From positions 1,550,001 through 1,614,000 of the forward strand of contig NC_014414.1 of assembly GCF_000152825.2 (NCBI RefSeq): a stretch of DNA of 64,000 bases, written 5' to 3'. The position numbers and the translations under genes are program-made. Positions 1-64,000 of the stretch are shown here, in pieces (the first letter of the stretch is position 1; each line of letters starts with the position of its first letter). Origin of the DNA: Parvularcula bermudensis HTCC2503 (GTDB lineage Bacteria; Pseudomonadota; Alphaproteobacteria; Caulobacterales; Parvularculaceae). Below the pieces are notes generated by a model that saw only the letters and a list, made by a program, of their open reading frames with translations, was not told the origin of the DNA and made no database searches.

Positions 1-464
1 ACCCCAGGGGCCGTCGGCTCGGCATAGGGGTAGGTGCGCTGGGGAACGCCGGCGGTCGTGGCGATATGTTTGTGGTTTGGCCAGGTGGGATCACTCAGCC
101 AGACCTGTCCCTCGGGGTTCAGGCGGTGATAGAGAAAAAAGGCAAGGCTTAAGGCGCCGCAACCGCCCGGGGTGGCAAAGCTGATCCGCGGGGTAGTTCG
201 CTCTGTGCCGAGGATCTGGGCTTCGATGGCTTCGGCAAAGGCGACATTGCCGCGGCTGCCCTCATAGGCTTTGGTCTCGCCACTCTTGGCCAGCCGCGTT
301 TCCGCCTCGCGCACCGCTTCCATGATCGGCGTGCGGCCCGCATCGTCCTTATAGATCCCGACGCCGAGATCGATTTTGTCCGTTCTGTCATCCGCGCGAA
401 AAGCGGCCAGAAGCCCTAATAGGGGGTCGGCGGGGCGGGGATCCAAACGGTCGAACAGCGCCAT
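1..464 (-). CDS. Class I aspartate/aromatic amino acid aminotransferase, N-terminal part
   Basis: Reading leftward from the ATG at 464, the frame stays open to the window edge, so only about 154 N-terminal residues are present. The protein begins MALFDRLDPRPADPLLGLLA and continues with DLGVGIYKDDAGRTPIM, typical of the AspC/TyrB branch of PLP-dependent aminotransferases, which transfer the amino group of aspartate or aromatic amino acids to 2-oxoglutarate. The segment AYEGSRGNVAFAEAI and the later FATPGGCGALSLAF and LSDPTWPNHKHI match the substrate and cofactor-binding N-terminal half of this family. The PLP lysine lies beyond the window. It is transcribed in the same direction as fliM, 93 bp downstream of it, but is functionally unrelated. 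Whether aspartate or aromatic substrates are preferred cannot be told from this part. Confidence 0.85.
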   Translation of the reverse strand, partial: MALFDRLDPRPADPLLGLLAAFRADDRTDKIDLGVGIYKDDAGRTPIMEAVREAETRLAKSGETKAYEGSRGNVAFAEAIEAQILGTERTTPRISFATPGGCGALSLAFFLYHRLNPEGQVWLSDPTWPNHKHIATTAGVPQRTYPYAEPTAPG

Positions 465-556
465 AATATTATCGCTCACTTCAAATGGAGGGGTGGTCTA
501 GAGCACCCCGTCCCCCTTCGCTAGGCCCCCTTAAGAAGAGAAGGCATCGGCGCAGA

Positions 557-1501
557 TCAAAGCGCGATGTTCATCGGAATCGAGAAATCGTCCTCGTCCG
601 TCTCACCGCTCTCCTCCGCCTCGCTTTCGACAGCCGGGGCGTCGTGAGCGTCCGCGAGGGCGAAGCCGCCATTGCCCATGCTTGGCGTTCCGATATCCGC
701 GCCCTCGCCTGGATCCAGGATCTCGGTCAATCGCAGGGAGCGGCGTTGCTCGATGGTGCCGAGTTCGCCTTTGGCAAGGGAGAGGGCGGATTTGGCCGTC
801 GGGACGGCCACGGTCACCGCCTCAAGTTTGGCCCCCGGCAATTGCAGCTTGTCCCCGGCTTTGAGCGCAAGGATGGAGGTAATGGACAGACGCGGCTTGG
901 CGACCAGAGCCTCCGCCGTAAAGGCGAACTGAGAGAGGTGAGAGAGGCAGAGCGACGCACTTGGGCGAAAGGCGCCGTCGGTAAATTCCCGCGTCATGTC
1001 GAGATGCCAGCTCAATTCGGTGCCATCGAGGGTGATCATTTTCATTGCCGCCCGCAGAACGGGGCGATTTGTGAAAATCTCGGGATCGGCTTCCTGCCAC
1101 ACAAAGCTTCCGCCGCTCCCCATGACCCCGAAGACCGGCGACATTTTGTCGGCCAGCGATCGCATGATCGACCGCTCAATGGCCGGTTCCGAGACCGACC
1201 CTTGAAAAATCGCGCCGCAAATCGCGCTGGCGCAGTCGCGCGGCACGACGAGCCGGATCATCGGCTTGCCGAAACTCATACCATCGAGGCACACACCCTC
1301 ATCAGGATAGCTGGGGGCCACGCGGCTCAGCTCGCAGCTCTCCGGCTTGACCTTGGTGTCGAGGAATTCTCCCACCAATTGACAGAGATCGACAAGCGCC
1401 TCCTCAGCCAATTGCTGCGCCGGGGCCAGGAATTGGGGCATGCGCAAAGGGGCGGAAAGATGGCGCGTAAGACCCGGAGACGGCATGGTCGCTGACCTCA
1501 T
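557..1501 (-). CDS. fliM: Divergent FliM-type flagellar motor switch protein
   Basis: A 314-residue protein that I read as a FliM-type component of the flagellar C-ring, where CheY-P binding and rotor switching take place. The clearest domain is a SpoA (FliM/FliN C-terminal) module at about residues 199-262, with a TSILALKAGDKLQLPG segment. The central part resembles the CheC-like FliM core only loosely. The C-terminal 50 residues form an acidic tail. The N-terminal CheY-binding EIDAL-type motif of enteric FliM is not apparent. It is divergently transcribed from motB, sharing a 107-bp intergenic region that carries a CtrA-like box and a GACTAGTC motif. Two starts are possible (ATG at 1501 or 1486). 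A FliN/FliY-type protein is an alternative, but the length and the separate fliN gene favour FliM. Confidence 0.65.
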   Translation of the reverse strand: MRSATMPSPGLTRHLSAPLRMPQFLAPAQQLAEEALVDLCQLVGEFLDTKVKPESCELSRVAPSYPDEGVCLDGMSFGKPMIRLVVPRDCASAICGAIFQGSVSEPAIERSIMRSLADKMSPVFGVMGSGGSFVWQEADPEIFTNRPVLRAAMKMITLDGTELSWHLDMTREFTDGAFRPSASLCLSHLSQFAFTAEALVAKPRLSITSILALKAGDKLQLPGAKLEAVTVAVPTAKSALSLAKGELGTIEQRRSLRLTEILDPGEGADIGTPSMGNGGFALADAHDAPAVESEAEESGETDEDDFSIPMNIAL

Positions 1502-1509
1502 TGATTAAA

Positions 1510-1517
1510 GACTAGTC
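1510..1517. promoter_or_regulatory. GACTAGTC palindrome between fliM and motB
   Basis: An 8-bp perfect palindrome lies 9 bp before the fliM start and about 90 bp before motB. The same or a one-base variant word occurs before flgE, fliK and the flagellin gene (see findings). CTAG is normally rare in bacterial DNA, so the recurrence is notable. The function is inferred only. Confidence 0.25.
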
Positions 1518-1537
1518 CCTAGGATCGACTGTGCCGG

Positions 1538-1553
1538 TTAAAGGCAACTTTAC
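1538..1553 (+). promoter_or_regulatory. CtrA-like box upstream of motB
   Basis: TTAA, seven bases, then TTTAC. The alphaproteobacterial CtrA consensus is TTAA-N7-TTAA, so seven of eight core positions match. It sits about 56 bp upstream of the motB start codon. The same TTAA/TTTA-N7-TTTAC pattern recurs before fliL and between fliK and flgJ. Confidence 0.4.
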
Positions 1554-1608
1554 GTCCCCATGGCATAAGGAAAATGATTAGTCGCCTTCGAGTGTGGGGC
1601 CAAAGGGT

Positions 1609-2373
1609 ATGTCCGATAACAATCCGACAATTATCAAGCGCAAGCGCATCACGGTGGTGAACGGTCACCATGGGGGCCAGTGGAAGGTCGCCTATGCCGA
1701 TTTCGTGACGGCTATGATGGCGTTCTTTCTCCTGATGTGGCTCCTTAACGCCACCACAGAAGAACAACGAAAGGGAATTGCGGACTATTTTGCCCCAACG
1801 CTGCCGGTCTCGCCCGTGTCGGGGGGCGGGAAGGATGCCCTCAACGGGGACAGTGTCCTGACCGAGGATACATTGTCCAGAAGCGCTCTTTATCCGGCGG
1901 ATTCAACGCCGAAGAGCCGGGAAGCCAAGGCGATTGAAAGTTCAGTGAAGGAAATGGCGAAGGCCAGCGGCCTCGACGATGCCGATGAGCGCGTGCGGGT
2001 GACGGTCACGGACGAAGGAATCGTGGTGCAGTTGATCGATGCGGAGGGGAAATCGCTCTTTCCCGTCGGGTCTTCCACCCCTTCGCCGGAATTGCGGGTT
2101 TTGGTGAAAGCCGCCGCCAGCGCCGTGGCGGCCGGCGGTAAAAAAATCAGGATCGTAGGGCACACGGACTCTCGGCAATATCAGGGATATGCCTATTCCA
2201 ACTTTGAACTATCGGCGGATCGAGCCAATGCGGCGCGCCGCCTGCTGATCGAGGCGGGGGTCGACGATAGCCGCTTGACGGAAATTACCGGACGCGCCGA
2301 CCGGGAGCCCATCACGGACAATCCGGCAGATCCGGCTAACCGGCGGATTGCCATCGTGTTGTTGGATCGCTGA
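1609..2373 (+). CDS. motB: Flagellar stator protein MotB
   Basis: MotB anchors the proton-driven stator to peptidoglycan. Residues 25-48 (QWKVAYADFVTAMMAFFLLM) are the single transmembrane helix. D31 in YADFVTAMM is at the position of the proton-accepting aspartate. The C-terminal half is an OmpA-like peptidoglycan-binding domain with the signature GHTDSRQYQGYAYSNFELSADRA and a closing NRRIAIVLL. I chose ATG 1609 because GGGG precedes it at about 9 bp; a GTG at 1594 is in frame but has no ribosome site. The partner motA is about 11 kb away at 13725 rather than adjacent. The 254-residue length is usual for MotB. Confidence 0.93.
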   Translation: MSDNNPTIIKRKRITVVNGHHGGQWKVAYADFVTAMMAFFLLMWLLNATTEEQRKGIADYFAPTLPVSPVSGGGKDALNGDSVLTEDTLSRSALYPADSTPKSREAKAIESSVKEMAKASGLDDADERVRVTVTDEGIVVQLIDAEGKSLFPVGSSTPSPELRVLVKAAASAVAAGGKKIRIVGHTDSRQYQGYAYSNFELSADRANAARRLLIEAGVDDSRLTEITGRADREPITDNPADPANRRIAIVLLDR

Positions 2374-2424
2374 ACAGGGAGCGGATCAAACTATTTTCGG
2401 CAAGTGTCGGACGGCAACGATCCG

Positions 2425-2449
2425 TTAACCGTAACTAACGAGACTAATC
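2425..2449 (+). promoter_or_regulatory. Possible regulatory region of flgE (weak CtrA-like box plus GACTAATC)
   Basis: TTAA-N7-TAAC (2425-2439) is followed by GACTAATC (2442-2449), 33 bp before the flgE start. The first element matches the CtrA consensus only partly. The second is one base from the palindrome seen before fliM, fliK and the flagellin gene. Confidence 0.25.
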
Positions 2450-2481
2450 GCGTCACCAATTAGAACGCGAGGTTGTCTCGG

Positions 2482-3822
2482 ATGTCGATTAGCTCATCTC
2501 TCAATGCGGGTGTTGCAGGCCTGGCCACCAATGCGGTCAAGCTCGCGGCAATTGCCGACAATATTTCGAACTCCGAGACCATCGGGTACAAGCGAGCGGT
2601 CGCGGAATTTCAATCGCTGGTCATCGACAGCGGACCAAATGCCTATTCCGCGGGCGGCGTACGGGCGACCCCTTACATCGATGTGGACGATCAGGGATCG
2701 CTGATCGGCACGGGCAATGCGACCGATTTGGCGATTGCCGGGCGGGGCCTGTTGCCGGTGACCAACCAGGATGGCGCGCAGGCGGTGACCGCGGAGAGGC
2801 AATTGCTGCTCACCGCGACCGGCTCTTTCACGCCTGACGAAGATGGATATTTGCGGACGACCAGCGGTCTCTTCCTGCTTGGCTTCCCTGCCGACTCCAA
2901 CGGAGATATCGGGACGGTGTCGCGGCAGTCGACCGAATCGCTGGAACCGGTTCGTGTGAACGTCTCGAATTTCACGGCGACACCGACGGAAAATGTCGGG
3001 CTCGGCATTAACCTGCCCGCCGCCGCGACCGAGGCCGGGGCCACCACCGGCGCCTATGAGATCACCACCGAGTATTTCGACAATTTCGGGCGGGCGCAGG
3101 TCTTGCGTGTAGAATTTACGCCGCAGCCGCCGGTTTCGGGGGCGCCGACCAATAACTGGACCGCGGAGATCTTCGATAATGCTTCCGGCAGCGAAGTCAG
3201 TATCGGGACGTTCGATGTGACCTTCCGCGACGATCCGGTGAACGGTGGGGCGATTGAATCGATCAATGCAAGTTCCGCCACCGATCCCACCACGTCCATC
3301 ACCACCACCGGCGTCTATGACAGCACCACCGGGACCCTGCCGGTGACGGTCGAAAGCGGGACACAGGTGAATATCTTTATCGGACGTCCGAACGATAATG
3401 CCGGCCTGACCCAATTGGCGGCAGATTTCTCGCCTTATTCTCTGACCAAGGACGGGGCAGAGATCGGTAACCTGCTTGATTTTGAGGTCGATGGCCAAGG
3501 CAATCTCGATGCGGTGTTCGACACCGGTTTCCGTCGGACCCTCTACAAGATCCCCGTGGCCGACGTGCCCAATCTCAATGGCCTGGAGGCGGCGAATGCT
3601 TCCGCCTATAAGGTGTCGCAGTCATCGGGCGATCTTTATCTGTGGGATGCCGGGGATGGTCCGACCGGCGAGATGGCGGGTTTCTCCTTGATGGAATCCA
3701 CCGTCGACGTCGCCAATGAGCTGACCCAGCTTATCCAGACCCAGCGTGCGTACTCATCGAACGCTAAGATCATTCAGACCGTCGATGAGATTCTCCAAGA
3801 AACCAACAGCCTCGTGAGGTAG
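2482..3822 (+). CDS. flgE: Flagellar hook protein FlgE
   Basis: This is the hook subunit, exported through the flagellar type III apparatus and polymerised outside the L-ring. The N-terminus SSSLNAGVAGLATNAVKLAAI followed by ADNISNSETIGYKR is the flagellar rod/hook signature. The C-terminus (VDVANELTQLIQTQRAYSSN, then AKIIQTVDEILQETNSLVR) is the conserved coiled D0 region. The middle is Thr/Gly-rich and variable, as expected for surface-exposed hook domains. ATG 2482 is preceded by GAGG at about 10 bp; an upstream TTG at 2473 lacks spacing. It heads an flgE-flgK-flgL-flgI run. The 446-residue length is within the FlgE range. Confidence 0.93.
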   Translation: MSISSSLNAGVAGLATNAVKLAAIADNISNSETIGYKRAVAEFQSLVIDSGPNAYSAGGVRATPYIDVDDQGSLIGTGNATDLAIAGRGLLPVTNQDGAQAVTAERQLLLTATGSFTPDEDGYLRTTSGLFLLGFPADSNGDIGTVSRQSTESLEPVRVNVSNFTATPTENVGLGINLPAAATEAGATTGAYEITTEYFDNFGRAQVLRVEFTPQPPVSGAPTNNWTAEIFDNASGSEVSIGTFDVTFRDDPVNGGAIESINASSATDPTTSITTTGVYDSTTGTLPVTVESGTQVNIFIGRPNDNAGLTQLAADFSPYSLTKDGAEIGNLLDFEVDGQGNLDAVFDTGFRRTLYKIPVADVPNLNGLEAANASAYKVSQSSGDLYLWDAGDGPTGEMAGFSLMESTVDVANELTQLIQTQRAYSSNAKIIQTVDEILQETNSLVR

Positions 3823-3829
3823 GTGATCC

Positions 3830-5275
3830 GTGAGCTTCTCTAGCGCTCTTTCCATTGCCAATTCAGGTCTGGCCGCGGCATCGATCCGCGCCCAGACGAC
3901 AGCCTCGAATATCGCGAATGCGACCGTCGAGGGCTATTCTCGGCGGGACGTCGTTCTTTCCGAACGCGTGGTCGGCAGCACCGGCATTGGTGTTTCCGTC
4001 GTCGGAACAGAGCGTGTTACGTCTCCCGTCCTGACATCCACACGGATCAGACTCGAAGCGGCCGACAGTTTTGCGACCCAGACGGCCGATACGGCGAAAT
4101 CCCTCACACAGATTGTCGGGGAGCCTGGGGCGCAGAACGGATTGTTCGGGGCCTATAACCGGTTCGAGGCGTCGTTAAGGGATGCGGCGGCCACCCCTGA
4201 ATCGTCGATCTTCCAAGCCGAGGTGGCCGACTCCGCTCAAAATCTGATCCGGGTCTTCGCCAATGCGTCACAGGATGCCAACGATCTGCGACGTGACGCG
4301 GATCAGGAGATTGGCCGATTGGTCAATGAGGTGAACGAGAAGCTTGAGCGCCTCGAAGACATCAATGGTTTGCCAGAGGCGCGGATCAGCCCCGAGATCC
4401 TCGATGAGCGGCAAAAACTGGTCGACGAAATCAACGAGATCATTCCGGTCACGGCGCAAAACCGCGGCGGTCAGTTGAAGTTGATCAGTGAAGGGGGGCA
4501 GTTCCTGCTGGATACGACGGCGCGGGAAATCTCCTTCTCGACCACCGGCGCGATCGGGCGGACCGCTGTCCTGGGGGCGCCGTTGTCGGGACTGACAGTG
4601 AACGGGGTCGACATTACGCCGACCGGTAGCGCGGCGCATAAATCCTCCGGTGGTCGCATCGGGGCGTTGTTTGAGGCGCGGGATGTCACCGTTCCGGGGC
4701 TTCAGGACAAACTCGATGGCCTCGCCTTCGATCTCGTTTCCCGCTTTGCGGGGGACACGGTCGATCCGACCATTGCCTCGACGGATGCCGGTCTGTTCAC
4801 CGACGGCAACACGACGGCCCCGACGGCCAGCTATGTCGGCATTGCAGAAGCGCTGGAGCTGAACGCCGCCGTTGATCCCGATGAGGGAGGGGAGCTCTAT
4901 CGCATCCAAGCGGGCATCGGGGCCACCGCCCCCGCCCCCTCGGGGAACGGCGATCAGCTTAATCGGTTGATCGACGCCTTTGGGGCGGAGCGAGCGGCAC
5001 CTCCCGCCCTTGGGATCAATGGCAATGCCAGCGCCGTGGATCTCGTCGCCGAGGTCAATGCCGCGGTGACGGAGGCCGATGCCGAGGCACAGGACGATGC
5101 CCTTTACGCCAGCACACGGGCGCAATTGGCGCGCGAAGAGGAGCAGGCGATCATCGGTGTCGATACCGACCGTGAATTGCAACAGCTCCTGTTGATCGAA
5201 CAGGCCTATGGCGCCAACGCCCGCGTCATCCAGACGATCGACGAAATGCTTGATATACTGATGAGGCTCGGCTGA
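3830..5275 (+). CDS. flgK: Flagellar hook-associated protein 1 FlgK
   Basis: FlgK forms the first hook-filament junction ring. The N-terminus (SFSSALSIANSGLAAASIRA then TASNIANATVEGYSRRDVVL) carries the rod/hook signature with the GYSRR variant typical of FlgK. The C-terminus ends LLIEQAYGANARVIQTIDEM. The product is 481 residues, near the usual size for alphaproteobacterial FlgK. The start is GTG 3830 after a purine-rich GAGGTAGG. The gene begins 7 bp after flgE and its stop overlaps the flgL start as TGATG, so translation is probably coupled. Confidence 0.92.
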   Translation: MSFSSALSIANSGLAAASIRAQTTASNIANATVEGYSRRDVVLSERVVGSTGIGVSVVGTERVTSPVLTSTRIRLEAADSFATQTADTAKSLTQIVGEPGAQNGLFGAYNRFEASLRDAAATPESSIFQAEVADSAQNLIRVFANASQDANDLRRDADQEIGRLVNEVNEKLERLEDINGLPEARISPEILDERQKLVDEINEIIPVTAQNRGGQLKLISEGGQFLLDTTAREISFSTTGAIGRTAVLGAPLSGLTVNGVDITPTGSAAHKSSGGRIGALFEARDVTVPGLQDKLDGLAFDLVSRFAGDTVDPTIASTDAGLFTDGNTTAPTASYVGIAEALELNAAVDPDEGGELYRIQAGIGATAPAPSGNGDQLNRLIDAFGAERAAPPALGINGNASAVDLVAEVNAAVTEADAEAQDDALYASTRAQLAREEEQAIIGVDTDRELQQLLLIEQAYGANARVIQTIDEMLDILMRLG

Positions 5276-6264
5276 TGACCAATATCGTCAATGGACTTCC
5301 TGATTTTGTTCGTCTGTCGCAATTCAGTCGGGCGATCCAGACCAGCCGCCAGGAACTCGACCGCGTGAGCCAGGAATTCGTCACCGGGCGGGTAAAAGAC
5401 CTCGTCAGCTCTCTTGGCTCCCGTGCCGGTGAATACAACACCATCACAAAGGCGATCGACGATATTGACCGAGCGGGCTCCCGCCTGTCGATAACCTCCA
5501 ACCGGCTGAGCCAGATCGATATCGCGCTGAAATCGGTCAGAACGACGATCGGTGAATTCGAGACCCGAGCGCTGGTTGATACACAGATCAATGGTGAGGT
5601 CGGACGTAGCCAAACGAGCGCTACGGCCCGCAGCCACCTGGAATCGGTTTTCACCTCATTGAATTCCCAGCAAGGGGGGCGCGCCCTGTTCGCAGGAGAT
5701 GACGTGACAGGGGTGGCCTTGACCGATGTTGAGACCTTCCTCGCCTCCGTAGAAGCCGCCTTGGGCGGGGCGACCGACCAGGCCACGATCGATACGACGA
5801 TTACAGCCTTTTTCGCCGATGGCGGAACATTCGATACGAGTATTTACACGGGGGGCGACGGAGAAGCGGCCTCGGTTCGCCTGCCCGATGGCGCGGTGGT
5901 CGATTATTCGATTAAGGCGGACGACCCTTCGATTAAAACCCTTGTCGAGGGGCTGACGCGGTTAGCTTTCCTGCCCGCCGATGTCGATACGCCCTATGTT
6001 GAGAATGCGGCAACGCAAATCGTTTCCGGGAAGACCGGGATCGCCTCGCTTCAAGCGGATGTCGGGCGGCAGACAAACCTTGTTTCCTTGGCCGAAGGCC
6101 TTGCCGCCGAAGAGAAGCGGCTTCTTCAGGAAAACGAGAATGCGCTTGTCGGGATCGACCCCTTCGAAGCGGCATCGAACGTGCAAAGACTGGAAGTCCA
6201 GCTGCAAGCAGCGTATCAATTAACGGCACGCCTAGGACGGCTCAGTCTCTTGAACGTATTGTGA
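5275..6264 (+). CDS. flgL: Flagellar hook-associated protein 3 FlgL
   Basis: FlgL is the flagellin-like adaptor between FlgK and the filament. The N-terminal region (LSQFSRAIQTSRQELDRVSQ, then EFVTGRVKDL) and C-terminal region (ASNVQRLEVQLQAAYQLTAR) form the coiled-coil D0/D1 pair of the flagellin fold. The gene starts on the ATG overlapping the flgK stop and ends overlapping the flgI start by one base. The 329-residue size and the position directly after flgK support the call over a second flagellin. Confidence is slightly below that of flgK because FlgL diverges strongly in alphaproteobacteria. Confidence 0.85.
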   Translation: MTNIVNGLPDFVRLSQFSRAIQTSRQELDRVSQEFVTGRVKDLVSSLGSRAGEYNTITKAIDDIDRAGSRLSITSNRLSQIDIALKSVRTTIGEFETRALVDTQINGEVGRSQTSATARSHLESVFTSLNSQQGGRALFAGDDVTGVALTDVETFLASVEAALGGATDQATIDTTITAFFADGGTFDTSIYTGGDGEAASVRLPDGAVVDYSIKADDPSIKTLVEGLTRLAFLPADVDTPYVENAATQIVSGKTGIASLQADVGRQTNLVSLAEGLAAEEKRLLQENENALVGIDPFEAASNVQRLEVQLQAAYQLTARLGRLSLLNVL

Positions 6265-7367
6265 TGAAGCTTAAATCCCTTCTGGCCAGCGCCACCGCTC
6301 TTACCTTGATGATGACAGGGGTCGCCTCGGCCGAGGTGGCCTTGCGTGACCTTGTCGACGTCGAAGGGGTCAGAGGCAACGATCTGATCGGATATGGGTT
6401 GGTGGTCGGCCTCAACGGTACGGGCGATACCGTCAGGAACTCGCCCTATACCGAGGAAGCTCTCGCCAGCCTCCTTCAGCGCCTTGGCGTGAACGTTCAG
6501 GACGAAGATTTTCGTCCCGATAACGTGGCCGCGGTGATGGTCACCGCAGAACTGCCGGCCTTCGCGCGGACTGGTTCGGAAATCGACGTGACTGTGTCCT
6601 CCATCGGGGATGCGGATGACTTGACCGGCGGGACATTGGTGATGACGCCGCTGACGGCCGCCAATGGCGATGTCTACGCCGTGGCTCAAGGCCCGGTTCT
6701 GGTCAGTGGATTTCAGGCCGAGGGCGAGGCCGCATCGATCACCCAAGGGACGCCGACAGCGGGCACCATTCCCGCGGGGGCCCGGGTGGAGCGAGAAGTG
6801 GACTTCGCGTTCGGCCGGATGCAGACGATCAACCTCGCTCTCAAGACCCCCGACTTTACCACGGCTGCTCGTATCGAAGATGCCCTGAACGCTCGTCTTG
6901 GGGCGGGGGCTGCGACCATCACCGATCCTGGGACCGTGCAGTTGACCCTGCCGTCTGGACGAAATCCCGCGCGGGTTTTGTCCGAGATTGAACAAATGGC
7001 CATTCGTCCGAGTGCGCCTGCGCGTGTCGTGATCGACCAACGGTCCGGGACCATCGTCTTGGGCTCGGCCGTTCGTCTCTCTTCGGTGGGGATTGCCCAA
7101 GGCAATCTCTCGATCGCCATCGCCGAAACCCCCGTTGCCTCACAACCGAATGCGTTCGGGGAGGGGGAAACGGCCATTCTGCCGCGGACAACGATTAATG
7201 TGAACGAGGGGGCGACGGGCAATGTCGCGCTGATCGAGGAGACGGTCAGCCTGGCTGACTTGGTCTCGGCCCTCAATGCCCTTGGGGTCACCCCGAGGGA
7301 AACCATCGACATCCTGAAGAGTTTGAAGGTTGCCGGTGCGCTGCACGCGGAGCTTATGCTTCAGTAG
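6264..7367 (+). CDS. flgI: Flagellar P-ring protein FlgI
   Basis: FlgI builds the periplasmic P-ring bushing around the rod. A Sec signal peptide (MKLKSLLASATALTLMMTG, cleaved after VASA) precedes the family block VALRDLVDVEGVRGNDLIGY then GLVVGLNGTGD. The C-terminus has the conserved LVSALNALGVTPRETIDILK segment. ATG 6264 overlaps the flgL stop; an in-frame GTG at 6261 is less likely. Mature length is as usual (about 347 residues). The 3' end runs 14 bp into the convergent fliG gene, so the two reading frames share their termini. Confidence 0.95.
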   Translation: MKLKSLLASATALTLMMTGVASAEVALRDLVDVEGVRGNDLIGYGLVVGLNGTGDTVRNSPYTEEALASLLQRLGVNVQDEDFRPDNVAAVMVTAELPAFARTGSEIDVTVSSIGDADDLTGGTLVMTPLTAANGDVYAVAQGPVLVSGFQAEGEAASITQGTPTAGTIPAGARVEREVDFAFGRMQTINLALKTPDFTTAARIEDALNARLGAGAATITDPGTVQLTLPSGRNPARVLSEIEQMAIRPSAPARVVIDQRSGTIVLGSAVRLSSVGIAQGNLSIAIAETPVASQPNAFGEGETAILPRTTINVNEGATGNVALIEETVSLADLVSALNALGVTPRETIDILKSLKVAGALHAELMLQ

Positions 7368-8544
7368 CGTCCGTCGGCGCCAGCTCAATACGCCCGTCCT
7401 CGACCATTTCCATGACACGGCACACAACGTCCGACTGGGCTTTTTCGCCTTGATCCTCGGCCGGCGCCGGCATTTTCGCGAGTTGCTCGCGATATTGATC
7501 GGCCAAACGCTGCGAAATATTCCCCAACAGATAATCCGTCATCGGCTTGGATTGCGATTCGGAATATTTCATCGCCGTCAACAATACCGGCAATTCGATT
7601 TCTCTGAACAGGAGGGGGACGACCTGACGGGGGGCCCGATCTTCGAGGGCTGTGAAGTTCAGGACACGGCTTGCAATGGGCGTGACTTCCTCAGGGTCGA
7701 GATCTCTCCGGATCGCCTCAAGGATCGTATCACGATAGCGAGAGGGGACGCGGTTCAGGATATCGGCAACTCTGATCGCGTTCTTGTTATCTTTCTCCCC
7801 TGTATCGCCGAGCGTATCGAGGAGGTCGCGCTGCATCAGGGCCTCAACCGCCTCAACGGCGAGCGCGCTCGGTTTCCCCGTCATGCCGATATGTTTGAGG
7901 CTCGCTTTAACGAGGTCGATCGTCAGGGCATTCGCCAGTTCACTTGAGCGGTCGGCCGACAAGGAGGCAAGGACGATTCCCACAACCGCCGGGGGGCGGG
8001 AGTTTAAAAAGTCCGCAAGCACATCGATTGGCAGCTTTGAGACTTCTCCCCAGACCCCCTCGCCGATAGGATTAATCTCTTCTTCCGGCTCCATCTCGAT
8101 CGGGTCAAAGTCGGGTTCGTCTTCGACGAAAAGGCGGGTGCCGAGCTTTGAGGCGAGTGACGTTCCGCCGCGGACAGACACTTTTTCTTCTTTCAGGCGT
8201 TGGGCAAATTCACGCACCAACAATTTTTGCTCCGAGGGAGAGACAGCGCGAAGCCCGGAGAGGCTTTCCACCAGTTGATCCCTGCGTGCGTCGGACAATT
8301 TCCCGTGCAGGCTTTGCAGCGTGGTTTCACTCAACAAAGCGAGGACGGCAGCGGCTTTCTCGCCGGGTCGCCGATCGAGACGAGGTTTATTGGGGGGGGA
8401 GGGAACCACCTGTTGATCTGTTCCCTGACCGCTAATCGCGGCGGGCATCGACCCTCTGGACCCCTCACCCTTTGAGGGACGATCCCCCTCGTCATTCCGG
8501 CGCGCGGGGAGGGCGGAAGATGCGGGCGTGGGGAGCTGGCTCAT
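7354..8544 (-). CDS. fliG: Divergent, N-terminally extended flagellar motor switch protein FliG
   Basis: FliG is the C-ring component that contacts MotA and generates torque. The protein is 396 residues against a usual 330-340. The first 55 residues are a polar, Pro/Ser/Gly-rich extension. The middle (VWGEVSKLPIDVLADFLNSR then PPAVVGIVLASLSADRSSEL) is the FliG ARM-like domain. The C-domain contains LTAMKYSESQSKPMTDYLLG and NISQRLADQYREQLAKM. Against enteric FliG, the AMK lysine and SQR arginine are kept, but the paired aspartates of the torque helix read Glu-Gln (YREQL). ATG 8544 overlaps the fliP stop as ATGA, which fixes the start. It is last in the fliF-fliN-fliP-fliG operon. Confidence 0.8.
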   Translation of the reverse strand: MSQLPTPASSALPARRNDEGDRPSKGEGSRGSMPAAISGQGTDQQVVPSPPNKPRLDRRPGEKAAAVLALLSETTLQSLHGKLSDARRDQLVESLSGLRAVSPSEQKLLVREFAQRLKEEKVSVRGGTSLASKLGTRLFVEDEPDFDPIEMEPEEEINPIGEGVWGEVSKLPIDVLADFLNSRPPAVVGIVLASLSADRSSELANALTIDLVKASLKHIGMTGKPSALAVEAVEALMQRDLLDTLGDTGEKDNKNAIRVADILNRVPSRYRDTILEAIRRDLDPEEVTPIASRVLNFTALEDRAPRQVVPLLFREIELPVLLTAMKYSESQSKPMTDYLLGNISQRLADQYREQLAKMPAPAEDQGEKAQSDVVCRVMEMVEDGRIELAPTDATEA

Positions 8545-9281
8545 CCGGCATAGCCTCTGAGAAGGGCGGCGGAAAGTTTGGTCCATCCGTCCGCCATGAC
8601 AAAGAAAGCGAGCTTAAAGGGTAAGGAGACAACGGCCGGCGGGACCATCATCATCCCCATCGCCATCAAGACCGCAGCGGTCACGAGATCGATGGCAAGA
8701 AAGGGGAGAAAGACCGCAAAGCCGATTTGAAAGGCCGTTTTGATCTCCGACAGCATGAAGGACGGCACCAGCAATGAAAGCGGGACGGTCTCCATCACAT
8801 CCTCATCCCAGCGCTCTGGGAGAGACTCTGAAAGAGCAGCGATTGTGGAGTCATGTACCCTGGCCTCCATAAACACCCGAAATGGGGCTATGGCCTCGCG
8901 AAAGGCGGTCTGTTCATCGATTTCGCCCTCTTGATAGGGGGCAATGCCGGCTTCCCACGCCTGCTGAAAGACAGGTTCCATCACAAAGAAGGTGAGGAAC
9001 AAGGCCAAAGCCATAATCATCATGCTGGGCGGCGATTGCGGGATGCCCAGTGCCTGACGCAGAAATGAAAAGACGATCACCATCAGCGGCAGACAGGTGA
9101 TCATCATCAATATGCCCGGTGCCAAGCTCAGCACCGTGACGGTCAACAGGAGCGGGATGATGTCGCCCCTCAGGGAGCCACCCATATCCGGTAAGCCCTC
9201 GACGAAAGAGGGGGCCTCCTGCGCGACGGCGGGACTAAGCAACAGCGCGCCCGCAATAATGATCAGAGAGACCAGACGCAC
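8541..9281 (-). CDS. fliP: Flagellar export gate protein FliP
   Basis: FliP is the pentameric core of the flagellar type III export gate. The 246-residue protein has an N-terminal cleavable signal ending SPAVAQ, as is usual for FliP. Then come the conserved LAPGILMMITCLPLMVIVFS and FLRQALGIPQSPPSMMIMAL blocks, and a C-terminal pair of hydrophobic helices with FQIGFAVFLPFLAIDLV and MGMMMVPP. The start is a GTG at 9281 overlapping the fliN stop, so the two are probably translationally coupled. Being next to fliN rather than fliQ/fliR is common in the Rhodobacterales-type arrangement; fliQ and fliR are elsewhere in this island. Confidence 0.96.
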   Translation of the reverse strand: MRLVSLIIIAGALLLSPAVAQEAPSFVEGLPDMGGSLRGDIIPLLLTVTVLSLAPGILMMITCLPLMVIVFSFLRQALGIPQSPPSMMIMALALFLTFFVMEPVFQQAWEAGIAPYQEGEIDEQTAFREAIAPFRVFMEARVHDSTIAALSESLPERWDEDVMETVPLSLLVPSFMLSEIKTAFQIGFAVFLPFLAIDLVTAAVLMAMGMMMVPPAVVSLPFKLAFFVMADGWTKLSAALLRGYAG

Positions 9282-9553
9282 TATTCCGCGTTTTCCTCTT
9301 TCAGATCGAGAATCCGAAGAGCGAGACTTTCAGGACCCGTATCGCCTTCGCAAAGCTCGCCTGTGGCGATGACTTGGCCGTCGACGACCAGTTCCACCGG
9401 TTCGTCCGCTCGCGAAAGAAGCGGAACCACAGTATCGGGCGCCCATTCGCTAAGCTCTTTGAGGGACATTTTCATACGCCCTACAACGACGCTGACGGGA
9501 AGCTCGATATCATAAAGGGGCTGCTTGTTCTGAGCCTTGGCGCTATCGCTCAT
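9281..9553 (-). CDS. fliN: Flagellar motor switch protein FliN
   Basis: A 90-residue, single-domain SpoA protein that forms the lower C-ring with FliM and docks export components. The segment LYDIELPVSVVVGRMKMSLK followed by ELSEWAPDTVVPL and DGQVIATGELC is classic FliN. A good ribosome site (AAGGA, about 9 bp from ATG 9553) precedes it, 24 bp after fliF. Its stop overlaps the fliP GTG start. Confidence 0.92.
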   Translation of the reverse strand: MSDSAKAQNKQPLYDIELPVSVVVGRMKMSLKELSEWAPDTVVPLLSRADEPVELVVDGQVIATGELCEGDTGPESLALRILDLKEENAE

Positions 9554-9577
9554 CGTCGATCCTTTCCGTAAAAGGGG

Positions 9578-11089
9578 TTATGCGACCCTACGATCCTCTT
9601 CGAACCACGAGTCGAGGATGGCTGCAGCATCGTCAGGGTTTTCTTCTGTCAACATCGTCAGCACTTCGGCCGCGTCGAGATTTTCCAGCTTGTCTTCGCC
9701 CTCGGCGATTTCGGCCTGGGCAAAGGGCGTTTTCGGCGAGAGTGCCGGACGAAGGACAAAGAACGCGATGCTCGCGACCAGGAGGGCAAGCACGCTGAAC
9801 TGCGCGATGTCGACCGCCCGCGGCATGACATGGGCCTCAACGAAGCCGGGCGCCGTGACCAGCTGGGGCTCCTCTCCCTCAAAGGGCAGCACACGAATGG
9901 CCAGACGGTCGCCCCGCTCATCCTCGATACCAGCCGCGTTGGCGACGAGCGTTTCGAGGGCTTCGACCTCTTCGGGAGATCTGGGGGCGGGAACGGTCTC
10001 CCCTTCTTCGTTCACCGTATACCGCTCATTGAGGAGCACGGCGACGGACAGACGGCGGACCGTCCCGGCGGCGGTTTCGATGACGCGTTCGATTTCCGTC
10101 CCGGTATAGGTGACTTCTTCGTCGCGACGCCGCTTGACCAATCGCGTCCCGGCCTCTTCGGGATCTTCGGCAGCGTCTCCATCGGGAAGATTGCTGGCAA
10201 TGGTCACAGGGATATCGGCGTCGGATTCGGCATCGGATTCCTCGGAAATCGAGCGACTGACAATTTGTCGCGAGTCGGGGTCGATGACTCGCTCTTTTTG
10301 CGCGATCGATTGCCGGTCGATATCCATGGCGACGGACACCCGGGCATTACCAGGGCCGACATGCGCCTCAAGCAAATGGGTCAAGCGCGAGGCGAGCCGA
10401 TCTTCACGGTCGATTTCATCGCCCATCGGGGATTCATCACCTGTCGCGCCGGGACCGGCGATCACCCCGCGGGCGGTATCGATGACGGCCACGGATTCGG
10501 GCCGAAGCTCCGGTACGGCGAGAGCCGTTAGATATTGGATCGATTGTGCCTGACTTTTCGACAGCCCTCCCGACGCCTCCACCGTGACCGAGGCGCTCTT
10601 ATCGAGCCGTGCCCGGCGGAAGGCCGATTGGCGAGTCACCCCAAGATGCACTCTTGCGGCGGTAACGGTGGGAATCGCCAAAATTGTACGGGTCAGTTCT
10701 CCTTCTTTTGCCCGCCAATAGGCCGCGTCGAACATATCAGAGGTTGTGGAAAACCCATTGAGGTCGTCGAGGATCTCATAGCCGGCGCCCCCCGCCGGCG
10801 GCATGCCAAGCCGGGCCAATTCCAACCGTAGACGATCGCGCTCGCCCTCGGGGACGTAAATCGCCGATCCATCGATCGTATAGGGCACCGCCATTTCGTC
10901 GAGCTTACCGATAATATCGCCCGACGCTGCTGGGCTAAGGCCTGAAAAGAGGAGGGCGTCGGTTCGCCCGCCCGCCATGAACACCATCGCCAACAGGCCG
11001 ATGGTCGCCGCAATGGCGGCGCCCCCGGCAATCAATCGCTGGCGTATAGTCAAGGACTGCCACGTCTTCAGTACCGTTGCTTGGTTCAT
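9578..11089 (-). CDS. fliF: Flagellar MS-ring protein FliF
   Basis: FliF forms the MS-ring in the inner membrane on which the C-ring and rod are built. It has a transmembrane helix at about residues 20-42, then the ring-building motifs (LDEMAVPYTIDGSAIYVPEG). The conserved YWRAKEGELTRTILAIPTV and ARVHLGVTRQSAF blocks follow, and a second transmembrane helix lies near 430-450. The last 20 residues (AAEVLTMLTEENPDDAAAIL) are the FliG-binding tail. The 503-residue length is a little short for the family. It heads the leftward fliF-fliN-fliP-fliG operon and is divergent from fliL, with a CtrA-like box between them. Confidence 0.95.
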   Translation of the reverse strand: MNQATVLKTWQSLTIRQRLIAGGAAIAATIGLLAMVFMAGGRTDALLFSGLSPAASGDIIGKLDEMAVPYTIDGSAIYVPEGERDRLRLELARLGMPPAGGAGYEILDDLNGFSTTSDMFDAAYWRAKEGELTRTILAIPTVTAARVHLGVTRQSAFRRARLDKSASVTVEASGGLSKSQAQSIQYLTALAVPELRPESVAVIDTARGVIAGPGATGDESPMGDEIDREDRLASRLTHLLEAHVGPGNARVSVAMDIDRQSIAQKERVIDPDSRQIVSRSISEESDAESDADIPVTIASNLPDGDAAEDPEEAGTRLVKRRRDEEVTYTGTEIERVIETAAGTVRRLSVAVLLNERYTVNEEGETVPAPRSPEEVEALETLVANAAGIEDERGDRLAIRVLPFEGEEPQLVTAPGFVEAHVMPRAVDIAQFSVLALLVASIAFFVLRPALSPKTPFAQAEIAEGEDKLENLDAAEVLTMLTEENPDDAAAILDSWFEEDRRVA

Positions 11090-11139
11090 GCCTACTCTAC
11101 CCGATTAAGTTGTGCGGTTTAACGATTAGGCATTGTTGC

Positions 11140-11155
11140 TTAACAAACCGTTTAC
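11140..11155 (+). promoter_or_regulatory. CtrA-like box between fliF and fliL
   Basis: TTAA, seven bases, TTTAC, 58 bp upstream of the fliL start and about 50 bp from the fliF start. Seven of eight core bases agree with TTAA-N7-TTAA. In Caulobacter, CtrA is known to activate early flagellar genes including a fliL operon, which makes the placement reasonable. Confidence 0.4.
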
Positions 11156-11212
11156 CTTCCATTGGCATTTACCTTTGGCAGCAGCCCAACAACCGTGACG
11201 AGGGACATTCCG

Positions 11213-11710
11213 ATGGCGGCAGAAACTGAAGAGGTCGAACCGAAAAAGGAGGGGGGCGGATTCCTTTTTACTGGGGTTCTGTCCGTGGTCGCCGCCGCCT
11301 CGACATTCGGGATGGTCTGGTTTGCGGCGGCCCCGCCCCCACCTGTGGATGCGGCTGCTTGCGCGGGGTTCACGGCCGAGCCGTTAACGCCGGAAGAAAT
11401 TGAGGCACGCACGGCAAAATATGTCGCTCTTGAGCCTTTTACCGTCAGTTTGGGGCCTGACGCTGGGGCGAAGCATCTTAGGATGTCGGTGGCTTTGGGC
11501 CGCCCTGCGGATGCAGTGGAATTGTCCGAATCGGAGCATTTGAGGCTTCGGGACAAGTTGCTCGAACGGCTGCGTAAGGTTGAGTTGACGACAATAACGG
11601 ATCCTGACGGAATGCCGGCCCTCAAGGAGTCTCTGCTCGATCAAGCGCAGGCCACTCTGGGTCCCGACACCGTCTATAACGTGCTCGTCACCGAATTCGT
11701 AATGCGGTGA
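11213..11710 (+). CDS. fliL: FliL-type flagellar basal-body-associated protein (first copy)
   Basis: FliL is a single-pass membrane protein that surrounds the stator and promotes motor function. Translation from ATG 11213 (GAGGG about 9 bp upstream) gives 165 residues. It has a short charged N-terminus, one transmembrane helix at about 17-37 and a periplasmic domain. That domain contains YVALEPFTVSLGPDAGAKHL and LRMSVALGRP, the FliL core, and ends VLVTEFVMR. It is first in a rightward unit of DUF6468-like gene, motE-like gene and then motA. A second FliL-type gene is at 17158. Confidence 0.85.
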   Translation: MAAETEEVEPKKEGGGFLFTGVLSVVAAASTFGMVWFAAAPPPPVDAAACAGFTAEPLTPEEIEARTAKYVALEPFTVSLGPDAGAKHLRMSVALGRPADAVELSESEHLRLRDKLLERLRKVELTTITDPDGMPALKESLLDQAQATLGPDTVYNVLVTEFVMR

Positions 11711-11729
11711 CCGCAGGGAGCTTGGTGGT

Positions 11730-13085
11730 ATGCAAATTATTTTTGATGTCGCGTTGCTGGTTATTTCAGCCTGCGCGGCGCTCTATTGTTGGTCGTTGAG
11801 CCGTCGGCTTCGCGCCCTTCAAAATCTCCGTAAGGGCGTTGGGAAAGCCCTTGTGGATCTGACCCAATCGGTCGGCTCCCTTGAGGCGCAGCTCGGCAGG
11901 CTCCGTAAGGAGGCGGCCGAGGCGACGGTCCGTCTTGAGGAGACGATCGGGAAGGCCCGCGACGCCGAGGGGCGTGTCGATTTTATGCTGGAGACGATGG
12001 ATACCCAGTCCCGTCACATCGTGAAGGACCTCAAGCGTCAGGAAACCGATATTCGTAAGCTGATGGAGGGCCGTCAAACGGAGCTTCGTACGGTTCTTCG
12101 CGACGCCACCATGGTCTGTGAGATGATGAACCGTCAGCTTGTGACGCTTGCGGAGCAGAAGCCCGTTGCCGCCGGTCGGGTGGCTGCGACCCCGTCGTCA
12201 GCGCCGCGGTCGGCCAATGAATCGGCGACACCTCGTGCGACGGACGCTAATGTGGAGTCTCCTCGTTCGGGCAAATCCCCCGTTGCGGCCCCCGCGGTTG
12301 AGGCGGTGGTGAGCGACAGGACGTCTGCGCCTCTTTCGGAAACCGAGGTCGAGGCGGCGGTCGAGGCTGTCGTTCTGGCAGGAGAGAATGACGGCGCAGC
12401 ACGGACGACGCCGTCAAAGGACGCATCGGTCACGGCGCAAGACGCCAATGCTCATGCGACCATCTCCGCCGAAAAGGTCGAGATGCGCACGGACCGGCAA
12501 CAGGAAGAAGGGGGCACGACCCCGTCGTCCGCCGCTACAGAGGCGGCGGTGCCCGTGACGCCTGCCCCTCGCAGTGAGGGGGCTGATCGGGTGCAACAGG
12601 CGAAGACATCGAAGGCGGAGGCCCCGTTGGAGATTGAGCCGTCCGTTGACGCGCAGGCGACGGAGCGCCTTGCGGCGCGGCTTTCCCGGTTGCGTCAGCA
12701 GGAGCGGCAAAAGGTCGAGGCCGTAGAGGGGGCAGCCCGTCGGTTGTCCGAGAGCGTCGAGCAGCCTAAGCGGTCTGAGCAGTCGGAGGTCGCGTCGTCT
12801 GTCGCCCTTCAGGCGGAAGCCGAGGGAAGGGCGGCTGCCTCAACGGATAACCGATCCGAGGCGGCAAAGGCCCTGGCAAAGAAAATTGAGAGCCACGCTG
12901 CGGCGAAGCGGGCCGAGAGCGGGGGAGGCGCGATCGGAGGGCCTTCGCCTAAAGTGGCCGAATTGGCCCGGCGTCTGGCGCAAAAGGCGGAGCTCCGTCG
13001 CGCGGCTGCGGATCCCAAAGGATCCGGTCTGACAAAAAATCCTTTCCCCACTGACAAACCCACGAAGAAGGTTCAGGCGTCATGA
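11730..13085 (+). CDS. Membrane-anchored coiled-coil protein, DUF6468-like, flagellar locus
   Basis: The first 20 residues (MQIIFDVALLVISACAALYC) are a hydrophobic anchor. Residues 24-145 are strongly coiled-coil in character (RLRALQNLRKGVGKALVDL, LEAQLGRLRKEAAEATVRLE). The N-terminal part resembles the DUF6468 proteins found between fliL and motE genes in alphaproteobacteria. The rest, to residue 451, is a low-complexity Ala/Glu/Ser-rich tail with further helical heptads near 320-350 and 380-440. It overlaps the next gene by 4 bp. A structural or targeting role at the motor is inferred from position only; the function is not known to me. Confidence 0.6.
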   Translation: MQIIFDVALLVISACAALYCWSLSRRLRALQNLRKGVGKALVDLTQSVGSLEAQLGRLRKEAAEATVRLEETIGKARDAEGRVDFMLETMDTQSRHIVKDLKRQETDIRKLMEGRQTELRTVLRDATMVCEMMNRQLVTLAEQKPVAAGRVAATPSSAPRSANESATPRATDANVESPRSGKSPVAAPAVEAVVSDRTSAPLSETEVEAAVEAVVLAGENDGAARTTPSKDASVTAQDANAHATISAEKVEMRTDRQQEEGGTTPSSAATEAAVPVTPAPRSEGADRVQQAKTSKAEAPLEIEPSVDAQATERLAARLSRLRQQERQKVEAVEGAARRLSESVEQPKRSEQSEVASSVALQAEAEGRAAASTDNRSEAAKALAKKIESHAAAKRAESGGGAIGGPSPKVAELARRLAQKAELRRAAADPKGSGLTKNPFPTDKPTKKVQAS

Positions 13086-13591
13086 CCAAAGGACGTATCC
13101 TCCCCGCTTATGCCTGTGCATTTGGTCTTGTGGCGGTGGGACAGTTTCTCGTGGCCGCCGAGGCCTTGCCGGAAGCGGCCGAGCGCTTTGCACCGCGCGC
13201 CTCTTCCTCGGTGAAGGCGTCCGTGCCCGAGGGGATTTCGGTCGCGGTCAACGAAGAGGGGCGGGTTAAGGACTATGAGGCGGAGATCGCCGGACAACAG
13301 GCCGAGCTGACCCGTCAGGCGGCAAAACTTCGGGCTGAGCGCGAGGCCTTGAGCCGAGAAGCGTTGCGTCTCGCCAATGCAAAGGGGACAGCCCACAAGG
13401 AGCTGGCCTCGCTTTACGCTCGCCTTCCTGCCGATAAGGCGGCCGAGATCATGATGGCCTTGAGTGCCGATCAAGCCGCCGCCTTTGTCGAGGCGATGCC
13501 CGCGCCCGCAGCTGCGGCTTTGCTGGAGGCGATGCCGTCGGATTCGGCGATTGCGGTGACCCGCGCCCTTTTGGAGAAGTCGTCGAGTTAG
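13082..13591 (+). CDS. MotE-like protein with MgtE N-terminal-type helical domain
   Basis: A 169-residue exported protein. A signal or anchor segment (ILPAYACAFGLVAVGQFLVA) is followed by a coiled coil (EAEIAGQQAELTRQAAKLRA) and a C-terminal MgtE-type domain with two short repeats, LYARLPADKAAEIMMALSAD and QAAAFVEAMPAPAAAALLEA. In alphaproteobacteria such as Sinorhizobium, MotE is a periplasmic chaperone for the MotB-binding protein MotC. No motC-like gene is visible here, so MotE-like describes the fold rather than a proven role. The gene overlaps its predecessor by 4 bp and precedes motA. Confidence 0.7.
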   Translation: MTKGRILPAYACAFGLVAVGQFLVAAEALPEAAERFAPRASSSVKASVPEGISVAVNEEGRVKDYEAEIAGQQAELTRQAAKLRAEREALSREALRLANAKGTAHKELASLYARLPADKAAEIMMALSADQAAAFVEAMPAPAAAALLEAMPSDSAIAVTRALLEKSSS

Positions 13592-13724
13592 GCGCTCTCC
13601 AGTTTCTTTTTCTTATGATTACCGAAAATTGGGAAAGCACCAGCTAGTCTGTCCGTGCCGGTGGTTAATCGTCGAGTTGTGGTGATTAACTCTTTTTACA
13701 CGGAATTTGATCAGGAAGTTAATC

Positions 13725-14582
13725 ATGCTTGCTATTGTCGGACTAGTGGTCACGCTTGTCATGGTCTTCGGCGGATATCTATTCGCCGGGGGCAAGCTGG
13801 GCATCATTCTCCACAGTCTTCCCTACGAAATGATGATGATCGGCGGGGCGGCCGTCGGGGCGTTTCTTGCCGCAAATGACTTCACCCGGATCAAGCATGC
13901 GGGCGGTGATCTGGTGGCCGCTTTCGCCGGGGCGAAATGGAAAAAGCAGGATTATCAAGAATTGCTTTGTCTGATGCACGAGTTGATCGTCGTCTTCAGA
14001 GAAAGTCCGGTGGATGTCGAAAAACATATCGAAGAGCCGGGGGAGAGTGAGATCTTTGGTCGCTATCCTCGAATCGCCAAGGATAAAGGGGCGGTTGAGC
14101 TGATCTGCGACACTATCCGCTCCATGCTCCTCAATTTTGATGACGTCCATCAGGTCGAGGAGTTGCTTGAAAAACAGCTCGATCAGAAAAAAGAAGAGAG
14201 CATGCACGGCGCGCACGCCGTCGAGCAGGTGGCCGATGCGTTGCCCGCTCTTGGGATTGTGGCGGCGGTGCTTGGGGTTATTAAGACCATGGCCTCGATC
14301 GACAAGCCGCCCGAAGTCTTGGGAAAGATGATCGGCGGCGCCCTTGTCGGGACGTTCCTCGGTGTTTTCCTTTCCTATGCTGTTGTTGGTCCCTTTGCGG
14401 CGCGAATGAAGGCGGTGCGGGAAGAAGAGCACCAATTCTACGAATTGATCCGTGAGGTGCTGGTCTCCAGCCTTCACAAACATGCGCCGAATATTTGCGT
14501 TGAAGTCGGCCGTCGTCACGTCCCCTCTGTCATGCGTCCCTCGTTTAACGAACTCGAAGAAGCACTCAAAGGCGCAGCTTAA
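13725..14582 (+). CDS. motA: Flagellar stator protein MotA
   Basis: MotA forms the proton channel of the stator with MotB. From ATG 13725 (AGGA 9 bp upstream) the protein is 285 residues. Two transmembrane helices lie at the N-terminus (LAIVGLVVTLVMVFGGYLFA and the MMMIGGAAVGAFLAA region). A cytoplasmic loop follows, then the C-terminal helix pair containing ADALPALGIVAAVLGVIKTM and MIGGALVGTFLGVFLSYAVV. An in-frame TTG at 13707 gives a longer form but has no ribosome site. The stop overlaps the flgF start (TAATG). motB is 11 kb away on the same strand. Confidence 0.95.
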   Translation: MLAIVGLVVTLVMVFGGYLFAGGKLGIILHSLPYEMMMIGGAAVGAFLAANDFTRIKHAGGDLVAAFAGAKWKKQDYQELLCLMHELIVVFRESPVDVEKHIEEPGESEIFGRYPRIAKDKGAVELICDTIRSMLLNFDDVHQVEELLEKQLDQKKEESMHGAHAVEQVADALPALGIVAAVLGVIKTMASIDKPPEVLGKMIGGALVGTFLGVFLSYAVVGPFAARMKAVREEEHQFYELIREVLVSSLHKHAPNICVEVGRRHVPSVMRPSFNELEEALKGAA

Positions 14583-15298
14583 TGCCCGATAACTCCGTCG
14601 CTCTGGTTTCCCGTCAGGGAGGTCTGCTTAAAGCGGTTCAGATGATCGCGAATAATATCGCAAACGCCTCGACCCCCGGTTTCAAGTCCGAGGGCGCTAT
14701 TTTTTCAGAATATGTGAGTGAGGGGCGGTCGCTCGCGACAAGCCTTTCAATGGGGCGGTTTGTCGGACAATCGACGGACTATGCGAGCGGGCCGCTGAAG
14801 CAAACCGGCGGCACCTATGATTTCGCGATCCAGGGCGAGGGCTTTTTTAAAGTCAGTACCCCCGCAGGTGAACGCCTGACCAGGGCCGGCTCCTACACCA
14901 CCGATCTCGAGGGTGTTATCGTCGATCCCGCAGGCAATCCGTTGCTTGACGAGGGGGGTGGTGAGATCACCATTCCGCCCGATGCGGTGAGTGTCGGTGT
15001 GGGGCAGGACGGTACACTGAGCGTCGATGGGGAGATCTTCGCGAAGATTGGTGTGTATACGCCTCTTGGCGAACCCGAGCGAGTCGGCGATAATCTGTGG
15101 AGAGTTCCCGATGGGGATGCCGTCTTCGAAGAGGGGCGTGTTCTTCAGGGATTTATCGAAGGGTCGAATGTCCAGCCGGTGGCGGAATTCGCTAAATTGA
15201 TGCTCGCCCAGCGGATGTATGAGGCCGGTCAAAAAATGGCCGACCAGGAGCATGAGCGGCTCTCCACGCTCATCGATGCAATGAGACAGCAAGGGTAA
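14582..15298 (+). CDS. flgF: Flagellar proximal rod protein FlgF
   Basis: A rod subunit exported by the flagellar apparatus. It starts on the ATG overlapping the motA stop. The N-terminal signature is LKAVQMIANNIANASTPGFK; the protein ends with VQPVAEFAKLMLAQRMYEAG and a short helix. At 238 residues it matches FlgF. The flgF-flgG pair is separated by 5 bp and followed by flgA and flgH in the canonical order. Confidence 0.92.
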   Translation: MPDNSVALVSRQGGLLKAVQMIANNIANASTPGFKSEGAIFSEYVSEGRSLATSLSMGRFVGQSTDYASGPLKQTGGTYDFAIQGEGFFKVSTPAGERLTRAGSYTTDLEGVIVDPAGNPLLDEGGGEITIPPDAVSVGVGQDGTLSVDGEIFAKIGVYTPLGEPERVGDNLWRVPDGDAVFEEGRVLQGFIEGSNVQPVAEFAKLMLAQRMYEAGQKMADQEHERLSTLIDAMRQQG

Positions 15299-15303
15299 GG
15301 GAT

Positions 15304-16089
15304 ATGGACGCACTGAGAACGGCAGCATCCGGCATGGCGGCGCAGCAAACCCGTGTCGATGTCATTGCCAATAACATCGCCAATATGTCGACCACGGCCT
15401 ATGCGGCCCGCTCGGCGGTTTTTGCGGACCTGATCTATCGGCAGGATGTCAATCCCGGTGCGATCTCCTCGACGCAAGGGACCATCGTTCCCACTGGGGT
15501 ACAGCTTGGCTTGGGCGTCCAGACCCAGGCGGTGTCGATGGATATGCGGCAAGGAGCGCTGCGGCAGACGACGAACGATCTCGACATCGCGATTGAGGGC
15601 AACGGCTTTTTCGAGATCACGCTGCCGAATGGTGAGCCCGCCTTCTCCCGCGACGGTAAGTTCGAGGTCGATCCCGACGGCCTCATGGTCAATAGTGACG
15701 GGTTTGCCCTCGCCGATGGGATCACGATCCCGCGTGAGGCGCGTCAGGTGACGATTAGTGCGGATGGGGAGGTTTTCGCTTTCTTCGATGATGCGGTCGA
15801 GGGACAGTCCATCGGGACCATTACCCTGACGTCGTTCGTCAATCCCAAGGGCCTGGAGGCGATGGGGGGAAATCTTTACCGTGAGACGACCGCGTCGGGA
15901 ACACCGATCAACGGTCAGCCGGGTCAGGATGGCCTCGGCTTGCTGCGGCAGGGATATCTTGAGGAATCCGGCGTCGATGTCGTCAGCGAGATTGCGGATC
16001 TGATCGAAGCTCAGCGGGGCTATGAATTGAATTCCAAAGTGCTGACGGCGGCGGACGAGATGTACGCCTCGGCGACGCGGATCAGATAA
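15304..16089 (+). CDS. flgG: Flagellar distal rod protein FlgG
   Basis: FlgG forms the distal rod that passes through the P- and L-rings. The N-terminus MDALRTAASGMAAQQTRVDV followed by IANNIANMSTTAYAARSAVF is the rod signature. LDIAIEGNGFFEITLPNGEP and the C-terminal EIADLIEAQRGYELNSKVLT, AADEMY blocks are diagnostic for FlgG. Its 261 residues are the usual length. Its stop overlaps the start of flgA by one base. Confidence 0.97.
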   Translation: MDALRTAASGMAAQQTRVDVIANNIANMSTTAYAARSAVFADLIYRQDVNPGAISSTQGTIVPTGVQLGLGVQTQAVSMDMRQGALRQTTNDLDIAIEGNGFFEITLPNGEPAFSRDGKFEVDPDGLMVNSDGFALADGITIPREARQVTISADGEVFAFFDDAVEGQSIGTITLTSFVNPKGLEAMGGNLYRETTASGTPINGQPGQDGLGLLRQGYLEESGVDVVSEIADLIEAQRGYELNSKVLTAADEMYASATRIR

Positions 16090-16466
16090 TGATCCTCACG
16101 GCTCTCCTTTTCCTGATGATGGGTGAGGTTCACGCCAATGCGCGCCTGCCCGCAGGTACCGTCATTGACGGGTCCGGGTTGGCCGGGAACGAGAACGATG
16201 TCGACCGGTTGGTTGGTCGACAATTGACACGGACGATTTTTCCGGGGCGGACGATTTCTTTCTCCGACACCAAAGAGGCGGACCTTGTGGACCGCAACTC
16301 GACCGTTCGGATCGTCGCGGTGAAGGGGCCCATGCGGATCGAAACCAAGGGACGGGCATTGGGCGCCGGGGCTGAGGGGGAGGAAATCCTCGTCATGAAC
16401 CTCGAAAGTCGACGGACGATTACGGCGGTCATTTCCGGACCGGGCGAGGTGAGGGTAGAACTATGA
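16089..16466 (+). CDS. flgA: Short FlgA-type P-ring assembly chaperone
   Basis: FlgA assists FlgI polymerisation in the periplasm. This copy is only 125 residues against 210-330 in most bacteria, and consists of a signal peptide (ILTALLFLMMGEVHA) plus a SAF-type domain. Within it GRQLTRTIFPGRTISFSD, VDRNSTVRIVA and MRIETKGRALGAGAEGEEIL resemble the FlgA C-terminal domain. The short form and the position between flgG and flgH fit the alphaproteobacterial type. It overlaps flgG by 1 bp and flgH by 4 bp. Confidence 0.8.
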   Translation: MILTALLFLMMGEVHANARLPAGTVIDGSGLAGNENDVDRLVGRQLTRTIFPGRTISFSDTKEADLVDRNSTVRIVAVKGPMRIETKGRALGAGAEGEEILVMNLESRRTITAVISGPGEVRVEL

Positions 16467-17158
16467 CGCGATCAAGTTTCCCTCTCTTTATCGCAGCTCT
16501 TGCAGTCTCGGCATGCACGACCACGAACGATCAGCTTCCCTATGCGGAGATTCCCACACCTGAGCCGATCGTTGCAGACCTTCCGGCGCTTGCTCCACGC
16601 AACGCGTCCTTGTGGAATCAAGAGCCGCAATCTCTATTCGGCAATCGGCGCGCCCGTAATGTCGGCGATATTTTGACAGTTATTGTCAGCGTCGATGAGC
16701 AAGCCGAAATCCAGAACTCTTTGGCCCGAAACAGGACGAACCAGGAAGATTTTTCCGTGAACGCCCTGTTCGGGATCGATCAACAGTTTCAGGATCAGCT
16801 GCCCGGCGATGCCACTTTCTCTCCCGCCGTGGGGGTGACGAGACAGGCCACCGCCGCCGGCGATGGAAGCATTACGCGGCAGGAGCGTATCACCCTCAGG
16901 CTGGCGGCGCAGGTTATCGAGCAACTGCCCAATGGGCACCTTGTCGTTGTCGGGAGCCAACGCATCCGGGTTAATCAAGAGGTCCGGGATCTCCGTCTTC
17001 AAGGTGTTGTGCGGCCTGAAGACATCACTCGGGATAACACGATCACTCACGATAAGATTGCCGCGGCGGATATCGTCTACACCGGGCAAGGACAAATTTC
17101 ACGGACGACCAATCCGAAGCCGGGATCACGTGTTCTGGACTTCATCGTACCCTTTTGA
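16463..17158 (+). CDS. flgH: Flagellar L-ring lipoprotein FlgH
   Basis: FlgH forms the outer-membrane L-ring. The signal peptide ends with the lipobox AVSAC, so the mature N-terminal cysteine is lipidated. Family motifs LFGNRRARNVGDILTVIV, GDGSITRQERITLRLAAQ and LPNGHLVVVGSQRIRVNQE are intact, as is the ending GQGQISRTTNPKPGSRVLDF. It is 231 residues, the usual length. It starts inside flgA by 4 bp and its TGA overlaps the next ATG. Confidence 0.97.
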   Translation: MTRSSFPLFIAALAVSACTTTNDQLPYAEIPTPEPIVADLPALAPRNASLWNQEPQSLFGNRRARNVGDILTVIVSVDEQAEIQNSLARNRTNQEDFSVNALFGIDQQFQDQLPGDATFSPAVGVTRQATAAGDGSITRQERITLRLAAQVIEQLPNGHLVVVGSQRIRVNQEVRDLRLQGVVRPEDITRDNTITHDKIAAADIVYTGQGQISRTTNPKPGSRVLDFIVPF

Positions 17159-17625
17159 TGGCTATGTCTAAGATAATATCACTGCTGATTGTCGTCGTTG
17201 CCGTTGTCGGAGCGGGCTTTGCCGCGATGACCATGAGGGGAGGCGGAAAATCAGCCTCCGGCGCCGGAGAAGTGGAGCACGCTGTTGCTCATACTGAGGA
17301 AGAGCTTGGGTATTTTGCCTTTCAGCGTCCCTTCCTCGTTCCGATTGTGGAGGACAGGACGGTTCGTGCTTTGGCGGTCCTACGATTGACGCTGGAAATG
17401 CCGAACACAGAGATTGAATATGTCCGCACAAAAGAGCCTCGCCTCCGCGATGCCATGATGCGCACATTGTTCGCTCTCGCGAATGAGGGGTATCTCGGTG
17501 GGGATATCACCGACACGGAAACCTATGAAGAGATCCAGGGCCGCTTGCTCACGGCATCACGGTCGCTCATCGACGAGTCGGTCGAGGAAGTCCTGATTGT
17601 CGATTTCAATCGGCAGGAGAATTGA
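17158..17625 (+). CDS. Second FliL-type flagellar basal-body-associated protein
   Basis: A 155-residue single-pass protein with an N-terminal helix (ISLLIVVVAVVGAGFAAMTM) and a periplasmic FliL-like domain. The domain has ELGYFAFQRPFLVPIVEDR, ALAVLRLTLEMPNTEIEYV, LRDAMMRTLFALANEGYLGG and the ending VLIVDFNRQEN. It differs clearly from the first FliL-type protein at 11213. A fliL-like gene directly after flgH is also seen in Rhodobacterales flagellar islands as I remember them. It overlaps the flgH stop and closes this unit; a hairpin follows 43 bp downstream. Confidence 0.75.
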   Translation: MAMSKIISLLIVVVAVVGAGFAAMTMRGGGKSASGAGEVEHAVAHTEEELGYFAFQRPFLVPIVEDRTVRALAVLRLTLEMPNTEIEYVRTKEPRLRDAMMRTLFALANEGYLGGDITDTETYEEIQGRLLTASRSLIDESVEEVLIVDFNRQEN

Positions 17626-17668
17626 TCCCCTCCCTTTGATCCGTCGAGCACTATGTTCTCCAAAAGGA

Positions 17669-17700
17669 AAAAGGCCGGGTGCGTTCGCTCCCGACCTTTT
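17669..17700. terminator. Bidirectional terminator between the flgH unit and flgD
   Basis: An 11-bp stem (AAAAGGCCGGG against CCCGACCTTTT, one mismatch) encloses a 10-base loop, with A-runs on the left and T-runs on the right. It lies between converging units, so it can serve both strands. Confidence 0.7.
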
Positions 17701-17724
17701 GTCTTATAGGGGAATTCGGTGTTG

Positions 17725-18333
17725 TCAGATGACCTTGTAGGTATCCGTCGTGATGGTCGGTCCTATGCCGACGACTTGCCCATTGGTATCGGTAATCACC
17801 CGATCGACGGTTCCAAGAGCGCGAGCATCGAGAACCGTCGAGTCCGTCTCAATCTCAAAGCTATAGGTGCCGGGGGCGGCAAGGGTGCCCTCATTGGTTT
17901 GGCCGTTCCATGACCATTCATCGGCTCTGGGCCCTCGGAAAACGACGTCGCCTTGGGCATTGCGCACCACAAGGGCGCCTTCCGCATCCGACCCACTGAC
18001 GATGGGGAGAGGATCAAACGCGCCGGAGATGGTGATCTCAGAGGCGCCGATCTGCGCCCCGATCACGTCGGTTTGTTGTCCGCCTAAGGTCGATTGCAGC
18101 AGACCCATCATGGTCTCAAGATATTTGTTCGTTTGAACCTGCTGCTCGAGACTGGAAAATGTCGCCAATTGTTCGACGAACTGCGTCGAATCGATCGGGG
18201 CAAAGGGATCCTGATTTTTCATCTGGGCGGTGAGCAGATTCAAAAAGGCATCGAGGTCCGTTGCGAGAGACTGCGTAGCCTTTTGATTGGCGGCGGATGC
18301 GGCCGATTGGGCGGATGTGGGGGAAATTTCCAT
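17725..18333 (-). CDS. flgD: Flagellar hook-cap (hook assembly scaffold) protein FlgD
   Basis: FlgD caps the growing hook. The N-terminal motif LDAFLNLLTAQMKNQDPFAP followed by IDSTQFVEQLATFSSLEQQV is diagnostic. The C-terminal part has the FlgD Ig-like/Tudor region (VFRGPRADEWSWNGQTNEGT, APGTYSFEIETDS). At 202 residues it is a normal length. It lies 9 bp downstream of fliK on the minus strand, so hook cap and hook-length ruler are co-expressed. Confidence 0.93.
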   Translation of the reverse strand: MEISPTSAQSAASAANQKATQSLATDLDAFLNLLTAQMKNQDPFAPIDSTQFVEQLATFSSLEQQVQTNKYLETMMGLLQSTLGGQQTDVIGAQIGASEITISGAFDPLPIVSGSDAEGALVVRNAQGDVVFRGPRADEWSWNGQTNEGTLAAPGTYSFEIETDSTVLDARALGTVDRVITDTNGQVVGIGPTITTDTYKVI

Positions 18334-18342
18334 GGGAACCTC

Positions 18343-20211
18343 TCAGAGTCGCAGGTCGATTCGGTCTATCGTTAGTATTTGTGGGCGGAGCGGGGAGGGG
18401 GCCTCCGGCAGTGAGCCGCTATCAGCTATGGCGCCGTAACTAGGGAGAGTCGAAGAGAATTGCGCTTGTTGTGAGAGCGTTTGCTGACTGCCCCTATCGG
18501 CGATATCGACGGCGACATTCTCGAAGCCGGCACTCGCCAATTCCCGCTGAAGGGTATCAAGGTGTTTCTTCAATAGATGGGACGTATTCGCCTCGTCGGC
18601 ACTCAGAACGGCCGAGATAAGTTTCTGTCCATCGAAATTGAGGTCGATTTCAACCCGGCCGAGTTCGGGCGGATCAAGGCGTACGGAGATATGGTTCTCG
18701 GTGCGGATATTCCGCATGGCCTCGGCCACCTGTTGAGCTGCAACGGGACCCTGCGCGGCAAGAGGGGCCGGCATGGCCGCGCCGGTAAAGACAGCCTGGC
18801 TCATGGGAGAGGCGGCGGGGAGGCTTAACCCCGCAAAGGCGGCGGGGGTCCCCCCGGTGAGGGGGGCTGAGGACGTACCTGCTGAATGTGTGACATTTGA
18901 TCCGCTGACAAACGCGCTTTCCGAGACGGTCGGCATCACACCGGGGCGCGTCTCAGTGGCGGTACGCTTGGCGACGATCTTGTCAACAAGACTGTCCGCC
19001 ATGGAGGGGCGATCCCCCGAAGAGGCGATATTTTCCCGGCTTGGGCCCTGACCGTCCGTCGACAAGCTCTTGGCGGGGGCTGAAAGTTCGGGCGTATCCC
19101 CTTGAGCGGTCGGCATAGAGAGGGAATTGGCCGAACGCGGGGCATTTCCGGTATCGGCGAGCAGGACGCTCGAGCGCGGGAGGGCGCCATCCGACGCTTT
19201 TGGGGGAAGGGCCGTTGGGTCGGGATCGACAGTTCCCACCGCTTGGTCGATCGCTTTTTGGCCATGCGGGGACACAACCGGTGCCGCCTTGTTCGTCGTC
19301 AGGGCCGAGGCGGTGGCCGTCGCCAGGGGCGCGTTGCCTGGGGATTGAGGGGCGTCGACAACGCCTTTCGTCTCGAGGGCTGCGCGACCTTGCGCGGTCA
19401 GGTTAAGGGCAAGATCCGATGGGGGAAGGGTCGTTGTGGGGAGGGATGTGGGGGTCTGACGGTTGACGATCGTGACCTTATAGTCAGGGACAGCGTCGGC
19501 GGGCAGGCCTGTCGGCGATTGCGTCCCCGTTGACCCTTTGGCGTCAGAAAGGGGCAGCGTCGGCAAGGCAGACCGTACCTGGGCTAGTCCATTGGGCGTT
19601 GCCTCAAGCGTCGATGCGCCCTGTCCCTTTGAAGGGGGGAACGGACGATCCTGTGAGAGCGAAGGATCGCGGCCTGAAGCGGCCGTCAGTTCAGCCAGCA
19701 GCGCTGGGGGAATCGTATTCCCCTTTGCCGTATTGCCCTTCGCCGCGGCATCCGTGCTGAGCGCCGTCTCCCCCGTTCCCTTGGCGGTGGTGCCATCGGC
19801 TTCAATCCCGGTGCCCGACGCCGAAACGCCAAAGGATGTCGTCCCGGTGGAGACACGACCGACAAGAGCGTCCGCCCGCAGAACGCCCGCCACGGTCGTG
19901 TCGTTAGGCGATTGAACAAGGCTGCGCCCCTCTGAAGACGAGGCGGCGGCGGGCGAGGACTGATCCCCCGGCAATGCTGTCATGAGGGGGGAGGCCGCCA
20001 TATCCGCTTGGCCATCGCGCCGTCCCGTCCCGCTCTCCGCTTGGGCAGGGGCCGCATCGTCCCGCGCCTGCGCCGACTCGGCGACCAAATTGAAAAACGT
20101 GGCGCCGTCCTTTGTGGGGCTCGCGCTCTCTTTGGAGGAGGAAAGGGGGGCGGTGTTCCGACCCGTCGCCGCTTTCTCCGGGGCGAGGGACAAAAGAGCA
20201 AGATCGGCCAT
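18343..20211 (-). CDS. fliK: Flagellar hook-length control protein FliK
   Basis: FliK is the secreted ruler that switches export specificity when the hook is complete. Only the C-terminal domain is conserved: MRNIRTENHISVRLDPPELG followed by RVEIDLNFDGQKLISAVLSA and LLKKHLDTLQRELASAGFEN, at about residues 495-575. The preceding ~490 residues are Ala/Thr/Pro/Ser-rich, low-complexity sequence, normal for the ruler part. The 622-residue length is within the broad family range. Its start is 2 bp from a GACTAGTC palindrome, in the divergent region shared with flgJ. Confidence 0.85.
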   Translation of the reverse strand: MADLALLSLAPEKAATGRNTAPLSSSKESASPTKDGATFFNLVAESAQARDDAAPAQAESGTGRRDGQADMAASPLMTALPGDQSSPAAASSSEGRSLVQSPNDTTVAGVLRADALVGRVSTGTTSFGVSASGTGIEADGTTAKGTGETALSTDAAAKGNTAKGNTIPPALLAELTAASGRDPSLSQDRPFPPSKGQGASTLEATPNGLAQVRSALPTLPLSDAKGSTGTQSPTGLPADAVPDYKVTIVNRQTPTSLPTTTLPPSDLALNLTAQGRAALETKGVVDAPQSPGNAPLATATASALTTNKAAPVVSPHGQKAIDQAVGTVDPDPTALPPKASDGALPRSSVLLADTGNAPRSANSLSMPTAQGDTPELSAPAKSLSTDGQGPSRENIASSGDRPSMADSLVDKIVAKRTATETRPGVMPTVSESAFVSGSNVTHSAGTSSAPLTGGTPAAFAGLSLPAASPMSQAVFTGAAMPAPLAAQGPVAAQQVAEAMRNIRTENHISVRLDPPELGRVEIDLNFDGQKLISAVLSADEANTSHLLKKHLDTLQRELASAGFENVAVDIADRGSQQTLSQQAQFSSTLPSYGAIADSGSLPEAPSPLRPQILTIDRIDLRL

Positions 20212-20212
20212 A

Positions 20213-20274
20213 GACTAGTCGCTCTCTAAATGCGTCGGTTAGATTTCGACTAGGAAGGTTTACGATTACTTTAC
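20213..20274. promoter_or_regulatory. Divergent fliK/flgJ control region with GACTAGTC and CtrA-like box
   Basis: GACTAGTC is at 20213-20220. TTTA, seven bases, TTTAC is at 20259-20274, a six-of-eight match to the TTAA-N7-TTAA CtrA consensus and close to the boxes before motB and fliL. The flgJ start is 45 bp further right. Confidence 0.35.
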
Positions 20275-20318
20275 GGAGGTGTCCGATACAGAGATTACAT
20301 CTTAAAATAGGACATATT

Positions 20319-20654
20319 ATGGTTTCGCTCCCGTCCGCATTCCCCCTTCCGGCCCTCGGCGCGGCGGCGACGGCGTCCGATCGTCTCGGCGAGGAGACAG
20401 TTTCTGATCGTGAGGCGCGGTTGCGGGAAACAGCGAAGTCCTTCGAGGCTGTCTTCGTCGCGGAGATGCTGAAACATGCCGGATTGGACGAGGCCCTCGC
20501 GGCGGACGAAGGGACGGCAACGGACAGTTTTTCTTCCTTCGTGATCGAGCGCGTGGCGGGGGATTTGGTGGAGGCGGGCGGGTTCGGCCTCGCTGACCGT
20601 TTCTATACGGCCCTCCGCGCGAAAGAAGAGCCTACGGTCTCCACTTCCCTATGA
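20319..20654 (+). CDS. flgJ: Rod-binding protein, FlgJ N-terminal-type
   Basis: A 111-residue protein whose core (LRETAKSFEAVFVAEMLKHA, then GGFGLADRFYTAL) is the rod-binding domain found at the N-terminus of enteric FlgJ. The muramidase domain of FlgJ is absent, as in most alphaproteobacteria. It probably acts as a rod scaffold. Translation starts at ATG 20319 after AGGA, and the end overlaps the flgN-like gene by 4 bp. Confidence 0.8.
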   Translation: MVSLPSAFPLPALGAAATASDRLGEETVSDREARLRETAKSFEAVFVAEMLKHAGLDEALAADEGTATDSFSSFVIERVAGDLVEAGGFGLADRFYTALRAKEEPTVSTSL

Positions 20655-20983
20655 GTTCGGTCGATCAACTTGCGGATCTGTTGCGCCGTGAGCGGGTGGT
20701 TATCCGCGAACGCCGTTTTGGTGATCTTGAGTCAATTGCCCAGGAGAAACGAGACCTCCTTGAGGCGTTGAGCCCTGTCGATTCGGGCGATCCTTCCCTT
20801 GTGAGGGAGGTGAAAGACTTGGCGGAAAGAAATGCCAGGGATCTCGAAATCATCGCCAGAGCGGCACGCGATTTGCGGTTACGACTTGAGCGACTAGGCC
20901 GAGAGGCGGTCTCGGTCGCCTATGACCCAGATGGGGAACCGCTCGACGTGCGATCGACGACTAATCTCTCCCGACGCGTTTAG
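20651..20983 (+). CDS. FlgN-like export chaperone
   Basis: A 110-residue, almost entirely helical protein (DQLADLLRRERVVIRERRFG, VKDLAERNARDLEIIARAAR). Size, charge and position between the rod-binding gene and the flagellin gene fit FlgN, the chaperone for FlgK and FlgL. Sequence conservation in FlgN is low, so the call rests largely on context. It overlaps flgJ by 4 bp. Confidence 0.55.
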   Translation: MSSVDQLADLLRRERVVIRERRFGDLESIAQEKRDLLEALSPVDSGDPSLVREVKDLAERNARDLEIIARAARDLRLRLERLGREAVSVAYDPDGEPLDVRSTTNLSRRV

Positions 20984-20985
20984 TA

Positions 20986-21025
20986 TTAAGCCTGCATTAT
21001 GGTTTATGAGGGTACGAGACTAGTC
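20986..21025 (+). promoter_or_regulatory. Upstream region of the flagellin gene: TTAA-N7-TTAT and GACTAGTC
   Basis: A CtrA-like TTAA-N7-TTAT is at 20986-21000. A perfect GACTAGTC is at 21018-21025, 87 bp before the flagellin start. I found no convincing sigma-54 (GG-N10-GC) or sigma-28 site in the 129-bp gap. Confidence 0.3.
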
Positions 21026-21111
21026 GAGGCAACGTTTTCAAGCCGTTGCGTCGGGTCGACCCGATACCGTCAGGAAGACGGACTCGCCACTTGAATTGAA
21101 AGGCAATTCAG

Positions 21112-23157
21112 ATGTCGAGCATCAACTTCAACGCCAGTGCCAGCGTCGCGCTGCGTTCTCTCCAAGAAACCAACAGAATGTTGGAAACAACGCAACAGCT
21201 CGTCTCGACGGGTAAGCGGATTAACAGCGCCAAGGACAACGCTGCCATTTGGTCGATTTCGACCATTATGCAAGCGGACGTCTCTTCCTTTAAGTCGATT
21301 ACGGACAGTCTCAATCTTGGGGCGTCGACTGTTGGGGTGGCGAGTTCCGCCTCCGAAACCGTCGTCGATCTTCTTCAGGACATGAAGGCGCTGATCGTTT
21401 CCGCGCAGGAAGAAAACGTCGACCGGAATAAAATCCAGTCGGACATTGACGCCCTTCGTAACCAGATCACCTCAACGGTTAATTCGGCCCAGTTCAACGG
21501 CCTGAACCTGCTCAACAATTCGCAGGGGACGGTGGACATCCTGGCGTCGCTGAACCGGTCCAGCACCGGTAACGTGGCTCCGACCCGGATCACCATCAAC
21601 GGTCAAGACCTGACGGATACCCAAGGGACGTCCGGTGGCTCCATCACTGCCGGGACCGCGTCGACGGTCGTTGCCGGTCGCCGCGTTGATGAGAGCGGCT
21701 TTACCGGTGCCAGCAACGTCACCGATTCCCTCCGTGCAGGGGGCGACGGTACGCTCGATCTTCGCCTGACCACCGGTGTGGCGGACGACCTGCGTTACTT
21801 CGTCGAACTCGACGGCGGCGCACGCTCGTTCTGGACCAACACAGCGGCGTCCGGGACCTCGGTGTCCGGCATCGCCACTGCGCTTGAAGCCGCGGCCAAA
21901 GGCGCGCTCAATGCGAGCACCGTGGGCACCGACAAGATCGACGGCGAAGCCGATCTTGAATTCGATGCCACGACCTCCGGCTATGACGCCGAGCAGGGCA
22001 TTGTTGGTCGTCTGACGAACAGCTCCGGCGCCGATGTCAGCGCGCAGGTCTACACCTACTCTGCCTCTGACAATAACAGTGGCACGGCGCGCGATGCGGG
22101 TACGACCCTGACGGGTGGTACTGACCTTGGCACCGGTGACGAAGGTCTGACCTTCGCCGACGTGACCACGGGTGTGAGTGCCGGCGATGTCGTGGTCTTC
22201 ACCTACAATGTTGGTGACGACGGCAACACAACCGACTCCACAATCCAGTTCGCGGTGAAAGCCAACTCTTCTGGTGTTGTGACCAAGGAAGCCCAAGCCG
22301 AGGCCTTCACGGCGGCCTTCAACCAGCTCAGCACCGATGGTGACCTTGCTGCTGATGACCTGGCCGGCGCGACGGCGACCAACAACGAAGACGGGACCGT
22401 GACGATCACCGACACGGGGAACACCAACAGTCTCGAATTCGCGGCGTCGAACAGTGACGAATATCTCGTCTACGAGCAGGTGACCACGGGCATCGACGGT
22501 GAAATCGAGACCGGTTCCAAGGTTATCCAGGATGCCGACACCCGCGTGGGTGCGGTGAGCGAGTACTCGTTCGAAGGTCTGACCACGGCGTTGGCCGGGG
22601 CGGGCAACCTCTACCAGATCACCATCGGTGACTCGTCGAGCAGCTCGAACACCATCGAGTATCGCGCGAAGTCCACGGACACCGTCTCCGATGTTCTGGA
22701 AGAACTGGCCACCCGGGCGACCGGTATCAATGCCGATATCGACGTCACCTTCAGCGGCCGGAAGCTCGTCATCACCAACAATTCGACGAGCGCGGTGAAC
22801 TTCGAGTACGATGTGACCTCCGGGGCCGCCGGCGGCGGCCTTGAGTTCCTGGCCAACCTCGACGTTCGGACGGCAGCGGGCGCTTCTGAAGCCCTCGGCG
22901 ATATTGACGACATGATCAATACCGCCACGGCGGCGGCCTCTGCCTTCGGGTCGGCGGCGCGTCGGGTCGACATCCAGATGAACTTCCTCACGGATCTCAT
23001 CAGCTCGCTGGAAGCTGGGGTTTCGGCCTTGACCGATGCCGACCTCACCGCCGCGGCGGCCGACTTGCAGGCCCTGCAGGTGCAGCAGCAGCTCGGCCTC
23101 CAGGCGCTCGCCATTGCGAACGCCTCGCCGCAGGCCCTGCTGGCGCTGTTCCAGTAA
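21112..23157 (+). CDS. Flagellin, large form with extended central domain
   Basis: This is the filament subunit. The N-terminus (FNASASVALRSLQETNRMLE, then STGKRINSAKDNAAIWSIST) and the C-terminus (FLTDLISSLEAGVSALTDAD, LQALQVQQQLGLQALAIANA) are the coiled-coil D0/D1 parts of bacterial flagellin. Between about residues 150 and 590 lies a long Gly/Thr/Asp-rich, beta-type region. This makes the protein 681 residues, roughly double the short flagellins of many alphaproteobacteria. It is the only flagellin in the window. It is followed by a strong hairpin and then flaF and flbT, the usual flagellin-control pair. Confidence 0.93.
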   Translation: MSSINFNASASVALRSLQETNRMLETTQQLVSTGKRINSAKDNAAIWSISTIMQADVSSFKSITDSLNLGASTVGVASSASETVVDLLQDMKALIVSAQEENVDRNKIQSDIDALRNQITSTVNSAQFNGLNLLNNSQGTVDILASLNRSSTGNVAPTRITINGQDLTDTQGTSGGSITAGTASTVVAGRRVDESGFTGASNVTDSLRAGGDGTLDLRLTTGVADDLRYFVELDGGARSFWTNTAASGTSVSGIATALEAAAKGALNASTVGTDKIDGEADLEFDATTSGYDAEQGIVGRLTNSSGADVSAQVYTYSASDNNSGTARDAGTTLTGGTDLGTGDEGLTFADVTTGVSAGDVVVFTYNVGDDGNTTDSTIQFAVKANSSGVVTKEAQAEAFTAAFNQLSTDGDLAADDLAGATATNNEDGTVTITDTGNTNSLEFAASNSDEYLVYEQVTTGIDGEIETGSKVIQDADTRVGAVSEYSFEGLTTALAGAGNLYQITIGDSSSSSNTIEYRAKSTDTVSDVLEELATRATGINADIDVTFSGRKLVITNNSTSAVNFEYDVTSGAAGGGLEFLANLDVRTAAGASEALGDIDDMINTATAAASAFGSAARRVDIQMNFLTDLISSLEAGVSALTDADLTAAAADLQALQVQQQLGLQALAIANASPQALLALFQ

Positions 23158-23168
23158 GCCACACGATC

Positions 23169-23195
23169 GAAGGGCGGCGCAGCGCGCCGCCCTTC
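23169..23195 (+). terminator. Strong hairpin after the flagellin gene
   Basis: A perfect 12-bp stem (GAAGGGCGGCGC and its complement) with a 3-base loop, 12 bp after the flagellin stop. There is no T-run, so it may stabilise or attenuate the flagellin mRNA before flaF rather than fully terminate it. Confidence 0.6.
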
Positions 23196-23234
23196 ACCCC
23201 TAAGCCGAACGTCCAGCAGAAAAGTTGAGCCCCT

Positions 23235-23618
23235 ATGCAGTCGTCCGCCGAACACGGCTACGCACAAGTCCGAAAGAGCACCGCCTCGGGCCGTGAGGTC
23301 GAGATCCAGCTCCTCACGAAGATCGCCGCCGAAATGGCAAATGCAGATCCCTCGACCCCAGAAGGTTTTCGAGAGCTTGTCACCGCGGTCCACAGAAATA
23401 TGGAAATGTGGACGGCCCTGATTGTCGACTTGCTCCAAGAGGAGAACAAAATCGATCAGACGCTGAAAGTTGGACTACTGAAGCTCGGTCAATTCTCTTT
23501 GGTACATAGCCGCAAGGTGGTCTGCCGTCAGGCTGAACCAGAGGTTCTTATCTCCATTAACCGGCAAATTGCCGCCGGCCTGAAAGCCCAAGCCCAAAAC
23601 AACGCCGAAGCGGCGTAA
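23235..23618 (+). CDS. flaF: Flagellin synthesis regulator FlaF
   Basis: FlaF is an alphaproteobacterial protein needed for flagellin production and secretion, acting opposite FlbT. The 127-residue product has the family features SGREVEIQLLTKIAAEMANA, NMEMWTALIVDLLQEENKID and LKLGQFSLVHSRKVV. It lies between the flagellin gene and flbT, the arrangement seen in Caulobacter and rhizobia. It probably shares the flagellin transcript past the hairpin. Confidence 0.92.
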   Translation: MQSSAEHGYAQVRKSTASGREVEIQLLTKIAAEMANADPSTPEGFRELVTAVHRNMEMWTALIVDLLQEENKIDQTLKVGLLKLGQFSLVHSRKVVCRQAEPEVLISINRQIAAGLKAQAQNNAEAA

Positions 23619-23635
23619 CACGACAGGAGGTCGTC

Positions 23636-24091
23636 ATGGGTGGAATTACACTGACTCTGAAGCCGAAGGAAAAATTCCTCATTGGAGGGAATTTAATCGA
23701 GAACGGACCGCGCCGGACATCTATTCGAATCACCGAAGGTGTTTTCGTTCTCCGGGTATCCGATGCCCTTCACCCCGACGATGTGAAGACCCCGATTACG
23801 CGGGCCTACCACGTTGCGCAATTGATCCTCGCTTGTGAGGTGAGGGAGTTCGATGGGAAGGCGGAATTACTCTCCCGTCTCGATCAACTCTCCGCGATTT
23901 TTGCCAAGACGGTTCACCGCGAAGCGATCGATAACGCTATCGAGGCGGCCGAGTGCGGACGATATCACCGGGTCTTGATCGCGTTGAAGGGGCTATTCCC
24001 GATCGAAGCGGAGCTCCTCAAGGTTTACGCCTCGCCGGCAACCAATGGTGGTGACCTAGTCGAGGATCGCCGGGTCGCCGCAGGTCGTTAA
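23636..24091 (+). CDS. flbT: Flagellin mRNA repressor FlbT
   Basis: In Caulobacter, FlbT binds the 5' leader of flagellin mRNA and limits its translation until the hook is built. This 151-residue protein starts GGITLTLKPKEKFLIGGNLI and has the conserved VLRVSDALHPDDVKTPITRA and AYHVAQLILACE segments. It begins 17 bp after flaF, behind a good AGGAGG site. The neighbouring flagellin 5' leader is its likely target. Confidence 0.94.
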   Translation: MGGITLTLKPKEKFLIGGNLIENGPRRTSIRITEGVFVLRVSDALHPDDVKTPITRAYHVAQLILACEVREFDGKAELLSRLDQLSAIFAKTVHREAIDNAIEAAECGRYHRVLIALKGLFPIEAELLKVYASPATNGGDLVEDRRVAAGR

Positions 24092-24150
24092 CCCTTTGGC
24101 AAGGGAATAGTTACAATAGTCACCGTATCGTTAATGACGAGCGGTGACTC

Positions 24151-24483
24151 ATGATCGGTACGAATAACGCCATTCTCGAAATGGCAAAGGCGATGGCGCA
24201 GCACGCCGCGTCTCGCCAATCCGTGGTTTCCCAAAACCTTGCTCATCTCAATACCCCCGGCTATCGCCAGATGGCGATGCCTTCCTTTGCGGATGTCGTG
24301 AAGGGGCGAGAGCGAGCGGAGGCGCGGGTGGATAGCCGCGCCGTGCCCAATCCGAACGGCAATTCCGTCTCGTTGGAAACCCAACTCGAAGAGATGGCCT
24401 CGACACGCGGCGAGCACGAGATGGCGCTGGGATTGTGGGAGCAGACTTTGGCTCTCTACAAGACCGCGATGGGGGCTCGATAA
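24151..24483 (+). CDS. flgB: Flagellar proximal rod protein FlgB
   Basis: A 110-residue rod protein with the signature SVVSQNLAHLNTPGYRQMAM, then FADVVKGRERAEARV. The C-terminal helix is HEMALGLWEQTLALYKTAMG. It starts a rightward run flgB-flgC-fliE-fliQ. The TAATG overlap with flgC indicates coupled translation. Confidence 0.9.
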   Translation: MIGTNNAILEMAKAMAQHAASRQSVVSQNLAHLNTPGYRQMAMPSFADVVKGRERAEARVDSRAVPNPNGNSVSLETQLEEMASTRGEHEMALGLWEQTLALYKTAMGAR

Positions 24484-24866
24484 TGGCCGATCCCCTTCTG
24501 ACATCGCTCCGCATCGCCGGTGACGGCATGAACGCCCAGAGCTTTCGTATGCGGACCGTCAACGAAAACCTCTCCAACATCGACACCCCTGGTTATCAGC
24601 GCAAGATGCTGACCTTCTCCACGGGGAATGAGCAGGCGGTTCGCGTGTCGCGAATGATCCTGTCGTCTGACGAGGCGCGGAAGGTCCATGATCCGGGCCA
24701 TCCCTTGGCGGACGCGGACGGATTTGTCGAAATGAGCAATGTCGACATGCTGACCGAACTGTCCGACGCCCGTGAAGCCAAGCGCAGTTTCGACGCGAAT
24801 ATCGAAGCCTTTCGCCAAGCCCGCGAAATGTATGCCGGGCTGATTTCCCTCATGAGACGGAGCTAA
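24483..24866 (+). CDS. flgC: Flagellar proximal rod protein FlgC
   Basis: A 127-residue rod protein starting at the ATG that overlaps the flgB stop. MNAQSFRMRTVNENLSNIDT followed by PGYQRKMLTF and the C-terminal SDAREAKRSFDANIEAFRQA are the FlgC blocks. An upstream in-frame start inside flgB exists but would lack family homology. Confidence 0.94.
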   Translation: MADPLLTSLRIAGDGMNAQSFRMRTVNENLSNIDTPGYQRKMLTFSTGNEQAVRVSRMILSSDEARKVHDPGHPLADADGFVEMSNVDMLTELSDAREAKRSFDANIEAFRQAREMYAGLISLMRRS

Positions 24867-24868
24867 AA

Positions 24869-25159
24869 ATGGCAGCAGAACTCTCGGCGCTCGGCGCCGC
24901 CACCGGCTACGGTCAGGTCCTGGGCGCAAAACCCGCCCCTGGCGGAGATTTGGCGGAGAACCTCAAGGCCGCAGGTGAGGCTTTCACCAAGGTCTTCGAC
25001 AAGGCCGACCAATCGGTCCAGCAAATGGCCGCGGGGGAGGGCAGTGCCCACGCTGTGGTCGAGGCGATGGCAGAGGCAGAAGTCGCCCTTCAGGCGGCCG
25101 TGACCATCCGGGATCGGGTGGTGGAAGCCTATCAGGAAATTCTCCGTATGCCGGTCTAA
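24869..25159 (+). CDS. fliE: Flagellar hook-basal body protein FliE
   Basis: FliE joins the MS-ring to the proximal rod. The 96-residue protein has the conserved C-terminal part VVEAMAEAEVALQAAVTIRD followed by RVVEAYQEILRMPV. It starts 2 bp after flgC and 4 bp before fliQ, in the standard flgB-flgC-fliE-fliQ order. Confidence 0.93.
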   Translation: MAAELSALGAATGYGQVLGAKPAPGGDLAENLKAAGEAFTKVFDKADQSVQQMAAGEGSAHAVVEAMAEAEVALQAAVTIRDRVVEAYQEILRMPV

Positions 25160-25163
25160 GCGT

Positions 25164-25427
25164 ATGCTGACGGATGCACAGATTATCGACCTGACCCGAG
25201 AGGCCGTGATGACGGCGGCGCTAATGTCGGCGCCGTTGTTGATTGCTGCCCTCGTGGCCGGTCTCATCGTCGGCCTTCTACAGGCACTAACCTCGGTTCA
25301 GGAGCTGACCTTGACCTTCGTGCCCAAGGTGGCGGCGATGCTGTTGGTCTTTGCGTTGACGTCGAGTTTCATGGTCGGCCTTTGTTTGCGGTTATTCGAG
25401 GACCGAATCCTGCCATTGATTGGGTAG
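25164..25427 (+). CDS. fliQ: Flagellar export gate protein FliQ
   Basis: An 87-residue, two-helix membrane protein of the export gate. The helices are SAPLLIAALVAGLIVGLLQA and the AAMLLVFALTSSFMVGLCL region, separated by LTSVQELTLTFVPKV, the typical FliQ linker. A 92-bp gap separates it from flhA. Confidence 0.95.
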   Translation: MLTDAQIIDLTREAVMTAALMSAPLLIAALVAGLIVGLLQALTSVQELTLTFVPKVAAMLLVFALTSSFMVGLCLRLFEDRILPLIG

Positions 25428-25519
25428 ACGACACCGGTCTTGGGGGAGTGCGGGGTCAGATTTTAGGGAGAGGCGTCATCACCTGAAGGGTATGATTCGC
25501 TCCCGTGAGGGAGGTTCCT

Positions 25520-27631
25520 ATGTCGGAAGCTGTCGCCACGCCGACGCGGATCGATGCGATGTCGATCCTGCGGGAGCCGGCCGTGTTGCTGGCGATGGGG
25601 TTGATGGTCATCATTGTCATGATGATCCTCCCCGTGCCGCCGATCGTGCTCGATATCGGGCTCACGGCTTCCTTCGCTTTTGCGATTTTGATTTTCACGA
25701 TCACCCTCTTCATCGAAAAACCCCTCGATTTCTCCGCCTTTCCGAGCGTCTTGCTGATGTCGCTCTTGCTGCGGCTCAGCCTTAATATCTCATCGACGAA
25801 ATTGATTATTGGCGAGGGACACACTGGCACCGGTGCGGCCGGGAACGTGATCGAAGGCTTTGCCATGTTCATCATGAACGGCAATTTGATCATGGGATTG
25901 ATCATTTTCACCGTTCTCATCATCGTCAATTTCCTCGTCATTACCAAAGGGGCGGGGCGGATGGCCGAAGTCGGGGCGCGCTTCGCCCTCGATGCCATGC
26001 CTGGCCGACAATTGGCGATCGACGCGGATGTCGCCGCCGGGGCCATTACCCACGAAGAAGCGCGCCGCCTGCGGGAGCTACAGCAAGAAGAGACCGCATT
26101 CCTCGGTTCCCTCGACGGGGTGTCGAAATTCGTGAAAGGGGACGCGGTCGCGGGTCTCCTCATCACCCTTTTGAACTTGGTGGCCGGGATCGCCATTGGG
26201 ATGGGGGTGCACGATGTTTCCCTCGGCGAAGCCGTGCAGAATTATTCCGTCCTCACCGTCGGTGATGGCCTCGTCAGCCAAATTCCAGCCGTGATCATCT
26301 CGGTCGCTGCTGCGCTTCTTTTGTCCAAGGGGCAGGGGAAAGGCTCGGTGGACGTGGCGCTGTTCGGTCAGATGACCGGCAGTCCCTATGCCCTGCTCAC
26401 CGTGGCGATGCTCCTCACGGTCTTTGCGCTGCTGCCCGGCTTGCCGTTCTTGCCGTTCATGCTGGGGGCGGGAGCGTTTGGCTATCTCGGATGGCGCGGC
26501 CTGCAGGCAACGGCCAGGCGAGATGCGTTGGCTCTCGAAGAGGAGAAGGCGACCGACCTTGACGCCCTGCCGGCACCGGCGACGCTTGGGGACAGTCTCG
26601 ATCTCGACGAAATCCATGTTGAGCTGGATCGCGGCCTCTCCTCGATCCTCAGCGGCTCCCAGGAAAGCTTCGACAAGCGGATCGAAAAGCTTCGGACCTT
26701 TATCGTCAGCCGCTATGGCTTCGTGATGCCGCCGGTCAGGGTCACCGACGCCGCCCTTGGATCGGGGGCCTATCGTATCAGTCTCCAGGGGACAAAGGTG
26801 GGGGAGGCGACCTTGATGATCGACCATAGCCTCGCCCTTGTGAAGCATGCAGACTATCGCGATATCCCTGGGGTCGATGCAACGGAGCCGGTCTATAAGG
26901 CCGAGGCCAGGTGGGTGACCCCCCATTGGGCGCAGGAAATGGCGGATCGCGGTATTACCGTGATCGAGCCGGTGGAAATCCTCGCCACCCACCTTCTGGA
27001 GTCGGTGCAGAATAATTTCGAGCGGCTGATGTCCCGCCGGGCCCTGCGAGAGGCGCTCGATGCCCTCACCAATCTGTCCGACCCCGTCAGGGCCGAGTCG
27101 AACAAAAAGCTCCTCGACGAATTTTTGCCCGAGAAGGTGACCTACGATACCTTGCAATGGGTGATGCGTGGATTGCTGGCCGAGAAGATCAGCGTCCGAA
27201 ATGTGCCGCTCCTCCTTGAAGCCATCGTCGAGCACCAGCCGCGGTGCCCGAATATCGACGATCTGATCGAGGCGGTTCGGCGACAACTCGCCTTCCAGTT
27301 CATCGAAGAGTACAAATCTCCCGACGGCACCCTGCCTGTCGTGCAACTCGGCCAGACCTGGGACAAGCTTCTCGCCGACCGTCTTCGCCCCGATCCAGAT
27401 AATGGCGGCACCGGGGCGTTGAGTGCGGATGAGTATAAGCGCCTCGGCGACGATGTGCAGGAGGCCCTCAACAAGGCGGCCATGGCGGGGGCCTATGCGG
27501 CCATAGCCGTTACGGGACGGCGGCGGCGGTTTGTTCGCGACGTGGTCTCGGCGCGCGCGATCAAGAACCCGGTCATCGCCTTTGAGGAGATCGGATCGGG
27601 GGCCCGTCCCGCCATTCTTGCCGTCATCTGA
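25520..27631 (+). CDS. flhA: Flagellar export protein FlhA
   Basis: FlhA is the large ring-forming component of the flagellar type III export gate. The N-terminal half is a multi-pass membrane domain with the strongly conserved SLNISSTKLIIGEGHTGTGA, FLVITKGAGRMAEVGARFAL and DGLVSQIPAVIISVAAALL blocks. The C-terminal cytoplasmic domain binds chaperone-substrate complexes. The 703 residues match the family. ATG 25520 has GAGGGAGG upstream; a GTG at 25505 is in frame but would place the ribosome site inside the gene. It is followed by fliR and flhB. Confidence 0.97.
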   Translation: MSEAVATPTRIDAMSILREPAVLLAMGLMVIIVMMILPVPPIVLDIGLTASFAFAILIFTITLFIEKPLDFSAFPSVLLMSLLLRLSLNISSTKLIIGEGHTGTGAAGNVIEGFAMFIMNGNLIMGLIIFTVLIIVNFLVITKGAGRMAEVGARFALDAMPGRQLAIDADVAAGAITHEEARRLRELQQEETAFLGSLDGVSKFVKGDAVAGLLITLLNLVAGIAIGMGVHDVSLGEAVQNYSVLTVGDGLVSQIPAVIISVAAALLLSKGQGKGSVDVALFGQMTGSPYALLTVAMLLTVFALLPGLPFLPFMLGAGAFGYLGWRGLQATARRDALALEEEKATDLDALPAPATLGDSLDLDEIHVELDRGLSSILSGSQESFDKRIEKLRTFIVSRYGFVMPPVRVTDAALGSGAYRISLQGTKVGEATLMIDHSLALVKHADYRDIPGVDATEPVYKAEARWVTPHWAQEMADRGITVIEPVEILATHLLESVQNNFERLMSRRALREALDALTNLSDPVRAESNKKLLDEFLPEKVTYDTLQWVMRGLLAEKISVRNVPLLLEAIVEHQPRCPNIDDLIEAVRRQLAFQFIEEYKSPDGTLPVVQLGQTWDKLLADRLRPDPDNGGTGALSADEYKRLGDDVQEALNKAAMAGAYAAIAVTGRRRRFVRDVVSARAIKNPVIAFEEIGSGARPAILAVI

Positions 27632-27633
27632 CG

Positions 27634-28404
27634 ATGTTCGCCGAACTCGCCGCACTGATACCGGAGGAGGGGCAGGCCTTCATCATCGCCGCCGTGGCGA
27701 TCTTTGCTCGCCTGACAGCCATGCTGGTATTGCTGCCGGGCTTGGGTCAATTGGCGATTCCGGTCAGAGTGCGATTGATGGCGGGGCTCGTTATGACGAG
27801 CACGATTTTGCCGGTGATCCTGGACCGCCCGTTGCCCGCTCTGGCGATCAGCGACCCCCTCGTGCTGATCGTCTTTGAGGTGGTGATCGGCGCCGCCCTT
27901 GGCTATGGGTTCCGTATTTTTATCTGGGCACTGAGTATTGCCGGCACCATTGTCGCACAATCCGCTTCGCTGTCGCAGTTGTTCGGGGCGGGGCTGAATA
28001 CCGAGCCCAATCCATCCGTCGGCTTGTTGCTGACCATGGCTGGGGCGACTTTGTTCATGACGATGGAGTTTCACGTCAGGGCTGTTGGCTTGATTGCCGA
28101 GAGCTACGAGCTGTTCCCGCTGGGAGAATTGCCGCGGACGGATGTGCTTGCGGAATGGGCGACCCATCGGGCGATGGCCGCTTTTGCCCTCGGGGTTTCC
28201 CTTTCGCTCCCCTTTCTCCTGGTCAACTTTCTTTACAATATCGTCCTTGGCATGATGAACCAGGCGATGCCGCAAATGATGGTCACCTTCATTGGGGTTC
28301 CTGCGAACGTTCTTGCGGCGCTCCTATTGCTCGCCGTTGCCATGCCGATGATCCTGCTTGTTTGGCTTGCCCGGACCGAAACCGGCTTTATGGGGTTCTG
28401 GTAA
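27634..28404 (+). CDS. fliR: Flagellar export gate protein FliR
   Basis: A 256-residue membrane protein of the export gate. Features include AIFARLTAMLVLLPGLGQLA near the N-terminus, QSASLSQLFGAGLNTEPNPS, and the late hydrophobic helices (FALGVSLSLPFLLVNFLYNI, then MNQAMPQMMV). It starts 2 bp after flhA and ends 3 bp before flhB, so the three are co-translated. Confidence 0.94.
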   Translation: MFAELAALIPEEGQAFIIAAVAIFARLTAMLVLLPGLGQLAIPVRVRLMAGLVMTSTILPVILDRPLPALAISDPLVLIVFEVVIGAALGYGFRIFIWALSIAGTIVAQSASLSQLFGAGLNTEPNPSVGLLLTMAGATLFMTMEFHVRAVGLIAESYELFPLGELPRTDVLAEWATHRAMAAFALGVSLSLPFLLVNFLYNIVLGMMNQAMPQMMVTFIGVPANVLAALLLLAVAMPMILLVWLARTETGFMGFW

Positions 28405-28407
28405 GGC

Positions 28408-29475
28408 ATGGCGGAGAATCAGGACGAAGCCGAAAAGTCGCATGAGGCGACACCTGAACGAATTAAGCAGGCGCGTCAGAAGGGCGACGTTGCCCAGTCG
28501 CCGGAAGTCCTCGTTTTTGCGCGCTATTTGGGGATTCTCGTGGCCCTGTTGGGCTTCGTCTCCGCCCTCGCCATGAACATGGCGACATCGCTTAACGTAT
28601 TTATGGCGCGACCGTTCGAGGCGAGCGCCCGCCTGATGAGCGATGCCGATCCCCTTGAGGGATTTGGCAGCAGCGCGCTCTTTTTCTTTGCGCTGATGGC
28701 CGCGCCGATCGCCCTGGTCATTGCAGGGCTGATCGCGCAGCAGGCTCTCGTCTTTGCGCCCAATAAGATCAAACCCGATCTCAATAAGCTCAACCCTGTA
28801 AAAAATGCCAAGCAGAAGTTTGGGAAGGCAGCCCTCACCGACTTCGTTCGAAATACGGTCAAGATCACCATCGTCATGGTGGTGGGCATGGTGATCGGAC
28901 TGGCCCAGACGGGACGGCTGACCGCCTCTGTGGGGGCACCGCCCGGCCTTTTGGCCGAGGAACTGGCCGGTTTGGCGCGGATCATGGTGATCACCGGGGT
29001 GATCCTCGCGGCGATCGCCGCAGGTATCGATCTGCCGATCAAATGGTCACAATATCGCGAGCGGCTGAAGATGAGCCGTCAGGAGTTGAAGGACGAGACC
29101 AAGAGCACCGAGGGGGACCCGGCACAGCGCAGCGAGCGGCAAAAACGGGCGAGAGAGATCGCTCAGAACCGCCAGCTTCTCGACGTCCCGGACGCGGATG
29201 TCGTGGTCGTCAACCCAGAACACTATGCTGTGGCCTTGCAGTGGAATCGGCATCGCGGTGAGGTGCCGCGCTGCATCGCCAAAGGGGTCGATGCCATCGC
29301 TCTCCGCATCCGCAATATTGCCGATGAGGCGGGGGTGCCGCTTTATCGCGATGTACAGACCGCCAGGTCGCTTTACGCCGTCGTGGAGGTTGGGGAGGAA
29401 ATCCGGTACGAGCATTATGAGGCTGTCGCCGCGGCCATCCGCTTTGCGGACAAGCTACGGGCGAAACGGCACTAA
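28408..29475 (+). CDS. flhB: Flagellar export switch protein FlhB with NPEH motif
   Basis: FlhB changes export specificity from hook to filament substrates. It has the expected N-terminus (HEATPERIKQARQKGDVAQS), four transmembrane segments and a cytoplasmic domain ending near KLRAKRH, for 355 residues. The autocleavage site, normally Asn-Pro-Thr-His, reads Asn-Pro-Glu-His at residues 269-272 (within DVVVVNPEHYAVALQW). Asparagine, proline and histidine are kept, so cleavage between N269 and P270 is still likely, perhaps at an altered rate. It closes the flagellar island. Confidence 0.95.
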   Translation: MAENQDEAEKSHEATPERIKQARQKGDVAQSPEVLVFARYLGILVALLGFVSALAMNMATSLNVFMARPFEASARLMSDADPLEGFGSSALFFFALMAAPIALVIAGLIAQQALVFAPNKIKPDLNKLNPVKNAKQKFGKAALTDFVRNTVKITIVMVVGMVIGLAQTGRLTASVGAPPGLLAEELAGLARIMVITGVILAAIAAGIDLPIKWSQYRERLKMSRQELKDETKSTEGDPAQRSERQKRAREIAQNRQLLDVPDADVVVVNPEHYAVALQWNRHRGEVPRCIAKGVDAIALRIRNIADEAGVPLYRDVQTARSLYAVVEVGEEIRYEHYEAVAAAIRFADKLRAKRH

Positions 29476-29517
29476 CGCCCCAGCAAGCCCCCCCTGCAAG
29501 ACGCCCCGCAAGGCTGG

Positions 29518-29534
29518 CCCCCCTGAAAGGGGGG
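29518..29534 (+). terminator. GC-rich hairpin after flhB
   Basis: CCCCCC, a 5-base loop, then GGGGGG, 42 bp past the flhB stop. There is no following T-run, so it is only a weak candidate for ending the flagellar transcript. The rest of the 157-bp gap before the next gene shows nothing recognisable. Confidence 0.35.
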
Positions 29535-29632
29535 TGGGCACGCGGACTTGTTCCCCGTCGGCGGAGCGACTACCCCTTGGTCCCCACCGGTCCGATATGC
29601 GACCTTAGGGCCTTCGATGAGAAAGTGACGAT

Positions 29633-30811
29633 GTGAGCGACGACGCCCCCACCGACAAACCTGCCCCGCATGCGGAGACGGTCCTTGCCCAGGCGGGCGT
29701 GGGCGAGGATTGCGGCCATGGGGCGATCGCGCCGCCGCTTTATCTGTCCTCGACCTATCTATGGGACGACCCGGATAAGAAACCGGCCTATGATTATGGC
29801 CGGTCCCGCACCCCGACGCGGTCGGTGCTCGAAACCTTGCTGGCCGAGTTGGAAGGGGGGGGCGGTGCCCTTGTCTGCGCCACGGGCATGGCGGCGATCG
29901 GCCTGCCCCTCGACCGGCTGCCCGCCGGGGCCAAAATCGTGGCCCCCCATGATTGCTATGGGGGCACTTATCGCCTGCTCGCCGCCCATGCCGACAAAGG
30001 CCGCTTCGAGGTGCGGTTTCTCGACCAGACGACGGAGGAGGCGCTGCGCGCGGCGCGGGACTTTGCCCCCGATCTCATCTATTTGGAGACCCCGTCCAAT
30101 CCGCTGATGCGGATTACGGACCTTTCCCGCTGGACGGCCCTCGCCAAGGAGATCGGCGCGCTCACCTTGGCGGACAATACGTTTCTGAGCCCCATTCTCC
30201 AACGCCCCCTTGAATGGGGGTGCGATATGGTCGTCCATTCCACCACGAAATATATCAACGGGCACACCGATATCATCGGCGGCGCCCTCATCACCAAAGA
30301 TCCGGAGCTTGCGAGCGAACTGGCCTGGTGGGCGAATGCCACCGGTGTCACCGGCGCGTCCTTCGACAGCTATATGACCCTGCGCGGGGCGCGGACCCTT
30401 TCTCTTCGGGTGCATCGCGCCCAAGCCACCGCGGGCCAGATCGCCGACGCGCTCGTCGGTCACCCGGCGGTTGTCGGTCTCAACTATCCCGGCCTCGGCA
30501 GCCATCCACAACACGCCCTCATCCGCCGTCAGCAAAAGGGCCCCGGGGCGATGATGAGCTTCGATCTGGCGCCCAGCATCGACCCGCGGGCCTTTTTGGC
30601 GGGGCTTGAGGTGTTCACCCCGGCGGCGTCCCTTGGCGGCTTTGAAAGCCTCGTATGTATTCCGGCCATCATGACCCATGCGGGAATGACCCCGGCGGCG
30701 AGGGCGGCCGCGGGCCTCGGTGATCGGCTGGTCCGTCTGTCGATTGGCCTTGAGCACCCTGAGGATTTGCTCAACGATCTGACCGCCGCCTTCGCCCGCG
30801 GCGAAGCGTAG
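29633..30811 (+). CDS. Cys/Met-metabolism PLP enzyme (cystathionine gamma-synthase or beta-lyase type)
   Basis: A 392-residue fold-type I PLP enzyme of the trans-sulfuration family. The cofactor lysine is K206 in VHSTTKYINGHTDIIGGAL. YDYGRSRTPTRSVLETLLAE, ALVCATGMAAIGLPL, HDCYGGTYRLL and the C-terminal FESLVCIPAIMTHAGMTPAA are family blocks. The ending LVRLSIGLEHPEDLLNDL is shared by MetB, MetC and related lyases, so the exact reaction (synthesis or cleavage of cystathionine, or O-acylhomoserine sulfhydrylation) is not resolved. The start is GTG 29633. It is a stand-alone gene between the flagellar island and valS. Confidence 0.85.
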   Translation: MSDDAPTDKPAPHAETVLAQAGVGEDCGHGAIAPPLYLSSTYLWDDPDKKPAYDYGRSRTPTRSVLETLLAELEGGGGALVCATGMAAIGLPLDRLPAGAKIVAPHDCYGGTYRLLAAHADKGRFEVRFLDQTTEEALRAARDFAPDLIYLETPSNPLMRITDLSRWTALAKEIGALTLADNTFLSPILQRPLEWGCDMVVHSTTKYINGHTDIIGGALITKDPELASELAWWANATGVTGASFDSYMTLRGARTLSLRVHRAQATAGQIADALVGHPAVVGLNYPGLGSHPQHALIRRQQKGPGAMMSFDLAPSIDPRAFLAGLEVFTPAASLGGFESLVCIPAIMTHAGMTPAARAAAGLGDRLVRLSIGLEHPEDLLNDLTAAFARGEA

Positions 30812-30885
30812 GGTTTGGGGCCTTGCCGGCGCCCCAGGACCCATCGCTTGCGGGCCGGGCTCACGCTGCTTAAAGCGGCGGCATC

Positions 30886-33561
30886 ATGACAGACCAATCT
30901 TCCGCCGCCGCCCTGCCGAAAATCTTTGACCACGCCGAGGCGGAGCCGCGCCTTTATGCGGCATGGGAAGCGGCAGGGTGTTTTCGGCCTTCCGGCGAGG
31001 GGGAGCCCTACGCCATCGTTTTTCCGCCGCCCAATGTGACCGGCCGGCTGCATATGGGTCATGCGCTCAACGCCACCCTGCAAGACATCCTTATACGATA
31101 TAATCGGATGCGCGGCAAAAACGTCCTCTGGCAGGTGGGGACGGATCACGCCGGGATTGCCACGCAGATGATGGTGGAGCGCCAGCTTGCCGCCGAGAAC
31201 CAGCCAGACCGGCACACGCTCGGCCGGGCAGCCTTTCTTGAGCGTGTGTGGGCCTGGAAAGAGGAAAGCGGGGGCGCGATCCAGGATCAAATGCGGCGCC
31301 TTGGGGCCTCCTGCGATTGGACCCGTGAGCGCTTCACCATGGATGAGGGCCTCTCCCTCGCCGTGCGGGAGACCTTTGTCCGTCTTTACAAGGAAGGACT
31401 GATCTATCGCGACAAGCGCCTCGTGAATTGGGACCCCAAGCTCCTTACCGCGATCTCCGATCTCGAAGTCGAGAATAGAGAGGTCGCCGGACATATGTGG
31501 CATGTGGCCTATCCCCTGGCCGATGGGCCGGTGGACGGCGTTGAGGAGATCGTCATCGCCACCACCCGGCCTGAGACCATGTTGGGGGACGGGGCCGTGG
31601 CCGTTCATCCGAGTGATGAGCGGTATCAGGCGCTAGTTGGGAAGAGGGTTCGCCTCCCCGTTGGCGATCGCTTGATCCCCATTATCGCCGATGAGTATCC
31701 CGACCCTGAATTCGGCTCCGGCGCGGTGAAGATCACGGGCGCCCATGATTTCAACGACCACGAGGTCGCCAAGCGGCATGATCTGCCAATGATCATCCTG
31801 ATGGATGAGCAGGCGCGGATGCGGGCAATCGAAGAAATTCCAGAGACTTATCATGGACTTGACCGCTATGCGGCGCGGCAAAAGGTGATCGAGGAAGTCG
31901 AGGCCAAAGGATGTCTTCGGCTGGTTGAGGACAAGCCCATTGTCCAGCCTTTCGGCGACCGATCCGGGGTTGTGATCGAGCCCATGCTGACCGACCAATG
32001 GTGGGTCGATGCGGAAACCCTCGCCGGGCCGGCCCTTGAGGCGGTGAAGTCAAATCGCACCAGCTTTGTGCCCGATAATTGGTCCAAGACCTATTATCAA
32101 TGGCTGGAGAATATTCAGCCTTGGTGCATTTCGCGACAATTGTGGTGGGGCCACCAAATTCCTGTTTGGTACGGGCCGGACGGCACCCCCTTCTGTGCCC
32201 TGACCGAAGAGGAGGCGCGCGCCGCCGCCGCCGATCATTACGGTCAGGATACGGCATTGGTTCAGGACGAAGACGTCCTCGACACCTGGTTCTCCTCCGC
32301 CCTTTGGCCATTCTCCACCCTCGGATGGCCCCAGGACGAGACGGAGGTGAAGACATTCTACCCCACGGCGGTTCTCTCAACGGCCTTCGATATCATCTTT
32401 TTCTGGGTGGCCCGGATGATGATGATGGGACTTCATCTGCAGGGGGACGTTCCCTTCCGGCAGGTCTATATCCACGCCCTGGTGCGGGACGCCCAGGGCC
32501 AGAAAATGTCTAAAACCAAGGGGAATGTCATCGATCCGCTGGAAAAGATGGACGCCTATGGAACCGACAGCTTGCGCTTTACCCTCGCGGCCATGGCGAC
32601 CCCCGGCAGGGACGTGAAATTGGCGGACAGTCGGATTGAGGGCTATCGGAACTTTCGCACAAAGCTGTGGAATGCCGCCCGCTTTGCCCTGATGAATGAG
32701 GCGTCGCTGACGCCCGATTACGACCCCGCTGAGGTAAAGACGCCGCTGTGCCAATGGATCCTTCACGAAGTCTCGGCGACGGAGCGGCGGATCGATACGG
32801 CCCTGGCCGATTACCGGTTCGACGACGCCGCGCAGGCGATCTATGGCTTCACCTGGAATATCTATTGCGATTGGTTCCTCGAATTTGCCAAACCTGTTTT
32901 CGCCGGAGACGACCAAGCTGCGGTGACGGAGACGAGAGCGACAGCCGCCTTCGTGCTGGACCGAATTTTGGTCCTCCTGCACCCCTTTATGCCCTACGTT
33001 ACCGAAGAGCTCTGGGGGCTGACCGCCGAGCGCCAGGACTTCCTGATGCGGCAGACATGGCAGGGGCCGGAGAGGACCAACCCGGACGCAGCGGAGGCTG
33101 TGAATTTTCTCATCGCCCTCATTTCGGAGATTAGGTCACTCAGGACAGAGATGAATGTGCCGGCGAAGAGCCGTCCGGCCCTGATTCTCATCGGCGTGGC
33201 GGATCCAATCGCTGCGCGGGTGGAGGAGGCAAAGGAGCTGATCGAACGCCTTGGCCGGATCGAGGGGATCGAATCGGCGGACAGCCTCCCCGAAGGGGCG
33301 CTGCAATTCGTTGTGGACGGCCATAGCTTTGCTCTGCCGGTTGCGGAGAGCATCGATCTCGCAGCGGAGATCGATCGTCTGTCGAAAGAACAAGACAAGA
33401 TCTCCGGGGAGATCGCGAAGATCGATAAGAAGCTTGCGAACCAAAATTTCGTGGCCAAGGCCCCGCCGGAAGTGGTGGAGGAACAGCATGAGCGCCGGGC
33501 GGATTTCCTCGCGACATCGGAAAAGCTCATGGCGGCACTGGAACGACTGCGCCGTCTTTAA
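30886..33561 (+). CDS. valS: Valyl-tRNA synthetase
   Basis: This enzyme charges tRNA-Val in the cytoplasm. The 891-residue class I synthetase has the HIGH-type motif in PPPNVTGRLHMGHALN near residue 50, the KMSKTKGN signature at 540-547, and an editing domain with TTRPETMLGDGAVAVHP. The C-terminus is the valine-specific coiled-coil arm (DRLSKEQDKISGEIAKIDKK). The gene order around it is not functionally linked. Its TAA stop shares TTAA with the convergent DUF2834 gene, so the stop codons overlap. Confidence 0.98.
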   Translation: MTDQSSAAALPKIFDHAEAEPRLYAAWEAAGCFRPSGEGEPYAIVFPPPNVTGRLHMGHALNATLQDILIRYNRMRGKNVLWQVGTDHAGIATQMMVERQLAAENQPDRHTLGRAAFLERVWAWKEESGGAIQDQMRRLGASCDWTRERFTMDEGLSLAVRETFVRLYKEGLIYRDKRLVNWDPKLLTAISDLEVENREVAGHMWHVAYPLADGPVDGVEEIVIATTRPETMLGDGAVAVHPSDERYQALVGKRVRLPVGDRLIPIIADEYPDPEFGSGAVKITGAHDFNDHEVAKRHDLPMIILMDEQARMRAIEEIPETYHGLDRYAARQKVIEEVEAKGCLRLVEDKPIVQPFGDRSGVVIEPMLTDQWWVDAETLAGPALEAVKSNRTSFVPDNWSKTYYQWLENIQPWCISRQLWWGHQIPVWYGPDGTPFCALTEEEARAAAADHYGQDTALVQDEDVLDTWFSSALWPFSTLGWPQDETEVKTFYPTAVLSTAFDIIFFWVARMMMMGLHLQGDVPFRQVYIHALVRDAQGQKMSKTKGNVIDPLEKMDAYGTDSLRFTLAAMATPGRDVKLADSRIEGYRNFRTKLWNAARFALMNEASLTPDYDPAEVKTPLCQWILHEVSATERRIDTALADYRFDDAAQAIYGFTWNIYCDWFLEFAKPVFAGDDQAAVTETRATAAFVLDRILVLLHPFMPYVTEELWGLTAERQDFLMRQTWQGPERTNPDAAEAVNFLIALISEIRSLRTEMNVPAKSRPALILIGVADPIAARVEEAKELIERLGRIEGIESADSLPEGALQFVVDGHSFALPVAESIDLAAEIDRLSKEQDKISGEIAKIDKKLANQNFVAKAPPEVVEEQHERRADFLATSEKLMAALERLRRL

Positions 33562-33923
33562 GCTGCCGGTGACCCGGCCCTGAGGCGCTGCCACTCCCTC
33601 AAGGTGAGATAGAAGGGCAGGCCGCACGATACGCCAATGCAGAGCGTGGCCAGAATGGGCATCCATCGCAGGGTCACCCCCATTCGGTGGCCGTCAATCA
33701 GGATGAAGGCCAAAAGGACGATCGCAGCAACGATCACATCGAGGCCGAAAAAGGCGCCGATCCGATTACTGAACAGGGTGCCGACCAAGAGCGGGACATC
33801 AAGACCGTTCACAGCCAGCCAGGGCAAAAAGGCTGCAAGGGGAAGGGCGGTTCCCAAGACGGTGAGGCCGGCAAAAAGGGCCACCGGCCATGACCGTCCC
33901 GTTGCCCCATGGATCGCGCCCAT
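33558..33923 (-). CDS. Small membrane protein, DUF2834-like
   Basis: A 121-residue protein with about three transmembrane segments (WPVALFAGLTVLGTALPLAA, VIVAAIVLLAFILIDG, WMPILATLCIGVSCGLPFYL). The pattern, with a central FFGLDVIVAAIVLLAF, resembles the DUF2834 family of small bacterial membrane proteins of unknown function. It ends convergently on valS with overlapping stop codons. The start at 33923 is the longest ATG; no ribosome site decides it. Confidence 0.6.
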   Translation of the reverse strand: MGAIHGATGRSWPVALFAGLTVLGTALPLAAFLPWLAVNGLDVPLLVGTLFSNRIGAFFGLDVIVAAIVLLAFILIDGHRMGVTLRWMPILATLCIGVSCGLPFYLTLREWQRLRAGSPAA

Positions 33924-33957
33924 CAGTCCGTGCCCGCGCCCGTGCCCGATGCCGTCC

Positions 33958-35730
33958 TTAGTTGCTCACCTCGGCGGTGCCCTCACGGCGGGGGTCCACC
34001 GCCACCTCGATGCCGTCACGTCCAAGGGCGAAGCCATACAGCCCTGACGTCAGCTCGCGCTCGATCACCTCAAGGCCGTAGGAGTCGAGGGCGGCCACAG
34101 CCGCCTCGTCGAGACTGTCCTCGACGAATACGGAGGAGCCGGGGACCACGACATTCGCCGCCTCGACCGACGCTTGAAGCGGCATGTCATAGGCGAGGTG
34201 GAGCATCAGGCTTTTGGCGACATAGCCGATAATCGCTGGCCCACCCGGCGACCCGATCGCGATACGCGGCGCGCCCGTCTCGTCAAAGACGACGGTGGGG
34301 GACATCGAGCTGCGGGGACGTTTTCCCGCCGCCACGGCATTGACGACCGGATTGCCATCCTCATCCGTCGGCGAAAAGGAAAAATCGGTAAGCTGATTGT
34401 TCAGGATGAAGCCGCCCGCCATCAAATGGCTACCGAAGGCCGTCTCGACGGTCGTCGTCATCGACGCGATATTGCCATACCGATCGCGGATCGAAAAATG
34501 ACTGGTCCCGGGTAAGTCGGCAGAGCTGTCCTGGCCCAGTTGATCGGCCAATCCGTCGGTGGTCGGATCGCCGGCCTCTACACTTTCGGCCGCCATGGCG
34601 CCGATTAGCCCGGCACGATGATCGATATAGGGGGCGGACAACAGCCCCTCGACCAGGCCGGCCGTGCCAATGGTGTCGGTCCCCATGGCACTGGGGTCTC
34701 CGATATAGAGGCCCCGGTCGGCATAGGCGAGACGGGAGGCTTCGGCATAGGTCGGCCAGATCGACGCCGAGGGGCTCTCGGGCAGACCCGCCGCTTCGCT
34801 GAGGGCGAGTATTTGCAACATGGTCAGGCCGGAACTCGGTGGCGGCATGGTGCAGATCTCTGCGGAAAAGATCTCCGCACAGACTGGCTCTCTGATCTGA
34901 ACCTCATAGGCGGCGAGATCTTCCGTCGTCATCGTCCCTTCGCCGGCCTTTTCATTGACGGCAGCGACGATCTGCTCGGCGATATCGCCGGTATAGAAGG
35001 CGCCCGCACCGCTGCCGGCAATGGCCGACAGCGTTTCGGCATAGGCGGGGTTTTGCAGCAGCGTCCCCTCGGCCACGGGCTCCCCCTCCTCAGTGTAGTA
35101 GAGGGCCGCCGCCGCGGGGGTATCGATAAGACGCGTGGTGCGCCCAAGGAGGGAGTGAAGCCGGGGGCTCACCTCAAAGCCGTCTCGCGCCTTTTCCTCG
35201 GCGTCGGCGAACAGGCTACTCCATTCGAGCTTCCCGTGTTCGCGATGTACGAGGTCCAGCATGGCCACGACACCAGGGACGCCCACGGACAGGCCCGAGG
35301 TCACGGCATCGTAGAAATTCAACCGCTCCCCGTCTTCGGTGAGGAACATGTCCGGCCTGGCGGACAATGGCGCCACTTCTCGCCCGTCATACGCTTGGAG
35401 CTTGTCGGCCTGCGCGTCGTAATAGAGCAGGAAGGCCCCGCCGCCGAGGCCGGAGGATTGCGGCTCCACCAGGCCCAGCATGGCCTGGACCGCAATGGCC
35501 GCATCGATGGCCGTCCCGCCTTCGCGCAGGATCGCCGCCCCCGCTGAGGTCGCCAGGGGATTGGCGGTCACCACAACCCATTGTTCGCTTGGCGCGGCGA
35601 GACTTGAGGCCTCGACCTGGGCGGCGTCCGTTGCGACGCTGTCGAGGGCTTGATCGTCATTGACGCCGTTATCGCCACAGGCGGCGAGCAGAGTGGTGGA
35701 AAGCGCCAAAAGGCTCACGAAACGGTGCAT
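33958..35730 (-). CDS. ggt: Gamma-glutamyltransferase, predicted lipoprotein
   Basis: This enzyme transfers or hydrolyses the gamma-glutamyl group of glutathione in the periplasm. The 590-residue precursor is self-cleaved ahead of a catalytic threonine, found here in LPGTSHFSIRDRYGNIASMT. Other family marks are AAAILREGGTAIDAAIAVQA, LGGGAFLLYYD and the C-terminal SSMSPTVVFDETGAPRIAIG. The N-terminus has a lipobox (LLAACGDN), so the enzyme is probably membrane-anchored rather than freely soluble. It is divergent from the P1-peptidase gene, 61 bp apart. Confidence 0.9.
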   Translation of the reverse strand: MHRFVSLLALSTTLLAACGDNGVNDDQALDSVATDAAQVEASSLAAPSEQWVVVTANPLATSAGAAILREGGTAIDAAIAVQAMLGLVEPQSSGLGGGAFLLYYDAQADKLQAYDGREVAPLSARPDMFLTEDGERLNFYDAVTSGLSVGVPGVVAMLDLVHREHGKLEWSSLFADAEEKARDGFEVSPRLHSLLGRTTRLIDTPAAAALYYTEEGEPVAEGTLLQNPAYAETLSAIAGSGAGAFYTGDIAEQIVAAVNEKAGEGTMTTEDLAAYEVQIREPVCAEIFSAEICTMPPPSSGLTMLQILALSEAAGLPESPSASIWPTYAEASRLAYADRGLYIGDPSAMGTDTIGTAGLVEGLLSAPYIDHRAGLIGAMAAESVEAGDPTTDGLADQLGQDSSADLPGTSHFSIRDRYGNIASMTTTVETAFGSHLMAGGFILNNQLTDFSFSPTDEDGNPVVNAVAAGKRPRSSMSPTVVFDETGAPRIAIGSPGGPAIIGYVAKSLMLHLAYDMPLQASVEAANVVVPGSSVFVEDSLDEAAVAALDSYGLEVIERELTSGLYGFALGRDGIEVAVDPRREGTAEVSN

Positions 35731-35790
35731 GGTTCCCCCAAAAATGCCTACACTACGCCATTATCCGACTGAGTCGACGGAGAATGGGAG

Positions 35791-36774
35791 ATGCAGATGT
35801 CAGGGAATGACCTGGGAGACATTCCGGGACTGACCGTCGGCCAGGCGGCGTGTTCCACCGCTGAGACCGGGGTGACCGTCATCGTTGCCGACAGCCCGGC
35901 GATCGCGGCGGTGGATATTCGCGGTGGGGGGCCGGGCACCAGGGAAACCGATGCCCTCGGTCTCTCCCGTCTGGTTGGCCAGGTCGACGCCATCGTCCTC
36001 GCGGGGGGCTCGGTCTACGGCCTTGCCGCGGCCGACCGTGTCTGCACCCTCATGGGCAAAGAAGGGCGAGGCGTCGGGCTGACGGGGCGGGATGATATCC
36101 CGAAAAGCCCTATCGTCCCAGCCGCCATTCTCTGGGATCTGGACCGCGGAGATAAGAGGTGGGGGGCCGAGCCCCCCTATCGGGACCTCGCTGAGGCGGC
36201 CTATCGGTCGCGATCGACCTCAATCAACCTTGGGGCTGTCGGCGCGGGGAAGGGGGCCATGGCCGGCGCGCATAAGGGGGGCGTTGGCTCGGCCAGCGCT
36301 GCAATCGCCGGAGGACGGGTGGCGGCCTTGATCGCGGTCAACAGCTTCGGCAGCCCCTATGTCCCGGGCACGCCTCATTTTTGGGCGGCGCCTTTTGAGC
36401 AGGGGGCCGAATTCGGGGGGCGAGGGGTCGGGCCCCACACGGGCATTGCCGATTTCCCGCCCGACACGGCGATGGCGGCCATGGCCGGCGCCCGTCGCAA
36501 CACCACTATCGGAGTTGTCGCCACGGATATTCCGCTCACGCGGGCGCAGGCGGCGCGTCTGGCCATCATGGCCCAGACGGGGATGGCCCGCGCGCTGCGT
36601 CCCGTCCATGCCCCAACGGACGGGGATATTTTGTTCGTTCTCTCGACTGGCAAGGGGCCGGCACCTGACACCGAGGCCGCCCAGCTCCGCCTCCTGACCC
36701 TTGGCACCGCTGCTGCCGATGTCGTCGCCAGGGCCATTGCGCGGGGCGTGTACGCCGCCGAACACATGGGGTGA
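35791..36774 (+). CDS. P1-family (DmpA/NylC-type) N-terminal nucleophile hydrolase
   Basis: A 327-residue member of the P1 (MEROPS S58-like) family of self-processing aminopeptidases and amide hydrolases. Family blocks are AVDIRGGGPGTRETDAL, VDAIVLAGGSVYGLAAADRV, and ARRNTTIGVVATDIPLTRAQ. In related hydrolases, the chain cleaves itself before a Thr or Ser to expose the nucleophile; the Asn-Thr in RRNTT is the probable site. The substrate is unknown. Two ATGs (35791, 35797) each have a purine-rich site. The divergent neighbour is a gamma-glutamyltransferase, which may hint at peptide or amide scavenging. Confidence 0.8.
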   Translation: MQMSGNDLGDIPGLTVGQAACSTAETGVTVIVADSPAIAAVDIRGGGPGTRETDALGLSRLVGQVDAIVLAGGSVYGLAAADRVCTLMGKEGRGVGLTGRDDIPKSPIVPAAILWDLDRGDKRWGAEPPYRDLAEAAYRSRSTSINLGAVGAGKGAMAGAHKGGVGSASAAIAGGRVAALIAVNSFGSPYVPGTPHFWAAPFEQGAEFGGRGVGPHTGIADFPPDTAMAAMAGARRNTTIGVVATDIPLTRAQAARLAIMAQTGMARALRPVHAPTDGDILFVLSTGKGPAPDTEAAQLRLLTLGTAAADVVARAIARGVYAAEHMG

Positions 36775-36807
36775 GCGCTGACGACGTCCGACGGACGGGA
36801 TAAGGCG

Positions 36808-37281
36808 CTAATTACGGCGGACCGGGAGGGTGAGGGTCACATCCGCGGCGGTCTCGAAATCGAGGGTGACCTCGACCTCCTCTGCGGTGGTGAGATCAGG
36901 GGAAGGGCGGATCATCATGAGGTGATAGCCGCCGGGTTCGAGGGCGATGGACTCACCTGCGGGCAGGATCAGGGCGTCGAGGCGGTCCATCGCCATCACG
37001 CCCTCTTTCATTGTCATGGTGTGAATTTCCACCACTTCGGCAGCATCGGAGCTGGCGGCGAGGAGGCGATCGCCGGTCGATGATCGCAAGGTGAAATAGG
37101 CCGCCGTCGACAAGGCTCCCTCGCTCGGTCGGCGGACAAAGCCGGGCACGATCGAAATGGCGGCTTGCGGCTCGCTCTCTGGCTCGGAGGGGGCGGCCTC
37201 TTGATTCCCGCCACAAGCGACGGCAAGCGGCAGCATTCCGAAGAGAGCGATGATGCTGGCAGTTTTCACAATTCGGCCCAT
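36808..37281 (-). CDS. PCu(A)C-type copper chaperone, predicted lipoprotein
   Basis: A periplasmic copper chaperone of the PCu(A)C family, which delivers Cu(I) to cytochrome oxidase. Residues near EVVEIHTMTMKEGVMAMDRL supply the His and Met ligands, and GGYHLMMIRPSPDL has the distal His-x-Met pair. The N-terminus has a signal ending AVACGG, suggesting a lipidated cysteine. ATG 37281 is preceded by AAGGGAG at 8 bp. It is about 157 residues long. It converges on the P1-peptidase gene and diverges from the DUF3126 gene. Confidence 0.85.
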   Translation of the reverse strand: MGRIVKTASIIALFGMLPLAVACGGNQEAAPSEPESEPQAAISIVPGFVRRPSEGALSTAAYFTLRSSTGDRLLAASSDAAEVVEIHTMTMKEGVMAMDRLDALILPAGESIALEPGGYHLMMIRPSPDLTTAEEVEVTLDFETAADVTLTLPVRRN

Positions 37282-37406
37282 ATCCAAGGCTCCCTTTGAT
37301 AGTCAGTCGTGCGGATGAATAGGGCTATCCGTTCCGCACGCGCAAGTCGGCCCCTGCCGTCTTCGGCGGTGCCAATGCGCCTTCACCGGGCGAGGAAAGG
37401 ATTGCA

Positions 37407-37838
37407 ATGTCCCCCACCGAACTCGATAAGCTGAGCCGCTTTCTCAAGGCCCGTTTCCGGAGCGAGACCGTCACCCTCAAGGCAGTTCCGGGCCAGGGCG
37501 CCGCAGGGGTCTATGATGAGAGTGAGTTTCTCGGTCTTTTGACCCGTGACGAGGATGAGGGCGAAATCTCGTTCGATTTTGTGATGCGGCTCCCGGCCGA
37601 GCAGGACAAGATCTCGGCATGGGAAATATCGCGGCTGCAACAGATCCTGGCGGAGGTCTTCCGCACCGAGGAATTAAGGGTGGAGCATCGTCCTAATAAA
37701 GATGATTCCGCCGAGGTCTATATCGGCGAAGAGTTCATCGGCGTCTTGTTTCTCGACACTGAAGAAGACGAAACGATCGTGAGCTTCAATATGGGCATTT
37801 TGGATATCGATCTTGACGATGCCGAAGGATCCGCCTGA
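37407..37838 (+). CDS. DUF3126 protein with a duplicated domain
   Basis: A 143-residue cytoplasmic protein of unknown function. The C-terminal half (about 73-135) carries the DUF3126 signature, including PNKDDSAEVYIGEEFIGVLF. The N-terminal half (about 5-62) is a diverged copy: ELDKLSRFLKARF aligns with EISRLQQILAEVF, and VYDESEFLGLLTRDEDE with VYIGEEFIGVLFLDTEE. As I remember the family, most members are single-domain proteins of about 70 residues. The start is preceded by GAGGAAAGG. The UDG-family gene begins inside its last 20 bases. Confidence 0.8.
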   Translation: MSPTELDKLSRFLKARFRSETVTLKAVPGQGAAGVYDESEFLGLLTRDEDEGEISFDFVMRLPAEQDKISAWEISRLQQILAEVFRTEELRVEHRPNKDDSAEVYIGEEFIGVLFLDTEEDETIVSFNMGILDIDLDDAEGSA

Positions 37839-38493
37839 GCCGCCCCAATGGTTACGCCTGAAAGAGACGCTCTCGGCCTGCCGGTACTGTGAGACGAGGG
37901 GGCTGATCCCTCAGGCACGGCCAATATTTCAGCTTCCAGTGACCGCTCGTATCGGCGTTTTCAGTCAAGCGCCGGGAAATCTCGCCCATCAGGGGGGCAA
38001 ACCCTTCCTTGACCCCTCAGGGGATCGGTTGAGGCGCTGGATGGGGCTAACCGAGGATCAATTTTATGGGTCCGGCCTGATCGCCATCGTGCCCATGGCG
38101 TTCTGCTTTCCGGGGTATGACGGAACCGGGCCGACCGGCAGAGGGGGGGACAGGCCGCCGCCCCGGATTTGCGCCGAGAAATGGCGGAACGAGATCATGG
38201 CGATGATCGATGACCGGCTGGAGATCGTCTTACTGATTGGTCGCTACGCCCAGGAATGGCACCTTGGCAAATCCGCCGCTCGGCGGCTCAGTGACGCGGT
38301 CGGGCAATGGCCGAGCCATTTTGCCGACGCGGATCGTGGGGGCGAGCTGATCCTACCGATGCCGCATCCCAGCTGGCGCAATACCGCCTGGTTGAAACGC
38401 CATCCTTGGTTCGAGGCTGAGGTGATCCCTCGGCTGCAAAGACGCATTGCCGATGTCTTTGCCGCCGCCGGTCAGCCGTTGACAGCCCGATGA
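37819..38493 (+). CDS. Uracil-DNA glycosylase superfamily protein
   Basis: A 224-residue protein with the UDG fold. VFSQAPGNLAHQGGKPFLDP resembles motif 1 of the family 4/5 type enzymes (GEAPG...G.PF), and LPMPHPSWRN is the HPS-type motif 2. A Cys pair (CRYC) is near residues 22-25, but the four-cysteine iron-sulfur set of family 4 is not evident. The substrate may be uracil in DNA or another damaged base. The gene overlaps the DUF3126 gene by 20 bp. The activity is inferred from the fold only. Confidence 0.7.
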   Translation: MPKDPPEPPQWLRLKETLSACRYCETRGLIPQARPIFQLPVTARIGVFSQAPGNLAHQGGKPFLDPSGDRLRRWMGLTEDQFYGSGLIAIVPMAFCFPGYDGTGPTGRGGDRPPPRICAEKWRNEIMAMIDDRLEIVLLIGRYAQEWHLGKSAARRLSDAVGQWPSHFADADRGGELILPMPHPSWRNTAWLKRHPWFEAEVIPRLQRRIADVFAAAGQPLTAR

Positions 38494-38547
38494 AAAGCCC
38501 CCCTCGGCAGGGCGGCTCTGTGACGCTCTTTCGCGAAGAGGGGACGG

Positions 38548-39519
38548 TCAGCCGCGAGGACTGCCCGCCTCAGCAATCCATCCAACGCAGCGGGAGACAT
38601 CCTGCAGCCCGTGGGTGCCGATACAGAAAGCTTCCTCATAGGAGGTTCGCGTCGCCGCGATACATTGGTCGAAATTCAGCATGGCCATCGTGTAGCACCG
38701 CTTGCCACGACGATTGGGCTTATAGGCTTCCAGATGTTGCGTGTTCAGATCGTCGAGCGCATAGCGCGCCGCCAGGACCAGCGCCTTCGTCATGTAGAAT
38801 TGGCGGTCCTGGTCGAGGGGGGGCGCCGCGGGCGGCACTTCGGACGACCAGTCGGGCGACCATGCCTGATCGGTCTTGAGAAGGGGAATCCGGGCGCCTT
38901 TCATATCGCTCGATTGGGCGCGGGGCGCGTATGTCACCCAGTCGCGGGACTCCTTGTAGGATTTGGCGGCATTCACCCGTGTCATGCCTTTGGTCGGTAA
39001 TTTGCTCCGGGCCCAGCCGGTCTCCTGTAGGCGATAAGCATCGGCGATATAGCGATCGCCCAAGGCTTCGATTCGCATTGCGTCTTTCGCGAAGGCCGTA
39101 CGAATCGCCTCGATGGCCTCGTCGGCGCCGCGCAGATCGCGCACGACCCCCGGATTTTCGCGCAAATCCTCAAGAAAAGCCTCACGCCGTTTGTCCCGCT
39201 GTCCTTTCTCGGCGAGGGAGGCGGCAAAGCGGGGGCTCTCCGCCGCGATCAGGGCGGCGTAAGCGAGTTGGGCGCGGGCCATCCGATCCACCGGATGCGA
39301 CGCCAGACGCTCATGTGCCTGGCGCGTGATCGAGGCCGAATTGAGAGGCGTGGCGTCGACGAAGGACAGGTCTTCGCGCAGCCGAACGTAAAAACTTGCC
39401 GTGGTTTCGAGAAGGGGCGCCGCACCGATCTGCGTCTTCGACAAAGACGGTGCATCCTCCGCCCCAGCCGTTGATCCCATCAACACGGCGACCGCCGCGA
39501 TGATCCATCGTGAACCCAT
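38548..39519 (-). CDS. Exported protein of unknown function with a four-cysteine C-terminus
   Basis: A 323-residue protein that I do not recognise functionally. A signal peptide (MGSRWIIAAVAVLMGSTAGA) starts at ATG 39519, which has GGGAG upstream; longer in-frame starts lack one. The body is mostly helical (RMARAQLAYAALIAAESPRF, DEAIEAIRTAFAKDAMRIEA). The C-terminal 45 residues contain four cysteines in KRCYTMAMLNFDQCIA, EEAFCIG and VSRCVGW. This suggests two disulfides in the periplasm. It is transcribed away from the histidine kinase and toward the UDG-family gene. Confidence 0.7.
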   Translation of the reverse strand: MGSRWIIAAVAVLMGSTAGAEDAPSLSKTQIGAAPLLETTASFYVRLREDLSFVDATPLNSASITRQAHERLASHPVDRMARAQLAYAALIAAESPRFAASLAEKGQRDKRREAFLEDLRENPGVVRDLRGADEAIEAIRTAFAKDAMRIEALGDRYIADAYRLQETGWARSKLPTKGMTRVNAAKSYKESRDWVTYAPRAQSSDMKGARIPLLKTDQAWSPDWSSEVPPAAPPLDQDRQFYMTKALVLAARYALDDLNTQHLEAYKPNRRGKRCYTMAMLNFDQCIAATRTSYEEAFCIGTHGLQDVSRCVGWIAEAGSPRG

Positions 39520-39613
39520 CCCTATCTCCCGATGACGTTTGCGAGAATCTGCGCCCCGCATCATTTCGGTTACCATATCACACCTGCTCCAATTTTCAGG
39601 TGCAAGGTCACGG

Positions 39614-40933
39614 ATGGCGGAATTTTCACAATTTCCAAGACCTTCCGATCCCGAGCCCCATTCTCCTCTTCATGGCGGCAGGGTGCCGGGAAATGATTCA
39701 GCATCCGTTAACGGTCGTGGCCATAGCCTTAACAATACGATGTTCGATTCTTTAAAAACGCGCCGCCGCTCGCAGGCATGGACCTCACAGGAATGGCTTT
39801 CTGGGGGAGGCGATGTGCTTGCCGCCCATGGTCCCGACGGACGATTTCTTGTGGCTTCGGAGGGGGCGGCGGCGATGTTCGGCCTTCCCGCCGAAAAGTT
39901 AATCGGCGCGCCGATTATGGATGTGGTGGCCACGGGCGATCAGGAAAAATTACTCTCGGCTCTAGGGCAGGTGGCGGCCCCGGGGGGGCGCGATCAAGTC
40001 AGCTTTGATTGTCGCACAAGGGCCCGTCCCGGCCATGTCGGTCAGATGGTGGAAATCAGCCTTAGTCGCACCGGTTCAGGCTTTCGGTCCGTCACGAGAA
40101 ATATCGAGCATCGGCTTGAGCGGGAGACGGTGGCAAAGACGCGGGCCGAGCAGGAAATCCAGGCGACCATGCGCCGCCGAGACCAATTGGCAAATGTCAG
40201 CCACGAAATCAGAACGCCCCTTAACGCTGTAATCGGCTTTGCCGATGCGATTTACGGGGAACAATTCGGCCCCCTGTCGAATGATCGATATCGCGACTAT
40301 GCGCGCATTATCCATGACAGCGGCCAGCACCTTCTCAGCTTGCTGTCGGACATTCTCGATCTCAGTAAGGCTGAGGCAAACGAAACGCCGCTGCAGCTTG
40401 AGCCGGAGGATCCGGCGGAATTGATTCGCTTTTGCGTCGACATCATGCAGCTCCGCGCCAGCGAGGCCGGTTTGACCCTCCGATTCGACGGGGGGAGCGA
40501 CCAGCTGGGCGATCGGGTGTTCCTGGATGCGAAGATTGTCCGGCAGATCATTCTCAATCTGCTCTCCAATGCCCTCAAATTTACCGAGAAGGGCGAGATC
40601 ACGCTGGCCAGCAAGCGGGAGGGGGAGAGCCTCGTGATGACGGTCAGCGACACAGGCGTCGGGATGTCACCGGACGATCTCTCCCGCGTTGGCCGCCGCT
40701 TTCACCAGGCGCGCTCCGAGGGGGTGCGGGGCGCAAGGGGAACGGGCATAGGGCTGTCGCTCTCAAAGGCCCTTGCGCGAGTGCATGGGGGCGAATTGAC
40801 CCTCATGAGCCGGTTGGGGGAGGGCACGACGGCGACCCTTCGTCTCCCCTATCGCCCGGCGCAGGAGGATAAGGTCTCGGCCACGGGAAGCTCGGGGGAC
40901 AATGTCGTGGCGCTCACCGCGCATCGGCCGTGA
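39614..40933 (+). CDS. PAS-domain sensor histidine kinase
   Basis: A soluble histidine kinase of about 439 residues with no obvious transmembrane segment. A PAS-like region (LAAHGPDGRFLVASEGAAAM) precedes the HisKA helix with the phosphoacceptor H197 in VSHEIRTPLNAVIGFADAI. A HATPase domain follows with LLSNALKFTEKGEI, VSDTGVGM and the G2-type ARGTGIGLSLSKALARVHGG. The kinase motif resembles the alphaproteobacterial cell-cycle kinases of the PleC/DivJ/PdhS group, but this is only an impression. No response regulator is adjacent. I chose ATG 39614 (AAGG upstream); a longer TTG start at 39539 is possible. Confidence 0.85.
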   Translation: MAEFSQFPRPSDPEPHSPLHGGRVPGNDSASVNGRGHSLNNTMFDSLKTRRRSQAWTSQEWLSGGGDVLAAHGPDGRFLVASEGAAAMFGLPAEKLIGAPIMDVVATGDQEKLLSALGQVAAPGGRDQVSFDCRTRARPGHVGQMVEISLSRTGSGFRSVTRNIEHRLERETVAKTRAEQEIQATMRRRDQLANVSHEIRTPLNAVIGFADAIYGEQFGPLSNDRYRDYARIIHDSGQHLLSLLSDILDLSKAEANETPLQLEPEDPAELIRFCVDIMQLRASEAGLTLRFDGGSDQLGDRVFLDAKIVRQIILNLLSNALKFTEKGEITLASKREGESLVMTVSDTGVGMSPDDLSRVGRRFHQARSEGVRGARGTGIGLSLSKALARVHGGELTLMSRLGEGTTATLRLPYRPAQEDKVSATGSSGDNVVALTAHRP

Positions 40934-41238
40934 CGGCCCGACTAAGAGCCGATCTTCGCGTGACCTCCCTCAAGCGCATTGTCGAGGCGCGCGGCGACTT
41001 CTTTACAATCGTGAAGCAAGGGCACCCCGAGGCGGGGGTTATTCATGTGATTGTTGGCCATCGGGGGGCGTGGACATTGATCAGCGAGGGGGCGGGGGGC
41101 TGGGTCCTCCGTCTTGAGACCACGGCGCGAGATGAGATCGATAGGACGCTAGAGCGCGAAGCGCGCTTTGATCCGGACCATTGGGCAATCGAAATCGAGG
41201 GCAGGCTGAGCCTCGACGATCTTGCCGCCATGATTTGA
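40930..41238 (+). CDS. DUF1491 family protein
   Basis: A 102-residue cytoplasmic protein. RLRADLRVTSLKRIVEARGD, FFTIVKQGHPEAGVIHVIVG and RFDPDHWAIEIEGR match the DUF1491 pattern common in alphaproteobacteria. Function unknown. The GTG start overlaps the kinase stop by 4 bp, so it is co-translated with the kinase. Confidence 0.75.
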   Translation: MTARLRADLRVTSLKRIVEARGDFFTIVKQGHPEAGVIHVIVGHRGAWTLISEGAGGWVLRLETTARDEIDRTLEREARFDPDHWAIEIEGRLSLDDLAAMI

Positions 41239-41252
41239 GGGGCATACCTCGC

Positions 41253-41357
41253 CTAGAGCCGTGTCGAGCCCCTTAGTCGTGAACTATCTTTAGGTTTTGA
41301 TTGCATCGCATTGTCTTTGCGCGAATCTGCCCCCCCTTCGCATGGAAAAGGCTCTAG
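41253..41357 (+). repeat. 105-bp palindrome-ended repeat (copy B)
   Basis: It begins CTAGAGC and ends GCTCTAG (7-bp inverted termini). Internal matches to the inverted copy at 61962-62067 include TCTTTAGGT, an ATTG.ATCGC.TT.TCTT stretch, and TTCGC near the right end. Its right terminus supplies the TAG stop codon of the DUF2336-like gene. Confidence 0.75.
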
Positions 41358-42316
41358 GAAGCGATAGCCGTTTCAAGCGACTCTTTATTGATCTCTTCTT
41401 TGACCCGAATTTGCCAGAACCGCATGACCCGCTCGGCGGTCTCCCTTGGCAATTGGTCATAGGTGTGGAGGATCGGCTCTTCCAGCAGGTCATCCGTGTC
41501 CCGTGCATTAAACCGGGTCAGTGCCTCGGCGAAGACCGAGCGCCGGACGTCCCGGGCCCGACAGGCGATCGCAAAGCAATCGAAGGAGCGATCGTTGAGA
41601 ATCCGGAACATGGTCGCCGCATCGACATCGAAGAATTCCATCCCTGCAAAGATGAACTCGGTCATCGCGCGGGCGCCAAGCAGTTCGAGGAGCAAATCAT
41701 CGTCCACCGGCCGAACGCGCGTCCACTCCTTAATTTTGCGGCGGGCGAGAATAATCTCTTCGCGCCCGGCGTCGCAGGCGGCCTTCACCACATCGCTACG
41801 CAATTTGTCGAAGGCTTTTCTGAGAAATTGGGCCCGGTCCTCCCCAATCTGCGGGGTCAGTTGTTTGAGGAAAAAGGTGACTTGGCACTGAAAGAGCCAA
41901 TCGGGCATCGGTTCGGGCAGGTGAAGGGAGTGGCCTTCCTTCAAAGGAATATTGGGATCGAGGTCGCCGGGATCGGCCGCTTCTTTGAAATAAAGAAACA
42001 AGTCGCCGATCGGCCGCGTCACAGTGCCGCGCAGGAAGCGTCGATTGGGGGAGTTGAGGCCGATAATGAGATTGCGGGCCTCTTTCTCGTCCATCCCGGC
42101 CTTCGCCAAAAGCGCGACAATCATCCGACGCGACTTTCGATCCATGGCCGAGGCCGTGCGGGAGAGCAGAAGATCGAAGAGGGAGGTGTTCCGCCGGCCA
42201 TAGCGGTCTTCGCAGACCATAAACTTCTCGGTCACGTCGCGAAGCATCCGGCGGCGGTCTTGGCTCCCGCCCAGGGTGTCGAAGGCGATCAATCGCTGAA
42301 GCGCGTGAGTAGACAT
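41354..42316 (-). CDS. DUF2336-like helical protein
   Basis: A 320-residue, mainly helical cytoplasmic protein. LLSRTASAMDRKSRRMIVAL, AKAGMDEKEARNLIIGLN and the later FRILNDRSFDCFAIACRARD resemble DUF2336-type proteins of alphaproteobacteria, which look like HEAT or four-helix arrays. I know no function for them. The stop codon lies inside the terminal CTAGAGC of the repeat at 41253-41357, so the C-terminus may have been shaped by that element. It is transcribed alone and diverges from nothing recognisable. Confidence 0.55.
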   Translation of the reverse strand: MSTHALQRLIAFDTLGGSQDRRRMLRDVTEKFMVCEDRYGRRNTSLFDLLLSRTASAMDRKSRRMIVALLAKAGMDEKEARNLIIGLNSPNRRFLRGTVTRPIGDLFLYFKEAADPGDLDPNIPLKEGHSLHLPEPMPDWLFQCQVTFFLKQLTPQIGEDRAQFLRKAFDKLRSDVVKAACDAGREEIILARRKIKEWTRVRPVDDDLLLELLGARAMTEFIFAGMEFFDVDAATMFRILNDRSFDCFAIACRARDVRRSVFAEALTRFNARDTDDLLEEPILHTYDQLPRETAERVMRFWQIRVKEEINKESLETAIAS

Positions 42317-42425
42317 AGAGACCCCGTGACCACGATCCCGATTTACTTGTCAGCTCTTACGATTCGATAAAGGTCTGTCTAAGAAACCATACTAAACCCT
42401 TAAAGAAAATTAGCATGGTTACTGA

Positions 42426-44753
42426 CTACTCCGCCGTTGACCTTGCGCCGGGGGCCGCTTCTCCGATGACCCGCGCCTCGGGTATACGGCGACCGGCGCG
42501 GTAGCGGACGGGCGGCGCTTCGACCCCTGTGGCCGCTTCGCCGCGGACCCGATTTACTGATGAGGGACCGGGCACGGTCTGTTGTGACGGATCGCCGCGG
42601 CGATCATCGCCGATGCCGAAAACGCGTTGGAAAAATCCGCGATCGTTCGGGCCCGACGGTTCCCGGGATCCGCCCGCCCACGGATAATTTGGTTGGCCGG
42701 CGGCGATCTGGTAAAGATCTGCCTGCAACCCCGAATAATAGCTTCCGACATCCCTTAAGGGGCGAGCCTGATTGTCGGCCCCGTCATCGAATAGCGGGCG
42801 GGGCGATTTCCCTTCATGGGCCGCAACCATGAAGTCTTTCCAGATACTGAGCGGGATCGTTGAGCCGGAGATCTTGGCCATGCCCCGGTTTTCGTCATTT
42901 CCAACCCATACGCCGACGGTATAATAGCGACTGAATCCGATGAACCAGGCATCGTGCCAGTCATTGGTCGTCCCCGTCTTCCCGGCGAGGTCATGGCCAC
43001 CGAATTGCCCCCGGCGACCGGTGCCTCTCGTCATCACCGCCTGCAGAAGGCGCGCTGTATCATCGGCTTTGTCAGGTTCGAGAACGTAGTAATCCTCGAT
43101 GGAGGAAAAGGCGTAAAGTTCCTTGCCATGACGATTTTCAACCCGAAGGATGCCGTGGGGGGATTTTTCCCGCCCGTGATCCGCCAGGGGCAGATAGGCC
43201 GCCGTCAGTTCATGCAAGGTCAGTTCGAACGCTCCCAGGGCAAGGGAGGGCAGGGGTTTGAGCGGTTCGGTGATCCCGGCGCGACGGGCGGCATCGATGA
43301 TCCGTTCCCGTCCTATCCCCTCGGTCAACTGAACGGCGATCGAATTCGTCGACCGCGCCGCCGCGCTGTCGAGCCGAAGGGGGCCAAGATGGTAACCATT
43401 ATAATTGGTCGGCTCCCATTTCCCAACTTTGATCGGCCGGTCGATCACGAGCGTTTGGGGGGAAAGCCCAGCCTCCATCGCGGCGAGGAAAACGAATGGC
43501 TTGAAGGCCGAGCCGGGTTGCCGTCTCGCACTGGTCGCGCGGTTAAAGAGGCTCGTGCGATAATCCGTCCCCCCGACCATGGCGACAATGCCTCCTGCGG
43601 GGTCAAAGGCGATCAGTGCGGCCTGCTCGGCGCCCAGTTCACGGCTGTCCTCGTTGATATGCGTAAGGACCGCCGCCTCGGCTTGACGCTGTAATTGCGG
43701 ATCGAGGGTTGTGAGGATGATCAAATCTTCTTGCGGGGCGCCGAGGCGACGGGACAGATCGGCCTGAATGTAATCGAGAAAATAGCCGTAATCCGGCCCC
43801 CTTGTCGTGGGAGCGATGGTGGCGGGAATGGCCTTGGCGATCCCGGCGGATACCTCATCCAGATGACCGGTCTCGACCAGATTCTCGATCACTTCGGTGG
43901 CGCGGCGATGAGCGCCCTCGGGGTTGGAGGTCGGGTCGAGATAGGAGGGCGCCTGGGGCAAGCCGGCCAACAGGGCCGCTTCGGCGATTGTTACGTCCCG
44001 CGCGGATTTCGAAAAATACGCCTGGGCTGCCGCCTCAACGCCATAAGCACCGGCACCGAGATAGGTGCGGTTGAGATATAGCGAGAGGATCTCGCTCTTT
44101 GTCAGCCGCGCTTCGAGCCATAGGGCGTATTGCAGCTCCTCCAGCTTACGCAGCAAGGTTTTCTCGGGCTTGAGGAACAAGTTCTTCGCCAATTGCTGGG
44201 TGATCGTGCTGCCGCCCTCCACCACGGATCGGGCACGGAAATTGGCCACCGCCGCCCGGGCCAATCCGCGGAGGTCAAAGCCGCTATGGTCGAAAAATCG
44301 GCGATCTTCGGTCGCAAGAAAGGCCTCCACCAAATAGGGGGGCAATTCTTCGATCGGCACTGGATCGGCCACCCTGGCGCCGCGCCGCCCCAGAACCTCG
44401 CCATTGCGGTCAAGAATCGTCAGGCTGGGTTGACGGTTAATGGTCCAGAGGTCGACATCGCGTTTCGGCAGCACGCTGTCGGCGAACCGTCCATTGACGG
44501 CCAGTCCCATGATCCCCACGGCGCATGCAACGCTGAAGCCTGTCAGCACCAGCCCGCGGAGGCCGCGGCGCACGACCCCAAGGCCCGGTGATCTCGGTTG
44601 CCGAGCGAGGCGGCTGAGAAAGGCCGCGAGCCCCACCAGGATCGCCCGTCCCGCCAGTACGCCGGCCCGCGCGACGCGCACGATCATCTCCGCCAGGCCT
44701 GCGGCGAGGTCTCCCGCAAGGGTGCGGAGGGGCTGAAGATCGGAGAGTCTCAT
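42426..44753 (-). CDS. Penicillin-binding protein 1A (bifunctional transglycosylase/transpeptidase)
   Basis: A class A PBP that polymerises and cross-links peptidoglycan at the inner-membrane surface. From ATG 44753 the protein is 775 residues. A transmembrane helix lies near GLVLTGFSVACAVGIMGLAV. The GT51 domain follows, with LATEDRRFFDHSGFDLRGLA and VEGGSTITQQLAKNLFLKPE. The transpeptidase domain has QPGSAFKPFVF (SxxK), AARSTNSIAV (SxN) and LAGKTGTTNDW (KTG). The C-terminal 80 residues are Pro/Gly/Arg-rich and variable. The frame is open for 201 codons further upstream, but that part has no family similarity and overlaps the divergent gene. Confidence 0.93.
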   Translation of the reverse strand: MRLSDLQPLRTLAGDLAAGLAEMIVRVARAGVLAGRAILVGLAAFLSRLARQPRSPGLGVVRRGLRGLVLTGFSVACAVGIMGLAVNGRFADSVLPKRDVDLWTINRQPSLTILDRNGEVLGRRGARVADPVPIEELPPYLVEAFLATEDRRFFDHSGFDLRGLARAAVANFRARSVVEGGSTITQQLAKNLFLKPEKTLLRKLEELQYALWLEARLTKSEILSLYLNRTYLGAGAYGVEAAAQAYFSKSARDVTIAEAALLAGLPQAPSYLDPTSNPEGAHRRATEVIENLVETGHLDEVSAGIAKAIPATIAPTTRGPDYGYFLDYIQADLSRRLGAPQEDLIILTTLDPQLQRQAEAAVLTHINEDSRELGAEQAALIAFDPAGGIVAMVGGTDYRTSLFNRATSARRQPGSAFKPFVFLAAMEAGLSPQTLVIDRPIKVGKWEPTNYNGYHLGPLRLDSAAARSTNSIAVQLTEGIGRERIIDAARRAGITEPLKPLPSLALGAFELTLHELTAAYLPLADHGREKSPHGILRVENRHGKELYAFSSIEDYYVLEPDKADDTARLLQAVMTRGTGRRGQFGGHDLAGKTGTTNDWHDAWFIGFSRYYTVGVWVGNDENRGMAKISGSTIPLSIWKDFMVAAHEGKSPRPLFDDGADNQARPLRDVGSYYSGLQADLYQIAAGQPNYPWAGGSREPSGPNDRGFFQRVFGIGDDRRGDPSQQTVPGPSSVNRVRGEAATGVEAPPVRYRAGRRIPEARVIGEAAPGARSTAE

Positions 44754-44848
44754 GGTGGGTGACGAAGGTCCTTGGCGTCCGTGCGGTGCGTCTACCTTTT
44801 CTGGCCTGCGGCGGCTAGCATGCACTCCCCTACGACCGAGAAGACGAT

Positions 44849-45340
44849 ATGGCAGAAACGGGGCCAAAATGGGGGAAACCCCTCCCCCCAAGGCAAGATC
44901 GCCCCTTTTGGGAAACCAAGAGCCTCGGCCAGATGTCGGCGGCGGAATGGGAGTCGCTGTGCGATGGCTGTGGCCGGTGCTGCCTGGTGCTTCTCGAAGA
45001 CGAGGAAGAAGAAGGCCGCTATCACGAAACCAGCCTTTGTTGTCAGCTCTTCGATCCTCAAACTCGCCGGTGCACCCGCTATGCCGAGCGGCGGCTGATA
45101 GTCCCCGACTGCGTGAAGGTCTCTCCTGACAATGCCGGCACGCTGTCATGGATGCCGGAGAGTTGCGCCTATCGCCGATTGGCCGGAGGGCGCGGGCTCG
45201 CCCCCTGGCATCCCCTTCGCTCGGGTCGGCGGGAAAGCGTCGTTGAGGCGGGTGTTGCCGTTGACGGCCAGTTGACCAATGAGCGTGAGGTCTCCCTCGA
45301 TGAGCTTTGGCGATATGTGACGGGGGAGGAGCGGTCCTAA
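44849..45340 (+). CDS. YcgN/YkgJ-type cysteine-cluster protein
   Basis: A 163-residue cytoplasmic protein with the CDGCGRCCLVL cluster near residues 39-49 and further cysteines in TSLCCQLFDPQTRRCTRYAE and VPDCVKVSPDNAGTLSWMPE. This matches the UPF0260 (YcgN) branch of the YkgJ family, thought to bind zinc or iron. It ends with a conserved ADGR-like region (VDGQLTNEREVSLDELW). It is divergent from the PBP gene and 81 bp ahead of the GTA cluster, but not part of it. Confidence 0.9.
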   Translation: MAETGPKWGKPLPPRQDRPFWETKSLGQMSAAEWESLCDGCGRCCLVLLEDEEEEGRYHETSLCCQLFDPQTRRCTRYAERRLIVPDCVKVSPDNAGTLSWMPESCAYRRLAGGRGLAPWHPLRSGRRESVVEAGVAVDGQLTNEREVSLDELWRYVTGEERS

Positions 45341-45421
45341 GGCCGCCCTCGACCACCGCATCTCAAAACTTATCCCCCTGCGGATCAGGCGCGGTAGGGT
45401 CCTTTTTCATGAGGATCGCCC

Positions 45422-45799
45422 ATGTCGCCCCAGCTCGATTTCCTGCGAACCCGTTTGCTTCTCCTCACTTTGGAGATCGACGGCCTTGTGCACGAAACCA
45501 ACTGGTACGATGGAGAAAGCGTTCAGCATAGTGAGAGATTGGTGAAATTCTTGTCGGCCTATAGCCGCAATGTTGAAAAATGCCTGACCATGACCGAAGA
45601 CCGCCTGCCCAGTGACAAGCCGAAAGACGCCGCCGACACAGAGCGACTCAGAGCTGCTCTTCACGATGAACTCCTTCGCTATGCGGAGCGTCTTGGAAGG
45701 GAAGAGCTTTCTCGAAGGCTTGAGCTCGACCGAGCTGAAGCGGGCTCTTCACGAGTGGAAATTCTACGCCCGGCAGGATCAGTGGAACCCACCCGGTGA
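45422..45799 (+). CDS. GTA g1-like protein, putative small terminase subunit
   Basis: A 125-residue helical protein in the g1 position of the Rhodobacter capsulatus-type GTA cluster, where g1 acts as small terminase. A helical region (KFLSAYSRNVEKCLTMTEDR) and a charged C-terminal part (DTERLRAALHDELLRYAERL) fit g1-type proteins, which are poorly conserved. ATG 45422 has GAGG about 7 bp upstream. The coding frame overlaps the large terminase by 134 bp, which is unusually long. I see no recognisable CtrA or GafA-type site in the 81 bp before it. Confidence 0.6.
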   Translation: MSPQLDFLRTRLLLLTLEIDGLVHETNWYDGESVQHSERLVKFLSAYSRNVEKCLTMTEDRLPSDKPKDAADTERLRAALHDELLRYAERLGREELSRRLELDRAEAGSSRVEILRPAGSVEPTR

Positions 45800-46958
45800 C
45801 TGGACGACGTGGCTCGTCCTTGGGGGCCGGGGGGCGGGGAAAACTCGGACCGGTGCGGAATGGATCGCCGCACAGATTGCGGCAGGGCGGCGCCGTATCG
45901 CGCTGGTGGGAGAAACCTATGAGGATGCGCGGGAAGTGATGATCGACGGCCCTTCCGGACTGTGCGCAATCGGGACCGCCGATAGCAGGCCGCACTATGA
46001 ATCGTCACGTCACAGACTTTTGTGGCCGTGCGGTGCGGAGGCCCATATCTTTTCAGCCGATGATCCGGACGGGTTGCGGGGGCATCAATTCGAAGCTGCG
46101 TGGTCGGACGAGCTAGCCAAGTGGCGACAACCGGAGGCCGCCTGGGCGAATCTGCAACTGGGTCTCAGATTGGGGGACAGACCTCGACAAATCGTGACCA
46201 CGACGCCGCGCCCCTTTCCGTTGCTGCGCTTGCTGATGAATGACGACAGGACCGTTGTTACCCATGCCGCGACCACAGCGAACCGCGCCGCCCTCGCCGA
46301 GACCTTTCTGACCGAGGTGACCCGAACCTATCAGGGCACGCGGCTCGGCCGGCAGGAATTGGAAGGGGAGGTCCTTGACGATCGTGAGGGTGCGCTGTGG
46401 TCCTGGTCGATGATCGAGGCGAGCCGGCTTGCCGGTGCCCCTCGCTGCGACCGCGTGGTGGTGGCCGTCGATCCCCCGGTGACCGCCGGTCCGGATGCCG
46501 ATGAATGCGGTATCATTGTCGCGGGACGGATCGAGGGCATAGAGCCCGAGGCGGTCGCCATTCTCCATGATGGCTCGCTGGCGGGGGCCAGTCCTCGGGC
46601 ATGGGCGGAGGCGGTCGTGACCCTGGCCAGCCGTTTTGAGGCGGACCGCGTGGTCGCCGAGGTCAATCAAGGCGGCGACCTCGTCGAGGAGATGCTGCGA
46701 CTCGCCGATCCGAACCTCTCCTATCGGTCAGTTCGTGCCACCCGCGGAAAGATCGTGCGGGCCGAACCGGTGGCCGCGCTCTACGAGCAGGGACGGGTAA
46801 AACACGCGGCGCCATTCCCCGTCCTTGAAGACCAGATGATCGGCTTTTCCGGTCAGGGCGGCCAAGGCAGCCCCGACCGTCTCGACGCGCTTGTCTGGGC
46901 CGTGACCGATCTTCTCCTCACCCCCCGCCCTTCCTTCCCGTCGATCAGAACGATTTGA
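45666..46958 (+). CDS. GTA large terminase subunit (g2)
   Basis: The packaging ATPase-nuclease that fills GTA heads with host DNA. Walker A is LVLGGRGAGKTRTGAEWIA, at about residues 50-68. LVGETYEDAREVMIDGPSG and IFSADDPDGLRGHQFEAAW are the following ATPase blocks. The C-terminal nuclease domain starts near VVVAVDPPVTAGPDADECG. ATG 45666 gives 430 residues. Family similarity begins about ten residues in (SFLEGLSSTELKRALHEW), so the overlap with g1 is real unless the alternative ATG at 45681 is used. The portal gene starts 7 bp downstream. Confidence 0.93.
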   Translation: MNSFAMRSVLEGKSFLEGLSSTELKRALHEWKFYARQDQWNPPGDWTTWLVLGGRGAGKTRTGAEWIAAQIAAGRRRIALVGETYEDAREVMIDGPSGLCAIGTADSRPHYESSRHRLLWPCGAEAHIFSADDPDGLRGHQFEAAWSDELAKWRQPEAAWANLQLGLRLGDRPRQIVTTTPRPFPLLRLLMNDDRTVVTHAATTANRAALAETFLTEVTRTYQGTRLGRQELEGEVLDDREGALWSWSMIEASRLAGAPRCDRVVVAVDPPVTAGPDADECGIIVAGRIEGIEPEAVAILHDGSLAGASPRAWAEAVVTLASRFEADRVVAEVNQGGDLVEEMLRLADPNLSYRSVRATRGKIVRAEPVAALYEQGRVKHAAPFPVLEDQMIGFSGQGGQGSPDRLDALVWAVTDLLLTPRPSFPSIRTI

Positions 46959-46965
46959 GGTCGCG

Positions 46966-48129
46966 ATGAGATTGTTTAGCCGAAAACCAACCGCCGAGGC
47001 GACGGACCACAAATCCCTGGGCGTCCCTTTTTTGATGAATGCCGACTGGGGCGCCTCGCCGCGCTGGTCAGGACGGTCGGGGGCGAACCTTGCCAAGGCG
47101 GGTTACGGACAAAACCCTGTCGTCTATAGATGCACACAGATCATTGCCGAAGCCGCGGCAAGTGTTCCCCTGATGGTCCGGTGCGACCACCAGGTCGTCA
47201 CGGACGATCACGTGGTGCGGCGCCTGTCTCGCCCCAATGCCGATCAGTCACAGGAGGGGTTTTTCCAGTCCATTTACGCCTATCTCCTGCTGGCCGGGAA
47301 CGCCTATATCGAGGTGGTTCAGGGGGCGGAGGGGCCTGCCGCTCTCTGGCCTCTTCCGCCTGAGGCCGTCGAGATCGTCCACACGCCGCGCGGCACCCTT
47401 GACCATTATCGCCACCGCACCGGTGGACAGGGCCGTCGCCTGGCCCCCGCCGTGAACGGCGCAGGGGGGGTGCTCCATATCAAAACAGCGAATACGGATG
47501 GATCGCCGAAAGGGGTGGCGCCCATTGCCGTCGCCGCAAAGGCGATTGATCTTTACGAGGCGGCCACCGCCTGGAACAAGTCACTGCTCGACAATGCCGC
47601 CCGTCCCTCAGGGGCCCTCATTCATCGTGGGCCGGAGGGGGCGGCAACGCTGACGGCGGCGCAATTCGAGCGATTGAAGCAAGAACTGGCGGCGACCTAC
47701 CAGGGTCCCGGCGGCGTCGGTCGGCCCATGTTGCTCGATGGCGGCCTTGAATGGAAGCCGATGAGCCTCAGCCCGAGTGAAATGGACTTCAAAGAGCTGA
47801 AACACGGGGCGGCGCGGGACATTGCGCTGGCCTTTGGGGTGCCGCCGATGCTGCTGGGGATCCCCGGCGACAATACCTATGCCAATTATCGAGAAGCAAA
47901 TCTGGCTTTTTGGCGTCAAACGATCCTTCCCCTCGTCAAAAAAGTCGTGGCGGACCTCTCGGTGATCTTTTGCCGTGAGGAGGTCAGTATCACGCCTGAC
48001 ACAGAGAATATTGATGCCCTGTTTCAGAGCAGGGTCGATCGCCTCACACTCCTTCTGGAGACAGACGTTCTGACCAATGCCGAAAAGCGGGCGCTTCTCG
48101 GTTATCCTTCAGACGAGCAGGCATCGTGA
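46966..48129 (+). CDS. GTA portal protein (g3)
   Basis: The 387-residue HK97-type portal through which DNA enters the head. QNPVVYRCTQIIAEAAASVP, NADQSQEGFFQSIYAYLLLA and KHGAARDIALAFGVPPMLLG followed by IPGDNTYANYREANLAFWRQ are portal signatures. It overlaps the next gene start by 4 bp. Confidence 0.95.
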   Translation: MRLFSRKPTAEATDHKSLGVPFLMNADWGASPRWSGRSGANLAKAGYGQNPVVYRCTQIIAEAAASVPLMVRCDHQVVTDDHVVRRLSRPNADQSQEGFFQSIYAYLLLAGNAYIEVVQGAEGPAALWPLPPEAVEIVHTPRGTLDHYRHRTGGQGRRLAPAVNGAGGVLHIKTANTDGSPKGVAPIAVAAKAIDLYEAATAWNKSLLDNAARPSGALIHRGPEGAATLTAAQFERLKQELAATYQGPGGVGRPMLLDGGLEWKPMSLSPSEMDFKELKHGAARDIALAFGVPPMLLGIPGDNTYANYREANLAFWRQTILPLVKKVVADLSVIFCREEVSITPDTENIDALFQSRVDRLTLLLETDVLTNAEKRALLGYPSDEQAS

Positions 48130-48362
48130 AGGAAGACCGACATTTCCGGCTTATCGTGGCGCTTGGGGGCGTTCTCCTGACCCAAAGCCTTGCCGCCTTA
48201 TTCTGGGCAGGGGCCGCTGCGGAACGTCTTGCGCAATTGGAGGCGCGAGAAAATCAGGCGCAGGAGCTGCTCGAACGCACCGCCCGATTGGAGGAGCAAG
48301 GCAGCTTTGTTCTCAGGAGTCTCAGTCGCATTGAAGACAAACTCGAAAGCCCGCGCCCATGA
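48126..48362 (+). CDS. GTA g3.5-like small membrane protein
   Basis: A 78-residue protein with one hydrophobic segment (LIVALGGVLLTQSLAALFWA) and a coiled-coil tail (ERLAQLEARENQAQELLERT). It sits in the g3.5 slot between portal and protease, with a GTG start. Its function in GTA production is not known to me. Confidence 0.6.
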   Translation: MKEDRHFRLIVALGGVLLTQSLAALFWAGAAAERLAQLEARENQAQELLERTARLEEQGSFVLRSLSRIEDKLESPRP

Positions 48363-48829
48363 CGTCAACCGCACCAACTTCCGTCTTTCGGATCTCAGGC
48401 TATGCCGCGCTTTTCGGGCGTCGAGACCTTTCAGGAGATATCATTCGTCCCGGAGCCTTCACCACACGGAAGAGAGGGCAAAAACTTGTCCCCGGCCACG
48501 CAGCCCGTGTCATGATGCTTTATCAGCATGCGGCTGACAGGCCCGTTGGCCTGTGGCGAGGAATGAGGGAGGATGACCATGGATTGTTCGTCGAAGGGGA
48601 TATCCTCCTCACAACATCCGCGGGACGCGATCTCGCCGCCCTTATCGCCGGGGGCGCCATCGACGGACTGTCGATCGGTTTTCGTCCCGGTCGCGCGCGG
48701 CGCCTCAAATCGGGGGAGAGGGAACTCCTCTCCGTCGATCTCTGGGAGATCTCCATCGTGAGCTTTCCCATGGCCCCCGGCGCCCGGATCATACGCGCCG
48801 GCATCCACCCTTCCCACAACGCCCAATGA
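48359..48829 (+). CDS. GTA prohead protease (g4)
   Basis: An HK97-type serine protease that trims the capsid scaffold domain. It has FRISGYAALFGRRDLSGDII, the probable catalytic histidine in MLYQHAADRPVG, the serine in IDGLSIGFRPGRA, and LWEISIVSFPMAPGARI at the C-terminus. It is 156 residues long. The order portal, protease, capsid is the HK97 arrangement. It overlaps g3.5 by 4 bp. Confidence 0.93.
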   Translation: MTSTAPTSVFRISGYAALFGRRDLSGDIIRPGAFTTRKRGQKLVPGHAARVMMLYQHAADRPVGLWRGMREDDHGLFVEGDILLTTSAGRDLAALIAGGAIDGLSIGFRPGRARRLKSGERELLSVDLWEISIVSFPMAPGARIIRAGIHPSHNAQ

Positions 48830-48840
48830 CGAGGAATATC

Positions 48841-50031
48841 ATGGATCTCGAAACCAAAGCGCTTGGCAGCGCAGAAGAAGCCTCGGTCGCCGAGCTTCTC
48901 TATGCCTTCGAAGACTTCAAGCAGACAAACGACCAGCGTCTTGCGGATATCGAACGTCGGGGAAGCGCCGATCCTCTGTTGTCAGAGAAAGTCGAGCGCC
49001 TCAACGCCGTCATGACCCGTCAGCAATCGGCACTCGACCGTCTGGCCGCAGAAGCCAGCCGTCCGCAGACGGCAAATGGCGCGGACCTTGTGTCAGAGGA
49101 GAAGCAGGCTTTTGACGCTTATATCCGTGCAGGGAATGCTATCCCAACAGAGTTGAAATCACTGGCCGGGGGGAGCGGCGATGGCGCCGTGCTCAGCCCT
49201 CAGGAAACCTCGGACGTGATTGACCTCAAATTGAGGGATGCGTCCCCCATGCGCCAATTGGCGACGGTCCGCCGGATCAGCGCGAATGTGTTCCGAAAGC
49301 CTGTGCCGCTGACCCCGATTGGGGCGGGGTGGGTCGGTGAGACCGCTGCCCGGCCGGAGACCACGACCCCGACCTTGGTTGCCATCGATTTCCCCGCCAT
49401 GGAGCTCTACGCGATGCCGGCCGCGACCCAGGCATTGCTTGACGACACCGTGGTGGATCTCTCGGCCTGGTTGGCCGAAGAGATCCAGGCAGAGTTCGCC
49501 GCGCAGGAAAGTGCGGCCTTTGTCAGCGGTGACGGGGTCAACAAGCCCCGCGGCATTCTCGATTATAGCACGGCCCCGGATGATACGCGGGCAGCGGATG
49601 AATTGGGGACCACACCCTCGTCCGGTGCCACGATCGACGCGGACGACCTGATCGATCTCATTTATACGCTGCCCCAGGCTTATCGCCAAAACGGTCGGTT
49701 CATGATGAACCGGTCGACACTGGCTTCGATCCGAAAGCTGAAGGATACGGAAGGGAATTATCTCTGGAGTCCCGGCCTTGGCGGCCAAACGGCATCGCTG
49801 CTTGGCTTTTCCATTACCGAGTCCGAACATATGCCCGACGTGGCGAATGGCGAGACGCCAATCGCCTTTGGTGATTTCCAGCGCGGCTATCTGATCGTCG
49901 ACCGTGCGGGCGTCGGGGTCTTGCGCGATCCGTACTCCGCCAAACCCTATGTTCTGTTCTATACGACAAAGCGGGTCGGCGGCGGCATTCAGGATTATGC
50001 AGCCCTCAAACTTCTGCAAATGTCCGCCTAA
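48841..50031 (+). CDS. GTA major capsid protein (g5)
   Basis: The HK97-fold shell protein. The first ~100 residues are a coiled-coil scaffold region (LLYAFEDFKQTNDQRLADIE), removed by the prohead protease in this family. The capsid core has GAGWVGETAARPETTTPTLV, LDDTVVDLSAWLAEEIQAEF and INKPRG-type loops (DGVNKPRGILDYS). ATG 48841 is preceded by GAGGA. An in-frame ATG at 48826 overlaps the protease stop and is less likely. The 396-residue length is close to the Rhodobacter GTA capsid. Confidence 0.95.
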   Translation: MDLETKALGSAEEASVAELLYAFEDFKQTNDQRLADIERRGSADPLLSEKVERLNAVMTRQQSALDRLAAEASRPQTANGADLVSEEKQAFDAYIRAGNAIPTELKSLAGGSGDGAVLSPQETSDVIDLKLRDASPMRQLATVRRISANVFRKPVPLTPIGAGWVGETAARPETTTPTLVAIDFPAMELYAMPAATQALLDDTVVDLSAWLAEEIQAEFAAQESAAFVSGDGVNKPRGILDYSTAPDDTRAADELGTTPSSGATIDADDLIDLIYTLPQAYRQNGRFMMNRSTLASIRKLKDTEGNYLWSPGLGGQTASLLGFSITESEHMPDVANGETPIAFGDFQRGYLIVDRAGVGVLRDPYSAKPYVLFYTTKRVGGGIQDYAALKLLQMSA

Positions 50032-50082
50032 CGATCAGGGCCGCCGGTGCCTATCCGGCGGCCTCCTTGAGGAAGGTGTCCT

Positions 50083-50622
50083 ATGTTCGAGCTCGTCACT
50101 CCCCCCAGCGTTGAGCCTTTGGCTCTCAATGATATCAAGTCCGTCCTGCGCATCGATCACGATCGGGATGACGATCTGCTGACGGAGATGCACCGCACGG
50201 CGCGAACATATCTTGAACGCCGCCTTGGTTTCGCCTTCCTGACGCAAACCTGGCAAGGCCGCGTAGACATCACGCCGCAGGCATCAATTCGCCTACGTCC
50301 CTTTCCTCTTTCGTCCGTCACGTCCGTTCGGCTGATCGCGCCAGACGGGATGACCAGCGACGCCTCGACCGAAAGCTACCAGGTCACAACCGGTCGCCAG
50401 GGGCGACTGACCTGGGTCGACACGGCCGCGGCGAGACTTGAGGTCAGCTTTGTCAGTGGGGTGGCGGCGGCGACTGAGATCGATGCCGATATTCTAAGGG
50501 CGCTCTATCTACTGACCGCCCACTATTACGAAGAGCGCGAGCTGTTTAGCCGTGACCGGTATGTGCCGGTGCCGATTGCCGTCGACGCCCTCACCGCCAG
50601 CTATCGGGAAATGTCCCTGTGA
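50083..50622 (+). CDS. GTA head-tail connector/adaptor (g6)
   Basis: A 179-residue gp6-type connector that joins portal and tail. It begins LVTPPSVEPLALNDIKSVLR, followed by IDHDRDDDLLTEMHRTARTY, and ends with HYYEERELFSRDRYVPVPIA, typical of phage head-tail connector family proteins. It has a clear AGGAAGG site. It overlaps g7 by 4 bp. Confidence 0.9.
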   Translation: MFELVTPPSVEPLALNDIKSVLRIDHDRDDDLLTEMHRTARTYLERRLGFAFLTQTWQGRVDITPQASIRLRPFPLSSVTSVRLIAPDGMTSDASTESYQVTTGRQGRLTWVDTAAARLEVSFVSGVAAATEIDADILRALYLLTAHYYEERELFSRDRYVPVPIAVDALTASYREMSL

Positions 50623-50933
50623 TCGGTCAGCTCAAGGAAGAAATTGTCCTGCTCACGCCGGCACCGGTGCCGGACGGCGGTGGGGGAACCGCACCATCAT
50701 TCTCCGAAACGGGGGGGATTGCCGCGGCGATTACATCGCTTCCGGCCCGAACGATCCGGTTTGCCGATCGTCGTCGTCAGGTTTTGCGCCGTGAAGTGAC
50801 GATACGATATCGATCCGAGGTGACCTTGTCCTGTCGTCTACATTTTCGGGCTCTTGACTTCGATATTGTGGATTTGCGTCCCGACCGGGATCGCCGGTTC
50901 CTCACACTCATCGCCCAGGAGAGAGCGTCATGA
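50619..50933 (+). CDS. GTA head closure protein (g7)
   Basis: A 104-residue head-tail joining protein. LKEEIVLLTPAPVPDGGGGT, followed by the IRYRSEVTLSCRLHFRALDF segment, fits the phage head-completion (SPP1 gp16-like) fold. The GTG start overlaps g6 by 4 bp, and its end overlaps g8 by 4 bp. Confidence 0.82.
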   Translation: MIGQLKEEIVLLTPAPVPDGGGGTAPSFSETGGIAAAITSLPARTIRFADRRRQVLRREVTIRYRSEVTLSCRLHFRALDFDIVDLRPDRDRRFLTLIAQERAS

Positions 50934-51340
50934 CCCTTCCCGCTGCGTGGAGTTTGCAAGTCGGCTTGAGGGCGCATTTGTCAGCTGATCTAGACTTGGC
51001 GACCCTGTTGGGGACCCCGTCGCGGCTCTATGACCGCGTCCCGGACGACGCTGTATTCCCGCTTCTCACATTGGGGGAGAGCCGTATCTCCCCCCTCGAC
51101 GGGGATGTGAAGGGGATGGTTCACGATGTCCGGATCAATGCCTTTTCGCGTTGGGGAGGACGCAAGGAAGTCCGTCTCCTAACGGATCACCTTCACACCG
51201 CTTTGCACGACCGTACCTTCCCCATCGAAGGATATCGCGTCGTCAGCTCACGTTTCGTTTTTGCCGATCTGTTTCGGCGGCCGGATGGCGATACATATCA
51301 AGCGGTCAGTCGCTATCGCATCGTCACATCTGTCGCCTAA
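50930..51340 (+). CDS. GTA tail terminator-like protein, DUF3168 (g8)
   Basis: A 136-residue protein of the DUF3168 family, which caps phage tail tubes at the head end. LQVGLRAHLSADLDLATLLG, VPDDAVFPLLTLGESRISPL and DHLHTALHDRTFPIEGYRVV are the family blocks. It overlaps g7 by 4 bp; g9 follows 11 bp downstream behind an AGGAG site. Confidence 0.88.
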   Translation: MTLPAAWSLQVGLRAHLSADLDLATLLGTPSRLYDRVPDDAVFPLLTLGESRISPLDGDVKGMVHDVRINAFSRWGGRKEVRLLTDHLHTALHDRTFPIEGYRVVSSRFVFADLFRRPDGDTYQAVSRYRIVTSVA

Positions 51341-51351
51341 GGAGCTATGTT

Positions 51352-51762
51352 ATGACCCCGGTTCCCGGAAAAGATATTTTGATCGAGATCAGCGACGGCC
51401 AGGGTGGCTTCGAGATCCTTGGCGGGATGCGAGCCAAAACCTTTTCACTCAGTACAGATACGGTCGATGTCACCCATGCGGAAAGCGCCGGGTGGCGGGC
51501 TTTGATGCCGGAAGCCGGGATCAGACGGATGAGCGTCAGTGGAAACGGTTTGTTCATCGACGATCAAGCCGCGGCAAGGGCCCAAAACAGTCTCCTTTCG
51601 GCCCAGGTTGACGAGATGCGATTGTCGCTCCCTTCCTTTGGCCATTTCGTGGGCCCCTTCATGGTGACGACGATCGATTATTCGGGAACCTATAAAGGCG
51701 AGGCGACGGTCTCACTCTCCTTTGCCTCGGCGGGAGAAGTTCAATTCACGGGGAGTGCATAA
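51352..51762 (+). CDS. GTA major tail tube protein, TP901-1 type (g9)
   Basis: The tail tube subunit. GKDILIEISDGQGGFEILGG, THAESAGWRALMPEAGIRRM and SVSGNGLFIDDQAAARAQNS are typical of TP901-1-like major tail proteins. ATG 51352 has AGGAG at 8 bp. An open frame extends upstream inside g8 but without family similarity. The stop overlaps the g10 start by 1 bp. Confidence 0.92.
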   Translation: MTPVPGKDILIEISDGQGGFEILGGMRAKTFSLSTDTVDVTHAESAGWRALMPEAGIRRMSVSGNGLFIDDQAAARAQNSLLSAQVDEMRLSLPSFGHFVGPFMVTTIDYSGTYKGEATVSLSFASAGEVQFTGSA

Positions 51763-52094
51763 TGGGCAGTACAGCAACGATAAGGATCGGTGAACGGCAG
51801 GTTGGCTTGTCCCTCACCCTCGGCGCGCTGGCCGAAATTGAGGATGCTCTCGGCGCCCCAAGCCTGTCTGAGCTGGCTGTGAAGTTGGCGAACCCCTCCG
51901 CCGGTCAACTCCTTGTGATCCTCAAAGCCTTGATGCGCGCGGCCGGGGACGAGGACGCCTTTGATCGTCTCGAAGGGGAGGGGGTCAATCTGCGGGAAGT
52001 GCTCGCGGCGATCGCCGCCCTTTTCCGCGATGGCCTTGGAGGGCCGCTGCCGGGAAAGTCGACGCAAACGCGACTCGCTGGGGTGGCTGGATAG
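51762..52094 (+). CDS. GTA tail assembly protein g10 (unshifted product)
   Basis: A 110-residue protein of the GTA gene-10 family. LSLTLGALAEIEDALGAPSL and the later AGQLLVILKALMRAAGDEDA are the characteristic parts. It occupies the position of lambda G in the tail operon, between the tail tube and tape-measure genes. The family domain ends near ALFRDGLGG; the last ten residues after the slippery AAG lie in the reading-frame overlap. A heptamer at 52052-52058 would let a fraction of ribosomes shift into the -1 frame and make a longer fusion protein. Confidence 0.85.
   Translation: MGSTATIRIGERQVGLSLTLGALAEIEDALGAPSLSELAVKLANPSAGQLLVILKALMRAAGDEDAFDRLEGEGVNLREVLAAIAALFRDGLGGPLPGKSTQTRLAGVAG
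52052..52058 (+). other. Candidate -1 ribosomal frameshift site G GGA AAG
   Basis: The g10 reading frame runs CCG GGA AAG TCG here, giving the X XXY YYZ arrangement of a -1 slippery heptamer. It is identical to the heptamer of the phage lambda G/GT tail chaperone genes. A one-base backward slip joins g10 to the g10.1 frame that begins GTC GAC. It lies 34 bp before the g10 stop. Confidence 0.7.
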
Positions 52095-52255
52095 CGCTTT
52101 GGCTCGGGGCGACATCTCGTCCGTTATCGGAATTATGGTCAATGCGTCTCGATCATTGGGCGGCTTTGTTGACCTTCTGGCAAAGGTCGGGCGACGCAAC
52201 AACGATGAGCCGAGATGGCTTGAACAGGCTGATCGACAGTCATCGGAGGGAGTGA
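52058..52255 (+). CDS. GTA tail assembly chaperone g10.1-like frame, expressed by -1 frameshift
   Basis: The -1 frame after the heptamer is open for 65 codons, up to a TGA that is four bases before the g11 start. It carries GATSRPLSELWSMRLDHWAA and TTMSRDGLNRLIDSHRRE, which match the pattern of the small GTA tail chaperone (an aromatic-x-Met turn, a helix, then an MSRxxL helix). No ATG, GTG or TTG lies between the heptamer and the conserved part. The first ATG in this frame (52142) falls inside it. With the shift, a fusion of about 164 residues results. The family call is from memory of the g10.1 pattern. Confidence 0.65.
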   Translation, partial: VDANATRWGGWIALWLGATSRPLSELWSMRLDHWAALLTFWQRSGDATTMSRDGLNRLIDSHRRE

Positions 52256-52258
52256 GAA

Positions 52259-52792
52259 ATGAGTGAGACCGACCCCCGGGTTCCAGGCCTCGATGACGCG
52301 GCCTTGTCGCAGTTCGGCGAAAGCTTCCAGAGATTGGTGGAGGAGGACGTCTTGCCATTGACCGAAGTGATGCAAGCGGCCTTTGCCGAACTGGGCGATA
52401 CGATCGGTGAGGGGCTGAGCGATGCCGCCCGTCAAGGACAACTCAGCATACGCTCTATGGTTGAGGATGTGCTTCGCGACCTTTCTCGTCTTGCGGCAGA
52501 GCGGTTGGTGCAGGGGCCCCTCGAAGGGTTGGCTGGCAGGGCATTCGGCGGCGGTCGCGCAGAGGGAGGGGCCGTCGACCCGACGGCCACCTATCTTGTG
52601 GGCGAACGGGGACCTGAGCTGTTCGTGCCGCCGGGCGCTGGACGAATTGCGACGCCGCCTTCGTCACTCTCCCTGTCAATCTCGATTTCAGGGGATGGTG
52701 CCGGGCCGGCTGCCGACCCGCTGCGCAGGTCCTCTCGCCAAATCGCGCGGCAGGTTGGTCGCCTCCTGACCCAAGGAGGGCGGCGTGATTGA
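52259..52792 (+). CDS. GTA tape measure protein (g11)
   Basis: A 177-residue, very short tape-measure protein, as is normal for GTAs with short tails. The N-terminus is helical (LSQFGESFQRLVEEDVLPLT). The C-terminal part has AARQGQLSIRSMVEDVLRDL and the tape-measure block GGAVDPTATYLVGERGPELF followed by VPPGAGRIATPP. It overlaps g12 by 8 bp. Confidence 0.9.
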   Translation: MSETDPRVPGLDDAALSQFGESFQRLVEEDVLPLTEVMQAAFAELGDTIGEGLSDAARQGQLSIRSMVEDVLRDLSRLAAERLVQGPLEGLAGRAFGGGRAEGGAVDPTATYLVGERGPELFVPPGAGRIATPPSSLSLSISISGDGAGPAADPLRRSSRQIARQVGRLLTQGGRRD

Positions 52793-53408
52793 CGGCTTCC
52801 ACGATGTTCAGTTCCCGACAGATCTCGCCTTTGGATCGGCCGGCGGCCCGGAATTTATGACAGACATCACCGCCCTCTCTAATGGCCAAGAGGTGCGTAA
52901 TGCACGATGGCAGGGGGCGCGTCGTCGCTTCTTGGTCTCACTCGGTCCACGCGCCGTCGGACGGGTCCGTGAGCTCATCGCGTTTTTCGAGGCGCGGCAG
53001 GGGCGGCGCTTTGCGTTCCGGTTCAAAGACCCCTTTGACCATTCAAGCGGTCCGGGGGAAGCTGTGTCTCCGACGGATCAGGAGATCGGGACCGGCGATG
53101 GGGTGACAAGCCGCTTCGGTGTGAGCGTTCAGGTGGCTCCGTCGCTCCCGCCACGAACGAATATTCTCCCCGTCGTCGAAACGATCGGTGTCGCCGTCGA
53201 CGGGGTCGTCCTGACCGCTGGTCAGTTCACTTACGATGATCTTGAGAACCAGGTGGTCCTCGCCCAGCCGCCGGCCATCGGCAGCACCGTGACGGCGGGA
53301 TTCGAATTTGACGTACCGGTCCGATTTGAAAGCGATCGGTTGGTGGTTGAGCGTCATGCTGGCGGGGGAGAAGGTCCGGAGATCGGTCTCGTGGAGGTCG
53401 CGCGCTGA
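52785..53408 (+). CDS. GTA distal tail protein, DUF2460 (g12)
   Basis: A 207-residue distal tail protein. It opens GFHDVQFPTDLAFGSAGGPE, and contains LIAFFEARQGRRFAFRFKDP and VDGVVLTAGQFTYDDLENQV, which are DUF2460 hallmarks. The start is a GTG inside the end of g11. The stop overlaps the g13 ATG by one base (TGATG). Confidence 0.93.
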   Translation: MIDGFHDVQFPTDLAFGSAGGPEFMTDITALSNGQEVRNARWQGARRRFLVSLGPRAVGRVRELIAFFEARQGRRFAFRFKDPFDHSSGPGEAVSPTDQEIGTGDGVTSRFGVSVQVAPSLPPRTNILPVVETIGVAVDGVVLTAGQFTYDDLENQVVLAQPPAIGSTVTAGFEFDVPVRFESDRLVVERHAGGGEGPEIGLVEVAR

Positions 53409-54274
53409 TGCGACCGATTGATGACGTCACCGCCGCGCGCTTCGCCCGAACAGTGTCAAGCCTTTGTACGTGCTGGCAGCTGATCCTGCGCGATGAGACG
53501 CGTATCGGGATGACGGACCACGATAAATCCATCGCTTTTGAAGGGGTGGTGCACGCCCCGGGACATGGGGCCGAGGGGCGTGCGCTTTCCGTCAGCGACG
53601 ATCTGCGGGGGGACGATAGTGAGATCCTTGCGCTTCTTTCCCTCTCCGGCATTGACCGAAACGCAATCGACCACGGCCGCCTCGACTATGCTCGCCTCGA
53701 AATCTGGCGGGTCGATTGGGAGAGCCCTGATGCCAGAATATTACTCCGTCAGGGACGGCTGGGGACGGTCACGCGCCATGGCGAGGGGTGGAGAGCTGAG
53801 TTTCTCAGTCTCAAAGATGCCCTCGGGCAGGTCACGGGGCGGCGCTTTGGCCGGGTGTGCGATGCCCGCTTTGGCGATGCGCGCTGTGGTCTCGATATCG
53901 CCGCCGCCCCCCTTAAACAGCTCGCGGCGGTCACGATGGGGACGGAAGAAGAGCTGATTGTTAGCGGGCTGATGGATGATCCATCGCATTATGCAATGGG
54001 CAGCGTTGAGGTGACGGATGGTCCCTTGGCGGGTCTCAGCCGATCAATCCGCGTCGCCGGGGCGGTGGGGGACGAGGTCAGCCTCTCCCTCTGGGAGCCT
54101 TTTCCCGACAGTCTTCTTCCGGGAACGGGGCTCGCTGTCGTCAAAGGGTGCGACAAGCATTTTTCGACCTGCCGTGAGCGATATGCCAACCAGGCGAATT
54201 TTCGTGGATTTCCACACATGCCGGGGACCGACATCCTCCTGAAAGCGGCTCAGCCAGCGGAGAATGTGACATGA
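53408..54274 (+). CDS. GTA baseplate hub protein, DUF2163 (g13)
   Basis: A 288-residue hub protein. CTCWQLILRDETRIGMTDHD near the N-terminus and GRRFGRVCDARFGDARCGLD are characteristic. FSTCRERYANQANFRGFPHM followed by PGTDILLKAA ends it. The cysteine pattern (VCDAR.. RCGLD.. KGCDKHFSTC) fits the iron-sulfur or disulfide arrangement reported for this family of hub proteins. It overlaps g14 by 4 bp. Confidence 0.93.
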   Translation: MRPIDDVTAARFARTVSSLCTCWQLILRDETRIGMTDHDKSIAFEGVVHAPGHGAEGRALSVSDDLRGDDSEILALLSLSGIDRNAIDHGRLDYARLEIWRVDWESPDARILLRQGRLGTVTRHGEGWRAEFLSLKDALGQVTGRRFGRVCDARFGDARCGLDIAAAPLKQLAAVTMGTEEELIVSGLMDDPSHYAMGSVEVTDGPLAGLSRSIRVAGAVGDEVSLSLWEPFPDSLLPGTGLAVVKGCDKHFSTCRERYANQANFRGFPHMPGTDILLKAAQPAENVT

Positions 54275-54717
54275 GGGCCCTTGATGACGTCCATATCGCC
54301 AATGCGGCTCGGCGCTGGCTGGGGACGCCTTACCGCCATCAAGCGAGCTGTCTCGGGCATGGGGCGGACTGTCTTGGCGTCATTCGCGGCGTATGGCGTG
54401 AGGTGGTGGGCGAGGAGCCTCAGGCACTTCCTCCTTATGCGCCTGGTTGGGCAAGAGGGGGCGACGCCGGGGCGCTCGGTGAGGCTGCCGCGCGGTGGCT
54501 GGAGCGCGAAACGGGGCCTCAGGATCCGCCGCCGCCGGGCCGGGTGCTGCTCTTTCGTCTCGCACGACAGGGGCCGATCACCCATTGCGGGATCATGGTT
54601 GAGGGGGGGGGGTTCGTCCACGCCTACCAAAATCGCGCCGTTACCCTGTCGCGTTTCGGCCGATATTGGCAGGCGCGCCTGGCGGGGGTCTTTCGTTTTC
54701 CGTTGACGGAGGGGTGA
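54271..54717 (+). CDS. GTA NlpC/P60-type cell-wall peptidase (g14)
   Basis: A 148-residue NlpC/P60 hydrolase, likely opening the recipient cell wall during DNA delivery. The catalytic cysteine is C34 in GHGADCLGVIRGVW, and the histidine is in PITHCGIMVEGGGFVHAYQN. The order hub, peptidase, tail tip is canonical. Its stop overlaps the g15 ATG by one base. Confidence 0.92.
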   Translation: MRALDDVHIANAARRWLGTPYRHQASCLGHGADCLGVIRGVWREVVGEEPQALPPYAPGWARGGDAGALGEAAARWLERETGPQDPPPPGRVLLFRLARQGPITHCGIMVEGGGFVHAYQNRAVTLSRFGRYWQARLAGVFRFPLTEG

Positions 54718-57700
54718 TGGGAACGACGCTTTCGACCGCCGGTTCATTACTGATCGAAGGGGCGCGGCGGTTGACGCCAGGCCTGATCGATGGGGCCACC
54801 GCCTATGCCGCCGGCCAGGTGTTCACCGCCGGCCAGAATCTCCTTTTCGGACCCGTCAGCCGGCAGAGCGAAGGACCGCGGCGGGAAGAAATCCGTTTAC
54901 AAACAGCATCGGAAGGGCGGGGTATTCCTCGGCTTTTTGGCCGCCAGCGGATCGGGGGGGCGGTGATCTGGGCCACCCCGTTCGAGGAACGCACGGAGGT
55001 TACCGAAAGCTCCAGCGGCGGTAAGGGCCTTTCGCGCAGTGTCGAGACCCGGCATGTGACATATCTCTACACCGTGTCCCTGGCCATCGCGCTCTGCGAA
55101 GGACCGATCACCCGGATCGCGCGGATCTGGGCGGATGGAGAACTGATCAGCCTTGAGGGGATCGACGTGCGTGTCCACCATGGCACGGAGACGCAAGACC
55201 CCGACCCGCTGATCGAAACCGTCGAGGGGAGCGACAGGGCACCGGCCTATCGGGGCATTGCCTATGTGGTGTTCGAAAATCTGCCCCTGGGGCGGTTCGG
55301 CAATCGGATCCCGCAGTTTAATTTTGAGGTCGAGCGGCAATGCCCGACCGATGATCCCTATAGCCTCGAACTAGCCCTCGAAGCGATTACGCTCATTCCC
55401 GGGGCAGGGGAGACCGTGTACGATCCGTCCCCGGTCTATACCGAGGAGGCCGAAGGGGTTGCCAAGGCGGAGAACGTGACCAATGGACTTGGCCTTCCGA
55501 ATGCGACGGCGTCCCTTGACCATCTTGCGGCGACTTTTCCTAATCTGAAGGCCGTTTCCGTGTTCGTCTCATGGTTCGGCGATGATTTGCGGGCGGGGCA
55601 GACGACGATTGCGCCACGGATTGAGGATCGTGCCCGCACCCTGCGGCCAGAGGGATGGTCAGTCGCGGGTGAAAATCGTGCCACAGCGCGGGAGGTCAGC
55701 CGCATTGACGACCGACCGGCCTATGGGGGAACGCCCTCGGATAAAAGCGTTCGTGCACTGATTTCTGATCTCAGGTCCCGGCAATTGTCGGTGGTGTTCA
55801 GCCCCTTTGTCTTGATGGACGTGCCGCCGGGGAACGGCTTGCCCGATCCATGGGGAGGGGAGGAGCAGGCAGCTTTTCCCTGGCGGGGGAGGGTGACGGC
55901 GGATCATCCAAATGACGATGGCACGGCCGCCGCCCGTCAGGCGGTGGAGGCGTTTTTCGACCGCTATGACTCGATGATCCTTCACTATGCGCATCTTTGC
56001 GTCGCCGCAGGCGGGGTCGATGTCTTTCTGTTGGGGTCTGAACTGCGGGGGCTCACGCGCTTGCGGGACGACACGGGTGCGCATCCCGCGGTCGATCGGC
56101 TACGTCAATTGGCGGCGGCCGTGCGACAAATCCTCGGACCCGACGTGCAGCTCTCCTACGCCGCGGACTGGACCGAATATGGCGCCTACCATCCCGACGA
56201 TGGCAGCGGTGACGTGCTCTTTCCCCTCGATTCGTTCTGGGCGGACGAGGCGGTCGATCTGGTGGCGATCGATAATTATATGCCGCTCACCGATTGGCGG
56301 GATGGACGCCAGCATGCGGATGCGGCGCTGTTCGATGGACCAACGGACCCGGATTATCTCGCCGCCGGGATCGCGGGCGGAGAGGGATATGACTGGTATT
56401 ACGCCGATGCGGCGGCGCGAGGGGCGCAGGATCGGACACCGATTCTTGATACGGCCCATGGGGAGGATTGGATCTTCCGTGTGAAGGATTTGCGATCCTG
56501 GTGGTCTGAGCCGCACCATGCGCGGCCCGGCGGCGCGCGAGCGGCGACCCCGACCCCTTGGCAGCCTCAATCGAAGCCGATCTGGTTTGCGGAGCTTGGA
56601 TGTGGCGCCGTGGATCGCGGAAGCAACCAGCCGAATGTGTTCTTCGATCCGAAATCGGTGGAGAGCGGTCGCCCCTATTTCTCCTCCGGTGCCCGTGACG
56701 ACCGGGTCCAACGACGCTTTCTTGAGGCGCATTTGTGCTATTGGGGCGACCCGCAAAACAATCCGATCTCGGCGCATTATGGCGGGGCGATGATCCCACG
56801 AGAGGGGATCTTCGCCTATAGCTGGGATGCCCGGCCCTTCCCGGCCTTTCCCCTGCGTCGCGATCTGTGGGCGGATGGAGAGAATTGGACCACCGGACAT
56901 TGGCTGACAGGTCGGGCGGGCAAGGTGCCCCTTGGCGCGCTGATCAAGGCGCTCACGTCGGAGGCGGGGATCGGTGCCGTCGATGTCTCAGCGGTCGATC
57001 AACTCGTGACGGGGTTTTTGCTGCCGGGGCCGATGCGGGTGAGAGAGGCCTTGGGCGCTCTCCTCGATATCTATCAAATCGATATGGTGGAGCGCGGCGC
57101 GCTTTTGGTGATGCGGCCGCGCGCCGGCCGTCCGGCGCTCACCCTTGGGCTGGAGGAGTTGGCGGTGGTGGGCGATGAGCCACCCATCACGATTGAACGT
57201 CTGCCGGCGGAGGAGGTCCCCGGCCGTTTGCGCCTCACCTTCACGGACAGCCTTGCCTCCTATGGCTCAGCGGAGGTGGCGATCAGCGATCCGCACCGGC
57301 AAGGGGCAGTGACGGCTTTTCGCGAAACTGCGCTCGTCCTCGAGCAGGGGGAGGCGGAGGGGCGGGCGGCCTCCCTGTTGGCTGAGGCGCAGGCCGCAAC
57401 CGTCCAGATCCGCTTTGCCCTGCCGGCCCATCGGCTGGAGATAGAGCCCGCCGATTGCCTTGAACTCGTCGATGGCGACCGGATCTGGCGGCTTCGTCTG
57501 ACGGAGATCCTTGATGGTCCCGTTCGTCAGGTGGAGGGGGTGACGATTGCCGAGGGCAGTTTCCAGGGCATCCACGGGGCTTTGCGCGGTCGCTCGGCGG
57601 ACATGGCCCCCCCCGCGGGGGCGCCGGCGGTGGCGTTTGCCGATCTGCCCCTCCTTCCCACCGGCCGGGATGAGGCGGTTCTCTACGCCTTTGCCGCGGC

Positions 57701-58520
57701 CGATCCCTGGCCCGGATCGGTGGCGGTTCATGCGGGGGCGGCGGCGGACGCCCCGCTCGCTTTCTCCCTTTCCTCCCCTGCGCGCCTTGGACGCCTCACC
57801 GCGCCCCTGGGCCCAGGTCCTCTCTATCGATGGGATCGCGCCGCGGCGGTCACCCTGACCCTTCCCCTCGGCAGTCTGGCGTCGGTCACCGAAGAGGCGG
57901 CGTTGTCGGGGGCTACCCTCACCGCCATCGATGCCGGGTCGGGCCGGTGGGAGCTCCTCGTCTGGCAAGATGCGATTCTCCTCCCCAATGGCGATTGGCA
58001 GCTCACAACCCTGCTCCGCGGCTTAAGGGGGACTGAGGCTGAGGCGGCTCTCGGGGCGCCGGCCGGGGCTCGGGTGATCTTTCTCCCCGCCAGTCCCAAG
58101 GCCGTCCCCCTCTCGCCCGATATTTGGGGGGAAAGCCGCGTCTTTCAGGCCGGCCCCACCGGCGCGACGCCCGGGGACTATCCCTTCGTGACGACCACTG
58201 TGCCGGTGGTCGGTGCTGGCGCGCGGCCTTTTTCGCCGTGTCACTTGCGCGCAAGGGCGGAGGGGCAGAACCATTTGCGTGTGAGCTGGATACGGCGCAG
58301 CCGCATTGGGGGGGATCGCTTTGATCGCGAAATTCCCTTGGGCGAAGGGCGCGAGGCTTATATCCTGCGCGGCTATGCCGAGGATGACAGTGAAATCGTC
58401 ACGCAAGAGGTCACATCCCCCACCGCCCTGATCCCCTCTGCTGGGCTGAAACGCCTTGAAGTCACGCAATGGTCTGAGACCTTTGGAGAAGGTCGCGCCG
58501 CGGTTCTCCATCTCTCTTGA
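54717..58520 (+). CDS. GTA giant tail-tip (megatron/host-contact) protein (g15)
   Basis: A 1267-residue protein that forms the tip of the GTA tail. Residues about 75-130 (GRGIPRLFGRQRIGGAVIWA) are the phage tail-tip N-domain. A TIM-barrel-like region follows, with LLGSELRGLTRLRD, DVQLSYAADWTEYGAYHPDD and AVDLVAIDNYMPLTDWRDG. A glycoside-hydrolase-like segment (KPIWFAELGCGAVDRGSNQP) supports the TIM domain reading. The C-terminal third is variable and Ala/Gly-rich, ending SETFGEGRAAVLHLS. The start is the ATG that overlaps the g14 stop; the open frame extends a little upstream inside g14. Confidence 0.95.
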   Translation: MGTTLSTAGSLLIEGARRLTPGLIDGATAYAAGQVFTAGQNLLFGPVSRQSEGPRREEIRLQTASEGRGIPRLFGRQRIGGAVIWATPFEERTEVTESSSGGKGLSRSVETRHVTYLYTVSLAIALCEGPITRIARIWADGELISLEGIDVRVHHGTETQDPDPLIETVEGSDRAPAYRGIAYVVFENLPLGRFGNRIPQFNFEVERQCPTDDPYSLELALEAITLIPGAGETVYDPSPVYTEEAEGVAKAENVTNGLGLPNATASLDHLAATFPNLKAVSVFVSWFGDDLRAGQTTIAPRIEDRARTLRPEGWSVAGENRATAREVSRIDDRPAYGGTPSDKSVRALISDLRSRQLSVVFSPFVLMDVPPGNGLPDPWGGEEQAAFPWRGRVTADHPNDDGTAAARQAVEAFFDRYDSMILHYAHLCVAAGGVDVFLLGSELRGLTRLRDDTGAHPAVDRLRQLAAAVRQILGPDVQLSYAADWTEYGAYHPDDGSGDVLFPLDSFWADEAVDLVAIDNYMPLTDWRDGRQHADAALFDGPTDPDYLAAGIAGGEGYDWYYADAAARGAQDRTPILDTAHGEDWIFRVKDLRSWWSEPHHARPGGARAATPTPWQPQSKPIWFAELGCGAVDRGSNQPNVFFDPKSVESGRPYFSSGARDDRVQRRFLEAHLCYWGDPQNNPISAHYGGAMIPREGIFAYSWDARPFPAFPLRRDLWADGENWTTGHWLTGRAGKVPLGALIKALTSEAGIGAVDVSAVDQLVTGFLLPGPMRVREALGALLDIYQIDMVERGALLVMRPRAGRPALTLGLEELAVVGDEPPITIERLPAEEVPGRLRLTFTDSLASYGSAEVAISDPHRQGAVTAFRETALVLEQGEAEGRAASLLAEAQAATVQIRFALPAHRLEIEPADCLELVDGDRIWRLRLTEILDGPVRQVEGVTIAEGSFQGIHGALRGRSADMAPPAGAPAVAFADLPLLPTGRDEAVLYAFAAADPWPGSVAVHAGAAADAPLAFSLSSPARLGRLTAPLGPGPLYRWDRAAAVTLTLPLGSLASVTEEAALSGATLTAIDAGSGRWELLVWQDAILLPNGDWQLTTLLRGLRGTEAEAALGAPAGARVIFLPASPKAVPLSPDIWGESRVFQAGPTGATPGDYPFVTTTVPVVGAGARPFSPCHLRARAEGQNHLRVSWIRRSRIGGDRFDREIPLGEGREAYILRGYAEDDSEIVTQEVTSPTALIPSAGLKRLEVTQWSETFGEGRAAVLHLS

Positions 58521-58591
58521 GCGAAGCGCCTTGAAATTTGGTGGCGGAAGGGAAGATAACGGCGCGTCATCCCCTATGGAGCGCCCTCTTT

Positions 58592-59545
58592 TTGTCACAG
58601 AACCCTTACACAGTTCTCGGGGTCAGCCGTCAGGCCACCGCTGACGACATTCGCAGCGCCTATCGGCGGCTGGCCAAACAGTTTCACCCTGACAAGAATC
58701 AAGGGAACGCCGCCGCAGAGGATCGTTTCAAAGCGGTGAATGCGGCCTTCGACATCCTGGGCGACACCGAAAAGCGTCGCCGGTTCGATCGGGGCGAAAT
58801 CGATGCGGATGGGAATGAGCGGGTGCGCGTCAATCCAGGCGCCGCCTATGGCGCGCGGCCCCGGGGCCAGAGTGGCCCCTTTAAGGGCAGCGGCCCCTCA
58901 ACCCGTCAGCCGCCGCCGGGGGGCTTTGACGATATCAGCGATATTTTCTCGGACATTTTCGGCCGGAGCGCCCAAGGAAGGGCACGACAGGGATCGCCCA
59001 GTCGCGGCGCCGACATTCGCTATCGTCTGACCGTTGATTTCCTTGAGGCGGCGCGGGGCACGACCAAGCGGGTGGTGCTCCAGGGGGGGCAGAGCCTCGA
59101 TGTGGGGATCCCCGAAGGCCTCCGCGATGGGCAAACCTTACGGCTGCGCGGGAAAGGCAAGCCCGGCGCCAATGGCGGCCCGGCCGGGGACGTCCTCGTC
59201 GAGGTGAGCGTGCGGCCGCATCCAGTCTACTCCCTCAAGGGGGACGATGTGACGATGGAGCTGCCGATCACGCTGAAAGAGGCGGTGATGGGCGGGAAGA
59301 TCGAACTGCCGACCCTGCGGGGCACCGTTATGATCCGGTTGCCCGCAAATACGAGCTCGGGCGTGTCTTTCCGGCTTCGCGAAAAGGGGATGAAGAATCC
59401 CAAGACAGGGACCATCGGGGATCTCTATGCCAAGACGAGCATCGTCCTGCCCGAGGAACCGAATGAAGCGCTCAAGTCTTTCGTGGAAGCTTGGAAAGAG
59501 GGAGATGACCAACCGCGGGAGGATCTCTTCGGGGCCGCCGATTGA
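58592..59545 (+). CDS. Class B J-protein (DnaJ/CbpA-like co-chaperone)
   Basis: A 317-residue Hsp70 co-chaperone. The J-domain is at the N-terminus, with PYTVLGVSRQATADDIRSAY and the catalytic HPD in LAKQFHPDKNQ. A Gly/Phe-rich linker follows (PPPGGFDDISDIFSDIFGRS). The C-terminal substrate-binding domains contain LDVGIPEGLRDGQTLRLRGK and MELPITLKEAVMGGKIELPT. The zinc-finger domain of DnaJ is absent, so this is CbpA-type. The probable start is TTG 58592, preceded by GGAG at 9 bp. Earlier in-frame TTG/GTG codons would add 18 unrelated residues. Confidence 0.88.
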   Translation: MSQNPYTVLGVSRQATADDIRSAYRRLAKQFHPDKNQGNAAAEDRFKAVNAAFDILGDTEKRRRFDRGEIDADGNERVRVNPGAAYGARPRGQSGPFKGSGPSTRQPPPGGFDDISDIFSDIFGRSAQGRARQGSPSRGADIRYRLTVDFLEAARGTTKRVVLQGGQSLDVGIPEGLRDGQTLRLRGKGKPGANGGPAGDVLVEVSVRPHPVYSLKGDDVTMELPITLKEAVMGGKIELPTLRGTVMIRLPANTSSGVSFRLREKGMKNPKTGTIGDLYAKTSIVLPEEPNEALKSFVEAWKEGDDQPREDLFGAAD

Positions 59546-59618
59546 GCCCGAGGGGCCGGTTTCTCGGCGCCGGTGGGCGCCTCGCACGGCGCCGGAAGGG
59601 TGGGAGGAGAGCTTGCTG

Positions 59619-59630
59619 ACTTACGTAAGT
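59619..59630. promoter_or_regulatory. Perfect 12-bp palindrome ACTTACGTAAGT before the Do-protease gene
   Basis: The 12-bp palindrome lies 55 bp upstream of the protease start, in a 139-bp gap. It has the size and symmetry of an operator for a dimeric repressor. No such repressor gene is in the window, so the binding protein is unknown. Confidence 0.3.
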
Positions 59631-59684
59631 TTAAGCCCCTCGTCACCAACGCGTTAGGTCAGGCTGCCCATTTAGAAGGAAGAC

Positions 59685-61241
59685 ATGATGTTCGAGAGGA
59701 TCTCCATAATGAATTCGGCGAATTTCAGACGCTCCTTAGTGGCTGGCGTTGCAGGCTTTGCCCTTGGGATTGCGGCGGGGGGTACGCTGTTGGCGCAGGA
59801 GGGGCCGAAGGAGGCCCGTCCCCAGCTCATGGCTCCCGACCCCGGCTTCATTCAGCAATTATCCTTCGCCGATCTCGTCGAAGAGGTCAGCCCAGCGGTG
59901 GTTAGCATCAGAACCGAGGCAGATGTGCCGGTCAGTGCGCGGATGGGCATTCCTCCCGAACTTGAGCGCATGCTGCCGCCGAGCTTCCGAGAGTTCATGC
60001 CCGAGATGGAAGAGGAAGAGGGCGAAACGACCCGCCGCTCCCTTGGCCAGGGGTCGGGGTTCTTCATCAATGATCGCGGACATATCGTCACCAATAATCA
60101 CGTTATTGACGGGGCCGATGAGATCACTGTGGTCCTGAACAATGGCGATGAATTGACCGCTGAACTGGTGGGAATGGATCCGTGGTCGGATCTTGCCGTG
60201 CTCAAGGTCGATCCGTCTCCGGATCAACGCTATGTCCAATTTTCCGAAGAGTCCGATCTGCGCGTGGGCGATTACGTTCTTGCCGTGGGGAACCCCTTTG
60301 GGCTTGGAGGGTCGGTCACGTCAGGGATCGTTTCCGCCATGGACCGCGATGGGGGCGCACGAAACCCTTATAGTGGATTCATTCAGATCGATGCGTCGAT
60401 CAATCGCGGCAATTCCGGGGGGCCGACCTTCGACCTCAGGGGGAATGTGGTGGGGGTGAACACCGCCATTATCTCGCCCACCGGCGGCAATGTCGGCATC
60501 GGTCTGGCCGTCCCGGCGGAGCTGGCGGCCGATGTCGTGCGTCAGATCATCGATAACGGCGCGGTGACGCGAGGATGGCTCGGCGTTGGGATCGGCGATG
60601 TCGATGATCGCCTCGCCGCGGCGGTGGGCCTCGACTCGCCGGTGGGGGCCATCGTTCAGTCGGTTCAACCGGACTCCCCTGCGGAAAAAGCCGGATTTGA
60701 AGAAGGCGACGTTGTCCTCGAATTCGGCGGCAAATCTATTGACAGCGCCACCGGGCTGACCCGCGTTGTGGGGGGATTTGAGCCGGGGAAATCCTATAAG
60801 GCCAAGGTGATCCGCGGCGGACGGGAACGGACGCTTACGGTGACACTCGATCGGCGGGATCCGACCGAAGCGCGGGCCGCGGGGGGCGCCGATGAAGGCG
60901 AGCGCGAAAACAGCAGTGCCGCGCCGACAGAAACCGAGCTTGGTCTTGGCCTCACCCTCTCAAGTCTCACGACCAGTCTTCGGGAGCGCTATGGCTTTGA
61001 CGAGGACACGACCGGTGTCCTGATCGCCAAAGTCGATCGCAATTCGGAATCGGCCGAGGCTGGTTTCCGCGAAGGCATGGTGGTCAGCCGGGCTGACAAC
61101 GAAACGATCACGCAGCCTGAGGATTTGGTCAAAGCCGTGAAGGCCGCCAAACAACGCGGCAAGGAAGCGCTGCTCGTCCGGGTACAGACCCCTCGTCAAG
61201 GGGCCTTCTTCCTCGCCATGCCGGTCGAGGGACAGAGCTAA
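59685..61241 (+). CDS. Periplasmic Do-family serine protease (DegP/HtrA type)
   Basis: A 518-residue periplasmic quality-control protease. An N-terminal signal (VAGVAGFALGIAAGGTLLAQ) precedes the trypsin-like domain, whose triad can be placed in IVTNNHVIDGADEI (H139), WSDLAVLKVD (Asp) and SINRGNSGGPTFDLRG (Ser). Two PDZ domains follow, the first at GAIVQSVQPDSPAEKAGFEE. The protein ends with a second (LIAKVDRNSESAEAGFREGM). Two Met starts lie close together (59685 and 59688), and another at 59709. A response regulator and histidine kinase follow, an arrangement I remember as common in alphaproteobacteria. Confidence 0.95.
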   Translation: MMFERISIMNSANFRRSLVAGVAGFALGIAAGGTLLAQEGPKEARPQLMAPDPGFIQQLSFADLVEEVSPAVVSIRTEADVPVSARMGIPPELERMLPPSFREFMPEMEEEEGETTRRSLGQGSGFFINDRGHIVTNNHVIDGADEITVVLNNGDELTAELVGMDPWSDLAVLKVDPSPDQRYVQFSEESDLRVGDYVLAVGNPFGLGGSVTSGIVSAMDRDGGARNPYSGFIQIDASINRGNSGGPTFDLRGNVVGVNTAIISPTGGNVGIGLAVPAELAADVVRQIIDNGAVTRGWLGVGIGDVDDRLAAAVGLDSPVGAIVQSVQPDSPAEKAGFEEGDVVLEFGGKSIDSATGLTRVVGGFEPGKSYKAKVIRGGRERTLTVTLDRRDPTEARAAGGADEGERENSSAAPTETELGLGLTLSSLTTSLRERYGFDEDTTGVLIAKVDRNSESAEAGFREGMVVSRADNETITQPEDLVKAVKAAKQRGKEALLVRVQTPRQGAFFLAMPVEGQS

Positions 61242-61287
61242 GGAGCGGCGGGCGTCCCCTAAGGGACCCCTCCGTTGGGAGAATGTT

Positions 61288-61965
61288 ATGAAGATATTGG
61301 TTGTCGAGGACGATGCCGACGCGGCGAAATTCTTGATCAAGGGATTGCGCGAAGCGGGACATGCGGTCGACCATGCCTTGGATGGTGATACCGGGAAAAA
61401 CATGGCCGAGAGTGGCGGATACGATGCCTATGTGATCGACCGTATGCTGCCCGGTATTGATGGGCTCACCATGCTTGAAATGCGTCGATCCGCGGGGGAT
61501 CAGACACCGGCCTTGTTTCTGTCCGCTCTCGGAGAGGTCGATGACCGGGTTGCGGGATTGAAGGCGGGGGGGGACGATTATCTCGTTAAGCCCTATGCGT
61601 TCTCCGAACTCATTGCTCGGGTCGAAGCCTTGGGCCGACGCCGGGGGCCGACGAATATTCAAACCACCTTTACGGTGGGTGATCTTGAAATGGATGTCCT
61701 GACCCGAACGGTCCGACGGGCGGGAAAGAAAGTCGACCTTCAGCCGCGAGAATTCAGATTACTCGAATATCTCATCCGGCATTCCGACCAGGTCGTGACC
61801 CGTACGATGTTGCTTGAAAATGTCTGGGAATATCACTTCGACCCCCAGACGAACGTCATCGATGTGCATATCTCTCGATTGCGCTCGAAAATCGATCGCG
61901 ACTTCGACAAGCCGCTCCTGAAAACCGTGCGGGGGGCGGGCTATACACTGACCGACGAAGACTAG
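61288..61965 (+). CDS. OmpR/PhoB-family response regulator
   Basis: A 225-residue DNA-binding response regulator. The receiver domain has the acidic pair in ILVVEDDADAAKFL, the phosphoacceptor D51 in AYVIDRMLPGIDGL, and K101 in DDYLVKPYAF. The C-terminal winged helix includes LQPREFRLLEYLIRHSDQVV, TNVIDVHISRLRSKID and VRGAGYTLTDED. It lies 46 bp after the Do protease and before a histidine kinase, its likely partner. Its TAG stop lies inside the terminal CTAGAGC of the repeat at 61962-62067. Confidence 0.95.
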   Translation: MKILVVEDDADAAKFLIKGLREAGHAVDHALDGDTGKNMAESGGYDAYVIDRMLPGIDGLTMLEMRRSAGDQTPALFLSALGEVDDRVAGLKAGGDDYLVKPYAFSELIARVEALGRRRGPTNIQTTFTVGDLEMDVLTRTVRRAGKKVDLQPREFRLLEYLIRHSDQVVTRTMLLENVWEYHFDPQTNVIDVHISRLRSKIDRDFDKPLLKTVRGAGYTLTDED

Positions 61966-62067
61966 AGCATTTTCAAGCGAACTGGGCACCGGTTCCCGTG
62001 AAGATAAGGCGATACAATAAAGACCTAAAGACGTCTCACGATACAGCGTGATCTGAAACGGCTCTAG
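61962..62067 (-). repeat. 106-bp palindrome-ended repeat (copy A, inverted relative to copy B)
   Basis: It starts CTAGAGC and ends GCTCTAG. Its reverse complement aligns over its whole length with 41253-41357. Features are GAGCATTTTCAAGCGAACTG at the left, a GAACCGGTGCCC-type core, then TCTTTAGGT in the complement. From memory, it resembles abundant intergenic repeats of other alphaproteobacteria with GCGAACCGGT-type cores. It lies in the gap between response regulator and kinase. Confidence 0.75.
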
Positions 62068-62111
62068 GTCGCATATTACCCCCGTCCTTCGGGGGACGGC
62101 ACAGGGGCGCT

Positions 62112-63716
62112 ATGGCCAAGGAAGAGGCGAGGGGACGGTTGTTAAGTCGGAAAGGCCTCGTCTTTCGGCTGATCAATGCCAGTGCCTTTCGCTATACCCT
62201 CTTATTCTTTGTGATCTTTCTCGTCGCCGTGACGGGGATCGGGTTTGTCGTCTTCAAATCCATCCTGGACACCACGATGCGCCGTATCGACCGGGAGATG
62301 ATCGCCGAATTCGCTTATCTTGATGAGCTTCGGGCACGGACGGATCCGAACAACCCCTCGGTTCTGGCGAACGAAGTCGCCCGCCTACAGCTGATCAGGC
62401 GAGACGCGCTCTATGCGGTTTTTATCGGCGAGGACCACCAGGTCTTGACCACGGACTTTCGCACTCTTCCCGCCGAAGGACTTACGGCGGAAGGGATGTT
62501 CAGATTCACCTATACGTCGAACACGGTGAATAAAGCCAGTGGGGAGGTGGTCGGGGTCGATCGCCCCGCCGTCGGCCGGCGGCGAGAGTACATCTATACG
62601 CGCTATGACGGGGAGAATGTGCCCCTCACCGTTTTCACCGCCCGCGACATCAGCGAGATCGATCAAATAACGGCCGCGGCTCAAAAGATCGCGCTGCGGG
62701 TGCTTCTGGTGGCGCCAATCCTCGCTATTCTCCTCGGTCTTGCCTTTACGAGCTTTATCCTGCGGCGGGTCGAGCGCATCGGCCAAACCGTGCGGGCCAT
62801 TCGGGATGGCGATCTCTCGAAGCGGATCGCGCTGACGGGATCCAACGACGAGTTCGATACTCTGTCGGATAACATCAATGCGATGTTGAACCAGATCGAA
62901 CGCCTGATGACCGGCATGCGTCAGGTCTCGGACAATATCGCCCACGATCTTCGCTCGCCCCTGACACGGATCAAGGCGCGCCTTGATCGCGTGCTGCAGG
63001 AATCGGACCCAAATACCCAGGAGGTCCTGGAACAGACGGCGGTGGATGTGGAGCGGCTCTTGGCCACCTTCAACGCGCTCCTGTCGATCACGCGGATTGA
63101 GGCGGGGGAGAGCGGCGGTACCACGACATTGGTGGATTTGAAGGCGGTGGCGGAGGAGATGTTGGATCTCTACGAACCCGCCGCCAGCGAAGAAGGGTTC
63201 ATATTGGTCGGCAATATCAACCCGACGCCGCTTATCCGCGGTACGCGAGAATTGATCAGTCAGGCTATCGCGAATCTCCTCGACAATGCATTCAAATATG
63301 CCCGTCATCCGGACCGACCTGACCTGACCCCCACGATCGAGCTGACCGTCTCGCCAAAGGTCGGGGGCGGGGCGCTCTTGTCGGTCATGGACAATGGCCC
63401 CGGCGTGTCGGAATCAGATCGTGAACGGATTTTGCAGCGCTTTGTTCGTCTTGAGCAAAGCCGCTCTACCACCGGCAATGGGCTTGGGCTTTCCCTCGTC
63501 GCGGCCATCGCGCGACGTCATAATGCCAGTATCTCGGTAGGCCGTGGATTGATGCACAGTCGCGACGGGCGTGCCCTCGCGACGGATCGCGACTACGGAC
63601 TGGCGGTCCGCTTGGCGTTTCCCCCGCCGCCAAAGCCCTCAAAAAGCACATTGGGGATCAATGCTTCGCGTAATGCTAGTCTACAGCTAAAAAAAATGGA
63701 TACCCCAAACAATTAG
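62112..63716 (+). CDS. Membrane-bound sensor histidine kinase with HAMP domain
   Basis: A 534-residue kinase, probably the partner of the upstream response regulator. Transmembrane helices are at about 34-54 (YTLLFFVIFLVAVTGIGFVV) and about 196-216 (LRVLLVAPILAILLGLAFTS), with a periplasmic sensor domain between them. A HAMP domain follows (RRVERIGQTVRAIRDGDLSK). The phosphoacceptor is H278 in DNIAHDLRSPLTRIKARLD. The HATPase domain has LLDNAFKYARHPDRP, VMDNGPGVSESDRERI and TTGNGLGLSLVAAIARRHNA. The signal sensed is unknown; association with a Do protease suggests envelope stress. Confidence 0.93.
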   Translation: MAKEEARGRLLSRKGLVFRLINASAFRYTLLFFVIFLVAVTGIGFVVFKSILDTTMRRIDREMIAEFAYLDELRARTDPNNPSVLANEVARLQLIRRDALYAVFIGEDHQVLTTDFRTLPAEGLTAEGMFRFTYTSNTVNKASGEVVGVDRPAVGRRREYIYTRYDGENVPLTVFTARDISEIDQITAAAQKIALRVLLVAPILAILLGLAFTSFILRRVERIGQTVRAIRDGDLSKRIALTGSNDEFDTLSDNINAMLNQIERLMTGMRQVSDNIAHDLRSPLTRIKARLDRVLQESDPNTQEVLEQTAVDVERLLATFNALLSITRIEAGESGGTTTLVDLKAVAEEMLDLYEPAASEEGFILVGNINPTPLIRGTRELISQAIANLLDNAFKYARHPDRPDLTPTIELTVSPKVGGGALLSVMDNGPGVSESDRERILQRFVRLEQSRSTTGNGLGLSLVAAIARRHNASISVGRGLMHSRDGRALATDRDYGLAVRLAFPPPPKPSKSTLGINASRNASLQLKKMDTPNN

Positions 63717-63800
63717 GTCTTGCTCCTATGCCCCAATCACTTCCTTATCGCAACGAAGCGCATTGTTATCGAACGATCGCGTGGGCGGAGGGAAAAGAAA

Positions 63801-64000
63801 ATGAGCAAAGCCGAATTCATCAGCAATGTTGCCGCAGCCGGCGACATGTCCAATGCCGAAGCCAAACGAATGGTCGAACTTGTCTTTGGAGAGATCGAAG
63901 CAGGTCTCAAGCGAGCCAAAAAAGACGGCAAGTATACGATTGGGACGTTTGGGACGTTTACGATCACCAAGCGCCCGGCACGCAAGGGGCGCAATCCTCG
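63801..64000 (+). CDS. HU/IHF-family DNA-binding protein, N-terminal part
   Basis: The frame is open to the window end, giving 66 residues of a nucleoid protein. It starts MSKAEFISNVAAAGDMSNAE, and has the HU core KYTIGTFGTFTITKRPARKG followed by RNP, the start of the DNA-binding arm. The helical N-terminus mediates dimerisation. A good GGAGG precedes ATG 63801. The C-terminal third is outside the window. It is probably a HupB-like protein, but IHF subunits are not excluded. Confidence 0.88.
   Translation, partial: MSKAEFISNVAAAGDMSNAEAKRMVELVFGEIEAGLKRAKKDGKYTIGTFGTFTITKRPARKGRNP

Follow-up and report, generated by a model that had tools for sequence, protein, structure and literature searches.

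The slippery heptamer of the phage lambda G/GT genes is GGGAAAG. According to PMC5009743, −1 shifting at a low level connects gpG with gpGT in a ratio of 30:1, it is through the T part that the major tail subunit is bound, and G_GGA_AAG is rated highly shift-prone in E. coli. Caulobacter phage phiCbK, whose gp93/gp94 slip on AAAAAAC, and Colossus, which slips on GGGAAAC, likewise carry an alphaproteobacterial phage chaperone pair ahead of the tape measure, with a −1 extended form (PMC3556154). A chaperone frameshift is implied for most of the R. capsulatus phages described in PMC8601537, and the same kind of argument appears for a Pseudomonas phage chaperone in PMC12846349; the +1 shift proposed for a Wolbachia hydrolase in PMC10299305 is a separate matter. 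For the GTA of Rhodobacter type (RcGTA), PMC9765227 counts g10.1 as a separate gene, one of the cluster genes under 300 nt, and the available parts of PMC10783043 and PMC9022992 are silent on the g10/g10.1 pair. Our search of the open-access literature, which leaves subscription papers mostly uncovered and does not prove absence, found no account of a g10/g10.1 frameshift in a GTA. The mechanism is thus already known in phages, and its GTA instance is apparently undescribed in the literature searched.

The locus studied here resembles lambda G/GT in its slot between tail-tube and tape-measure genes, in a putative −1 shift late in the first gene and in a predicted rare extended form; it differs in belonging to a domesticated GTA (gene transfer agent), a bacterial particle of viral descent, and the likeness is known from gene arrangement, not from homology of g10 and gpG. 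The comparison with phiCbK and Colossus, which are phages with other slip sites, is also one of arrangement and not of homology. With RcGTA g10/g10.1 (the rcc01693 family) the locus shares the gene families PF11836, PF09550 and TIGR02216, the slot, and the GTA markers g12, g13 and g15 of the cluster, but most Parvularculaceae g10.1 have no start and follow a slip site.

The window, by which we mean the whole 64-kb stretch analysed (G000:C1:1550001-1614000), comes from a genome of 2,902,643 bases on one contig. It contains, in order, genes for terminase, portal, protease, capsid and connector proteins, followed by g9, g10, g10.1, g11, g12, g13, g14 and g15, the g-numbers being those of the earlier note and of RcGTA usage (Table 1). 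Profile matches place g12 in the Rcc01695 family and g13 among the GTA baseplate hubs, and further GTA markers were found for portal, protease, capsid and NlpC, with the large terminase recognised via Pfam. Head and tail genes in order together with a megatron, the marks of an RcGTA-type cluster, are thus present, and judged by its genes, the megatron foremost, the cluster is a GTA. The matches of g11 are weak, that to Tape_meas_lam_C lying slightly under the model's cut-off.

Table 1. Features of the g9 to g15 region, in coordinates of the window
Feature	Position	Strand	Basis
g9, major tail (tube) protein	51352..51762	+	PF06199 Phage_tail_2 3e-40; TIGR02126
g10, short chaperone form, zero frame, 110 aa	51762..52094	+	PF11836 Phage_TAC_11 'GTA-gp10' 2.7e-13
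GGAGGG, Shine-Dalgarno-like, 8 nt before heptamer	52038..52043	+	sequence
Slippery heptamer G GGA AAG	52052..52058	+	register in g10 frame; kept in 29/38 family loci
g10.1, −1 frame chaperone extension, 65 aa after slip, and stop	52058..52255	+	open frame, relatives' matches, HMM
Overlap of both frames, slip site to g10 stop TAG	52059..52094	+	sequence
g11, tape measure protein, 177 aa	52259..52792	+	Tape_meas_lam_C 2e-4, RcGTA_tape E 0.0084
g15 megatron, GTA marker of the cluster	54717..58520	+	NF048004 GTA_megatron 1437.7 bits, cut-off 800

We consider it very probable, from the comparison of sequences set out below, that g10 and g10.1 form one translational unit, joined by a programmed −1 frameshift of the lambda G/GT type that has been kept in a domesticated GTA. 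Two overlapping frames lie between the major tail protein and tape measure genes. Codons of g10 begin at 51762+3k, a frame shared by GGA (52053-52055) and AAG (52056-52058), so that the heptamer stands as X XXY YYZ in the g10 frame, at the place and in the register that the earlier note had given. Positions 51965 to 52255 are open in the −1 frame, whose first ATG, GTG or TTG is an ATG at 52142, inside the conserved motif, which agrees with the claim that it is start-less ahead of its conserved part; the predicted slip product, recomputed as 99 + 65 = 164 residues, also has the length first proposed. GGGAAAG is not rare in the window, where both strands together hold 19 copies against 13.07 expected; a heptamer in one genome therefore proves nothing, and it is the relatives that decide.

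For these we searched the family designated f1 by the search tool, taken as Parvularculaceae since a Parvularculaceae MAG (L207) and two MAGs of Marinicaulis (L211, L212), which we take to be a member of the Parvularculaceae, share its junctions, matching those of L059, L057 and L054 (genomes G108, G126 and G124). A g10 was found in 38 of 62 Parvularculaceae genomes, and in 30 of the 38 it lies 2.5-4.1 kb upstream of a GTA_megatron on the same contig and strand. The remaining eight are G121, G110 and G103, where contig ends interrupt the locus, G102 and G139, on contigs of 7.8 and 6.7 kb, G108, and the divergent copies of G069 and G100. Of the 38 g10 loci, 29, spanning 7 genera by the tool's numbering and not to be read as independent counts, have GGGAAAG in register with g10 and a g10.1 that lies in the −1 frame; L068 is among them. 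This supports the frameshift reading of the earlier note. Both of the other same-genus genomes with g10.1 (L037, L041) keep the heptamer, and CCG GGA AAG is also present in G123, which falls outside the 38 as its contig begins within g10. Four loci (L042, L046, L058, L060) have no heptamer and a −1-frame g10.1 whose ATG overlaps the g10 stop (ATGA), and two (L059, L066) have g10.1 in the +1 frame with candidate starts. The divergent g10 copies L070 and L071 carry AAAAAAA and GGGAAAA. At L069 (G137), g10 lies near a GTA megatron, g10.1 is missing, and the stop of g10 and the start of g11 share an ATGA.

The slip site is conserved at the level of codons: it reads CCG GGA AAG at 28 of the 29 loci and CGG GGA AAG at one, in genes where, upstream, GGA accounts for 21 of 294 glycine codons (7%) and AAG for 35 of 85 lysine codons. 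Dual coding offers no explanation for the conservation of GGA, because ahead of the slip site nothing requires translation in the −1 frame. As background, in-frame heptamers of the form X XXA AAZ or X XXT TTZ number 5 in 2003 codon positions and 1 in 3150 upstream of the slip site of frameshift-type loci.

Outside the family, the picture in the same order is a different one. At 45 of 47 loci from its other families g10.1 has its own start and no heptamer was called (30 in the −1 and 15 in the +1 frame), the other two having no usable g10.1 or g10; these 47 are drawn from 49 matches outside the family, and the last two, L105 and L111, show own starts as well. Related genomes with an independent start and no heptamer, which the earlier note had named as evidence against its reading, are thus the rule in the other families and are found in four family members, though not at 29 of the 38 family loci; frameshifting therefore belongs to some GTA lineages, not to all.

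Among 46 loci from other orders, 17 are of frameshift type with various heptamers, 17 have an own start, 4 have both, 4 neither, and 4 no usable gene. This survey covers 46 of 55 places, omitting four from the window or the same order and five below the cut-off (G425, G221, G506, G012, G226); L103 is probably a repeat of L086, and the 30 loci (L213-L242) of a PF09550 search over 385 class genomes stand outside all counts. In the genomes with frameshift-type loci, together with one that has both, the megatron scores over its cut-off in 10 of 18 and gives any match in 13 of 18, so that not all other-order loci are certainly GTAs. Six loci (L075, L077, L110, L114, L156, L157) have a −1-frame g10.1 with, by the rule of our script, neither heptamer nor near start, and L112 (G298) has three in-frame GGGAAAG at −76, −64 and −40 from the g10 stop, ahead of g10.1. 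L087, L088, L095 and L107 have GGGAAAC at the junction of more divergent g10 copies and are possibly related prophages; three of their four genomes have no GTA megatron match. Phage records gave no match to Parvularculaceae g10 at E <= 0.01, and plasmid records gave one match to g10, from Methylobacterium. Two environmental phage records, MW462191.1 and MW091529.1 (L243, L244), have a GTA-like g10/g10.1 that matches g10 of another order; their junction, A AAC CCT TGA with a TTG overlapping the stop, is ambiguous, and their deposited g10.1 begins at an internal ATG and loses the conserved FPW part.

The second site seen most often is C CCT TTY, which lies where the g10.1 motif begins. It is present in all three sampled genomes of one genus (L115-L117), in 35 of 40 IMG/VR loci (37 of frameshift type) and in 14 of 21 named genome loci (17 of frameshift type), including Rhizomicrobium electricum DSM 21034 (Micropepsales). 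The IMG/VR and named-genome samples were gathered by similarity and contain near-copies: L192 and L196 repeat L115 and L116, and L198/L161, L199/L159, L170/L172, L174/L175 and L156/L157 are look-alike pairs. From all of these we picked by hand, by their heptamer, a set of 45 CCCTTTY loci, leaving out near-copies and the CCCTTTCCCT loci (L074, L078, L080, L082, L083). CCT is thus present in all 45 by selection, and only the contrast with its use elsewhere is informative: upstream in these 45 loci, CCT makes up 4 of 116 proline codons. Among the 12 commonest spellings, TTT ends at least 31 of the 45 sites, versus 5 of 52 phenylalanine codons upstream.

Window g10 matches PF11836 Phage_TAC_11 with 50.2 bits (gathering cut-off 27.8), as do all 42 aligned g10. 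In an alignment of 41 −1-frame translations, drawn from 74 frameshift-type sequences (28 of the 29 GGGAAAG and 13 of the 45 CCCTTTY loci), 38 match PF09550 Phage_TAC_6 and 36 match TIGR02216 'rcc01693 family'. The −1 frame of the window itself matches neither of these nor any other Pfam or PHROGs model, and its sole NCBIfam row, at E 0.07, is meaningless; an HMM of the relatives' g10.1, built without the window, does find it, with 28.3 bits (E 1.6e-6 among 18,516 reading frames). The tail-chaperone motif that the earlier note saw in this frame is consequently assigned through the relatives' PF09550 matches and the HMM, and not by a family model of its own. Past the g10 stop, substitutions at −1-frame codon positions 1/2/3 number 145/85/243 in 15 pairs, and 608/419/899 in 55 pairs of the CCCTTTY group; by this pattern the −1 frame evolves as protein-coding sequence.

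AlphaFold models g10 with a mean pLDDT of 85.3 and a final helix ending at residue 92, the slip site (residues 97-99) falling below pLDDT 50, and g10.1 with a mean pLDDT of 79.3 and four helices. Searches of PDB sequences with the g10 profile gave no match at E <= 1, and Foldseek of the PDB with the g10 model none at E <= 0.001. With VIA, the g10 structure scored best (Z 3.4) against a functionally uncharacterised protein of a PICI-like element, and matches in a viral structure library were weak (best E 1.8e-3), several being labelled tail assembly chaperone.

That g10.1 is instead translated on its own, with no frameshift, from a non-canonical start codon or through reinitiation once g10 has ended, appears very unlikely. 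The own starts at or near the g10 stop of the other families and of the four −1-frame family loci speak for such translation, the Shine-Dalgarno (SD)-like sequence upstream of the slip site could be a remnant ribosome site, and at 19 of the 29 GGGAAAG loci some CTG, ATT, ATC or ATA lies between the slip site and the motif plus 5 codons. However, over the same stretch 23 of the 29 have no ATG, GTG or TTG (6 of 29 have one, reduced to L055 alone at the tighter limit of the motif plus 2 codons), and at L043 none occurs in the whole −1 reading frame; in the CCCTTTY set, 44 of 45 are without ATG, GTG or TTG and all 45 also without CTG, ATT, ATC or ATA. An independent start would, moreover, leave unexplained why the upstream frame holds an invariant heptamer that includes a rare codon, and heptamers are scarce where g10.1 has its own start. 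They are held by 5 of 49 such loci with g10.1 at −1 and by none of the 30 own-start −1-frame loci from the other families of the order, a sample in which no sorting mattered. A further zero, among the 1416 codon positions that make up the final 25 codons at 59 own-start loci, is due partly to selection, as 44 −1-frame loci among the 59 had been pre-sorted as heptamer-less and L055, L089, L090, L096 and L102, with heptamer and start, are omitted. The alignment of related junctions proposed in the earlier note thus bears out both the conserved heptamer and the missing starts for most of the family, but not for the four of 38 loci with an ATG of their own and no heptamer.

It is about as unlikely that g10.1 is decaying in the window genome, with the heptamer a leftover of chance or of the protein sequence (P-G-K) and the −1 frame silent. 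The window's −1 frame does fall under Pfam detection, its branch in the tree is long (1.57), and four genomes of its genus lack both genes; yet the frame is intact to 52255 and is recognised by the HMM that excludes the window, GGGAAAG is kept in the same-genus L037 and L041, and its glycine codon is GGA, although 93% of glycine codons are not. Slippage of RNA polymerase instead of the ribosome would likewise join the frames, but we found no support for it and give it next to no credence: it needs single-base runs far longer than four, and neither GGGAAAG nor CCCTTTY contains a run of more than four.

Under the programmed −1 frameshift that we favour, the majority of ribosomes would read g10 through to its stop at 52092-52094, while a minority would slip back by one on G GGA AAG, the tRNAs re-pairing to GGG AAA, and continue to 52255. 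The 164-residue fusion would then comprise a folded N-terminal chaperone domain, a flexible linker and a small helical domain. On the model of lambda, g10 would coat the tape measure and the rare fusion would recruit the tail-tube protein, so that the frequency of slipping would set the ratio of the two chaperones; the slippage itself, its rate and this division of labour are what we infer. As trypsin cleaves at the K/V junction, a tryptic digest would give no peptide spanning GK-VDA, the peptide by which the earlier note proposed to detect the fusion.

The GGAGGG ahead of the heptamer is possibly a stimulator of the slip, the signal being suggestive only. At the 29 GGGAAAG loci SD-like pairing reaches −8.69 versus −6.39 for synonymous resampling, and it goes beyond the resampling mean at 27 of 29 GGGAAAG and 31 of 45 CCCTTTY loci, with a single-locus p<0.1 at just 6 of 29 and 7 of 45. 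On average the pairing peaks in 9-nt windows that begin 9-13 nt ahead of GGGAAAG at the 29 loci and 17-22 nt ahead of the heptamer in the CCCTTTY set. The SD spacing best for −1 shifting is 10-14 nt, and the SD-like stretch lies closer to the heptamer than this optimum. A conserved RNA structure downstream seems an unlikely stimulator, since fold scores there are low, with mean z between −0.52 and −0.78; the values of −0.52 and −0.68 count against the frameshift reading.

The tree built from 35 family loci requires four switches between the frameshift and own-start states; three ATGA loci of one genus cluster (100/98) and L060 stands apart, with several long branches and the direction of change unproven. 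The best reading of these sequences is that frameshifting was replaced by stop-start overlap in some lineages. In four genomes of the window's genus (L245 in G015, L246 in G079, L247 in G134, L248 in G136), GTA clusters with a megatron have g9 followed directly by g11, with no g10 match above 3.8 bits and no g10.1 match above 7.9 bits. Their g11, recognised by eye and with only a short stretch in G136, has about 102-109 residues versus the 177 of the window, and a shortened tape measure may accompany the loss of the chaperones. These four GTAs without either gene, and L069 without g10.1, indicate that some lineages can do without the pair. The earlier note's suggestion that retained frameshifting would imply ongoing selection on the ratio of the two chaperones is weakened by the same-genus GTAs that lack both genes.

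On balance, we think it likely that several alphaproteobacterial GTA lineages make their second tail chaperone solely as a frameshift fusion, so that GTA production in them needs programmed slippage; that the site has turned over, GGGAAAG in Parvularculaceae and CCCTTTY in Micropepsales-like lineages, with the mechanism kept; that lineages losing it either switched to an ATGA overlap or came to lack the chaperones and to have a shorter tape measure; and that C CCU UUY would be a natural bacterial −1 slip site. The frameshift would explain why g10.1 can be missed or shortened by gene callers, and it adds a testable requirement for GTA production. Within one gene pair, frameshift, stop-start overlap and gene loss offer a natural comparison. 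A slip site kept across most of the family's GTA clusters suggests that the tail is still built to specification, which bears on the question of whether GTAs are functional or decaying.
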